Shown here in pieces: positions 1 to 37,162 of a stretch of 37,162 bases of DNA. Origin of the DNA: a bacterium. Its GTDB lineage: Bacteria; Verrucomicrobiota; Verrucomicrobiia; Limisphaerales; UBA8199. The translations under genes and the position numbers were made by a program. Location: assembly GCA_021784555.1 (NCBI GenBank), contig JAJYHY010000039.1, positions 1 through 37,162 of the forward strand. Reading direction: 5' to 3'. The notes beneath the pieces are model-generated. The model made no database searches, was not told where the DNA came from, and saw only the letters and a list, made by a program, of their open reading frames with translations. Position 1 is the first letter of the stretch. Each line of letters opens with the position of its first letter.

Positions 1-95
1 TCCTTGTCATCGACAAAGATCGCTTCCCGGCGGTCTCCTCGGTTCAGCGCGTGGTAAATGGCGCCAGGATACTGAATCCGGAGTTTCCGAGCCAT
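1..95 (-). CDS. REP-associated tyrosine transposase (RAYT / Y1 family), 5' end only
   Basis: Translating the minus strand from the ATG at 95-93 gives 31 codons before the window edge. They begin MARKLRIQYPG and continue AIYHALNRGDRREAIF, the characteristic start of Y1 (HUH-type, IS200-like) transposases of the RAYT group. These single-strand nucleases act on REP palindromes. The HUH motif and catalytic tyrosine lie outside the window, so activity cannot be judged. The upstream strand (about 96-235) has the T/G-rich, repeat-like leader often seen before such genes, including two similar TGACCCCG tracts near 171 and 201. The family call rests on 31 residues but the match to the conserved start is strong. 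Confidence 0.8.
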   Translation of the reverse strand, partial: MARKLRIQYPGAIYHALNRGDRREAIFVDDK

Positions 96-242
96 GTTCG
101 GCTGGCAGGTTGAGCCCTCCGCAGAGCCGGGTCAAGCCGGAAGGACTGAGAATAACAAATAAGCTGTTCTGACCCCGCTACGGTCTTGAGCGTTTGTCCT
201 TGACCCCGGTAGCTCTCTGGCGCAGCTTCAAGCCGAAAGACA

Positions 243-894
243 ATGCCGCTAACCCTCACGGTTCAGATCCTCAAGAACGAAGCCTCCGCCTTCGCGGCGG
301 AGGAATCCCGCCATGACGAAGCGGTGCTCTTCGGGGTTACTGACGGCAAGGCGATTGGGACGTATCTCGAACACAAATTCCAGCAACACCTTGTCCAGAA
401 ATACACATACGTGTTCGGGGTCATCGGCAAAGGGCATCGATTTTCCAGAGCTTGGCGTGGACCTGAAAACCACCAGCATTAAACAGCCCCAGTCCTCGTG
501 TCCCTTCAAGCTCGCCAGGCAAAAGGTTTACGGCTTGGGCTACCATCTTCTCGTGTTCGTGTACGAAAAGACGGATGAGCAATCCCGCCGGACCGGGCGA
601 CTGAATATCCTGCACACGGTTTTCGTGGATTCATCGAGGACGGCGGATTTTCAAACCACTACAGGATTGCGCAAGATCATCGAAAACCATGGCAATGCCG
701 ATGATGTTGCCGCCTTCTTTGTGGAGAGAATGTTGCCCCTGGACGAAATTCAAGCCCAGGCGCTGGCGGAGGAGGTCCTCAACAACCCGCCGGAGACCGG
801 CTACCTGACCATCTCAAACGCTCCGCAGTGGCGGCTTCAGTACGGGCGCGTGATACAGCAGGCGGGCGCCGTCCAAGGAATCGAGAGATTGTGA
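243..894 (+). pseudogene. Type II restriction endonuclease, broken by a +1 frameshift
   Basis: Two overlapping frames make one protein. Frame 243-420 begins MPLTLTVQILKNEAS and runs to EHKFQQHLVQKYTYVFG. The other frame then continues SSAKGIDFPELGVDLKTTS and ends at the TGA at 892-894. Removing one G from the GGGG run at 417-420 joins them into about 216 residues. The segment KGIDFPELGVDLKTTS fits a PD-(D/E)XK core (Asp, Glu, Asp-x-Lys pattern), and the gene immediately precedes a DNA methyltransferase, so a type II restriction enzyme is the natural call. The recognition sequence is unknown. The break may be a real inactivating mutation, phase variation in a G run, or a sequencing or assembly error. 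Without correction only a 79-residue N-terminal piece would be made from the 243 start. Confidence 0.75.
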
Positions 895-2483
895 GCGCGA
901 AGAAGGAATTTGGGGATTTTCAGACTCCGTTGGACTTGGCGCGACAAGTCACCGTGCTGGTTGACTCCCTTTTTGGCGCCCCTTCCCGTATCATCGAACC
1001 TACGGCGGGTCTTGGTGCGTTTCTCCAGGCGGCAACAGAGACGTGGGGGACCGCCCCCGCCTATCGAGGCTACGAACTCAATCCGGCTTACGTGGAGGCA
1101 GCCCGATCATGCTTGGCTGGCAACAACATCACCATCACACAGCAGGACTTTTTTCAGGGAGACTGGCGCGGGATACTTCGTCCGGCTGGCGACGAAAAGG
1201 TTTTGGTCCTGGGCAACCCGCCCTGGGTCACCAATGCCGAGCTCGGCAGCCTCGGTAGCAGGAACCTTCCGGCAAAGACCAACTTCCAAGGCTTGCGCGG
1301 TTTCGATGCGAAGACCGGAAAGTCCAACTTCGACATCGCTGAGTGGATGCTCATTCGGCTTATTGAAGCCCTGCCCCCTTCGGGGGCGATCGCCATGCTA
1401 TGTAAGACCATGACCGCCAGGAAGGTGTTGCGGCATTTCTGGAAAACAGATGGGGGCCGAGATCGAACCAGCCTGTTCCTGATCGATGCGGCCAGCCACT
1501 TCGACGCGTCGGTTGATGCCTGTCTGCTTTTCCTTCGCGGACGGGAGGGTATCCAAAAGACCGCCGCCGTCTTTGACGGTTTGAGTCTCGGCGAGAGGCA
1601 TTCTGAATTCGGGTTAATGGATGGTCATCTCGTTTCGGACGTGCCGACTTATCGCAATTTGCGGGATTTGGACGGCGGCTCACCGTACACGTGGCGGTCC
1701 GGCCTCAAGCACGACGCGGCCGAGGTGATGGAGTTCACCATTCAAAACGGCCGTTACGTGAACGGCTTGGGTGAGGCAGTTGAGCTGGAAGGTGAATTTG
1801 CTTATCCGCTTCTCAAGTCTTCAGATCTAGGCAATGGGCGCGCGGTCCCGCGAAAGGCCGTCCTGGTCACCCAGACGTCAACCGGACAGGAGACCAGTTT
1901 TATCCGGCACGCAGCGCCTCGGACCTGGGCTTACCTCCAAGCGCACGCGGACAAGCTCGATTCGCGGAGAAGTTCCATTTATCAGGGCCGCCCCCGGTTC
2001 AGCGTCTTCGGGATCGGGCCTTACTCCTTCGCCCCCTGGAAGGTGGCCATCTCTGGGCTTTATCACACGTTCCGCTTCGTTGCCGTCGGCCCGTTGGCGG
2101 GCCGGCCGGTGATGGTGGACGACACCTGCTACGCGGTCGGCTGCCGTTCGGAAGATGAGGCCTGTCTGATCGCTGAACTGCTGAACTCGGACGTTTGCCA
2201 AAGGTTCCTGCGTTCCCTGGTCTTCCCGGACACGAAACGCCCCGTCACCGTGGACGTTCTGCGCCGGATTTCCCTGTCCGCCCTTGCCCGCCGCGTGGGC
2301 CGCCTGTCGGACCTCGGCGCCTATCTAAATGCGGGCGCGCCGTCCAATGAACCCGGCGAACCGCAGCTCCAACTGCTGATGGAGCGTGGTGGTCCGTGCC
2401 GGACAGCGTGCTCTTGCGGAGTCGGGCCAGTTGAGCCGTCCCCGACGAGCGGGTCGAACCAACGCTTTCCTCAAGGCCGTTAG
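891..2483 (+). CDS. Type II N6-adenine DNA methyltransferase (N-6 class, NPPW)
   Basis: The protein has about 530 residues from the GTG at 891, which overlaps the nuclease stop as GTGA and suggests translational coupling. An in-frame ATG at 828 would add 21 unconvincing residues. The SAM-binding motif IIEPTAGLGAFL lies at residues 34-45 and the catalytic NPPW at 109-112; the N-terminus KKEFGDFQTP resembles Eco57I/TaqI-like enzymes. It should methylate adenine in the site cut by the adjacent nuclease and so protect the host. The C-terminus after about residue 499 (near 2385) looks wrong. In the +1 frame, coding-like sequence with TNAFLKAV continues to a TGA at 2515-2517, so the last 30 residues may be frameshifted. 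The stop overlaps the convergent regulator gene. Confidence 0.8.
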   Translation: MSAKKEFGDFQTPLDLARQVTVLVDSLFGAPSRIIEPTAGLGAFLQAATETWGTAPAYRGYELNPAYVEAARSCLAGNNITITQQDFFQGDWRGILRPAGDEKVLVLGNPPWVTNAELGSLGSRNLPAKTNFQGLRGFDAKTGKSNFDIAEWMLIRLIEALPPSGAIAMLCKTMTARKVLRHFWKTDGGRDRTSLFLIDAASHFDASVDACLLFLRGREGIQKTAAVFDGLSLGERHSEFGLMDGHLVSDVPTYRNLRDLDGGSPYTWRSGLKHDAAEVMEFTIQNGRYVNGLGEAVELEGEFAYPLLKSSDLGNGRAVPRKAVLVTQTSTGQETSFIRHAAPRTWAYLQAHADKLDSRRSSIYQGRPRFSVFGIGPYSFAPWKVAISGLYHTFRFVAVGPLAGRPVMVDDTCYAVGCRSEDEACLIAELLNSDVCQRFLRSLVFPDTKRPVTVDVLRRISLSALARRVGRLSDLGAYLNAGAPSNEPGEPQLQLLMERGGPCRTACSCGVGPVEPSPTSGSNQRFPQGR

Positions 2484-3157
2484 CGGGTCACTGGGGGGCA
2501 GGGGGGCGAGTCGCTGAGCCAGCCCTTCCGCAGGGCGAATTGGACCATCTCGGTTCGGCTGCGCAATCCGAGTTTTTCACCCACGCGGACCTTGTAGGTT
2601 TCAACGGTCTTGACGCTAATGGCGAGTTCGGCGGCGATTTCCTTGTTGCTGTAGCCCCAGGCCAGGAGGGTTAGCACCGATCTTTCGCGCTCGCTGAGAT
2701 CGGTTCTCGTTTCGGATGAGTTGGCGGCCTTTGGGGCCAGGCGGCCGGCCAGAGCCCGGCTGGCAAGGGACTGCTCAAAATAGAGTCCGCCGTTGGCCAC
2801 GGTGGAAATGGCCTGGATAAGTTCGTCTCCGGCGGAACGTTTCAAGACGTAGCCGGAGGCGCCGGCCTTGCAGAGTTCGTTGAGATAGCTCTCATCCTCG
2901 TGAGCGGTTAGGACCACGACCTTGGCCGCCGGATTCTGGGCCTTGAGCAGTTGCGTAGCGCGCAAGCCGTTTAGCTCCGGCATGGAAAGGTCCATGACCA
3001 CCACGTCCGGTTCGAGTTCGCGGGCCATTGCCACCACCTCCTTGCCGCTGGCGGCCTGGCCGGCGACTCGCATGTTGGGGTGGGCGTCAATGAGCAGACG
3101 CAAGCCCTCACGCACCATTTGATGATCATCAGCCAGGAGTATGCGGAGCTTTTTCAT
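2480..3157 (-). CDS. NarL/FixJ-type response regulator
   Basis: This is a complete 225-residue protein. The receiver domain occupies about residues 4-120 with the acidic pair DD (10-11), phospho-acceptor Asp56 in VVVMDLSMP, and the conserved Lys in YVLKRSAG. A LuxR-type helix-turn-helix follows at about 155-215 (LSERERSVLTLLAWGYSNKEIA, then VKTVETYKVRV). It is a transcriptional regulator probably phosphorylated by the kinase encoded just upstream; its ATG overlaps that kinase's stop as ATGA (3154-3157). The C-terminal SDSPPCPPVTR tail lies in the zone of overlap with the convergent methyltransferase gene. Target promoters are unknown. Confidence 0.93.
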   Translation of the reverse strand: MKKLRILLADDHQMVREGLRLLIDAHPNMRVAGQAASGKEVVAMARELEPDVVVMDLSMPELNGLRATQLLKAQNPAAKVVVLTAHEDESYLNELCKAGASGYVLKRSAGDELIQAISTVANGGLYFEQSLASRALAGRLAPKAANSSETRTDLSERERSVLTLLAWGYSNKEIAAELAISVKTVETYKVRVGEKLGLRSRTEMVQFALRKGWLSDSPPCPPVTR

Positions 3158-4380
3158 GGGGCATTCTCGCGCGCGGAGATGAGCGGTTCTTCAGGAGCGG
3201 GCAGCCGGACAAAGATCGAGGTGCCCGCGGTCGGCGAGGATTCAATCTTGAGATTGCCGCCGACGAGTTTGACGCGTTCGCGCATTCCCAGCAGGCCGAG
3301 CTTGTGGCCGACCGTACCCATTGGGAGGTTGGTCTCGGGTTCGAATCCGTGGCCGTCATCTTCTACGATGAGCGAGACACAGTCGGAGCGGCGTTCGAGG
3401 AGCAGGCTGACGCGGCGGGCGCAGGCATGCTTGGCAATATTGGTCAAGGCCTCCTGGGCAACGCGGTAGAGGGTGGTTTCCAGCTCCAAGGAGAGGCGCG
3501 AGCCTTCCCAGCCCTGGGAATGGAGGTCGATAGGCACGCCGATATTCCTGGACCACTCCTGGGCGTAACGGCGCAAGGCAAGTTCGAGGCCGAGATCATC
3601 GAGAACCGACGGGCGGAGCTCCCAGGCCAAACGGTGGACATCACGGATAAGGCTGTCGGCGAGGGTCTGGAATTTCTCGAAGGTTTCCTGGATATGGTTT
3701 GGGAAGGGGCCTTGCTGGCGAACGGATTGAAGCCCCAGTTTGAGGGCAGTGAGATTCTGGCCCAGGCTGTCATGAAGCTCGCGCGAGATGCGCCCGCGCT
3801 CGGTTTCTTCGGCCTCCGCGAGGCGGCGGAGGACCTGGCCGTGGGCTTCCTCGGCGCGCTGGCGCTGGATGATTTCTTCCTGGAGAGCGCGATTGGCGCG
3901 AGAGAGTTGGGCGGTGCGCTCATTGACGCGGAGCTCCAGTTGGTCGCGCTGGCGCTGGAGGTTTTCCTCGGCGGATTTGAGAGCGACCTCAGCTTGCTTC
4001 CTTTCAATGGCGTAGCGAATGGCACGCGCGGTCTGGCGCCCGAAGGCCTGACCCTTGATGAGATAATCTTGAACTCCGTGGCGCACCGCCTCCAGACCCA
4101 CTGTTTCATCTTCGACGCCGGTCAAAACGACGATGGGCAGGTTGGGCGCCCGGGAGCGCGCCTGGACGAAGGTGCTGCGCCCGTTGACGTCAGGCAGGCT
4201 GAGGTCCAGGAGCATGACGTCGTAGGCGCTACGCTCCAGGCACCGCGCCGCCTCGGCCCAGCACTCCACGTGAGTAAACTCAAAGGAACCCGGGCCCGCC
4301 TCGGCCAGCGATTCTCGCAGAAGCGCCGCGTCGGAGGGGCTATCTTCAACCAAGAGGATATTGATTCGGGTCGTGGTCAG
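3154..4380 (-). CDS. Receiver-HisKA_3 histidine kinase (hybrid, NarX-like)
   Basis: Domain order is an N-terminal receiver ([14 protein letters not shown]; acceptor Asp in [13 protein letters not shown]), a coiled-coil linker, a HisKA_3 phosphotransfer helix with His in [18 protein letters not shown], and an HATPase_c domain ([30 protein letters not shown]). HisKA_3 kinases normally pair with NarL-type regulators, matching the next gene. The start is ambiguous. The only ATG ahead of the receiver is at 4533, deep inside the preceding gene. A CTG at 4380-4378 overlaps the preceding TGA as CTGA, which would suit coupled translation and gives 408 residues. A TTG lies inside beta-strand 1. I use the CTG, with low certainty about the start but high certainty about the function. 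Confidence 0.85.
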
Positions 4381-4877
4381 TGGGAGATGGAGACCGAGTT
4401 TGGGATTCCTGAGGGGGCGGAGCCAATAGCCTGGGCGACGGGAGGCAGGGTGACAACCAGGAGCCAGAATGATTCGATAGAGCGGACGACGCTTAGGAAC
4501 TGTTCGAAATCGACCGGTTTGGTGATGTAGCAATTGGCGTGGAGATGGTAGGCCCGCAGCACGTCCTGCTCCGCGTGTGAGGTGGTCAGTACGACGACCG
4601 GGATGGCCTTGAGGTCTTCGTCGGCCTTGAGTTCCGCCAGGACTTCACGGCCATCCTTTCGCGGCAGGTTAAGGTCCAACATGATCAGGTCCGGGCGCGG
4701 TTTATCCGCGTAGCGGCCCTGGCGGCGAAGAAAGGCCATCGCCTCAACGCCATCCTCCACGACATTGAGGCGGTTGCGAACTCTGGCCTCGGTGAGGGCC
4801 TCGATGGTGAGTTCGGTGTCGCTGGGACTGTCTTCCACCAGCAGGATTTCAATTGGCCTGGTTCGGGTTTTGTCCAT
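4377..4877 (-). CDS. Single-domain response regulator, Rcp1-like
   Basis: A stand-alone CheY-like receiver of 166 residues starting at [20 protein letters not shown]. The phospho-acceptor is Asp68 ([13 protein letters not shown]), with Thr in [12 protein letters not shown] and Lys in [12 protein letters not shown]. The insertion pattern and the DIEL/ALTEA-type first helix resemble Rcp1, the partner of cyanobacterial phytochromes. It sits 5 bp downstream of the PAS-GAF kinase gene, so it is the likely direct phosphoryl acceptor. It has no output domain. The roughly 25 residues after [11 protein letters not shown] are not part of the receiver fold and probably form an unstructured tail. A longer reading frame upstream overlaps the kinase and is not used. 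Confidence 0.92.
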
Positions 4878-4882
4878 TGCGC

Positions 4883-6757
4883 CTATGATTTTACCTGGAG
4901 CACAGGAACTGTGAAATGAAAAACCGAGCCTTCGCCCAGGCGGGATTCTACCCAGATCTCTCCGTGATGGCGCTCGACGATCTTTTTGCAAATGGCTAAT
5001 CCGATGCCTGTGCCCGGATAGCGAGTGCGGGTATGCAGCCGCTGGAAAATCTGAAAGATCCGGTCGAAGTATTGGGGCTCGATACCGATGCCGTTGTCCC
5101 GGACGAAGAAACGCCACCGCTGAGATTCCTGGACCGCCCCGACGTGGATGGCCGGGGGGCGCTGACTGCGGAACTTCAGGGCGTTGCTAACCAGGTTTTG
5201 AAAGAGCTGAACGATTTGCGGCGCATCCACCGGCAGGATTGGCAACGAATCGTGTGTCAGCTTGGCGTTGGCCGTCTTGATACTCTGCTGAAGGTTGGAG
5301 AGGGCGCGCTGGAGGACGGGATTGAGGTCTGTCGGGATAAACGCCGCGCCGTGAGTGCCGACTCGGGAAAAGGCGAGCAGGTCCTTGATCAAGGTCTCCA
5401 TTCGGGCGGCGCCGTCCGCCGCCCCGGCGATGTACTCCCGTGCTTTGTCATCGACGCTTGACGGGAATCGGCGCTCCAGCAGCCGCACATAACCCGCCAC
5501 CGCCCGAAGCGGCTCCTGCAAGTCATGCGAGGCGACGTAAGCGAACTGCTCCAGGTCGTTGTTGGAACGCTGCAATTCTCTGGCGGTCTCTCGCAAGGCC
5601 TCCTCCATCTCCTTGCGCTGAGCGATCTCGAGTTGGAGCTGCTGGTTGGTCCGTTCCAGTTCGGCGGTGCGTTGGCTGACCAGGTCCTGAAGCTGGTCGC
5701 GGTAGCGGCTGACTTCGGCCTCGGCGCGGAAGCGTCGTACGGCCTCGCCAATGAGCGGGGCGATGGATTCGAGGTGCTTGACCATCGCCCCGGTAAAGAA
5801 GCCCGGACGGGGGTCCGCCAGGTGAAGCGCCCCCAAAATCTGGTTCCGGAACCGGATCGGGACAACCGCCAGCGATGCATAGCCAAACCGCACGCAGTTG
5901 CCCTGGTAATTTCCGCGGTCGCTCGCCGAAAGTTGATCGAGGAATCCAGGGCTGTCCGCGCAGAGGAACGAACCGCCAGGGGTCAGCAAGGGAGCGTCCG
6001 AGGTCTGCATGGATTGCGAAATGGCCCGGATACAGCAGCATTTGTCGCGCTCAACTGAGAGGCAGTTCTCGATCCGCAGAAACTCCGGATCAAATCCGAC
6101 ACAGCTCTCGTATGGAATCTGCTGATGCTCATTAACCAGCCGGATGCCGACGGCGCGGCAACCGGTCCAGTTGCGGGTCGTCTCCACCACCGCGTCCAGA
6201 TACTCTTTGGAGGAGGGTTTGTGGGCGAAGAGTCCCAGCAGGGCGTTGGTGAAATCTCGGCGCCGGTCCGCCTCCTTGCGTTCGGTAATATCGGTGCATG
6301 TTCCTACCCATTCCTGGATCTCATTGTCAGGCGTCATCACTGGCACGCCACGGGCAATCACGTGCCGGTAACAACCGTCGGCCCGGCGCAGCCGGTATTC
6401 AATCTCGTAAAGACTGCGGGTGGCTACCGCCTGCAACCAGGCGGCTTCAACACGCTGATGGTCTTCGGGGTGGAGAGCCGCCGTCCAACCTCTGGCCCGG
6501 TATTCCTCAAAGCTCTGTCCCGTAAACGCCTGCCAAGCGGGGAGTTGGGTGACGACTTGGCCTGCCGTGTCGGTGACCCACACGATTTGCGCCGTAGCGG
6601 TCACCAATGAACGGTATCGGGCCTCGCTCTCCTGCAGCACGCGTTCTATCCTGGCACGCGCGTTCGCGCGGCGGGGGGAGCTTGGGCGCGCCCCTGTTCC
6701 AGCGCCTGGCGAGCTACGACGGGCCATTTCGTCCGCTTTCTTTATGGGTCTCTTCAC
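4883..6757 (-). CDS. PAS-GAF sensor histidine kinase (phytochrome-kinase-like)
   Basis: A 624-residue soluble kinase with no membrane segments. A PAS domain with a PAC motif covers about 45-165 ([10 protein letters not shown] to [12 protein letters not shown]). A GAF domain covers about 170-345, with the cysteine-rich stretch [12 protein letters not shown]. Next come a coiled coil (350-400), the HisKA box with His411 ([16 protein letters not shown]), and HATPase motifs [15 protein letters not shown] and GTGIGLAI. The ligand or signal is unknown; no obvious bilin-binding Cys of the phytochrome type is identified. The gene heads the four-gene cassette and probably donates phosphate to the Rcp1-like receiver 5 bp downstream. 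An alternative start is Met11. Confidence 0.92.
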
Positions 6758-6938
6758 TATGCTGGCAACTCAAGGGGTAGAGTAGCAGGCTTCATCCCGG
6801 GACGGCAACCAGGATTTGAGGGACCCTGCCCAATGCCTAATGCTCAATGAGATGGGAAAAGCGGTCTTAGCGCCGGCTGGCGGGTGGCATTGGGTTTGGA
6901 AACGGCTGCCATGGTGTCGATGGCCCGGAGTCAGGAAG

Positions 6939-7913
6939 TCATCCTCCCGGTTGAATCAACAAGACCTCTGAACCCGCAGCGAGAGTCATTTCGGAGGGCC
7001 TGACCTCCGCCGGAACAAGGCAGAACTCGCCCTTCCGCAACTCCACCGAATGATCATGCCCAGCGACGCAAGCGCTGCCGGCCGCCAATCCGAGGATTTT
7101 CAGACCGGCTTTGGCGAGCGGCAAGCGCGCCTGAGTTCTGGCACGGAGAATCTCCACCCCGAACAAAGGGTTGTGAGCCAAGGGCCTGAATTCGAGGCCA
7201 TTCTTTGGAGAATATCCGCGGCTAATCAACGCCGGCTCAAAATCCTGGAAATCAATGCATGCCAAGGATTCGGGAATGTGCAGCGCCCGCGGCTTTCCAT
7301 CCAGCCCGGAACGGTTCCAGTCAAAAACGCGGTAGGTCGTGTCGGAGTTCTGTTGGATCTCGAAGATGACCAATCCCGCCCCAATGGCATGCACCCGGCC
7401 GCTCGGCAAAAAGATGGCGTCTCCTTGTTCCACGCGCAGGCGGTGCAGGCACTCGGCCACCTGGCCGGTCTGAATCTTGGCGGCGAAGCTTTCGGATGTC
7501 ACCCCGGCTTTTAAACCCGCGTAGAGCTCGGCCCCTGGCGCCGCATCCGCTACGTACCACATCTCCGTCTTGGGTTCTCCTCCGAGGCGGGCGGCTTCCG
7601 AGGGGGGCGGATGGACCTGTACCGAAAGGGTGCGGCGAGCATCCAGGATCTTTATCAACAGGGGAAAGCGGCCATTCTGAGCGCGAACGCGGCCGAGCAA
7701 CTCCGAAGCGCGGTGTTCCATTAACCAGCGTAAGTCCCGTCCGGCCAGGGGGCCATTGGCGATGGTGGTGGCATCGCCGGGGCGGTCGGCGACTTCCCAG
7801 GATTCACCGATGAGAGCAGCCGGAGGCAACGGCTTTCGGTAAAGCCGTTCGAGGCTGCGTCCGCCCCAGGGACGTTCTTTGAAAATGGGCTGAAATGTGA
7901 AAGGGTAGAGCAC
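6939..7913 (-). CDS. manA: Mannose-6-phosphate isomerase, class I
   Basis: 324 residues from a GTG start. The enzyme interconverts fructose-6-phosphate and mannose-6-phosphate and supplies mannose for glycans. The zinc-site residues are visible: Gln99 and His101 in SVQVHPPPSEAA, Glu117 in KTEMWYV, and His175 in FLPSGRVHAIGAG. The class I signature continues as EIQQNSDTTYRVFDWNR. The length fits the short bacterial form of the family. It is followed on its upstream side by accA on the same strand with a 43-bp gap, probably without functional linkage. Confidence 0.93.
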   Translation of the reverse strand: MLYPFTFQPIFKERPWGGRSLERLYRKPLPPAALIGESWEVADRPGDATTIANGPLAGRDLRWLMEHRASELLGRVRAQNGRFPLLIKILDARRTLSVQVHPPPSEAARLGGEPKTEMWYVADAAPGAELYAGLKAGVTSESFAAKIQTGQVAECLHRLRVEQGDAIFLPSGRVHAIGAGLVIFEIQQNSDTTYRVFDWNRSGLDGKPRALHIPESLACIDFQDFEPALISRGYSPKNGLEFRPLAHNPLFGVEILRARTQARLPLAKAGLKILGLAAGSACVAGHDHSVELRKGEFCLVPAEVRPSEMTLAAGSEVLLIQPGG

Positions 7914-7956
7914 TTAAGCAGCGCCATGGCGCCTCCGGCGGGTTGTCTTCGCCGGC

Positions 7957-8967
7957 TCAGGTTTTGACTTGGGGCTGGATGGACTTGTTTCCGGCCAGTG
8001 CCGCCTCTTCCTCATGGTAATGGCCGAAGGCGCGGAATTTTGCGTACCGCTGTCGCAGACGCTCGGCCACAGGGATTCGCACTAGGGCATCCAGGTGTTT
8101 GAGGAGACATTGCTGAAGCGCCCGTATCGTCGTCTCCTGATCCGTATGGGCGCCGCCGAGCGGTTCGGGGATTACCTCATCGACCAGGCCCAACTCAAGC
8201 AGGTGCCTGGCAGTGATTTTGAGCGCCTCGGCGGCCTTGGGGGCGGCCGCCCGATCTTTCCAAAGGATAGCGGCGCACCCTTCAGGGCTGATGACTGAAT
8301 AGTAGGCGTTTTCGAGTATGAGGACCCGGTCGGCAACACCGATGCCCAAAGCGCCGCCCGAACCGCCTTCGCCTATAACCGCGGCGATGACGGGCACTTC
8401 CAGGAGTGTCATTTCGCGCAAGTTCACGGCGATAGCCTCGGCGATGTGACGCTCTTCAGCCCCGATGCCAGGATAGGCGCCCGCAGTATCGACCAGGGTG
8501 ATGATTGGCAAGCCGAATTTGTCGGCCAACTTCATCAGGCGCAAGGCCTTGCGGTAGCCTTCAGGATGCGCGGAGCCGAAGTTCCGCATGATATTCTCCT
8601 TGGTGTCACGCCCTTTTTGAGTTCCGATGACGATGACTTTGTGAGGGCCAAGGCAGGCGAACCCACCGACAATAGCGCGGTCTTCGGCAAAGAGCCTGTC
8701 TCCGTGCAGTTCGCTAAACCCCGTGAATGCTGATTGAATATAATCCAAGGTGAAGGGTCTTTTGGGATGGCGGGCAATCTTTATCTTGTCCCAGGGGGTG
8801 AGATTGGAAAAGACCTGCCGCTTGGTCTCCTCCAGCTTCCTGGCGATGGTGGCGACTTCTTCTTCAAAGCTGATGCCGAGCGAATGAGTGTCGGGATGCT
8901 TCTTGAGCTCATCGAGCTTGGCCTGAAGCTCGGCAATGGGCTTTTCGAAGTCGAGTTGATGTCTCAT
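7957..8967 (-). CDS. accA: Acetyl-CoA carboxylase carboxyltransferase, alpha subunit
   Basis: 336 residues starting at MRHQLDFEKPIAELQ; an upstream in-frame ATG at 9072 would add 35 non-homologous residues. AccA and AccD transfer the carboxyl group from biotin to acetyl-CoA to make malonyl-CoA for fatty-acid synthesis. Family hallmarks are an N-terminal coiled coil (residues 1-50), TPWDKIKIARHPKRP, the crotonase-like core GTQKGRDTKEN, PIITLVDTAGAYPG, and GEGGSGGALGIGVADRV. Length matches the family. accD is not in the window. Confidence 0.96.
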   Translation of the reverse strand: MRHQLDFEKPIAELQAKLDELKKHPDTHSLGISFEEEVATIARKLEETKRQVFSNLTPWDKIKIARHPKRPFTLDYIQSAFTGFSELHGDRLFAEDRAIVGGFACLGPHKVIVIGTQKGRDTKENIMRNFGSAHPEGYRKALRLMKLADKFGLPIITLVDTAGAYPGIGAEERHIAEAIAVNLREMTLLEVPVIAAVIGEGGSGGALGIGVADRVLILENAYYSVISPEGCAAILWKDRAAAPKAAEALKITARHLLELGLVDEVIPEPLGGAHTDQETTIRALQQCLLKHLDALVRIPVAERLRQRYAKFRAFGHYHEEEAALAGNKSIQPQVKT

Positions 8968-9079
8968 TGGCGGGCAGGGTAGCGGGCCGGAGGTTCCCTG
9001 TCCAGCAGAGACAACTCTGGCAAACTCTGGCGCCTGTCCGATGCGCTCGCCTTCTGTGTTCCATGATTGCAATGGCAGG

Positions 9080-9433
9080 TGTTTTGGTTAACCCGAGGTC
9101 GAACGATCAAGGGCCATTACGCGGGCCAATCGCCGCGGTGCTTCTCGTTCTCCGGGGCCAACCTGCGGCGCAAGTACGGTCCCAATTGGCGGAAGGTATA
9201 TCCGGAAGTCATCCAGAAGCGATTGCGCAGTTGGGGCATCAACACCATCGGCAATTGGTCCGATGAAGCCATACGGCTCATGCGCCAGACGCCCTATACC
9301 GACGCCATTGGAACGGGGCGCACGAAGATAAGAGAATCACCAGATCGGATTCGTTGATGTGGCGGACACGCCTTATCGCGAAACCATCGAAGCCAGTCGC
9401 CAGGTCGGCGCCGAGCTCTATCCGGAGCATTGA
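9080..9433 (+). pseudogene. Remnants of decayed genes, one glycoside-hydrolase-like
   Basis: One plus frame around 9135-9315 carries FSFSGANLRRKYGPNW and RLRSWGINTIGNWSD, resembling a conserved block of putative agarase/galactosidase-like glycoside hydrolases in which a W-G-x-N-T-I-G-N-W-S-D segment recurs. It stops at about 9357 and has no plausible start or catalytic domain. A second short block in another frame, GFVDVADTPYRETIEASR, runs to a TGA at 9431-9433; I do not recognise it. Both look like leftover pieces of larger genes, the second overlapping the end of the Uma2 gene. The family assignment is from memory of the motif only. Confidence 0.4.
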
Positions 9434-10134
9434 GAACCAGACCCGGCCCGCAACCGCGCCAGGAATTCGGCGTGCGCCGGGTCCTTTAATCCCCGTTCGA
9501 GGGTGGCGAGCAGCCTGCGGCCTTCGTCAGCCAGCAGCGCGGGCACATTGAGCCAAAGACCGGGAAAAACACGGCTGCGAATCACGCCTTGGGCGTGGGG
9601 GACGAGCGGGCGGTATTCATCCTCCTCCAGCACCCACCAATCCACCGCGGCGTCTTGGGTGCGCCAGAGCAAATACTCGAGGACGCCGGCACGGCGGTAG
9701 GACTGGCGTTTGGCGCCAGCGTCAATCGAAACGCTGCTGGCGGCGATTTCCACCACCAACTCCGGCGGGCCCTGGAGATAGCCTTTGGCATCGACACGCG
9801 AGCGCCCGCCGGATTCCGGCAACACACGCAACAGGGCGTCGGGCTGCGGCACATCGTCTGGTCCTAGGCGGGCGGTGGCACCGGCGCCGGCCTTTGTGCC
9901 CGGAGTATAGGCGGCGTAGTGGAAGAGCCAGCCCTGCATAGCGTTATCCGGCTCGGCGTGTTCAGTCAGGCGGACGGGCGGGGGCATATAGACGGTTCCC
10001 TGGATTAGTTCGGCCTTCTTGAGTTCGGGCATGGCCTCGTAGCGGCGCAGGAATTCGTGCGCGTTGAGCCGATCCCCGTTTTCCAGCGGTGGAATGGCTT
10101 TGGCTTCTGCCGGGGCTATAACCGTGCCAACCAT
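9418..10134 (-). CDS. Uma2 family protein (DUF820, putative nuclease fold)
   Basis: 238 residues, ATG start. The core PQPDALLRVLPE, GPPELVVEIAASSVSID and YRRAGVLEYLLWRT matches the Uma2/DUF820 family, which has a restriction-endonuclease-like fold (Asp in QPD, Glu in VVEIA as candidate metal ligands). Such proteins are abundant in Cyanobacteria, Planctomycetes and Verrucomicrobia; their biological role is unsettled. It lies 45 bp downstream of efp on the same strand and may share its transcript. The 3' end reaches into the remnant sequence described at 9080-9433. Confidence 0.88.
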   Translation of the reverse strand: MVGTVIAPAEAKAIPPLENGDRLNAHEFLRRYEAMPELKKAELIQGTVYMPPPVRLTEHAEPDNAMQGWLFHYAAYTPGTKAGAGATARLGPDDVPQPDALLRVLPESGGRSRVDAKGYLQGPPELVVEIAASSVSIDAGAKRQSYRRAGVLEYLLWRTQDAAVDWWVLEEDEYRPLVPHAQGVIRSRVFPGLWLNVPALLADEGRRLLATLERGLKDPAHAEFLARLRAGSGSQCSG

Positions 10135-10179
10135 GCCGACAAAATACCGGTCCTGGCCGGTGTATTCAACCGTTCAATT

Positions 10180-10737
10180 TCAGGCCCGCTCCATGTACTT
10201 GCCGGTGCGCGTGTCGATCTTGATCTTCTCTCCGGTCTTAATGAAGAGCGGGGCTTGGACGGTAATACCGGTTTCGAGAACAACCGGTTTCTGAACGTTG
10301 TTGGCGGAATCCCCGCGAATGCCTTCGGGCGCATTGGAGACGGTCAGCACCACACTGGATGGCAATTCGACCGAAACCGCCTTTTCCTCGACAAAGGTAA
10401 CGGTCACGGGCGAGTTCTCGACCAGGTAACTCTTGGCGTCTCCCAGCAACTCGGGTGTGAGCGTGACGGTCTCATAAGTTTCGGGGTCAGAAAAGACGTA
10501 ATCCTCGCCGTCCTTGTAACTAAATTCCATCTTGCGTGTCTTCATCGGCACTACATCAATGCGCTCGGTCGAACTGAAGCGCACGTCGGAAGATTTTCCG
10601 GTGCGGATGCTGCGCAGGGTGGCCTGCACGAACGCGCGGAGGTTGCCGGGCGTCCGGTGCTGGCTGTCCAAAACCACGGCGATGTCGCCGTTATAATTGA
10701 TCGCCATCCCACGGCGAAGGTCGTTTGCTGTTGGCAT
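10180..10737 (-). CDS. efp: Elongation factor P with Asn at the loop tip
   Basis: 185 residues from MPTANDLRRGM; an upstream ATG at 10788 is not supported. EF-P binds the ribosome between P and E sites and relieves stalling at proline runs. The three beta-barrel domains are present, including the KOW-like N-terminus (GMAINYNGDIAVVLDSQ), the central TYETVTLTPELLGD and C-terminal EGIRGDSANN. The domain I loop reads HRTPGNLRAF: by alignment with E. coli PGKGQAF, Asn32 replaces the modified Lys34 (also not the Arg used in rhamnosylated EF-P). The protein is otherwise complete, so it may act unmodified or by another chemistry. Confidence 0.93.
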   Translation of the reverse strand: MPTANDLRRGMAINYNGDIAVVLDSQHRTPGNLRAFVQATLRSIRTGKSSDVRFSSTERIDVVPMKTRKMEFSYKDGEDYVFSDPETYETVTLTPELLGDAKSYLVENSPVTVTFVEEKAVSVELPSSVVLTVSNAPEGIRGDSANNVQKPVVLETGITVQAPLFIKTGEKIKIDTRTGKYMERA

Positions 10738-10867
10738 ACTTTTCTCGTCCTCCCCTGATTCCGGGTAAGGGGCATCGAACATAACCAAAACCTGGCTGAA
10801 TGCAAGCGCACTTTTGGGGAGCTTTGTGCGCGCCCCACGGCCAGTGACAAGGTTCGCACCGCGTAGC

Positions 10868-10974
10868 GCAGACTTCCAAGTCTGCCGTGTCGCGGGCTTC
10901 CCAGACCGCCGACCGCGACCATGTCAGCGGCCTGCCGACTGGGAAGCCGGTGACACCGTCCCGATTTCATCGGG
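10868..10974. repeat. Cluster of palindromes, REP-like element
   Basis: Four inverted repeats are packed in about 107 bp between efp and the toxin-antitoxin pair. They are GCAGACTT-cc-AAGTCTGC at 10868-10885; GGCTTCCCAG (10895-10904) pairing with CTGGGAAGCC (10939-10948) around a 34-nt loop; CGGTGACACCG at 10948-10958; and CCCGAT-ttc-ATCGGG at 10960-10974. No start codon or protein family fits here. The element looks like a dispersed REP/mini-transposon-type repeat of the kind RAYT transposases mobilise, but no second copy is present in the window. Confidence 0.6.
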
Positions 10975-11061
10975 AGAGACCTGCGCTTCGACTTTGTCAC
11001 TGACCGTGGCCCATGCATTGGTTCCGCTGAAAAAGGGCTTTGCCTGGCCGCGGGAAGATGC

Positions 11062-11073
11062 TAAACTGGTTTA
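11062..11073. promoter_or_regulatory. Candidate operator of toxin-antitoxin pair
   Basis: A 12-bp inverted repeat TAAAC-tg-GTTTA lies 26 bp before the GTG start of the antitoxin, followed by a second small palindrome ACTAGT near 11077. Type II antitoxins with a Phd/YefM-type N-terminus usually bind such palindromes and repress their own operon; binding here is inferred. Confidence 0.4.
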
Positions 11074-11098
11074 AGACTAGTTGAATTAGAGATGTCCT

Positions 11099-11365
11099 GT
11101 GAATCCATCCACGACGGTCGGGGCCTTCGAGGCCAAAACCAAGTTCTCCGAACTCCTGGAGCGCGTCAGCCAAGGCGCGGAGATCACCATCACGCGGCAC
11201 GAAAAACCGGTGGCGAAGCTTGTGCCTTTTGAGAAGCCGAGCCGTGTCGAGTTGGCAGAATTATTCCGCCAGATGGATCGGTTTGGCGCCCAGCACCCGC
11301 TTAACCCCAAGGGCTTGGAGAAAGTCTGTTACCGTGACCTCATCGACGGAGGCCGCAGGCGATGA
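11099..11365 (+). CDS. Phd/YefM-family antitoxin
   Basis: 88 residues from a GTG start. The N-terminus TTVGAFEAKTKFSELLERV followed by GAEITITRHEKPVAKLVP is the standard prevent-host-death fold, which binds DNA and dimerises; the C-terminal 40 residues should wrap and inhibit the toxin. The stop overlaps the start of the PIN-domain gene as ATGA (11362-11365), the usual arrangement of a coupled toxin-antitoxin operon. An out-of-frame ATG at 11092 is not used. Confidence 0.9.
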   Translation: MNPSTTVGAFEAKTKFSELLERVSQGAEITITRHEKPVAKLVPFEKPSRVELAELFRQMDRFGAQHPLNPKGLEKVCYRDLIDGGRRR

Positions 11366-11799
11366 GCGCCTTGGTGATTGATGCCTCGATCACCTTGAGC
11401 TGGCTTCTCCCGGATGAGGCTTCGGACTTGGCCGTCGCCGTTCAGCATCACCTGCCCAGGGTCGAAGCTGTCTGGGTGCCGGCGCACTGGCGCCTTGAGG
11501 TGTGCAATTCGCTTTGGATGGCCGAGCGCAGAAAGCGGCTGGACGCCGCGGGCGTTGCCCAGGCTGCGGAACTCTTTCTCAAGCTCCCCGTCGCCACGGA
11601 TCCCGCTACAAACGACCGTGCCGGGAGGGAGACCTTGGGCCTCGCCCGCCAGCATGGCCTCTCGGTTTACGATGCCGCTTACTTGGAACTTGTGCTTCGC
11701 CGAGGCGCGTCTCTCGCTTCCCTGGATGTGCCGCTTCGTGTCGTGGCAAAGAAGCTCGGTGTATGCCTTCTCCCCAGGAGGCTCCCAGAGGAACCGTGA
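11362..11799 (+). CDS. PIN-domain toxin (VapC-like ribonuclease)
   Basis: 145 residues. The PIN fold's acidic metal ligands are visible: Asp in ALVIDASITLSWLL, Glu in WRLEVCNSLW, and Asp in HGLSVYDAAYLELVLRRG, with a fourth in ASLDVPL. VapC toxins cleave RNA (often tRNA or rRNA loops) when the antitoxin is lost. Translation is coupled to the antitoxin by a 4-bp overlap. The substrate RNA is unknown. The pair sits beside a palindromic repeat element and a pseudogene, consistent with an accessory locus. Confidence 0.9.
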   Translation: MSALVIDASITLSWLLPDEASDLAVAVQHHLPRVEAVWVPAHWRLEVCNSLWMAERRKRLDAAGVAQAAELFLKLPVATDPATNDRAGRETLGLARQHGLSVYDAAYLELVLRRGASLASLDVPLRVVAKKLGVCLLPRRLPEEP

Positions 11800-11880
11800 C
11801 CAGGCCTGGCCAGGGTCTCGTGGCTTGGGCATGGTGGGCGAAATCCGTTGTGCGCTCGGGCTGCGGTCAGGCCGGAACGA

Positions 11881-12162
11881 CTACGGGACATCCGGGGCCT
11901 TGTGCTGGGGCCGCTTCATTTGGTCCTGAGGTTCCACCGGGGCATTGACATAGCCGCCATGGAGCCAGGAGACTGGTGCCGGTCCTTTCCGCTTCCAGTA
12001 ATCGGCATGGTTGTCGGCAAACACCGGCACAAGGCCCTTCTGGTGCCGTCGGGCCGGGAGGTCCAGCCATTCGTCCACTTTGGAGGCATACAGGAAAATG
12101 CCCTCGTTTATTGTATCACGAGAATGAGCCAGCAGAATGGATTCAGCAGCCGCTCGGCCCAC
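11881..12162 (-). pseudogene. C-terminal fragment of a G-like pseudopilin
   Basis: The minus frame contains EGIFLYASKVDEWLDLPA, RHQKGLVPVFADNHADYWK and SWLHGGYVNAP. This resembles the C-terminal part of verrucomicrobial type II secretion G-like pseudopilins (FADGHAExW signature; compare [14 protein letters not shown] in the intact homologue at 27.4-28.4 kb). The hydrophobic prepilin N-terminus is absent: upstream sequence runs into the DUF2721 gene on the other strand. It is therefore probably a decayed copy of this large paralogous family. The flanks 11800-11880 and 12163-12285 hold nothing recognisable. Confidence 0.55.
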
Positions 12163-12285
12163 TAGCCCAGGCGCGTCATGTCGAGGTAGCGACGGCCCCG
12201 GCCTTCAATTCCGGTTTCATGGCCGACCATTGCGGCCCGATTGGCATTGATCGCAGACCGGGACAGCGTACCCTCTTGATAGTTT

Positions 12286-12849
12286 ATGGCATCAACACTG
12301 CTTCCAAAACTGATTCCGATTCTGCAGGTCGCTGTTGCCCCGGTTATCCTCATTTCTGGAGTTGGTCTGCTGCTCTTGACCCTGAGCAACCGGTTTGGCC
12401 GGGCGGCCGACCGTGCGCGGCAGTTGATCAAGGAAATGCGGGAGGCGCCCGTTCCGGACCGCCAGCGATTGGCCGGTCAAGTGGAGATTCTTTACCGCCG
12501 TGCGCGGCTGATACGGCTCTCCATTACTTTGGCTGCTGTCAGCGTGCTGTTGGCCTCAATCCTGGTCATTCTGTTGTTCCTTAGTCCACTGCTGGACCTC
12601 GGTGCAGGTCTGGTGATCAGCCTGTTGTTCATCTTCTGCCCGGTATGTTTGCTCGGTTCGCTCCTCGCCTTTCTGAACGACATTCATTTGTCCCTGGTGG
12701 CCCTAAAGATGGAACTGGGATTGCACGAGCCACCGAGGCCGTTGCCAGTCTCCGCCCCTCCGGGCGCTGGCGGGTCTGGCGGGATGCGCCCATCGACGGC
12801 GGTCTCGCAGTGCGACTTCGCGGTTGCTCGGCGAGGGAAGCTGTTTTAG
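12286..12849 (+). CDS. DUF2721 family membrane protein
   Basis: 187 residues. An N-terminal hydrophobic helix (LIPILQVAVAPVILISGVGL), a basic cytoplasmic helix-rich stretch (NRFGRAADRARQLIKEM, ILYRRARLIRLS), then two further transmembrane segments (about 80-105 and 110-135) ending in FLNDIHLSLVALKMEL are the DUF2721 signature. Function of the family is unknown. The last 45 residues are Pro/Gly-rich and not conserved-looking. The gene is followed 15 bp later by rph. Confidence 0.85.
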   Translation: MASTLLPKLIPILQVAVAPVILISGVGLLLLTLSNRFGRAADRARQLIKEMREAPVPDRQRLAGQVEILYRRARLIRLSITLAAVSVLLASILVILLFLSPLLDLGAGLVISLLFIFCPVCLLGSLLAFLNDIHLSLVALKMELGLHEPPRPLPVSAPPGAGGSGGMRPSTAVSQCDFAVARRGKLF

Positions 12850-12864
12850 GATGCGCACGCATAT

Positions 12865-13623
12865 ATGACCCAAGAGACATTAATGGCCGGGGTAGCGGTT
12901 CCGCGCGCGGACGGGCGGATGCCGGGGCAGTTGCGCCCAATCCACTTTCAGAATCACATCGCACCGTATGCGACGGGTTCGACTTTGGTGGAATGGGGCA
13001 ACACACGGGTGATTTGCGGGGTGAGCGTCGAGGATTCGGTTCCGCGATGGATGAAGGAGCAGGGCGTGACCGGAGGCTGGGTCACGGCGGAATACTCGAT
13101 GCTCCCCTATTCGACCCTTCAGAGAAAGGCGCGCGACATCACGCGCGGGAAGCTCGACGGGCGCTCTCAAGAAATTCAGCGCCTCATCGGACGAGCCTTG
13201 CGCGCGGCCATCGACCTGGAAAAGCTCGGCAACCGGACGATTTGGGCGGATTGCGATGTCTTGCAGGCCGATGGAGGGACGCGGACGGCGTCGATCACTG
13301 GAGCGTGTGTGGCGTTGAGGCTGGCTGTCCGCCGAATGATGGCCGAGGGCCGTTTGGCGGTGGATCCGATGCTGCACGCTGTCGCCGCCGTCAGTGTGGG
13401 AATTGTTGCGGGGCAGGCGATGCTGGATTTGTGCTATTCCGAAGATGCGGCGGCCACGGTCGATTTGAACCTGGTGATGAGCGCCACCGGGGAATTGGTC
13501 GAACTGCAGGGGACGGGCGAGGAGGCGACGTTTAGCGAGGCCCAACTGGCGGAGATGCTGGCGCTGGGAAAGAGGGGGATTACAGGGTTGTTGGCGGCGC
13601 AAACCGCGGCGGCCGAATGGTGA
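12865..13623 (+). CDS. rph: Ribonuclease PH
   Basis: 252 residues; a phosphate-dependent 3'-5' exoribonuclease that trims tRNA 3' ends and acts on structured RNA. Family blocks: RADGRMPGQLRPIHFQ, YATGSTLVEWGNTRVICGVSVED, TAEYSMLPYSTLQRKARD, GRSQEIQRLIGRALRA, WADCDVLQADGGTRTASITG (phosphate/metal site) and LDLCYSEDAAATVDLN. The ring-forming and active-site residues are all in place. The stop overlaps the start of prmA by 7 bp, indicating co-transcription. Confidence 0.96.
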   Translation: MTQETLMAGVAVPRADGRMPGQLRPIHFQNHIAPYATGSTLVEWGNTRVICGVSVEDSVPRWMKEQGVTGGWVTAEYSMLPYSTLQRKARDITRGKLDGRSQEIQRLIGRALRAAIDLEKLGNRTIWADCDVLQADGGTRTASITGACVALRLAVRRMMAEGRLAVDPMLHAVAAVSVGIVAGQAMLDLCYSEDAAATVDLNLVMSATGELVELQGTGEEATFSEAQLAEMLALGKRGITGLLAAQTAAAEW

Positions 13624-14528
13624 GAGGTCCGCGACGAGTGCTCTGGCGCCTGAATGTCACGGCGCACGCAGAAGCGGAGGAAGCGGTCTCGGAACTCTTG
13701 TCGGGACTCTTCGGCCAGATTCCGGTTTCTTACGCACCCCTGGACAGCCGTCGTACAACATTGAGTGTGTATCTGGAAAGAAAGGCGGATTGGAGTGCGG
13801 ACAGGAGGAAGCGGCTTTCCCAAGGCGCCAAGGAGCTAAGGAAGTGCGGCTTGGAGCCGGGCAACGTGCGGGTCGCGTTGCGACGGCTGGCGCCGGCGGA
13901 CTGGGCGGAGGCCTGGAAGCGACATTTCAAACCGATTGAGATTGGACGCACCCTGCTTATCAAGCCGAGTTGGAGCCGGCGCCTTCCAAGACGCGGACAA
14001 CAGGTTATCGTGCTGGATCCGGGCTTGAGCTTCGGGACGGGGCAACACCCGACGACCCGGTTTTGCCTGGAGGAAATTGCCAGGCGCAAGACCCCATTCG
14101 GAGAGCGGTCCCTCCTGGACATCGGAAGCGGCTCGGGAATTCTGGCCATTGCGGCCGCGCGGCTTGGCTACAGGCCGGTTCATGCGCTGGATTGCGACGC
14201 CGAGGCTGTCTCGATTGCTCAGGCTAACGCCCGAGAAAATCAACTCTCAGAGGCGATTCAGTTTTTTCGGAGGGATTTGGCCCGCTTGCCCATGCATTCC
14301 CGAACCAGGTATGAGGTTGTGTGCGCAAATTTAGCATCAGACCTGCTCCTGCGAGAGCGGGAAAGGATAATGAGGCGGTTGGCGCCGGGAGGGTTGCTGG
14401 TGCTGGCGGGCGTTCTCAGGCGAGAGTTTAGCGAGCTTCGCAGGGCCTACCGGTCTGCTGGCCTGCGCCTGTGTGCCGACCGGGTTGAGGACGAATGGCA
14501 TTCAGGCAGTTTTGAACGCCGCCGCTGA
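13617..14528 (+). CDS. prmA: Ribosomal protein L11 methyltransferase
   Basis: 303 residues, SAM-dependent trimethylation of ribosomal protein L11. An N-terminal L11-recognition domain (about 1-110) precedes the Rossmann methyltransferase domain. Diagnostic motifs: LDPGLSFGTGQHPTTRFCLE, LLDIGSGSGILAIAAARLG (SAM motif I), ALDCDAEAVSIAQANARENQ and CANLASDLLL, the last in place of the usual NILA-type catalytic loop. Its ATG lies within the end of rph. The N-terminal domain is divergent, so a sister methyltransferase specificity cannot be fully excluded. Confidence 0.88.
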   Translation: MVRGPRRVLWRLNVTAHAEAEEAVSELLSGLFGQIPVSYAPLDSRRTTLSVYLERKADWSADRRKRLSQGAKELRKCGLEPGNVRVALRRLAPADWAEAWKRHFKPIEIGRTLLIKPSWSRRLPRRGQQVIVLDPGLSFGTGQHPTTRFCLEEIARRKTPFGERSLLDIGSGSGILAIAAARLGYRPVHALDCDAEAVSIAQANARENQLSEAIQFFRRDLARLPMHSRTRYEVVCANLASDLLLRERERIMRRLAPGGLLVLAGVLRREFSELRRAYRSAGLRLCADRVEDEWHSGSFERRR

Positions 14529-14693
14529 GGTGGAGCAGGCGAGGCATGATCGGGGCGCAAGGCACACGAAAGGTTGGGGTCAGAGACTCGGCACCTCGTC
14601 TCCTGCAACACAGCAGGGCGCTTGTCCCCGAATTCGCGAAGTTGGATTATACACGACGACACAATTCTTTGCGGATTGAATTGAATCCCAGAA

Positions 14694-14759
14694 TGAACAG
14701 GAGCAAACAGAGTCAACAGAGAGAGAAGGAACTCTGTTACCTCTGTTTCCTCCTGTTCA
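14694..14759. repeat. 66-bp imperfect hairpin between convergent genes
   Basis: Left arm 14694-14721 and right arm 14732-14759 (28 nt each) pair at 25 of 28 positions around a 10-nt loop. The arms are purine-rich with ACAGAG repeated units. It lies in the 243 bp between the convergent ends of prmA and the glycosyltransferase gene. It could terminate transcription from both sides, or be a dispersed repeat: a related string, CCTCTGTTAGCTCCTGTTG, occurs at about 27371-27389. Confidence 0.7.
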
Positions 14760-14771
14760 AATTCCCCGCAG

Positions 14772-16634
14772 TCATTTTTCACGCTGCGTATAGCGTCTCC
14801 GGGCCGCTTGCCTGGCACCCGCCAGCCCTTTCGCTATATACAGCGTGTAGCCCGAGTCCTGGCAAACCGGCGCGTAATCGTCCTTTACGAATTCGCGCAT
14901 CTTGGGGTCCGTCGCGCCGTAGCTCGTGAGCAGGATCTGCTCCGGACGATACTCCTTGAGAATCGCCAGAATGCGGCGCTCGGTAATCTGACCCGACCAA
15001 TATCGTTTGAGCGGCAGCACCGCCAGCTCCGGAATCACCGGCAGCCCGGCGTCAAACGGATACATCGTCGCCTTCGTATAGACCCAGTGCGTCCGGCTCG
15101 CATACCTCCTCATCGCGGTGATGATCGGATTGCCTTCGGTCCGCGGCAGCGCCCGGATTTCTTGGATTTCGTCATACAGCCTCAGCCCGCCATAGCTCTC
15201 CACCACTGAGACCAACACCGCCGCCGCCAGCAGGACCGCCCAGCCGGCAAGGCGCCGTCGCCACCTCTTCCAGCCTCCATCCCGCCCGCTCCAGGCTCGG
15301 CCTCGACCGCCTTGCGCCTGGCCCTTCGCATCTGGCCATTCGCTCCCAGACTCCGGCCCTTCACGCTCCGCTCCCTGCCCCTGTGCCCCGGCTCCTGGCT
15401 CCACGCTGCCGGCTCTTCGCTCAGCCGCCGCGAATGCTGTTCCTTGCCACGCCGCCTTGCAGAATTCCGCCACGCCGTAGCCCGTCAACCACGCTATCGG
15501 CACGGCAAAATGCAGGTAGTAATAGGGCCAATAGGGACGGTGTATGAGATGAACCACCAGCACTGTCGCCAGCAGTACCAGCGGGAACAGAACCGGCCTC
15601 AGTGACCTCTTCCAAACCAGCACCACCAGCGCGGCTCCCACGCCCCACAGCGCCTCGGTGTGTTGGACCAGAAGCTCCGGCGAGAACGCGAGCCGGTCGA
15701 TCTGGGCCGCCACGCTGGCCGGTTTCGCCGCGAAATGCGACTGCCACGCCTCTCGGTACCCGCTCCCAAACAACAGGCCCAGGATGATGAACCCCGCCGC
15801 CATGCTGCCCGCCCAAGTCAGCACGTCCCGCGCGATTCCCCACCCGCCGACCAACAGCCGCCGACTGCCGCCTGGTGAGCGGGGACTATCCCCCGCCAGC
15901 GATTGGCTATCCGTTCTCTGACCTCCGACCTCTGAACTCTCAGATCCCCGGCCCCCCGCCCGCCGCCCGCGCCCGGTCATTGCCCTGCCCAGCGAGGTCA
16001 CGACGATTTCCACCGCCAGCGCCGGCCCCATGATGGCCGCCGTCAGCTTGATTTGCAGCGCCACCGCCATAATCAGCCCTGAAAGCACCAGCCACCTCTT
16101 CCGGCCGCACTCTTCCCAACGCCAGACCGGCCACAGCGCCCACAGTCCCACCCCAATCGCCGGAACCTCCAGCATCGCCGAGACGGTGAGCCTGAAAACC
16201 TCCGGCGCAGCCACCAGACAAAACGCCGCCACCACCGCCGCCAGAACGCCGCTCGCCCTCCGCACACAATGGAACAGCCCGGTTACCAGGCCCGCCCCGA
16301 AGAAAGACGCCAACCCCCGTGCCACCGCGATCTTGCAGCCGAAAATCTTGAACAGCACCCCGAGAAAAACCGTGAACAGGGGCGGTTGGTCATTCCAGAC
16401 CTGCGTGTAGAGCGAGCATCCCTTCGCCCACAACAGCCCCTTCATTACCTCGTAGTGCTCGTCGCCGCCGATTTGCACCGCATGCGCCATCCCGCCGCCA
16501 CAGGCGGCCGCCACGAGCGCGGCGATGAGAATCGCCACGGTCGTACTCAGCACGTACGCCGAAGACCAGTGCCCCGGCACTTGCGGCGCCTGAGCACAGG
16601 CGTTCATGTCCTGCGTACTGTGGGCTCTTCTCAT
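14772..16634 (-). CDS. Polytopic glycosyltransferase, ArnT/PMT-like (GT-C fold)
   Basis: 620 residues with about nine to eleven hydrophobic segments. The first lumenal/periplasmic loop has GGDEHYEVMKGLLWAKG and YTQVWNDQPPLFT, the acidic-residue pattern of GT-C enzymes (PMT_2/ArnT) that use polyprenyl-phosphate sugars. A periplasmic-side C-terminal region (about 480-605) follows. The ATG at 16634 has a GGAGG 4 bp ahead; Met10 is an alternative. Two low-complexity hydrophilic insertions (about residues 220-262 and 404-455, coordinates 15849-15977 and 15270-15425) interrupt loops between membrane segments and look like in-frame repeat insertions. Acceptor unknown. Confidence 0.8.
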   Translation of the reverse strand: MRRAHSTQDMNACAQAPQVPGHWSSAYVLSTTVAILIAALVAAACGGGMAHAVQIGGDEHYEVMKGLLWAKGCSLYTQVWNDQPPLFTVFLGVLFKIFGCKIAVARGLASFFGAGLVTGLFHCVRRASGVLAAVVAAFCLVAAPEVFRLTVSAMLEVPAIGVGLWALWPVWRWEECGRKRWLVLSGLIMAVALQIKLTAAIMGPALAVEIVVTSLGRAMTGRGRRAGGRGSESSEVGGQRTDSQSLAGDSPRSPGGSRRLLVGGWGIARDVLTWAGSMAAGFIILGLLFGSGYREAWQSHFAAKPASVAAQIDRLAFSPELLVQHTEALWGVGAALVVLVWKRSLRPVLFPLVLLATVLVVHLIHRPYWPYYYLHFAVPIAWLTGYGVAEFCKAAWQGTAFAAAERRAGSVEPGAGAQGQGAEREGPESGSEWPDAKGQAQGGRGRAWSGRDGGWKRWRRRLAGWAVLLAAAVLVSVVESYGGLRLYDEIQEIRALPRTEGNPIITAMRRYASRTHWVYTKATMYPFDAGLPVIPELAVLPLKRYWSGQITERRILAILKEYRPEQILLTSYGATDPKMREFVKDDYAPVCQDSGYTLYIAKGLAGARQAARRRYTQREK

Positions 16635-16999
16635 TCAGCCTCCGCGACGCACCGTCTCCCCATCCGGCTCGGCCGGCGACGCACCCGTCGGCAGTCCGCT
16701 TCTGCCGTGGGCATTCTCCCGGTCAGACCCGTCCCCCTGCCGACCCCGCTTGTCCACTGGCCGGTTTGCGAGGCTTCTGCACCAGCCGCGCGGACCGCAC
16801 AGACCAGAGGGTGCGGGACGGCGAGCGAGCCGCGCCCCATAGGGGCAAGACAATCGGGCGAGGACGTCCGGCTTGTTGATCGCGCCTGACCTCGCCCGAC
16901 TCCGCAAGCACAGAACAACCTGGGAGTCGGACCGAGCGGTCCCAGCTTGCCCGGCACCCGCGGCGCCGGCGTTGACGCGCCGACAAGGAGAGCCTTCGG
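16635..16999. other. Intergenic stretch, no gene seen
   Basis: 365 bp downstream of the RiPP operon and upstream of the glycosyltransferase gene. Open frames are present on both strands but their translations are Arg/Pro/Ser-rich with no family resemblance. A short GGACCG-ag-CGGTCC hairpin sits at 16929-16942 without a T-run; it could weakly end the RiPP transcript. Confidence 0.5.
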
Positions 17000-17929
17000 T
17001 CAGGGCGAGCGGGGCGCAACATTATCCCGGCGCCTCCGGGCCCGCCAGAGTCTTACCACTCCGACAAGCACCGCGGCGGCACCTGCCTGCACCAGTATCA
17101 GGACCAGGAGTATGGTGCGTGCCTCGGAGGGGCTGCGTGGTCTAGCAGACCTCGGCCCGCCGCTCACGCTGGCAATTGTCTGCTTGACAAGCTCTCTGAC
17201 GATCTGAGTCGTGTTCGTGGCGCGTACGATGGTATGTCCGCCGGGTACTGCGAACAACCCACTTCGGAAGGAGACGTTCGTCTGAATGTTGGAGTACCGG
17301 AACTCACTTACCACATGGCCATCTGCGTCGTAGCTGGACACCCTGCAAATGACGAAGCTATTCGGATCAATCCAGCGCTCCTGCCGCGTGATGACCGGTG
17401 CCGCGCCCTTTAGATGCATCAGCGTCGAGAGCTGCCGTTCCATCCGCAAAACCGGCTCCAGGAATGTTACGACGAGGACGAAGAACCGCCTCCCGCCGAG
17501 GGTGTCTCTGCGCACCTTGAGTCTGTAGTTCGCAGGGTCGCTGAGACGCGCACCTAGCGGCATCTGCTCCATGGTGGTCTGCCCTGGCATCTCCACGACT
17601 TGCTTTTGCCCTGGGAAGAACTGATACATTTTTCCACCCTCGATAATTGCGGTGAACTTGACCGTTACGGTGCCGCCCGCGCTTTCGCATACCGTATCGC
17701 GCCGCTGCCGTCTTCCGCGGCCCGGGCGTGAGTCGCCGTAGAGCACACCGTACGTCCTGGCACCAACGCCGATAGAGGGAAGCACTACCTCAAAGTTAGC
17801 CTTGTAACGCGGTAGATCCTCAAGGGGTATAGACGCCTTAAGGATCTCCTGTGCAGACTGGCCGAGGGCGAGCGGTGACGGGATCGTGCATAGGGCGCAC
17901 ATCAAAGCAAAAACGCAGTTTCTGTTCAT
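17000..17929 (-). CDS. Exported LolA/RseB-like protein with C-terminal membrane anchor
   Basis: 309 residues. A signal peptide (MNRNCVFALMCALCTIPSPLALGQS, cleavage after about residue 24) precedes an all-beta domain. Strands such as RYKANFEVVLPSIG, MYQFFPGQKQVVEMPG, LRMERQLSTLMHL, RQERWIDPNSFVICRVSSYD and VVSEFRYSNIQTNVSF resemble the LolA/RseB half-barrel (outer-membrane lipoprotein-sorting-like, here with FAVPGGHTIV). A transmembrane helix at about 274-295 is followed by a basic tail RLWRARRRRDN. It is the last gene of the RiPP operon, 30 bp after the permease. It may shuttle, sense or hold the exported peptide in the periplasm. The fold call is by pattern only. Confidence 0.6.
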   Translation of the reverse strand: MNRNCVFALMCALCTIPSPLALGQSAQEILKASIPLEDLPRYKANFEVVLPSIGVGARTYGVLYGDSRPGRGRRQRRDTVCESAGGTVTVKFTAIIEGGKMYQFFPGQKQVVEMPGQTTMEQMPLGARLSDPANYRLKVRRDTLGGRRFFVLVVTFLEPVLRMERQLSTLMHLKGAAPVITRQERWIDPNSFVICRVSSYDADGHVVSEFRYSNIQTNVSFRSGLFAVPGGHTIVRATNTTQIVRELVKQTIASVSGGPRSARPRSPSEARTILLVLILVQAGAAAVLVGVVRLWRARRRRDNVAPRSP

Positions 17930-17959
17930 ACCTCAATCCTCAAGATCGTCACCAAGTTA

Positions 17960-18688
17960 TCATCGGAGCCGAAGAATGCGAGCCGTCGCCACCCTGCCCA
18001 CAAGCAACCAGCAAACCAGGAGGGTGACGCCCAAGCCTAGGGCTAGAGAGCCCCCCGCGGCCAGCAGCGCGGACGGCCCTGGGCGCGACAGGGCGTAAAC
18101 ATAAAGTCCGACTGCCACCACGCCTGCCAGTAATGAGGCGACGAAGTGGCCAAACCTCATCACCCAGCAAAGAAACGAGCCCAGCGTGGCAATTGCCAGG
18201 GCGGCAAGCGGCGATATGACCGTGACCGTGAAGAGGTTGGTGAACGAGAAGACAACCGGCGAGCGAAGCATGTAAACCATTATTACGAGGTCGCCCTGGA
18301 CCACAAGCATGGCTGTCAGATAGCAAAAGAAAAGGACGACTAGCGTTCTGCCAAGCCACAGGAGGCCGGTACCCGCGCCGGTCGCAACTGCAGCCATGAG
18401 CGCGCCCGATGCCCGCTCCCTGGCGAGGCTCGTTGTAGAAAGTGTGTTGAGCACCCACGGCACGAGAATTGGTGGCACGAACGCCAATGACAGCGTGGGG
18501 TCCATCATGCCCAGCGTTGCCGGCCCGGCGCTGCTGCCCGTGACTAGCCCGCCTGAGTGCGTGTACCGGAACACGATTGAGAGTTGAACGAGCGACGACA
18601 TCACCGCCGCGGCCCCGATTTGACGCTTGCCTTCTCGGAGGACCAGGAGTGCCTCCTTCTTTATTACGGCTCGCAGGGCGGTTGTCAT
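17960..18688 (-). CDS. ABC-2-type permease subunit of RiPP operon
   Basis: 242 residues, about six transmembrane helices (approximate segments 28-40, 68-90, 108-130, 145-172, 185-202, 210-233). The N-terminus KKEALLVLREGKRQ and the central LARERASGALMAAVATG (the E-x-x-x-G cytoplasmic coupling helix of ABC-2 exporters) identify the fold. It starts 6 bp after the ATPase gene, so the two form one exporter. In this operon the cargo is most likely the modified Cys-rich peptide, but immunity or self-protection is an alternative role. No peptidase domain is present. Confidence 0.85.
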   Translation of the reverse strand: MTTALRAVIKKEALLVLREGKRQIGAAAVMSSLVQLSIVFRYTHSGGLVTGSSAGPATLGMMDPTLSLAFVPPILVPWVLNTLSTTSLARERASGALMAAVATGAGTGLLWLGRTLVVLFFCYLTAMLVVQGDLVIMVYMLRSPVVFSFTNLFTVTVISPLAALAIATLGSFLCWVMRFGHFVASLLAGVVAVGLYVYALSRPGPSALLAAGGSLALGLGVTLLVCWLLVGRVATARILRLR

Positions 18689-18694
18689 ATCGCG

Positions 18695-19630
18695 CTAGCG
18701 CCACCTGTCCTCCGTCAAGGAAAGGTAGATGTCTTCAAGCGTGGCAGATCTGCGCTCTACAGAATCGATTGACACCCGAGCCCTCAGAAGCCCCATTAGC
18801 AGGGCGTCGCAGCCGCCGTCTATCGATCCTAAATCGAAAGTCAGCGACCGCGCTTGCCTGGAGTACTTAGCCCCCCTCGCGATCGCGGGGAGTTCGGTTT
18901 CGGCGTAGTCCTTTGCCAGCCGGATGACAAGCAGTCCCCTACCCGCCAGCCGTTGTCTGAGCATTTCGAGGGTGCCCATGGCAATGATCTGACCTCGCGT
19001 GACGAGGGCAACGCGATCGCACACCCGCTCCACCTCGCCCAGATTGTGGGAGGTAACGAAAGCGGATGTGCCGCTCTCCCTCTGGTGTCGCGCCAACAGG
19101 TCGATCAGGGCGCGCCGGGATTCGAAGTCAAGGGCGTCGAAAGGCTCGTCCAGAACGACCAGAGTCGGGTCGTTCAGGAAGCATCGGGCCATGCTGAGCC
19201 GCTGCCTCATTCCCCTTGAAAAGGTCCGGATCGAAGCCCGCGCTCGGTCGGAGAGGCCCACAAGGTCCAGAACGTCACGGATGCGACCCTGACGCGCCGC
19301 ACCTTCGAGCCCGACCAATCCGCCGCAGTATTCCAGATATTCCTGCGGCGTCAGTGCCTCGCACAACCCGGGCTGGTGGAGCATTACGCCGACACGCCAG
19401 CCGCGATCACGCAGGGCGGTAGCGGGAGCGGTGCCAAAAACCGAGACCGCTCCCTGCGTTGCCTCATAAAAGCCAAGAGTCAAGCGCACCGCCGTGGTCT
19501 TGCCGCAGCCGTTCGGCCCAATGAAGCCCATGATCTCGCCGCGCCTGAGGCAGAAGCTGACTTCTCTGAGCCCCCTGGAGTGCCCAAATGCCTTCGTCAC
19601 GCCCTCGAACTCAACGACTACGCCGGACAT
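18695..19630 (-). CDS. ABC transporter ATP-binding protein of RiPP operon
   Basis: 311 residues. Walker A is GPNGCGKTT, Q-loop region VGVMLHQPGL, signature FSRGMRQRLSMAR (C-loop variant SRGMRQR), Walker B LVVLDEPFDALD, and switch His in FVTSHNLGEVERVCD. A roughly 80-residue C-terminal extension follows as in drug/bacteriocin-type exporters (DrrA/NatA-like). It overlaps the end of the second radical SAM gene by 13 bp and is followed by its permease after 6 bp, so it is co-transcribed with the maturases. Confidence 0.93.
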   Translation of the reverse strand: MSGVVVEFEGVTKAFGHSRGLREVSFCLRRGEIMGFIGPNGCGKTTAVRLTLGFYEATQGAVSVFGTAPATALRDRGWRVGVMLHQPGLCEALTPQEYLEYCGGLVGLEGAARQGRIRDVLDLVGLSDRARASIRTFSRGMRQRLSMARCFLNDPTLVVLDEPFDALDFESRRALIDLLARHQRESGTSAFVTSHNLGEVERVCDRVALVTRGQIIAMGTLEMLRQRLAGRGLLVIRLAKDYAETELPAIARGAKYSRQARSLTFDLGSIDGGCDALLMGLLRARVSIDSVERRSATLEDIYLSLTEDRWR

Positions 19631-20970
19631 AGCTCAAGACCGCGGTCGATTCCCAAAAGGTACAGAAACCCCTCGTGCTCAAGGCACTCCGGGGTGCCAT
19701 GCAGGTCTGCGCCGCTCATGACGGGGCAGTAAGCAGCGGACATCCTCGCGTCCTTAGCCGCGAACAGGTCCGCGGAAAGGCAGTCAAAGCAGACGGGCCC
19801 GAGCGGACACTCCCGGCACGACCCGGTCCGATCCTTGGACGCCTTCCAGAAGTCGTAGAGCCTATCATTCCTAAGCGCGTGCCCCAGGTCCCCGCCAACG
19901 ACCCGCCCACACTCGGCGTCGATGCCGGCACACGGGTGGAGCGATCCGTCCGTCGCAATCTCGAACCCGCCGTCGAGACATGCCCTGTGCCGCAGCCTAT
20001 GAAAAAAATCGTCGACGTCGCGCCACATGTGCAGCGGCCTCCTGCCCCCGTCTCTGCTCATCAGACGAAAGGGGCCGTCCTGGGGTAGCTGACGGATCTC
20101 GGCAAAACACGGGATCGCGCCCCATCGCCTCATTATCCACCGCAACGCGAACTGCGTGTCGGCAACCGCCTCGTCGGAAACCATCACGGTGACGGAAAAC
20201 GATAGCCCGGCCTGCCGCAGGGCGTCAAGCAGCATGCACTGAGCGAGAAAGACGTCGCCTGGCTGCGGCACGTATCGATCACGCCGCTCGCGAAAGCCGT
20301 GGAGCACCACATCGACCTGTACGTTGCCGAAGTCGTATAGGCCACGAATTTCGGCCACGCTACGCCCGGTACCGGGGCACGTTATGCCCACGCGGAGCCT
20401 CGGGTAAGCGGCCGCCGCACCAAGCACCTCGATCAAACGCTCCCACTCAAGCAGCGGATTTCCCCCACGGATCTGGAGCCGCCGGATCCCGAGAGCAGCC
20501 AACTGCCTGAGGAAGTCAGATGGGTTCCCTAGGCTTGCTGGCGGCACTGCCGTCCCCCCGCGCCGGACGCACGTTCTACACGCTTGTAGGGACGCCACGC
20601 CAGGCGCAACGGGACAAAAGCTGCAGTGGTGGTCGCAGCGGTCGGTAATCGTCCACGCGGCCACGGTGTACGAAGGCGGGGGCCCCAAACTCTCGAACGC
20701 CTCGAGCGGGGACCCAGCTAAAAGCTTGTCAACGTAAGTGCCTTCCGGGTGGTACCCCCCAAGCCCTAGCCGAACGAGCAGCCCGAGGAATCTCCGCGCC
20801 TCGGGGCGCTGCAGGTGGTCGGCCGGTGCCCCCGCTGTCTCACAACCGCGCAGGAGATCATGCGTCCGCTTGTCCAGGAGAAAGATCCGCCTGCCGAGTA
20901 TGTCGTAAAGCGCGGCACCCAGCGACCCCGCGCTGAGGTGACACTCCGGATTGAGCCGAAAATACCTCAT
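19618..20970 (-). CDS. Radical SAM/SPASM peptide maturase 2, N-terminal RRE-like region
   Basis: 450 residues. The radical SAM cluster motif is C112-DHH-C116-SF-C119 after WTITDR; SAM-binding GGNPLL follows (RLQIRGGNPLLEWE). The C-terminal SPASM cysteines are in HPCAGIDAEC, SCRECPLGPVCFDC and AAYCPV, which should hold auxiliary 4Fe-4S clusters. The first 95 residues (YFRLNPECHLSAGSLGAALYD, then RRIFLLDKRTHDLLRG) look like the small PqqD-like RiPP recognition element found at the N-terminus of many peptide maturases, so this enzyme may dock the precursor. It starts 9 bp after maturase 1. It is clearly different from maturase 1, implying a second, distinct modification. Confidence 0.9.
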   Translation of the reverse strand: MRYFRLNPECHLSAGSLGAALYDILGRRIFLLDKRTHDLLRGCETAGAPADHLQRPEARRFLGLLVRLGLGGYHPEGTYVDKLLAGSPLEAFESLGPPPSYTVAAWTITDRCDHHCSFCPVAPGVASLQACRTCVRRGGTAVPPASLGNPSDFLRQLAALGIRRLQIRGGNPLLEWERLIEVLGAAAAYPRLRVGITCPGTGRSVAEIRGLYDFGNVQVDVVLHGFRERRDRYVPQPGDVFLAQCMLLDALRQAGLSFSVTVMVSDEAVADTQFALRWIMRRWGAIPCFAEIRQLPQDGPFRLMSRDGGRRPLHMWRDVDDFFHRLRHRACLDGGFEIATDGSLHPCAGIDAECGRVVGGDLGHALRNDRLYDFWKASKDRTGSCRECPLGPVCFDCLSADLFAAKDARMSAAYCPVMSGADLHGTPECLEHEGFLYLLGIDRGLELCPA

Positions 20971-20979
20971 TCGCTCTAT

Positions 20980-22560
20980 TTATGACTGAAACAACCACCG
21001 TTCAGTCGCGACGTTGGCCGTTTGCGACCTGAACCGCTCTTGTGCATCAGGGCTCGACTCCATCAGCGAGACATAGTCCGCCAGATTCTTCCCAGCCTCT
21101 CGTACCGCGCCAGCGCAGTATCCAGACGGCGGCTTGACACCGCCGCAGACTTCTGACGCCGAAAAGCACATTCCGCACAGCCGTGTTATCGGACAGAGCG
21201 AACAGTTGCACAGAACTTCGCGCTGGTACTCGCGAATGAGCCGTGCGATCACCTCATAGTTGAGACCACCGTTCGTCAGGTCCCCGATCGGATAGGTACC
21301 ATTAACCCGCTCGCACATGTTGACGAGGCCGTCCGGGCTCACAGCCATCCTCAGACCGGGTATACAGCAGCCCGTGTATGGCAGGAACGGGCTCTTTGCG
21401 TCGTGGATTCGCGAGCGCAGGAACAACAGCATCATTGGTGCCGCAACCAGATTTCTCATGTAGCTTCCGACGCGGTCGCCAGCTATCTCGCGCCGCATAT
21501 ATTCGGCCTTCAGTGCGTGCAGCCGGCGGCTGAGAAGCTCATAGTCCTTCGGCTGAAACCGCCCATAATAGTTGGTGTTGTGGCTACCAACGGCGTTGAC
21601 GAAGGCGCTTCGCGGAATTGCGCTGGCGCCGTCGTCAAAGAACCGTGATATCGCTGCCACATCAGACAGCGGATCGTAGACAGAAAGGGACACAAGGCAT
21701 TCCCTCCAATAGTTGGGGTGCTCTCGCTTGATCCGAATCAGGTTCGCCTCGATGCGCCCGTAGCTACCCGTGAGCCCGTGGTCAACCCTGAGCCTATCGT
21801 GCTCTGGCTGGGGCCCGTCGATGCTCACAGCCACATGGACGCGGTGCTCCCTCAAGACCTCCACGTTCTCGGGCGTCAGCAGAAGCCCGTTCGTGTTCAG
21901 CACGGGGAAGAAGAGACCAGGTACCTGCGCTTCAGCGAACTCCAGAACGTGCTTGATCACCGCGATGTTCAGAAGCGGCTCGCCACCGTAGAAGCTGAGG
22001 CCGTACCGCTTCCTCGGATTACGCGCAACATGCTGACCCACCCCCTCCAGGAACCACTCAACAGCGCTGACCGCCTGGCTGGGCCTCATGGAGCGACCTG
22101 TAGGACCTCTGTGGTAATAGTACGAGCCGGAGGCGTACGTGCAGTACCGGCAGGACAAATTGCAGTTTTCCGTCACAATCAACACCAGCTCGCTACAGTT
22201 GGCCCAAACGAGAGATCGCATCTCACAGGCAGCCGGAGTCGCCAGGGCGGGATGTGGGGGCCGCGCGAAGGCGTGGAGATGGACCAGCCAGCGCTGGATT
22301 TGAGCTGCGCACGCGGTTGCCTCGGCGCTATCGGCGGTACCGAGGGCGCGGCGATGCGCCTCGCTGAGCGAGTCGCGCAGCTCCCGCCTCAACGTCGCCT
22401 CCTCGAGCGCACCCCAGGGGAGAATGGCCCCCGTCACGTCGTCATAGAGATACTCGTTCCCGCAATTCGACGCGAACTGAACCGTCACACGGTGCAGGGC
22501 CGGATGGGGATCCCCAGGTCCTTCGAACAGCGGCGCAGGTGTGTCAGAGCCGTCAGACAT
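20980..22560 (-). CDS. Radical SAM/SPASM peptide maturase 1
   Basis: 526 residues. An N-terminal region with NEYLYDDVTGAILPW resembles the leader-binding segment of thioether-forming maturases. The cluster motif is C133-NLS-C137-RY-C140, followed by the SAM-binding SFYGGEPLLN and later NTNGLLLTPENV and VSIDGP. The SPASM part includes YTGCCIPGLRMAVSPDG, NMCERVNGTYPIGDL, VLCNCSLCPITRLCGMC and EVCGGV, as in sactipeptide/ranthipeptide and SCIFF-type maturases. It is the first enzyme gene after the Cys-rich peptide (132-bp gap). Predicted chemistry is radical formation of thioether bridges from Cys sulfur to nearby backbone or side-chain carbons; product not established. Confidence 0.92.
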   Translation of the reverse strand: MSDGSDTPAPLFEGPGDPHPALHRVTVQFASNCGNEYLYDDVTGAILPWGALEEATLRRELRDSLSEAHRRALGTADSAEATACAAQIQRWLVHLHAFARPPHPALATPAACEMRSLVWANCSELVLIVTENCNLSCRYCTYASGSYYYHRGPTGRSMRPSQAVSAVEWFLEGVGQHVARNPRKRYGLSFYGGEPLLNIAVIKHVLEFAEAQVPGLFFPVLNTNGLLLTPENVEVLREHRVHVAVSIDGPQPEHDRLRVDHGLTGSYGRIEANLIRIKREHPNYWRECLVSLSVYDPLSDVAAISRFFDDGASAIPRSAFVNAVGSHNTNYYGRFQPKDYELLSRRLHALKAEYMRREIAGDRVGSYMRNLVAAPMMLLFLRSRIHDAKSPFLPYTGCCIPGLRMAVSPDGLVNMCERVNGTYPIGDLTNGGLNYEVIARLIREYQREVLCNCSLCPITRLCGMCFSASEVCGGVKPPSGYCAGAVREAGKNLADYVSLMESSPDAQERFRSQTANVATERWLFQS

Positions 22561-22692
22561 AGCGCAGAAGGTGCCCGTGGGCGGATGTGCTTGCGGCGGA
22601 CCGCCTGGGCCGGTACGACGGCCGATGCCGTCCCGCTAGCCGCATCAGCGCCCAGGCCATCGACCCAGCCCATGCCGAGCGTAACGCGCGCA
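22561..22692 (-). promoter_or_regulatory. GC-rich structured spacer between precursor and maturase genes
   Basis: 132 bp with several short inverted repeats: TAACG/CGTTA arms straddling the precursor stop (22682-22686 and 22696-22700), GGCGG-a-CCGCC at 22595-22605, and GCCC-gt-GGGC near 22573. No U-run follows. Such a structure after a precursor gene often lets the peptide be made in excess over the enzymes by partial termination or transcript protection; that is inferred. Confidence 0.4.
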
Positions 22693-23088
22693 TCACGTTA
22701 TGATCGGTTGCCCCTGGCCGAGCGACTGGCCATCCGTAGCGGCGACCGACAGCCCCCTCGCCGTTGATGTTGTTAGTGTGGTGGCCGTACTAACTGTGCC
22801 GGGAACGGCACCCGCCACGGCCGTGCCGCAGGTCGCACCGTAGCCGATGCCCAGGGCCAAGGAAACAGCCAGCGCGAAGCCCCCGCCAAGAAGGCAACCA
22901 GCCGCGCAGACTGCGGTACAGTCCACAGCACAGGCTGTGCCACACGGGACGCCGCAAGTACTCAGGCACAAGGCCGCGCAATAATACACACAACTCTGAC
23001 CGCAACTGCTCACACAACAGTTGCCGCAGTACGTCTGGCATGGAAAGTCGCACTGCGAGTCCATGGGCACAACCAAATCATCGACCAT
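22693..23088 (-). CDS. Cys-every-fourth-residue RiPP precursor peptide
   Basis: 131 residues from the ATG at 23088, chosen because GGAG lies 6 bp ahead; a TTG at 23100 is a weaker option. The leader is only 12 residues (MVDDLVVPMDSQ). Cysteines then occur at 13, 17, 21, 25, 29, 33, 37, 41, 45, 49, 53, 57, 61 and 65, a perfect CX3 register, plus Cys24 and an isolated Cys87. The X residues are mostly small (Gly, Ala, Ser, Val, Thr). Residues 66-100 are a Gly/Ala-rich hydrophobic segment (LLGGGFALAVSLALGIGYG) and 100-131 are Ser/Thr/Gly-rich. With two radical SAM/SPASM enzymes downstream it is best read as a thioether-type RiPP precursor. TIGRFAM/NCBI describe a CXXX-repeat peptide class; whether this belongs to it needs a profile search. 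Confidence 0.88.
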   Translation of the reverse strand: MVDDLVVPMDSQCDFPCQTYCGNCCVSSCGQSCVYYCAALCLSTCGVPCGTACAVDCTAVCAAGCLLGGGFALAVSLALGIGYGATCGTAVAGAVPGTVSTATTLTTSTARGLSVAATDGQSLGQGQPIIT

Positions 23089-24162
23089 AGCCGTCTCCAA
23101 TTCACACTTTCACGAACCACCGGGGATCGGGGCCATCCCGCCCGGTCTGAGGTTCGCGGCTTACTAACTGCATGCAATGTAAGCTATCTCGTGCTCCAAA
23201 CGCCACAATTCTCACGAACCATTTGCCGACACATGCGACCCTGTGGCGACATTCGTCCATCGCGGGGCCCTGCGGCACCGCCAGTGCCAAGCTCCGCCCG
23301 GATCGAGGACCACCTCCTGCGCGCGGCAGTGTGGTGCGCCGCGCTCCGTGGGCGTTGCTCCCCGTTCGTTGTCCATGTTGCGTTCCGCATGAGAATGTAG
23401 CGCGAGCGCGGCAAACGGTTCCCGGCGAAGCGCGAGGGCCGTATGCACGTCAGCTCACGGGAGCTAATTCCTTGACCTAGCGCGCAGGGAAGGCGCGTCG
23501 GTACCCGCGTTTGTGGCATCGTCAACGCCCCAGCTGCTCGGTAGCGGAGGCCCAGCGTCCCACGAGTGGCCGACCCCGGCGCTAAGCGGGATTCCGGGTC
23601 TCGGCAGGGACCAACGTGCAAGATTATTTAGGCCTCCAGAGGGCTCGACCCCCCAAAAGGCCAATCTGGGCGCCCAGACAGAAGCCGCGCAAGCGGGCCG
23701 AGACACCTGTCAAAATGGGCCAGAGACGGAGTGCCAGCGTTGGAGGAAGATCCTCGCAGCCGCTCGCGCCAGGCGTGCGGATAGTGGCTGCATGCTCTCT
23801 GGCCAATCTAACCCGCCGGCAGACTCCGGCAGACTGTCGCTGGACGCCCGCGCAGGAATGCGGTAGTTTTAAGAAATGCGCGATCATCAACCCAGAACTC
23901 GGCACGCGCGACCCCGATCCGCACCCGAGAAGCCCGTCGATTCCAGGAGCACATGGCTACCGTGTCCCCGCGCTTACGCACTCTGTGTGTCACGCCACAG
24001 CGTTCAGCCTTTTCCGACCGGCTATCACGGCGATGTGTTCCAGAGCAGGCCGAATGCCCCACTCAAGGTCCGGACCGGTGGCACGCCTTCCTCGGCACCG
24101 TGGGTATCCTTTGGAGTAGCGGTGTCCAGAGGCCATTTGGAACCGCGAGGATAACACAAGCT
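23089..24162. other. Gene-poor region upstream of RiPP operon
   Basis: About 1.07 kb. Open frames exist but none shows a family, membrane or signal pattern, and they overlap each other on both strands. The first 150 bp must hold the RiPP promoter on the minus strand: a weak sigma-70-like pair is TTGTGG near 23207 and TAGCTT near 23184 (read on the minus strand), with a TGCATGCA palindrome just downstream. The rest could be decayed genes or a mobile-element scar; I see no inverted terminal repeats. Confidence 0.4.
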
Positions 24163-24435
24163 ATGCGCCGACTGGCCATTATTCTCCTTTACGTCGTCGC
24201 GGGCGCGTGCGTCTTCGTTGAGGAAGTATTAGTCTTGCTTGCCCTTGGCCTCGTATCCGGTCCCGCGGGTCCGCATGCCTTGCCCATGCTGGCGTTTGGC
24301 GCCGCCGCGACTGCAGCCCAGTGTTCGGGGCTGGCCCTGCGCGGCTTTCGCAATTGGAGGCGAGACGTTGCAGCGGTCCTTCTGGGCGCTACAAGCATGA
24401 CGGTACTCCTCATTCTCGGCCCAGTAACCGCGTGA
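24163..24435 (+). CDS. Small membrane protein, unknown
   Basis: 90 residues from the ATG at 24163 (MRRLAIILLYVVAGACVFVE), the last start in a longer open frame and the one that opens a clean hydrophobic protein. Three likely transmembrane helices at about 3-22, 25-58 and 70-88, with a basic loop GFRNWRRD. GAGGA lies about 12 bp upstream, a wide spacing. It is divergent from the RiPP operon across the gene-poor region. I do not recognise the family; an immunity or accessory role for the RiPP system is only a positional guess. Confidence 0.5.
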   Translation: MRRLAIILLYVVAGACVFVEEVLVLLALGLVSGPAGPHALPMLAFGAAATAAQCSGLALRGFRNWRRDVAAVLLGATSMTVLLILGPVTA

Positions 24436-24680
24436 GATTCTCGCCCACTCGTCTGCGACATTCATAACGGCAGGTTCGCCACCTACTGACCGCGCCTCGG
24501 CGCCCGTTTCCGCTCGCGCCGTCGCCAGGTGCATCATGTCAGACGAGATGAATGGCTCAGAAACGTGCCGACATTCTGACCGTCCGCTGCGTCAGGGGCT
24601 CTGGAGTCACCCGCAGCCGGTTCCTCCGCCCCGGCGACCATCGGCATCAAGGATCGAGCGGCCCTGCGCCGCCCGAGCGG

Positions 24681-25004
24681 TTATTCGGGTCCCGTGAGTG
24701 AGCACGGCGGATGGCCCCAGTACCGCCTAAACGCGCGCGAGAAATGCGTCGCATGCGCGTAGCCCAGGTCGGCTGCGACGACCTTGACCATAGTGCCCTG
24801 CTGCAGCAACTCCTGCCCGCGCACTGCTCGCTGCTCGCCTAGCCAAGCCCGGAGCGGCTTGCCCGTCTCTCGGAGCACGCGTCGCTCGAGTGTCCGGACC
24901 GAGACGCGACAGGCGTCGGCCATTCCCTTACCAGACCACTTGGCCCGAGCGGCTAGTTCTCGCAGGCTGTGCTCTTGTTGCAGAAGGGTGTTCTTCATGT
25001 TCAT
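24681..25004 (-). CDS. Short AraC-type helix-turn-helix regulator
   Basis: 107 residues, essentially only the two-HTH AraC DNA-binding domain: GMADACRVSVRTLERRV (first HTH), KPLRAWLGEQRAVRGQELLQQG (linker), VKVVAADLGYAHATHFSRAFRRYWGHPP (second HTH). There is no ligand-binding domain, so activity may be set by abundance or a partner. Start Met1 or Met3. It lies 15 bp after the GtrA-like gene on the same strand, so it could be read from that transcript, but it is also the nearest transcription factor to the RiPP operon. Downstream 24436-24680 holds nothing recognisable. Confidence 0.85.
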   Translation of the reverse strand: MNMKNTLLQQEHSLRELAARAKWSGKGMADACRVSVRTLERRVLRETGKPLRAWLGEQRAVRGQELLQQGTMVKVVAADLGYAHATHFSRAFRRYWGHPPCSLTGPE

Positions 25005-25019
25005 AGGTGCTTCAGCGCG

Positions 25020-25703
25020 TTAGCCTCGGGCCTCCCGGTGGGGGTCACCTCCTTCGCCGGGCCGTTGCCGCATTGGGCGAACCGGCCCGGCCCATCGGCC
25101 GCCCCGCTCACCCGCGTGCCGCCAGCCTAATTCGAGGTTCAGGGCAACACTCCAAAGGCTGACCACCAGGGTAACCACGCGATTGGCCGGGTAGAGATCC
25201 AACTGGCCCAGGCTGACGGCCACGCTGAGGAGCAGCACGTTGAGGACGGTGCCGGCAAGGCAGATCAGGCTGAACCTGGAGAAGCGCAGCATGCGGGGAC
25301 GGACGGGGGGCCGAGGAGCGGAGCGATCGCGAAAAGTCCAGAGATCGCTCCAGGCGAGGTTATTGCTGGTGGCGACCTCCGGAGCAATGGTCTTGCTGAG
25401 AGCGAGGTTCCGGTGAAGAGTACGCGGGTCGGCCAGCAGGAAGAGGATGGCCATATCGACTACAACGCCGCTGCCGCCGACCAAGCCGAACTTGAGGTAG
25501 CGGCGCAGGGCCGGATTTGCCGCCAGATCGTTTGCCAGCGGCAGGAACGTACGGAGCGGACCGCGAGATAACCACGAAAGAACGCAAGGAGCGTAAAGGG
25601 CGGAGTCGGATGGCGCCTCGCTGGAATTGCTCGGCGGCCGCGGCGGCGCCGAGGGCCGGTCCGTTACGGTGGGAGCATGGATGTGGTTCGCGTCGTTTGA
25701 CAT
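25020..25703 (-). CDS. GtrA-like membrane protein
   Basis: 227 residues from MSNDANHIHAPT. The GtrA motif is RYLKFGLVGGSGVVVDMAILFLL (residues about 75-97), followed by NNLAWSDLWTFRDR and two or three more transmembrane helices (SLICLAGTVLNVLLLSVAVSL; VVTLVVSLWSVALNLEL). GtrA-type proteins are thought to flip polyprenyl-phosphate sugars. It starts 11 bp after the stop of the mannosyltransferase-like gene, so the two probably work together in cell-surface glycosylation. The first 70 residues are Pro/Ser-rich; part (about residues 35-55, DNA near 25540-25610) is a repeat-like stretch with ACCACGAAAGAACGCAAGGA inserted in frame. Confidence 0.85.
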   Translation of the reverse strand: MSNDANHIHAPTVTDRPSAPPRPPSNSSEAPSDSALYAPCVLSWLSRGPLRTFLPLANDLAANPALRRYLKFGLVGGSGVVVDMAILFLLADPRTLHRNLALSKTIAPEVATSNNLAWSDLWTFRDRSAPRPPVRPRMLRFSRFSLICLAGTVLNVLLLSVAVSLGQLDLYPANRVVTLVVSLWSVALNLELGWRHAGERGGRWAGPVRPMRQRPGEGGDPHREARG

Positions 25704-25714
25704 TTCAAGGGTTT

Positions 25715-27115
25715 CTAACCGGCCCAGCGGTAGTTTAGGAACCGCCAGACCAATACGAGGTGCAACGCCACGAACGCGGTTAGCACGAGCCAGCGCAGTA
25801 ATCTTCGGTCTCGTGTAGCGAGCCAAACCGCCATGGCGATGAAGACCGGAAAGACCATTGAGGCGAAGCGGGTAAAGGAACAGAAGGTGCCGGAGACGGC
25901 CGGGAAGACGCCCAGGGCCAGCGCCCAAAGGAACCAGGTCTTGTCCAGCCGCCAGACCAAAGGCAGCCACACCACCGCGAAGAGAAAGACGCAGCGGTCC
26001 AGGAGCGAGCCGGTGAAGGCGTGCCAAGCCGTGGGCGAGTAAAATCCTGCGATGAACTTGGGCAGGTTCCAAAGGTTGCTGATGGATTGGACGCCCCAAT
26101 GTTTCTGGGCCTGAAAGCCTTCGAAAGGGTTTCCCGTCCAATGCCACAGGAGCAGGAGGTAAAGCTCAAGGCCCAGCAGCGGGGCGGCGAGGAGCAGATA
26201 GGGGCTTGGCGAAGTGGCGTGTGGGATGCCGCGACGGTGGTTCGACGGGCCGTTGGCGCGGGTGTCGCCTGCCTGTGTGGGACGAGAACGGCGGCCGAAC
26301 CGGAAACGCCGGGTGCCAAAGCGGCGTCGCGTTTCACTTGCCGCCGCACTCCACAAGCTGGCGCCAGGTTCGGAGGGGCCGCTACAATCCGAGCGAGGTG
26401 TGTCGTCTCGGCAGCCGAAGAAATTCCTGAGCCAGGCAAGCCAGCGATGGCGGGCCGTCCAGCGGGCGAGCGCGGGCGGCGGGTGCCGGATGAGAAGCCA
26501 GAGCAGGATGGGCCCGAGGGAGAGGATGCCAACGGCGCGGGTCAACGGGAGCAGGAAGGTGGCTGCGAAGGCGAGCCAGAAGCGGCCGTCCTCCAGACCG
26601 AGGCAGAGGAGCATCAGCAGCGGGAAGAACAGGCTCTCGCTGTAGATGAATTGGAAAAAGAGAGAGCCGGGAAACAGGGCCAAGAAGGCCACTGCCAGCC
26701 AGGCCGTCCGCTCCCCGAACCGCCGCGCCACCATCCAGCCGAACAGGGCAAAGCCGGCGAGGGAGAGCAGATTGGAGAGGACCATCCCGGCGAGGACATC
26801 GTTGCCGCCAAAGAGCGGCGTGGCCCAGCGGATGAGCAGCGGCCAGAGCGGATAAAAGGCGCAGGAGGGCGCGCCGGGGACGTAACCGTCCTCGCTCAGG
26901 CAAAGATAATGCTCGGCGTCCCAGGTGATAAAGTGGCGGGCGAAGGCGTTGGATTGGGCGGGTGGCGGGCGGAGGCCGAACCGCTCGAACCAGCCGGCGT
27001 TAATGCTCTGCGCCCGTTGCTCATCATAACGCGGCCATAATGCGATGGCGGCGCAAACCAGGCCGAGATAGAAGAGCTTCCACAGCGCCAGCCAGGCGAT
27101 GAGTCGGACTGGCAT
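25715..27115 (-). CDS. PIG-V-like mannosyltransferase family membrane protein
   Basis: 466 residues from MPVRLIAWLALWK; upstream in-frame sequence to 27397 is repeat DNA and is not used. The motif HFITWDAEHYLCLSEDGY (first loop) and AFYPLWPLLIRW are characteristic of the PIG-V/GPI mannosyltransferase-like GT-C family that uses polyprenyl-phosphate mannose; around eight transmembrane helices follow. Residues about 231-305 (26203-26425) are an Arg/Ser-rich hydrophilic block (SAAASETRRRFGTRRFRF) wedged between membrane helices, which looks like an in-frame dispersed-repeat insertion. The frame stays open through it. Partner: GtrA-like gene 11 bp downstream. Confidence 0.82.
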   Translation of the reverse strand: MPVRLIAWLALWKLFYLGLVCAAIALWPRYDEQRAQSINAGWFERFGLRPPPAQSNAFARHFITWDAEHYLCLSEDGYVPGAPSCAFYPLWPLLIRWATPLFGGNDVLAGMVLSNLLSLAGFALFGWMVARRFGERTAWLAVAFLALFPGSLFFQFIYSESLFFPLLMLLCLGLEDGRFWLAFAATFLLPLTRAVGILSLGPILLWLLIRHPPPALARWTARHRWLAWLRNFFGCRDDTPRSDCSGPSEPGASLWSAAASETRRRFGTRRFRFGRRSRPTQAGDTRANGPSNHRRGIPHATSPSPYLLLAAPLLGLELYLLLLWHWTGNPFEGFQAQKHWGVQSISNLWNLPKFIAGFYSPTAWHAFTGSLLDRCVFLFAVVWLPLVWRLDKTWFLWALALGVFPAVSGTFCSFTRFASMVFPVFIAMAVWLATRDRRLLRWLVLTAFVALHLVLVWRFLNYRWAG

Positions 27116-27119
27116 TTTT

Positions 27120-27151
27120 GATTTGCGATTTCCGATTTGCGATTTGCGATT
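27120..27151. repeat. Short tandem repeat GATTTGCGATT family
   Basis: Imperfect copies of GATTTGCGATT and GATTTCCGATT abut the start codon of the mannosyltransferase gene. The reverse-complement relative AATCGCAAATC occurs at 28351-28383. A shared dispersed repeat is likely; it separates the gene from any normal ribosome-binding site. Confidence 0.65.
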
Positions 27152-27230
27152 GGGTCCGTCGCTCGTCGGATGCCGCTGACTCACCCCAGTCTCGCGCTCA
27201 GTTCCTCCTTGGGCCTTCCTCTGCGTGTTT

Positions 27231-27314
27231 CGCGTCTCTGCGGTTGGATCCGCCTTCTGGAACCACGCGGGCTCGCGCATGGAATGGGCGCCCCGGAAAA
27301 ACCGCAGAGACGCG
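27231..27314. repeat. Inverted repeat, 15-bp perfect arms
   Basis: CGCGTCTCTGCGGTT (27231-27245) is the exact reverse complement of AACCGCAGAGACGCG (27300-27314), with partial pairing outside the arms. The 54-bp interior has no coding signal. It lies in the 278 bp between the mannosyltransferase and pseudopilin genes and resembles a miniature repeat element; next to it, near 27371, is a relative of the 14.7-kb hairpin. Confidence 0.6.
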
Positions 27315-27393
27315 AGCCACACGGAGAAAAGCCGCCATTCCGCGGCACGCCGGGGCGTGCCGGCTCCGTTGCCTCTGTTAGCTCCTGTTGAAA

Positions 27394-28359
27394 TCATTGG
27401 GGCCTCCAGGTGGCGTGTTGTTCGAGCCAGAGGACGTCCTTGCTGCGGGGCGCGGGAGCGTCGTCGCGCTGCGGATGAAGCGTGCGGGCGTCCAGCCAGC
27501 GATGGGATTCGGCGTGGCCGTCGGCGAAGCAGACGTTGCCCATCTTGCGATGGAGGATTTCCGGCTTGTCGCGCAGCACCCAGCCGCCCGGATTCTTCTC
27601 GTCAAAATCCCACTGGATGCCGAAACTAGCGTCGTTGATGGTCTCGGCCCGCTCTTCCAGAAAGGTCAGGGCCTGGGCCGGAGAAGGGCGCGTGATGTCC
27701 GACATTTTCAAGTAGGTGGTGGCGGCGGGACTCTTCATGGGCGACCCCATGAAGCAGTTCAGCGAGATGGTGCGGACGCGCGGCTGGGTGACGCCCCTCA
27801 CCGTCACGGGCCGGGCCGACGGGCATTGCCAGACCTTCGGTGTCCGCAAATAAGGGCCGAGCAGGCTGCGCTGGAGGTAAAGAATGTTGGTGCAGTCCGG
27901 CCCCGGCAGGCCCAGCCAGCCTTCAACCCAGGTCTGGCCCAGCGGAACGGACTGGCCATCCATGTTGGGCAGGAGGCGGTCGGCGTTGTCGCCGGCGTAA
28001 AGTTGGAGGGCGAGCGCAAACTGCCTCACGTTGGACAGACAATCGGTTCTCAGCGCGCGGGCTTTGGCGGCCGAAAGGGCGGGCAGGAGAAGGGCCGCCA
28101 GGAGGGCCAGAATCGCGATGACTACCAGCAGCTCGATCAGGGTGAAGCCAGGCCGCCGGGCTATCTGCGGATGATGGATGGCGGATGATGGATGGCGGAT
28201 GATGGATGGTGGATGGTGGATGATGGAGTGGTGGATTGATGGTCTGATGGGTTGGGGCGATGGAGTGGTGAGGTAGGGCCGGGTGGGTTGGGGATAAATC
28301 CCGGCGCCTTGGCGCGCTTCCACACGTCCCAGGGTCGCCGATTCCCACACCAATCGCAA
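27394..28359 (-). CDS. Type II secretion G-like pseudopilin
   Basis: 321 residues from the only in-frame ATG (28359). The prepilin signal [20 protein letters not shown] (about residues 69-88; cleavage after Gly, Glu at +5) is followed by [13 protein letters not shown] and a globular domain ending with [18 protein letters not shown], typical of the large verrucomicrobial/planctomycete family. After peptidase processing it should join a pseudopilus or surface filament. The 68 residues before the signal are abnormal: they are encoded by GGATGATGG-type minisatellite DNA and read His/Pro/Ile-rich. The original start has probably been overrun by repeat expansion. Confidence 0.85.
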
Positions 28360-28437
28360 ATCGCAAATCTAAAATCGCAAATCCCCTGAGTGGTGGAGTG
28401 ATGGAGTGATGGAGTGATGGAGTGGTGGAGTGGTGGG
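28168..28437. repeat. Minisatellite-like GGATGATGG / GGAGTGATGGAGT tracts
   Basis: Three adjoining simple-repeat tracts: GGATGATGGATGGC-type units at 28168-28250, AATCGCAAATC-type units at 28351-28383, and GGAGTGATGGAGTGGT-type units at 28388-28437. The first lies inside the 5' end of the pseudopilin frame. A related tract on the other strand (ACTCCACTACTCC, 32734-32775) precedes the putative lipoprotein gene. Confidence 0.8.
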
Positions 28438-28843
28438 TACGCGCCCCTCCCGCGGGCTGGGCTGCCCGGACCGCCTCTGAATTGACTTGTCGAGCACCGT
28501 CCACATTTCCATTTCTCGTTCACAGTCATCGGCCCCCTGCGCACCACGGCGCCCCTATCGTTCTAATCCAAGTGCCGACTCTACAGCGAATTCAAATCTT
28601 CTCTCTACACACTGGTTGCTGATCATTCACCATATTTTGTCTCAAGCCTTGGCCGGGCAGGACGCATTGCCATTGCTTGGGGCTGGTTCAAGTCACCGGA
28701 CGGAACGGGCGTCGGACTGGCCTGAGGCCCTGCGTGACCGATGGATTTATTCACATCGGTCTTTGATGTGGGAAGTGACCCGCTATCCGCCTAGCGCCGT
28801 GTTTCCAATATGAGTGCGACCGCGGCATCCGGCTCTGCCTCCC
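28438..28843. other. Intergenic stretch, no gene seen
   Basis: About 400 bp between the repeat tracts and the toxin-antitoxin promoter. Small open frames have no recognisable character. Nothing further is seen apart from the promoter at its right end. Confidence 0.5.
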
Positions 28844-28878
28844 TTGACGCTCAGACTGTTAGACGCTATTGTCTAACA
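28844..28878 (+). promoter_or_regulatory. Promoter with overlapping operator, toxin-antitoxin pair
   Basis: TTGACG (28844-28849), 17 bp, then TATTGT (28867-28872) fits a sigma-70 promoter. A perfect inverted repeat TGTTAGAC-gctatt-GTCTAACA (28857-28878) covers the -10 box. The predicted transcription start falls at or 1 bp before the ATG at 28880, so the mRNA may be leaderless; no Shine-Dalgarno sequence is seen. The antitoxin is the obvious candidate to bind the palindrome and repress the operon. Confidence 0.65.
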
Positions 28879-28879
28879 A

Positions 28880-29104
28880 ATGAAAACCGTAACCGTTCGC
28901 GAGTTTTATCACAACGCCGGTCTGGTCGATGGCCTGGCCGAGGGAAAGAAGCTGATCGTTACCGCCAACGGCAGACCGAAATTTGTCGTGAGCAAGAGTT
29001 CGCGGCCTAAAATGTCGAGGGAGTTGGCCGAGATACGAGCTGTGGGCGACCCAAGTGCTCCCGCCTTTGACGGGAGGGCCTTCCTCGTTTCGCTTAAGAA
29101 ATGA
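28880..29104 (+). CDS. Antitoxin, Phd/MazE-like small protein
   Basis: 74 residues. MKTVTVREFYHNAGLVDGL and EGKKLIVTANGRPKFVVSKS resemble the Phd/YefM-type DNA-binding N-terminus (strand, helix, then a GRPKFVV strand); the C-terminal 30 residues are the likely toxin-binding part. It overlaps the PIN gene start by 4 bp (ATGA, 29101-29104). No resemblance in sequence to the first antitoxin beyond the fold, so the two pairs are probably separate acquisitions. Confidence 0.8.
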   Translation: MKTVTVREFYHNAGLVDGLAEGKKLIVTANGRPKFVVSKSSRPKMSRELAEIRAVGDPSAPAFDGRAFLVSLKK

Positions 29105-29568
29105 GATTCTACGCCGACACATCGTGGCGGCTGGGATACAAGTGCCGCCGGGACATGCAGCATGAGGCAGCGCTGAGCCTGTTTGAACGTGAACCCGAGG
29201 CAGACGTCCTCTGGACGCCTTGGCAGCGAGTGGAGGTGTTCAACGGTTTCTGCCAGGCTGAGCGTGCCGGCCTCTTGCGCAGGGGAGAATCTCGCCAAAT
29301 AATTCGCCTCCTGGAGCAAGAGGTGAGGATCGGTTATTGGCCCCATGTTGAGTTTGACTGGAGGGACGCGGTACGCACGGCAGGAGAACTGAGGGCTGAA
29401 CACTCGTTGAAAATGGTAGTACGCGCCATGGACTTATTTCACCTAGCGATCGCCATCGAGGTTGGGGCCGAGGCCCTGCTCTCCTTCGATACGGACCAAA
29501 TCGCGCTCGCGGAGGCGGCAGGAGTAACAGTATTTAACCTGGCCCAAAGACCTCGCAAGCCCAGATAG
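29101..29568 (+). CDS. PIN-domain toxin
   Basis: 155 residues. The PIN acidic residues are in RFYADTSWRLGYK (first Asp), WQRVEVFNGFCQAE (Glu), MDLFHLAIAIEVG (Asp) and LLSFDTDQIALAEAAG (last Asps), matching VapC-like ribonucleases; the DTSxL-type start is DTSWR here. Coupled to the antitoxin. RNA target unknown. The downstream 205 bp up to the convergent dihydrolipoyl dehydrogenase gene holds nothing recognisable. Confidence 0.87.
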   Translation: MRFYADTSWRLGYKCRRDMQHEAALSLFEREPEADVLWTPWQRVEVFNGFCQAERAGLLRRGESRQIIRLLEQEVRIGYWPHVEFDWRDAVRTAGELRAEHSLKMVVRAMDLFHLAIAIEVGAEALLSFDTDQIALAEAAGVTVFNLAQRPRKPR

Positions 29569-29773
29569 GTGGGCGATCGTCCTCGCACGCGTCTTCCCTC
29601 CCCGGGCTTCCTCGAACCGTTCCGAGGGCGAGCTCCCCGCCATGCCCGGCAGGACGCTGAGGACCTCAATCCAGTGGCGTTCGGACACTGGGAGGACCCT
29701 CCGTTTGTCCCGAGCGTCCAACGCGTTCTGCGGCCATGCCACGCATACCGCAATGCGCAATGGCAAGGAATCG

Positions 29774-31186
29774 TTATTTCTTTCTCACCAACGTATGCGT
29801 GGCGTGACCGTAGAAGGCCTCAGCGGCCTCCATCAGCGTTTCCGAAAGAGTCGGATGCGGATGAACGGCCAGGGAAAGGTCTTTGGCCGTGGCGCCCATC
29901 TCCACGGCTAGAACGCCTTCCGAAATCAACTCGCCCGCGCCTACACCTACGATTCCGACGCCCAGCACCCGTTCGGTATCCGGTTCGATGATAAGTTTCG
30001 TCAGCCCATCAGGCCGGTCGAACGACAGCGCGCGGCCCGAGGCGGCCCATGGGAACTTGGCGACTTTAACCTCAATGCCTTTGGCACGGGCTTCGGCTTC
30101 AGTTAAGCCGCACCAGGCAACTTCCGGATCGGTGAAAACAACCGCGGGAATGGTGACGTTCACAAAGGCGCTGTCTTCGCCGACGATGACCTCGACGGCA
30201 ATGCGCGCCTCCTTGGCGGCTTTATGCGCCAGCAACACGCCACCGACAATGTCGCCAATGGCATAGATGGCGGGGTCGGTGGTCTGCTGTTTCTGATTGA
30301 CATGGATGAAGCCCCGGTCGTCAAAGGAGACGCGTGTGTTTTCGAGGCCCAGGTTTTCGGCGTTAGGCGCACGGCCCACGGCGACCAGCACGCGGTCGTA
30401 AAGCTCTTCCTTCTTCTGGCCGTCGAGGTCGAACTCGACCTTGATCTGCCGTCCGCTGGTGGCCATCTTCGCGACTTTCGTCTTCAGGCGGGTCTCTTTG
30501 AAGGCTTTCTTGGCGTAGGCGGCAATCGGGCGCGCCAGGTCTGGGTCCGCGCCGGCCAGGATGGTGTCCAGGGCCTCGACGAGCACGACCTTGCTGCCGA
30601 GGGTGGCATAGACCGTTCCCAGTTCCATGCCGATGTAACCGCCGCCAATGACCAACAGGCTCTCCGGCACGTCTTCCACCTCCAGGGCTTCGCGCGAGGT
30701 CACGATGCGGGGGTTGCCGAGATCAAAGGCCTTGGGCATCGCAGACTTTGACCCGACGGCAATGATGGCCTGGTCGTAGGTGAGCAACTGCTGGCCTTGC
30801 GGTGTTTCGGCCCGGAGCATTCGCGATTCCTCGAAGTAGCCGCGTCCCTGGATGACCTGGACGCCGCGCATTTTTGCCAATTGCGCGATGCCGCCGGAGA
30901 GCCGGGTCAGGATCGACTCCTTCCAGGCGCGCAACTTCGTGGTGTCGATGGCTGGCTCGGTGAAGGTAATTCCCCTGTGCGCGGACTCGCGCGCGGCGCT
31001 CATCGTATGGGCCGCATAGAGCAGCGCCTTGGAGGGGATGCACCCCCGATTGAGGCAGACACCTCCGAGCCGAGGGTCCTTTTCGACGAGAATCACTCGC
31101 TTGCCAAGGTCCGCGGCGTAAAAGGCGGCGGCATAACCACCAGGCCCACCGCCGAGAACTACAATGTCAGTCTTGGTTGGTTCCAT
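29774..31186 (-). CDS. lpdA: Dihydrolipoyl dehydrogenase (E3)
   Basis: 470 residues. FAD-binding GGGPGGYAAAFYAADLG, redox disulfide Cys44/Cys49 in GGVCLNRGCIPSKAL, NAD-binding GGGYIGMELGTVYATLGSKV, second FAD motif YAIGDIVGGVLLAHKA, and the catalytic His-Glu near HPHPTLSETLMEA. It reoxidises the lipoyl group of 2-oxoacid dehydrogenase complexes, passing electrons to NAD+. It lies 22 bp downstream of the E2 gene in the same operon, as in many bacterial pyruvate dehydrogenase loci. Confidence 0.96.
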   Translation of the reverse strand: MEPTKTDIVVLGGGPGGYAAAFYAADLGKRVILVEKDPRLGGVCLNRGCIPSKALLYAAHTMSAARESAHRGITFTEPAIDTTKLRAWKESILTRLSGGIAQLAKMRGVQVIQGRGYFEESRMLRAETPQGQQLLTYDQAIIAVGSKSAMPKAFDLGNPRIVTSREALEVEDVPESLLVIGGGYIGMELGTVYATLGSKVVLVEALDTILAGADPDLARPIAAYAKKAFKETRLKTKVAKMATSGRQIKVEFDLDGQKKEELYDRVLVAVGRAPNAENLGLENTRVSFDDRGFIHVNQKQQTTDPAIYAIGDIVGGVLLAHKAAKEARIAVEVIVGEDSAFVNVTIPAVVFTDPEVAWCGLTEAEARAKGIEVKVAKFPWAASGRALSFDRPDGLTKLIIEPDTERVLGVGIVGVGAGELISEGVLAVEMGATAKDLSLAVHPHPTLSETLMEAAEAFYGHATHTLVRKK

Positions 31187-31208
31187 GGAATTGAATCTTG
31201 GACTTCTT

Positions 31209-32513
31209 TCACAGTTTCACGTCCTCTTCCTTGAAGCCCCCGAAGGCCTTGGCGAGGTCGAGGATAAAGCGTGCCGCTACTCCGCCATCGATCACGCGGT
31301 GATCGTAGGAGAGCCCCATCGGCAGCATCAGCCGAGGCTCGATTTTTCCTTCGCGCACAACGGGCCGCATCGCGCCCCGGCCCAGACCGAGAATGGCGAC
31401 CTCGGGCTTGTTGACGATGGGGGTGAAGTGGGCGCCGCCGATACCGCCCTGGTTCGAGATGGTGAAGGTGCCACCCTTCAATTCCTCGGCGGAGACCTTC
31501 CGTTCACGGGCCTTTCTTGCCAGATCTTCCAACTCGCGGGAAAGGTCGAGCAGGCCCTTGTTATCCACGTCGCGGATGACCGGCACGATCAATCCCGCTT
31601 CGGTATTGACGGCGACACCGATATGGAAATACTGCTTCAAAACGATTTCTTGCGAGGCTTCATCGAGGCTCGAATTGAGGATGGGATGTTGCTTGAGCGT
31701 ATTGACCACGGCCTTGAGCGCGAACGACGTCAATGTCAGCCGCGCGCCATTCTCCTCATAGACGCCAGCGTACTTCTTGCGCATATCCATCAATCCCGTG
31801 ATGTCGGCGTCTTCGAATTGCGTCACGTGCGGGACCACGTTCCAGTTCTCGGACATGCGGCGGGCGATAACCGCTCGCAACGGTGAGACTGGCTGTTTCG
31901 ACACGGGCCCCCATTTGGAAAAATCGATTTCTTCCGGAGGGGGCTTGGCCGCCTGGGGCGCGGGCTTGGCTTGGGCCGTTCTGGGCTGGGCCGCGAGGCG
32001 CTGCAGGCGCTGGATGTAGCCGCGAACGTCATCGAGGACGATTCGCCCACCCCGCTCGCTTCCATGCACGCGTGTTAGATCAATGCCCAAATCCCGCGCA
32101 AGCTTGCGGATGGAAGGCGCGGCGGGGGGCGGGAAACGAGATGGCCGGGACGGCGGAGTCTCTTCTGGCGCCGGAGTGGATTCGGTTTCACACGGGGCTT
32201 TCTCCGGTCCCGGTTCGGCCTCCACGACTCGTAAGGCCTGCCGCGGCTTGGAAACGGAAGTCGGAGTGGAAAGCTGGGCGGCCCCTTCGTTTAGCGTGAG
32301 GATACGCTGGCCGACGGTGAGCTTATCGCCCGGTTTGATATAAATTCGGCTGACGGTGCCCGCAAATGTGGAGGGGATCGTAGCCACGGCCTTTTCGTTT
32401 TCGAGTTCCAGAACGGGCTGATCCTTCGCTATCTGGTCGCCTTCCTTGACGAACAGGTTGACAACGGTGCCGGAGTCGGCTCCTTCACCGAGATTTGGTA
32501 GCTTTAAATCCAT
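31209..32513 (-). CDS. Dihydrolipoamide acetyltransferase (E2), pyruvate dehydrogenase type
   Basis: 434 residues. One lipoyl domain (1-75) with lipoate Lys41 in ELENEKAVATIPS, a Pro/Glu-rich linker, a peripheral-subunit-binding domain (APSIRKLARDLGIDL, RVHGSERGGRIVLDDV), a second linker, and the trimeric catalytic domain with SYDHRVIDGG (His405, Asp409, Gly410). Substrate (acetyl, succinyl or branched acyl) is not proven; the PVSPLRAVIARRMSENW region fits pyruvate or branched-chain E2s. E1 is not upstream in the window: the next gene is divergent. Confidence 0.92.
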   Translation of the reverse strand: MDLKLPNLGEGADSGTVVNLFVKEGDQIAKDQPVLELENEKAVATIPSTFAGTVSRIYIKPGDKLTVGQRILTLNEGAAQLSTPTSVSKPRQALRVVEAEPGPEKAPCETESTPAPEETPPSRPSRFPPPAAPSIRKLARDLGIDLTRVHGSERGGRIVLDDVRGYIQRLQRLAAQPRTAQAKPAPQAAKPPPEEIDFSKWGPVSKQPVSPLRAVIARRMSENWNVVPHVTQFEDADITGLMDMRKKYAGVYEENGARLTLTSFALKAVVNTLKQHPILNSSLDEASQEIVLKQYFHIGVAVNTEAGLIVPVIRDVDNKGLLDLSRELEDLARKARERKVSAEELKGGTFTISNQGGIGGAHFTPIVNKPEVAILGLGRGAMRPVVREGKIEPRLMLPMGLSYDHRVIDGGVAARFILDLAKAFGGFKEEDVKL

Positions 32514-32733
32514 AGATTCCTAAGCAGCGGTTACATCCTGGGTTCTTAAATGCATTGAGTGGCGGGCCAGGTCAATGAGGTTCTTCAAATTTCTGGCTGC
32601 CGGCTGCCCGCACTGACTCCGGCCGCCCTCGCAGAATCGAATTGCTGGCAGACAGTGGGACCGCCATGCTCAAGCCATGCAGAAACAGAGAAGAACAGGC
32701 CAGGCAAGCGATGAATGTGATCGGAGCCTGCCC

Positions 32734-32775
32734 ATTACTCCACCACCCCGCTACTCCAGCACTCCACTACTCCGC
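32734..32775. repeat. Short ACTCC/CCACC repeat tract
   Basis: Units such as ACTCCACTACTCC and ACTCCACCACCCC form a pyrimidine-rich tract that is the complement-strand relative of the GGAGTGGTGG tracts at 28.2-28.4 kb. It lies ahead of the putative lipoprotein gene. Confidence 0.6.
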
Positions 32776-32832
32776 TTGCCCTTCGGGCAATGTTGGTGGT
32801 TTCGACCCGGAAAGGCGGCGAGGGTGGCGGCA

Positions 32833-33285
32833 ATGGCTGTGGTGCTGCTAGCTTGGGCCTTGGCTGGATCGGGTTGCCGAACGCCTCAAGGCCCAGCCTC
32901 TGACAGCCTGGCCGCGGTCGAAATCAAGGGATGCGGTCCGCTGGAAATTGCGCGTTCTCTCTCGGATGTATTTGAAAAGGCCGGTTACAGTCCCGTGGCC
33001 CTTCCGCCGAACAGGGGCGAGAAGATGCTCTTCGAAAAGGAGGGCAACGTGGGTGAGACCGTGCTCTACGGAGACTGGAATGCGAAGCGGGTATGGTATC
33101 GGGTCAGGATACAGATGAACCTGGGGGGACCCGATTCGGAGTTAGTCACCTGCAACGCCTTTCGTGTGCTCAATCACGGCGATCCTCATTTCGAAGAGGA
33201 ACAGAGGCTGTCGCGACTTCGAGCCGGCGCCTATCAGCACCTGCTCAACCTCGCGAAGGCCCGGTTAAATCCCGCGCCAAAATAG
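32833..33285 (+). CDS. Putative exported lipoprotein, unknown
   Basis: 150 residues from the ATG at 32833. MAVVLLAWALAGSGCRTPQG looks like a lipoprotein signal with Cys15, although GSGC is a poor lipobox. A GTG at 32824 or a TTG at 32776 would add the basic residues usual before a signal helix (RPGKAARVAAM). The mature part is soluble with conserved-looking AVEIKGCGPLEIARSLSDVF, LFEKEGNVGETVLYGDW and RVRIQMNLGG. I do not recognise the family. Upstream frame sequence is repeat DNA, so the true start cannot be fixed. Confidence 0.6.
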   Translation: MAVVLLAWALAGSGCRTPQGPASDSLAAVEIKGCGPLEIARSLSDVFEKAGYSPVALPPNRGEKMLFEKEGNVGETVLYGDWNAKRVWYRVRIQMNLGGPDSELVTCNAFRVLNHGDPHFEEEQRLSRLRAGAYQHLLNLAKARLNPAPK

Positions 33286-33316
33286 GAATTGCCAGGCTCA
33301 ACTTCTCCCATAAATC

Positions 33317-34069
33317 GTGGATGTAGTGTCTCGCAGCCATAGAGGTCCGGACCCCGAAGATGCCAAGCTCTTCGGCCCGCATACCTGGGCTGACCTGCGC
33401 AAGGCGACCAGCGACTTGTGCTGGCTGCTGGATCGCGGTTATGCCATCCGCTCTGCCGTGGAGTTGGTGGGCAACCGGTATTCGCTGGCGCGGCGCCAAC
33501 GGCTGGCGGTGTCCCGTTGCGCCTGCTCCACTGGGGCCCTCCAGCGCCGTCAATGTCATCGGGTTCAGCCTCAGGCGCTTGGAGGGCAGGAATTGTGGCT
33601 TGATGGTTTTAACGTGCTGATTGCCGTGGAGGCTGCCCTGGGCGGGGGCGTGGTCCTGCACGGCTGCGACGATTGCTACCGCGACCTGGCCAATATTTAT
33701 GCCCGCTACCGTGAGGTAGAGGAAACCCGGACGGCCTTGCGCCTGATAGGGGATCTCGCCGCCGGTTGGGGTGTGCGGGAATGCCATTGGCTGCTCGACC
33801 GCCCGGTCTCCAACAGCGGCCGTTTCCAGCGGGTTATCCTCGAAACGGCCATCCCCGCGAGTTGGCCATGGCAAGTCGAACTCGTTTTCAATCCCGATAA
33901 AGTTCTGGCGGAGTCGGAGCAAATCGTTGCGACCTCGGATAGCGTGATCCTCGACCGTTGCAACCGCTGGATAAATCTCGCCCGCCTGGTCATTGATGGG
34001 TCAGTCCCGAACGCCAATGTGGTCGATCTCCGGCCCTCTTCCAATGCGCAGGCCGAAGGCCTTGGCTAA
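33317..34069 (+). CDS. DUF434 domain-containing protein
   Basis: 250 residues from the GTG at 33317 (GTG at 33326 is also possible). RGPDPEDAKLFGPHTWADLRKATSDL followed by CWLLDRGYAIRSAVELVGNRYSLARRQR is the DUF434 signature with four clustered Cys/His-type residues further on (SRCACSTGALQRRQC). The rest (LWLDGFNVLIAVEAALGG, WLLDRPVSNSG, VATSDSVILDRC) has the Asp/Asn pattern of a PIN- or NYN-like nuclease core, but this is a guess. Function unknown. Confidence 0.75.
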   Translation: MDVVSRSHRGPDPEDAKLFGPHTWADLRKATSDLCWLLDRGYAIRSAVELVGNRYSLARRQRLAVSRCACSTGALQRRQCHRVQPQALGGQELWLDGFNVLIAVEAALGGGVVLHGCDDCYRDLANIYARYREVEETRTALRLIGDLAAGWGVRECHWLLDRPVSNSGRFQRVILETAIPASWPWQVELVFNPDKVLAESEQIVATSDSVILDRCNRWINLARLVIDGSVPNANVVDLRPSSNAQAEGLG

Positions 34070-34120
34070 GCGTCCCACTTCGTAAATCCGGTTACGTATT
34101 CTCTGCTGCAACCGGTTTTT

Positions 34121-34173
34121 TGTCCCAGGTGGGACATTGGAACGGAAGTCAATTCTCTGTCCCACGTGGGACA
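34121..34173. repeat. Two 16-bp palindromes TGTCCCA..TGGGACA
   Basis: TGTCCCAGGTGGGACA at 34121-34136 (palindromic except the central pair) and the perfect palindrome TGTCCCACGTGGGACA at 34158-34173, 37 bp apart start to start. The shared unit extends beyond the palindrome (ATTGGAA / ATGGAA follows each copy). They lie in the 160-bp gap between two convergent genes; operator, REP-like repeat or terminator are all possible. Confidence 0.7.
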
Positions 34174-34229
34174 TGGAATCGGCCACCCGTTCCGGCCCCA
34201 AATCCGTCGCGGATCCAAGGACTTGGGTA

Positions 34230-36056
34230 CTAAGTCCGCGCCATACGGATATGGGGCGCTTTCAGCCCTTCTGCCACGGCTCGCGCGGCCCGCTCGCGCA
34301 GCGAGGAGTAGAGCCGTTTGCGCGACCACAGAATAAAGCCAACGTCTTTTGCCACCGTCAGGCCGTAGTTGAGCGAGGCGCTGAGGAGTGGCATCCAGAG
34401 GAGCATTGCGGCTGAAGAATTGGATCCGCCTCCCATGTAAACACCGGCCATTAGCAGGGAAATCCCAATGCCGGAGCCGAACGCTAGCACAAACCACGGA
34501 ATTACCTGGACAAACAGCAAGGTTCTCAATGTCGCTTGATTCGCGCTTTTGGAGGTCACGCCCATCCATAAGCCAAACCAGCAAAGGGCGGCGAGATTGG
34601 CCAGGACGCTCATTGCGGCCAACGCCGCGGTGAGCAAGGCCACTATGCACCGCACGATGGTGGGCTTCCGCCCGGAGCCCGCGAGCGGGGTGATGGTCGA
34701 GGTCGCAACGGAAAAGGTAACCGTGGAGTGAGGGACCACTGCGGCTTGGCCGCTAACGACTGTGCCGGGCCGGTTTGTGACGCTTGGGCTTGGGACCGTG
34801 CGCACCGGCGGCCCGGGCGCAAATCGCTGGAATGAGAGTTGAGAGAGGGTCACGCCCACGGCATGCATCCCCAAGAGCAAGAGCACCGGCAAGCCGAATA
34901 ACCTGGTGAACGCCCGCCACTGTCCCATGACGATTTCCCTCTCGCTGAGAGGTGTGGCCAGGAGCAGTTCCAGCAGGCCATTGCGCCGCGCTTCGATGAA
35001 GAACCGTCCGGCTTGCGAAGCCGCCCAGAGATAAAGGAAGAGCGTGAAGAATTGTCCCAAAGAGCCCCACATCATCCAGCCTCCAACCGAATGCCTGCTC
35101 AGGAGCAGTTCTCCCGCTATTCCGCCCGTGGCCAGGATGGGTAACGTCCACACACCGAGCGCCTGCCACCGCTCCCGGCACACCAGCCACGTCATTGGCG
35201 CCGGACCCAGCAGCTTGGCTCTCAGCCGTTCCCGGCGGCGGCTCCCGCCGAATTTCCATGCGAAGGCCCAACCGCGCCGCGAACTGGGCGCCCCGCGGCG
35301 CTCCCGCCACGTACGCGGGGCCAGGGCGCACGCCAGACCCAGCAAGCCCCAACCCAGGGCCTGGTTGATGGCGATGGCGGCCCAAAATGGCGAGCGGCCC
35401 CAGGCGCCAGCGGCAACCAAGGCAAAACCCGGACTCGACAGGCTCCAGAAGGGATGAAACGCCCGGCTCTGCCTGGCGGCATTGACCGAGTCCAGCAGGG
35501 GACCGCCAAAAGTTAGCAGCAAGAGCAATAACAGCGTTCCCGCCAGGGCCTTCTGCGAATCCCGGCTGACGGTTGAAACCAGCATCCCGGCCACCAGGGA
35601 GAGGAACAATCCATTCAGGACAGCCAGCGAGCTCTGCCAGTATTGCGAAGCGGTAATCCCGCCCAGCAATTGTGTCAACGCCAGTATCGGCAACACGGCG
35701 AGCAGCCCGTAGAAGCCGCGCAACGAGGTCGCCAGAAGTTTGCCCAAAGCAACGTCGTAGCCCCGGAGCTGGGTCAGAAACAGCAGGCCGAGGGTGCCTT
35801 CGCGCTTCTCCTGACTCAGGCAATCGGAGGTCAGAAACAGCCCGGCCGACAGCCCCGCCGCCAGGCACAGCCAGACAAGGGTGCGGAAAAGCATGACCCC
35901 GAGTCGCAGACCGCTCCTCCCTTCCAGGCTGTGGAGCAACAGGAAGCCGGCGCCAATCAGGACGCCAATTCCCGCTCCGGCAATACGCGTCCAGAACGCG
36001 CCGCGCTTCCGCGCCGCCACCCGCAATTCGCGGTCAACCACCGGCAGAAAGTTCAT
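34230..36056 (-). CDS. Large ABC-2-type permease
   Basis: 608 residues with about twelve membrane helices in two halves. First half: VVDRELRVAARKRGAFW then CLSQEKREGTLGLLFL, the cytoplasmic coupling-helix pattern of ABC-2 permeases (E-x-x-x-G-T-L). Second half: EARRNGLLELLLATPLS, a second copy of it. It therefore looks like a fused double permease with two copies of the fold. A cognate ATPase is not visible in the window; it may lie beyond the right edge. A Pro/Thr/Val-rich periplasmic stretch (about residues 415-460) has no defined fold. The TMEM14-like gene starts 45 bp upstream on the same strand. Confidence 0.83.
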   Translation of the reverse strand: MNFLPVVDRELRVAARKRGAFWTRIAGAGIGVLIGAGFLLLHSLEGRSGLRLGVMLFRTLVWLCLAAGLSAGLFLTSDCLSQEKREGTLGLLFLTQLRGYDVALGKLLATSLRGFYGLLAVLPILALTQLLGGITASQYWQSSLAVLNGLFLSLVAGMLVSTVSRDSQKALAGTLLLLLLLTFGGPLLDSVNAARQSRAFHPFWSLSSPGFALVAAGAWGRSPFWAAIAINQALGWGLLGLACALAPRTWRERRGAPSSRRGWAFAWKFGGSRRRERLRAKLLGPAPMTWLVCRERWQALGVWTLPILATGGIAGELLLSRHSVGGWMMWGSLGQFFTLFLYLWAASQAGRFFIEARRNGLLELLLATPLSEREIVMGQWRAFTRLFGLPVLLLLGMHAVGVTLSQLSFQRFAPGPPVRTVPSPSVTNRPGTVVSGQAAVVPHSTVTFSVATSTITPLAGSGRKPTIVRCIVALLTAALAAMSVLANLAALCWFGLWMGVTSKSANQATLRTLLFVQVIPWFVLAFGSGIGISLLMAGVYMGGGSNSSAAMLLWMPLLSASLNYGLTVAKDVGFILWSRKRLYSSLRERAARAVAEGLKAPHIRMART

Positions 36057-36101
36057 GGCAGCCGGAAGAATGGCGGTCGAAGCAGAAGAAGAAAAGCAGA
36101 T

Positions 36102-36407
36102 TCAGAGCCTGAAATGGCGCAACACCAGCGCCGCCAGCGTCACGAGCAGCATCAGCCCGCTGGGCATGAACTTCCTGGTTTTTGCCAGGCGGATGGTGAA
36201 AACCACAAACAGCAGCGCCATGACCACATCGGCCATCCCCTTTGCAAAGGAAGGCGCGAACAGGCCCCGAACCTGCGTGAGTATGAGCAGGGCCGCACAA
36301 ACGCCGGAGGTGATGAGGGAGATCTTGCTCTTGGCTTTGAAGAAGCCGATCAGACCGCCAATAACCAAAAGGACGACGTATATCCAGACAACGAGGTCAG
36401 GTCTCAT
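36102..36407 (-). CDS. TMEM14 / UPF0136 family small membrane protein
   Basis: 101 residues from MRPDLVVWIYVVLLVIGGLIGF. Four hydrophobic helices with the family pattern GGLIGFFKAKSKISLITSGV, MALLFVVFTIRLAKTRKFMPSGLM and a short C-terminal tail. The family is widespread in eukaryotes and bacteria with unknown or fatty-acid/heme-linked roles. Start chosen at the first residue of the family-like sequence; an upstream ATG adds 8 residues. Confidence 0.85.
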   Translation of the reverse strand: MRPDLVVWIYVVLLVIGGLIGFFKAKSKISLITSGVCAALLILTQVRGLFAPSFAKGMADVVMALLFVVFTIRLAKTRKFMPSGLMLLVTLAALVLRHFRL

Positions 36408-36478
36408 ATACAATTTCGAACCGCTGGCCACAGAACGGGCATTGGACTGATTCGGGTATTTCTATGGCCCGCACCCTG

Positions 36479-37162
36479 TTACTCCTGCAACGCGTCCGGG
36501 TCAATGCCCAAAGCAACGCCCAATTCTTTAGCCCGCTGGCGAGCCTCCTGCCGGCGGCTGGCCGCAATCATGACTCGCTTATTCACCCGTCGTCCGGTCT
36601 GCCGTTCAAACAGGCTTACCGTCCGCACAAACCGCACCACGTCATGGCTGTCCACGCTGGACTTGATCTCTACGGCGATGACCGTTCCATTGCGCACCAG
36701 CACGTCTAATTCGTAGCTGCGGCCTGGGTCGTAGTTGATGTACCCCTCCGGGTCTTGGCCCCGATGCACTTCCACCTTGTAGCCAGCCTCGCTCACAATC
36801 TCCCGCAGCCCGTCCCGAAAGGCGGCCTCTGCATCTGGACCCGACCGGGAGAAGAGTGCCTCTACGCGCAGACCGGAGAGGCGGAGGCTCTCTTCCGTTC
36901 TGCGTTGGGCCTCGGCCAGTTCGTGGACCGTGGCCTCGATGCGATTCTGAGCCTCGACCAACACTTGGACCGTGGCGTCGGTGCGCTTCTGAGCCTCAGT
37001 GAGTCTCTCTATGGCAACGTCGGTGCGTTTCTGGGCCTCGATAAGTCTGTCCACCGCCGCCTCCAGCGAGCCGACCCGCTCCTCGGTTCGGCGTTGCGCC
37101 TCCGCCAGTCTCTCGACCGCCGCCTCCAGGGAGCCGACCCGCTCCTCGGTTCGGGCTCGCGC
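36479..37162 (-). CDS. DUF3782-like coiled-coil/nuclease protein, 5' end outside window
   Basis: The minus frame is open to the right edge (at least 227 codons); the GTG at 37054 is internal. The N-terminal part is a tandem coiled coil of 14- and 21-residue units (for example RTEERVGSLEAAV repeated twice, then ERLTEAQKRTD, HELAEAQRRTE). The C-terminal part, from LRVEALFSRSGPDAEAAF, holds YELDVLVRNGTVIAVEIKSS, a PD-(D/E)XK arrangement (Asp, then Glu-x-Lys). This pairing is typical of DUF3782-type proteins in Cyanobacteria, Planctomycetes and related phyla. Role unknown. At DNA level the 5' repeats are near-identical. Confidence 0.8.
   Translation of the reverse strand, partial: ARARTEERVGSLEAAVERLAEAQRRTEERVGSLEAAVDRLIEAQKRTDVAIERLTEAQKRTDATVQVLVEAQNRIEATVHELAEAQRRTEESLRLSGLRVEALFSRSGPDAEAAFRDGLREIVSEAGYKVEVHRGQDPEGYINYDPGRSYELDVLVRNGTVIAVEIKSSVDSHDVVRFVRTVSLFERQTGRRVNKRVMIAASRRQEARQRAKELGVALGIDPDALQE

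Follow-up and report, generated by a model that had tools for sequence, protein, structure and literature searches.

A six-gene operon with a cysteine-ladder peptide

What kind of product is made by an operon in which two radical SAM/SPASM enzymes stand beside a small peptide that carries 14 cysteines in a single four-residue register? The question arises from a 37,162-nucleotide stretch of DNA (the window) from a Verrucomicrobiota bacterium, whose source assembly comprises 8.8 Mb in 658 contigs. Six minus-strand open reading frames (ORFs) lie at 22693-23100, 20980-22560, 19618-20970, 18695-19630, 17960-18688 and 17000-17929, and these recomputed coordinates bear out the preliminary description of six same-strand genes with gaps of 132, 9, -13, 6 and 30 bp. 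Its identification of the gene products was confirmed throughout: one Cys-rich peptide, a pair of radical SAM/SPASM proteins, the ATPase and the small permease of an ABC transporter, and a protein that is exported. The features are as follows.

22693..23088, minus strand: precursor peptide gene (131 aa from the ATG at 23088; 135 aa if the TTG at 23100 is used)
22894..23052, minus strand: Cys ladder, proposed thioether donors (14 Cys in one CX3 register, C13-C65)
22696..22893, minus strand: 66-residue tail, proposed acceptor strand (four-residue register; putative acceptor role)
20980..22560, minus strand: rSAM1, TrnC/ThzC-like radical SAM/SPASM enzyme with an RRE-like N-terminal domain (from models, alignment and predicted fold)
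19618..20970, minus strand: rSAM2, TrnD/ThzD-like radical SAM/SPASM partner (from Pfam, tblastn, profile and alignment)
18695..19630, minus strand: ABC transporter ATPase (PF00005, 93.8 bits)
17960..18688, minus strand: small ABC permease (hydrophobic segments; hhalign to permeases of related loci)
17000..17929, minus strand: exported protein, weakly LolA-like (N-terminal signal-like segment and C-terminal membrane segment)

At 0.59-0.65 per kilobase, the GC content of the operon falls inside the range of the remaining window, so nothing in its composition hints at recent transfer. For the peptide, the ATG at 23088 is a likelier start than the TTG at 23100, because a GGAG at 23098-23095 lies six bases upstream of the former. 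It contains 16 cysteines, of which 14 occupy the ladder register from C13 to C65; of the two others, C24 is off this register and C87 falls within the proposed acceptor register, and both count against the hairpin reading developed below. A DNA pattern for nine cysteines in CX3 spacing gave six overlapping matches in the window, all at 22894-23052, and none in 100 dinucleotide shuffles, so the array exceeds chance; the same pattern was found in at least 120 stretches of viral contigs. Tandem Repeats Finder reported a single 32-base row (score 32), and the ladder is not a tandem array at the DNA level. The peptide matched neither the huazacin model NF037972 (cut-off 35 bits), at E values up to 1 or up to 10, nor any of the CXXX models TIGR04114, TIGR04115, TIGR04117 and TIGR04118, and a search of plasmids with it found nothing.

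The two enzymes form a TrnC/TrnD-type pair

Both enzyme ORFs matched Radical_SAM (PF04055) above its cut-off. The best curated model for rSAM1 was that of the CcpM family (TIGR04068), far below threshold at 149.7 bits against a cut-off of 500, followed among the first few models by RumMC, also far below (131.3 against 720); the CXXX-repeat maturase model TIGR04115 gave 43.4 against 350. An anaerobic sulfatase maturase was rejected because TIGR03942 reached 59.7 bits for rSAM1 with a cut-off of 349.45; this check against a non-peptide SPASM family went in favour of the RiPP reading. Curated models match rSAM2 weakly, and its identity as a heme d1 or MoaA-type radical SAM enzyme was rejected because the scores were weak.

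In the structure model of rSAM1 (mean pLDDT 79.3), strands at residues 26-30, 36-40 and 45-48 are followed by helices at 51-62, 65-72 and 78-95, and from this three-strand, three-helix order we read the predicted N-terminus as RRE-like. The best fold match of the model was 5wgg (TM-score 0.63 by query length), and in a PDB sequence search the rSAM1 profile scored 157 bits with 5wgg versus 36 bits with the sactisynthase SkfB. Because the profile is closer to 5wgg than to SkfB, the linkage type is not readable from sequence. We take 5wgg/5why, the nearest solved relative of rSAM1, to be CteB of a ranthipeptide system, which speaks for an alternative in which the operon makes a CXXX-repeat or ranthipeptide-type RiPP: each cysteine would be crosslinked locally, in or near its own repeat (at an alpha, beta or gamma carbon), while the tail would serve as a follower or export signal. 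Long CX3 peptides without a tail do exist next to SPASM enzymes, such as that of locus L135, which has 12 CX3 repeats, a Tat-like signal and a weak likeness to TIGR04117 (22.2 bits). Nevertheless, we judge local crosslinking to be unlikely, since no repeat column shows a constant acceptor residue by eye, the peptide and rSAM1 fall short of the CXXX models as given above, the enzymes group with thuricin Z-like pairs, and the length and register of the tail would be left unexplained.

This grouping came from the relatives of the pair. A genome scan with a four-protein rSAM1 alignment gave 306 related stretches, of which the best 80 were kept (designated here by L numbers). Among these best 80 of 306, a tblastn match to rSAM2 directly follows rSAM1 in L141, L136, L149, L152, L140, L150, L138, L144, L145, L155, L146 and others, and an rSAM2 profile found further rSAM1-rSAM2 pairs beyond tblastn. 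Adjacent pairs recur across phyla, which counts for the thuricin-type reading; the labels of the pair records are Lachnospiraceae, Clostridium, Paenibacillus, Parageobacillus, Halanaerobiales, TA06, Bipolaricaulota, Paludibacter and Methanothrix, several of them from MAGs, where labels can mislead.

Sequence alignment reveals that the CX3CX2C motif, the GGEP motif and the seven SPASM cysteines of rSAM1 are all invariant (14 sequences). All 14 rSAM1 proteins in the alignment have the CX3CX2C motif, and so do 13 of the 15 rSAM2 proteins, the exceptions being those of L139 and L142; its absence from some rSAM2 but no rSAM1 fits the report that the radical SAM cluster of TrnC is essential and that of TrnD dispensable (PMC12093266). 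Identity to the aligned relatives is 24-32% for rSAM1 and 15-22% for rSAM2, and this low level counts against the assignment. The pairwise distances of the two enzymes correlate with each other (r 0.84, n=14 pairs), also without L142 and L137 (r 0.55, n=12, permutation 0.0006). The operon thus has two adjacent, divergent radical SAM/SPASM genes, the TrnC-like one first and the TrnD-like one second, as in clusters of the thuricin CD/Z type. On sequence grounds the pair is of the TrnC/TrnD (ThzC/ThzD) type, an assignment made via the relatives of the pair. The preliminary description had left this type unidentified, and its reading is now sharpened.

Most enzyme pairs are accompanied by ladder peptides

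By examining 23 loci with an rSAM2-profile match, we found an adjacent rSAM1 in 21 and none in L232 and L236. Small ORFs on the same strand and within 6 kb counted as ladder ORFs when they carried a CX3 run of three or more Cys or a CX2 run of four or more. Such an ORF is present near the enzymes in 18 of the 21 pair loci, with CX3 spacing in 16 and CX2 spacing in two (L143, L148); the latter, whose rSAM2-profile scores are low (117 and 150 bits), may represent a side branch. No ladder ORF was present at five of the 23 loci (L149, L150, L155, L232, L236), which weighs against the thuricin-type reading. The opposite-strand control gave a ladder ORF at 4 of the 23 loci, and among the other 63 radical SAM loci from the genome scan it was 18/63 on the same strand and 10/63 on the opposite one; judging from these controls, such ORFs also occur near other radical SAM enzymes or by chance, but less often.

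From the CX3 loci 19 peptides were kept, and a short L144 ORF at 6843-6962 was set aside as unlikely. The L146 peptide scored above the huazacin model (71.4 against the cut-off of 35), while those of L144 (34.4), L152 (28.2), L233 (16.7) and L145 (14.8) remained below it. The gene order in related genomes, which the preliminary description had named as a check, agrees with its reading, the ladder peptide staying near the enzyme pair in the loci counted above.

Cysteine-rich peptides can bind metal, and one may ask whether the product simply binds metal or is rich in disulfides, the neighbouring genes having some other target. With peptide and pair found together at 18 of 21 loci, and with the L146 peptide a curated member of the huazacin family, we consider this highly improbable, and a metal-binding peptide without maturation was rejected. 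The RiPP operon with two radical SAM/SPASM maturases that the preliminary description proposed is supported as the best reading: in most pair loci the ladder peptide stays linked to the maturases, and rSAM1 falls far below the sulfatase-maturase cut-off.

Tail length and register point to a possible nested hairpin

In thuricin Z, the links are Cys4-His38, Cys8-Tyr34, Cys12-Thr30 and Cys16-Asp26 (PMC8172795). The innermost acceptor thus lies at +10 from the last Cys, with a further acceptor at each fourth residue beyond it, so n rungs need 10 + 4(n-1) tail residues. This length rule was taken from the same source (PMC8172795) and first tried by eye on some of the tested peptides. Our peptide (n=14) requires 62 tail residues and has 66. 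When the rule was applied to 20 peptides, ours and 19 relatives, with one skipped position counted as a rung in L137 and L138, 16 of the 20 had 1-7 residues to spare; the four exceptions are L139 and L142 (12 spare), L237 (16) and L141 (30). After four near-duplicates (L142, L152b, L234, L235) were dropped, leaving 16 peptides, tail length correlated with total Cys span at r 0.93, or 0.86 without ours (n=15). Against rung number the correlation was 0.76 with our peptide and a weak 0.32 without it (Spearman 0.55, p 0.03). Fits that exclude our peptide predict a tail of 48 to 77 residues, varying with the measure and with whether L141 and L237 are kept. The tail-length rule is supportive of the hairpin geometry but is not proof of it.

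The letters of the tail carry a register as well. At positions +2, +6, +10 and so on, the phase of thuricin Z, 0 of 17 residues are Gly, Ala, Ser or Pro, compared with 31 of 49 at the other positions (Fisher 1.9e-6; 2e-5 when permuted over any phase), a contrast for which the residue class was picked after viewing the tail letters and which is absent in most relatives. It is suggestive for our peptide alone. In the L146 peptide, the residues at +10, +14, +18 and +22 are D, T, Y and Y, where thuricin Z has Asp, Thr, Tyr and His.

It seems doubtful, though somewhat less so than local crosslinking, that a thioether hairpin forms with far fewer than 14 rungs, the inner part being linked and the other cysteines free, disulfide-bonded or metal-bound. 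Such restraint would accord with the other 19 peptides, which hold 3-6 register positions, and with the characterised sactipeptides listed in section 3 of a review, which have one to four thioethers each (PMC8172795); against it, the tail suffices for all 14 rungs and its register reaches the tail end.

Transport genes and the exported protein

The ATPase exceeded the cut-off of ABC_tran (PF00005), and its best NCBIfam model was drrA (185.4, under the cut-off of 312.45). The permease matched no Pfam family; hhalign places it as a distant relative of seven permeases encoded in related loci (67.8%, E 4.9e-5). An ATPase gene directly follows the pair in L137, L138, L139, L146 and L148, and by tblastn also in L142. 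ABC transporter genes, a component of thuricin CD/Z-type clusters, are accordingly present in the operon.

The last protein has hydrophobic segments at its N-terminal and C-terminal ends. It had been described as exported and LolA/RseB-like; export stands, with a signal-like segment, and the LolA label is weak, as PF17131 gave 14.7 bits over residues 181-217 with a cut-off of 30. Its structure model (mean pLDDT 38.5) was too poor for a fold search. No match was found in 135 relatives outside its own genome, and the best hit in related loci (E 0.19) matched over 31 residues to L239, itself a LolA-like hit from the same genome. Downstream of the pair in L141, a TA06 cluster, lie genes for an ABC exporter, a Yip1-domain protein, an outer-membrane efflux protein and an HlyD-type adaptor, and because that pair has envelope-export neighbours, a periplasm-crossing partner in our operon is plausible.

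Distribution of the enzyme pair

At 1e-30, and not counting the centre, the rSAM2 profile matched 5 of 178 genomes in one Bacillota sample and 0 of 119 in the phylum to which the TA06 genome belongs. At 1e-15, it matched one of 158 genomes of the window's phylum besides its own (G482, 73.5 bits versus 374.2 for ours), in which a second radical SAM ORF was not seen within the 4 kb read. A single-sequence rSAM2 search of 387 phylum genomes returned our own and one 91-residue partial match. For rSAM1 at 1e-15, partial relatives beyond our own were found in 2 of the 335 genomes of the class and in 7 of the 337 of the phylum (the first in both tallies).

Plasmids gave nothing for rSAM2 and the last protein, one distant record for the rSAM2 of L146, and 145 records for rSAM1, all below 60% identity, with a peaB annotation in 7 of the 10 listed. 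Phages gave 42 distant rSAM1 records, and at 1e-25 the rSAM2 profile matched none of the 79 viral loci that carry an rSAM1 relative.

A proposed pathway

We consider it probable, reading from the genes themselves, that this operon is a two-enzyme one of the sactipeptide type, of the same kind as those for thuricin CD and thuricin Z, and that its much enlarged precursor is folded into a nested hairpin of up to 14 thioethers. The TrnC-like rSAM1 would engage the peptide with its RRE and, acting as a complex with the TrnD-like rSAM2, generate radicals on tail residues, presumably at alpha carbons, to be captured by the ladder cysteines. The last Cys would pair about ten positions on, and pairing would then proceed outwards every four residues. 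The ABC ATPase and permease might export the product, whose activity we infer, or serve in self-protection of the cell, and the anchored periplasmic protein may take up, retain or hand over the product in the diderm host.

A bolder form of this proposal is a "giant sactipeptide", a rigid nested hairpin of 14 consecutive rungs laid down rung by rung by the thuricin-type pair and helped across the diderm envelope by the anchored periplasmic protein. We offer it tentatively, as a possibility that falls short of being probable. If true, this rod-shaped molecule would represent a new size class among ribosomally made peptides and might be structural or span the membrane instead of acting as a small antibiotic. 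The 14 proposed in-register donors would also provide a natural substrate to test how far a two-enzyme complex runs, and whether the length-and-register rule predicts crosslinks from sequence. Moreover, the pair is placed in a Verrucomicrobiota host, where export must pass a second membrane.

Comparison with known systems

In the RiPP-class table of PMC4289311, the row for Verrucomicrobia is empty. Searches of the openly licensed literature, outside which most subscription journals lie, yielded no sactipeptide with more than four thioethers, and no paper was found there that treats the CXXX repeat or ACGX with radical SAM enzymes. The CXXX-repeat families TIGR04114, TIGR04115, TIGR04117 and TIGR04118 share with our operon CX3 Cys arrays beside radical SAM enzymes; unlike them, our peptide is unmatched and long-tailed, and rSAM1 lies far under the TIGR04115 cut-off. 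The CcpM family supplies the best curated model of rSAM1, yet at a score far from membership.

The likeness to thuricin CD is closer. TrnC and TrnD act as a complex, TrnC having a canonical RRE and seven auxiliary-cluster cysteines and TrnD fewer (PMC12093266), and rSAM1 and rSAM2 split RRE and Cys content in the same way; the two precursors of thuricin CD, however, are short and carry three thioethers apiece. The thz cluster for thuricin Z/huazacin of Bacillus thuringiensis serovar huazhongensis resembles our operon in its precursor with a CX3 Cys ladder, its divergent ThzC and ThzD, its ABC genes thzE/thzG and its permease gene thzF (PMC8172795). In contrast to it, our operon has an extra exported protein and a peptide without a huazacin-model match, and where thuricin Z has four thioethers and two precursor copies (PMC8172795), ours has one precursor with 14 in-register cysteines.

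Partner protein and genes adjoining related pairs

Two of the compared loci carry a TrnD-like partner that has lost the CX3CX2C motif and kept its SPASM cysteines, as if radical SAM chemistry were dispensable in this protein:

L139:11478-12758, TrnD-like partner
L142:11478-12758, TrnD-like partner

Around other radical SAM pairs related to that of the window, we found the following genes:

L143:3671-4132, ORF with a CX2-type Cys array
L149:7266-9929, subtilase-family peptidase, after the pair and an ABC exporter
L136:6997-8673, protein with PqqD, B12-binding and radical SAM domains, upstream of the pair

The L143 ORF, which adjoins a pair whose partner scores low, has nine cysteines in the CX2-type register followed by an Ala-rich tail. 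The L149 peptidase is a candidate leader protease.

In the window itself, the operon is preceded on its own strand by a gene for an AraC-type helix-turn-helix protein:

24681-25004, minus strand, AraC-type helix-turn-helix protein of 107 residues (PF12833, 64.9 bits)

Cys-rich proteins near other radical SAM proteins

Phage-like contigs (L247, L248, L251, L255, L257, L258; L252, L302, L314, L318) encode dense-Cys-array proteins close to radical SAM relatives, and these arrays (CTCTC or CX2 repeats) stand at the end of the protein or make it up. SPASM-type proteins with Cys-rich neighbors also occur in the phylum (L135, genome G692) and class (L007) of the window:

L007:1150-2592 and 2630-3676, a further SPASM-type maturase and the adjoining Cys-rich protein of 348 residues
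L135:172-474 and 610-2112, peptide and the single adjoining SPASM-type radical SAM protein

The L135 peptide (100 residues) has a Tat-like signal and 12 cysteines in CX3 register; its Cys array is not followed by a tail. Compared with TIGR04117, it shows a weak likeness (22.2 bits; cut-off, 50).
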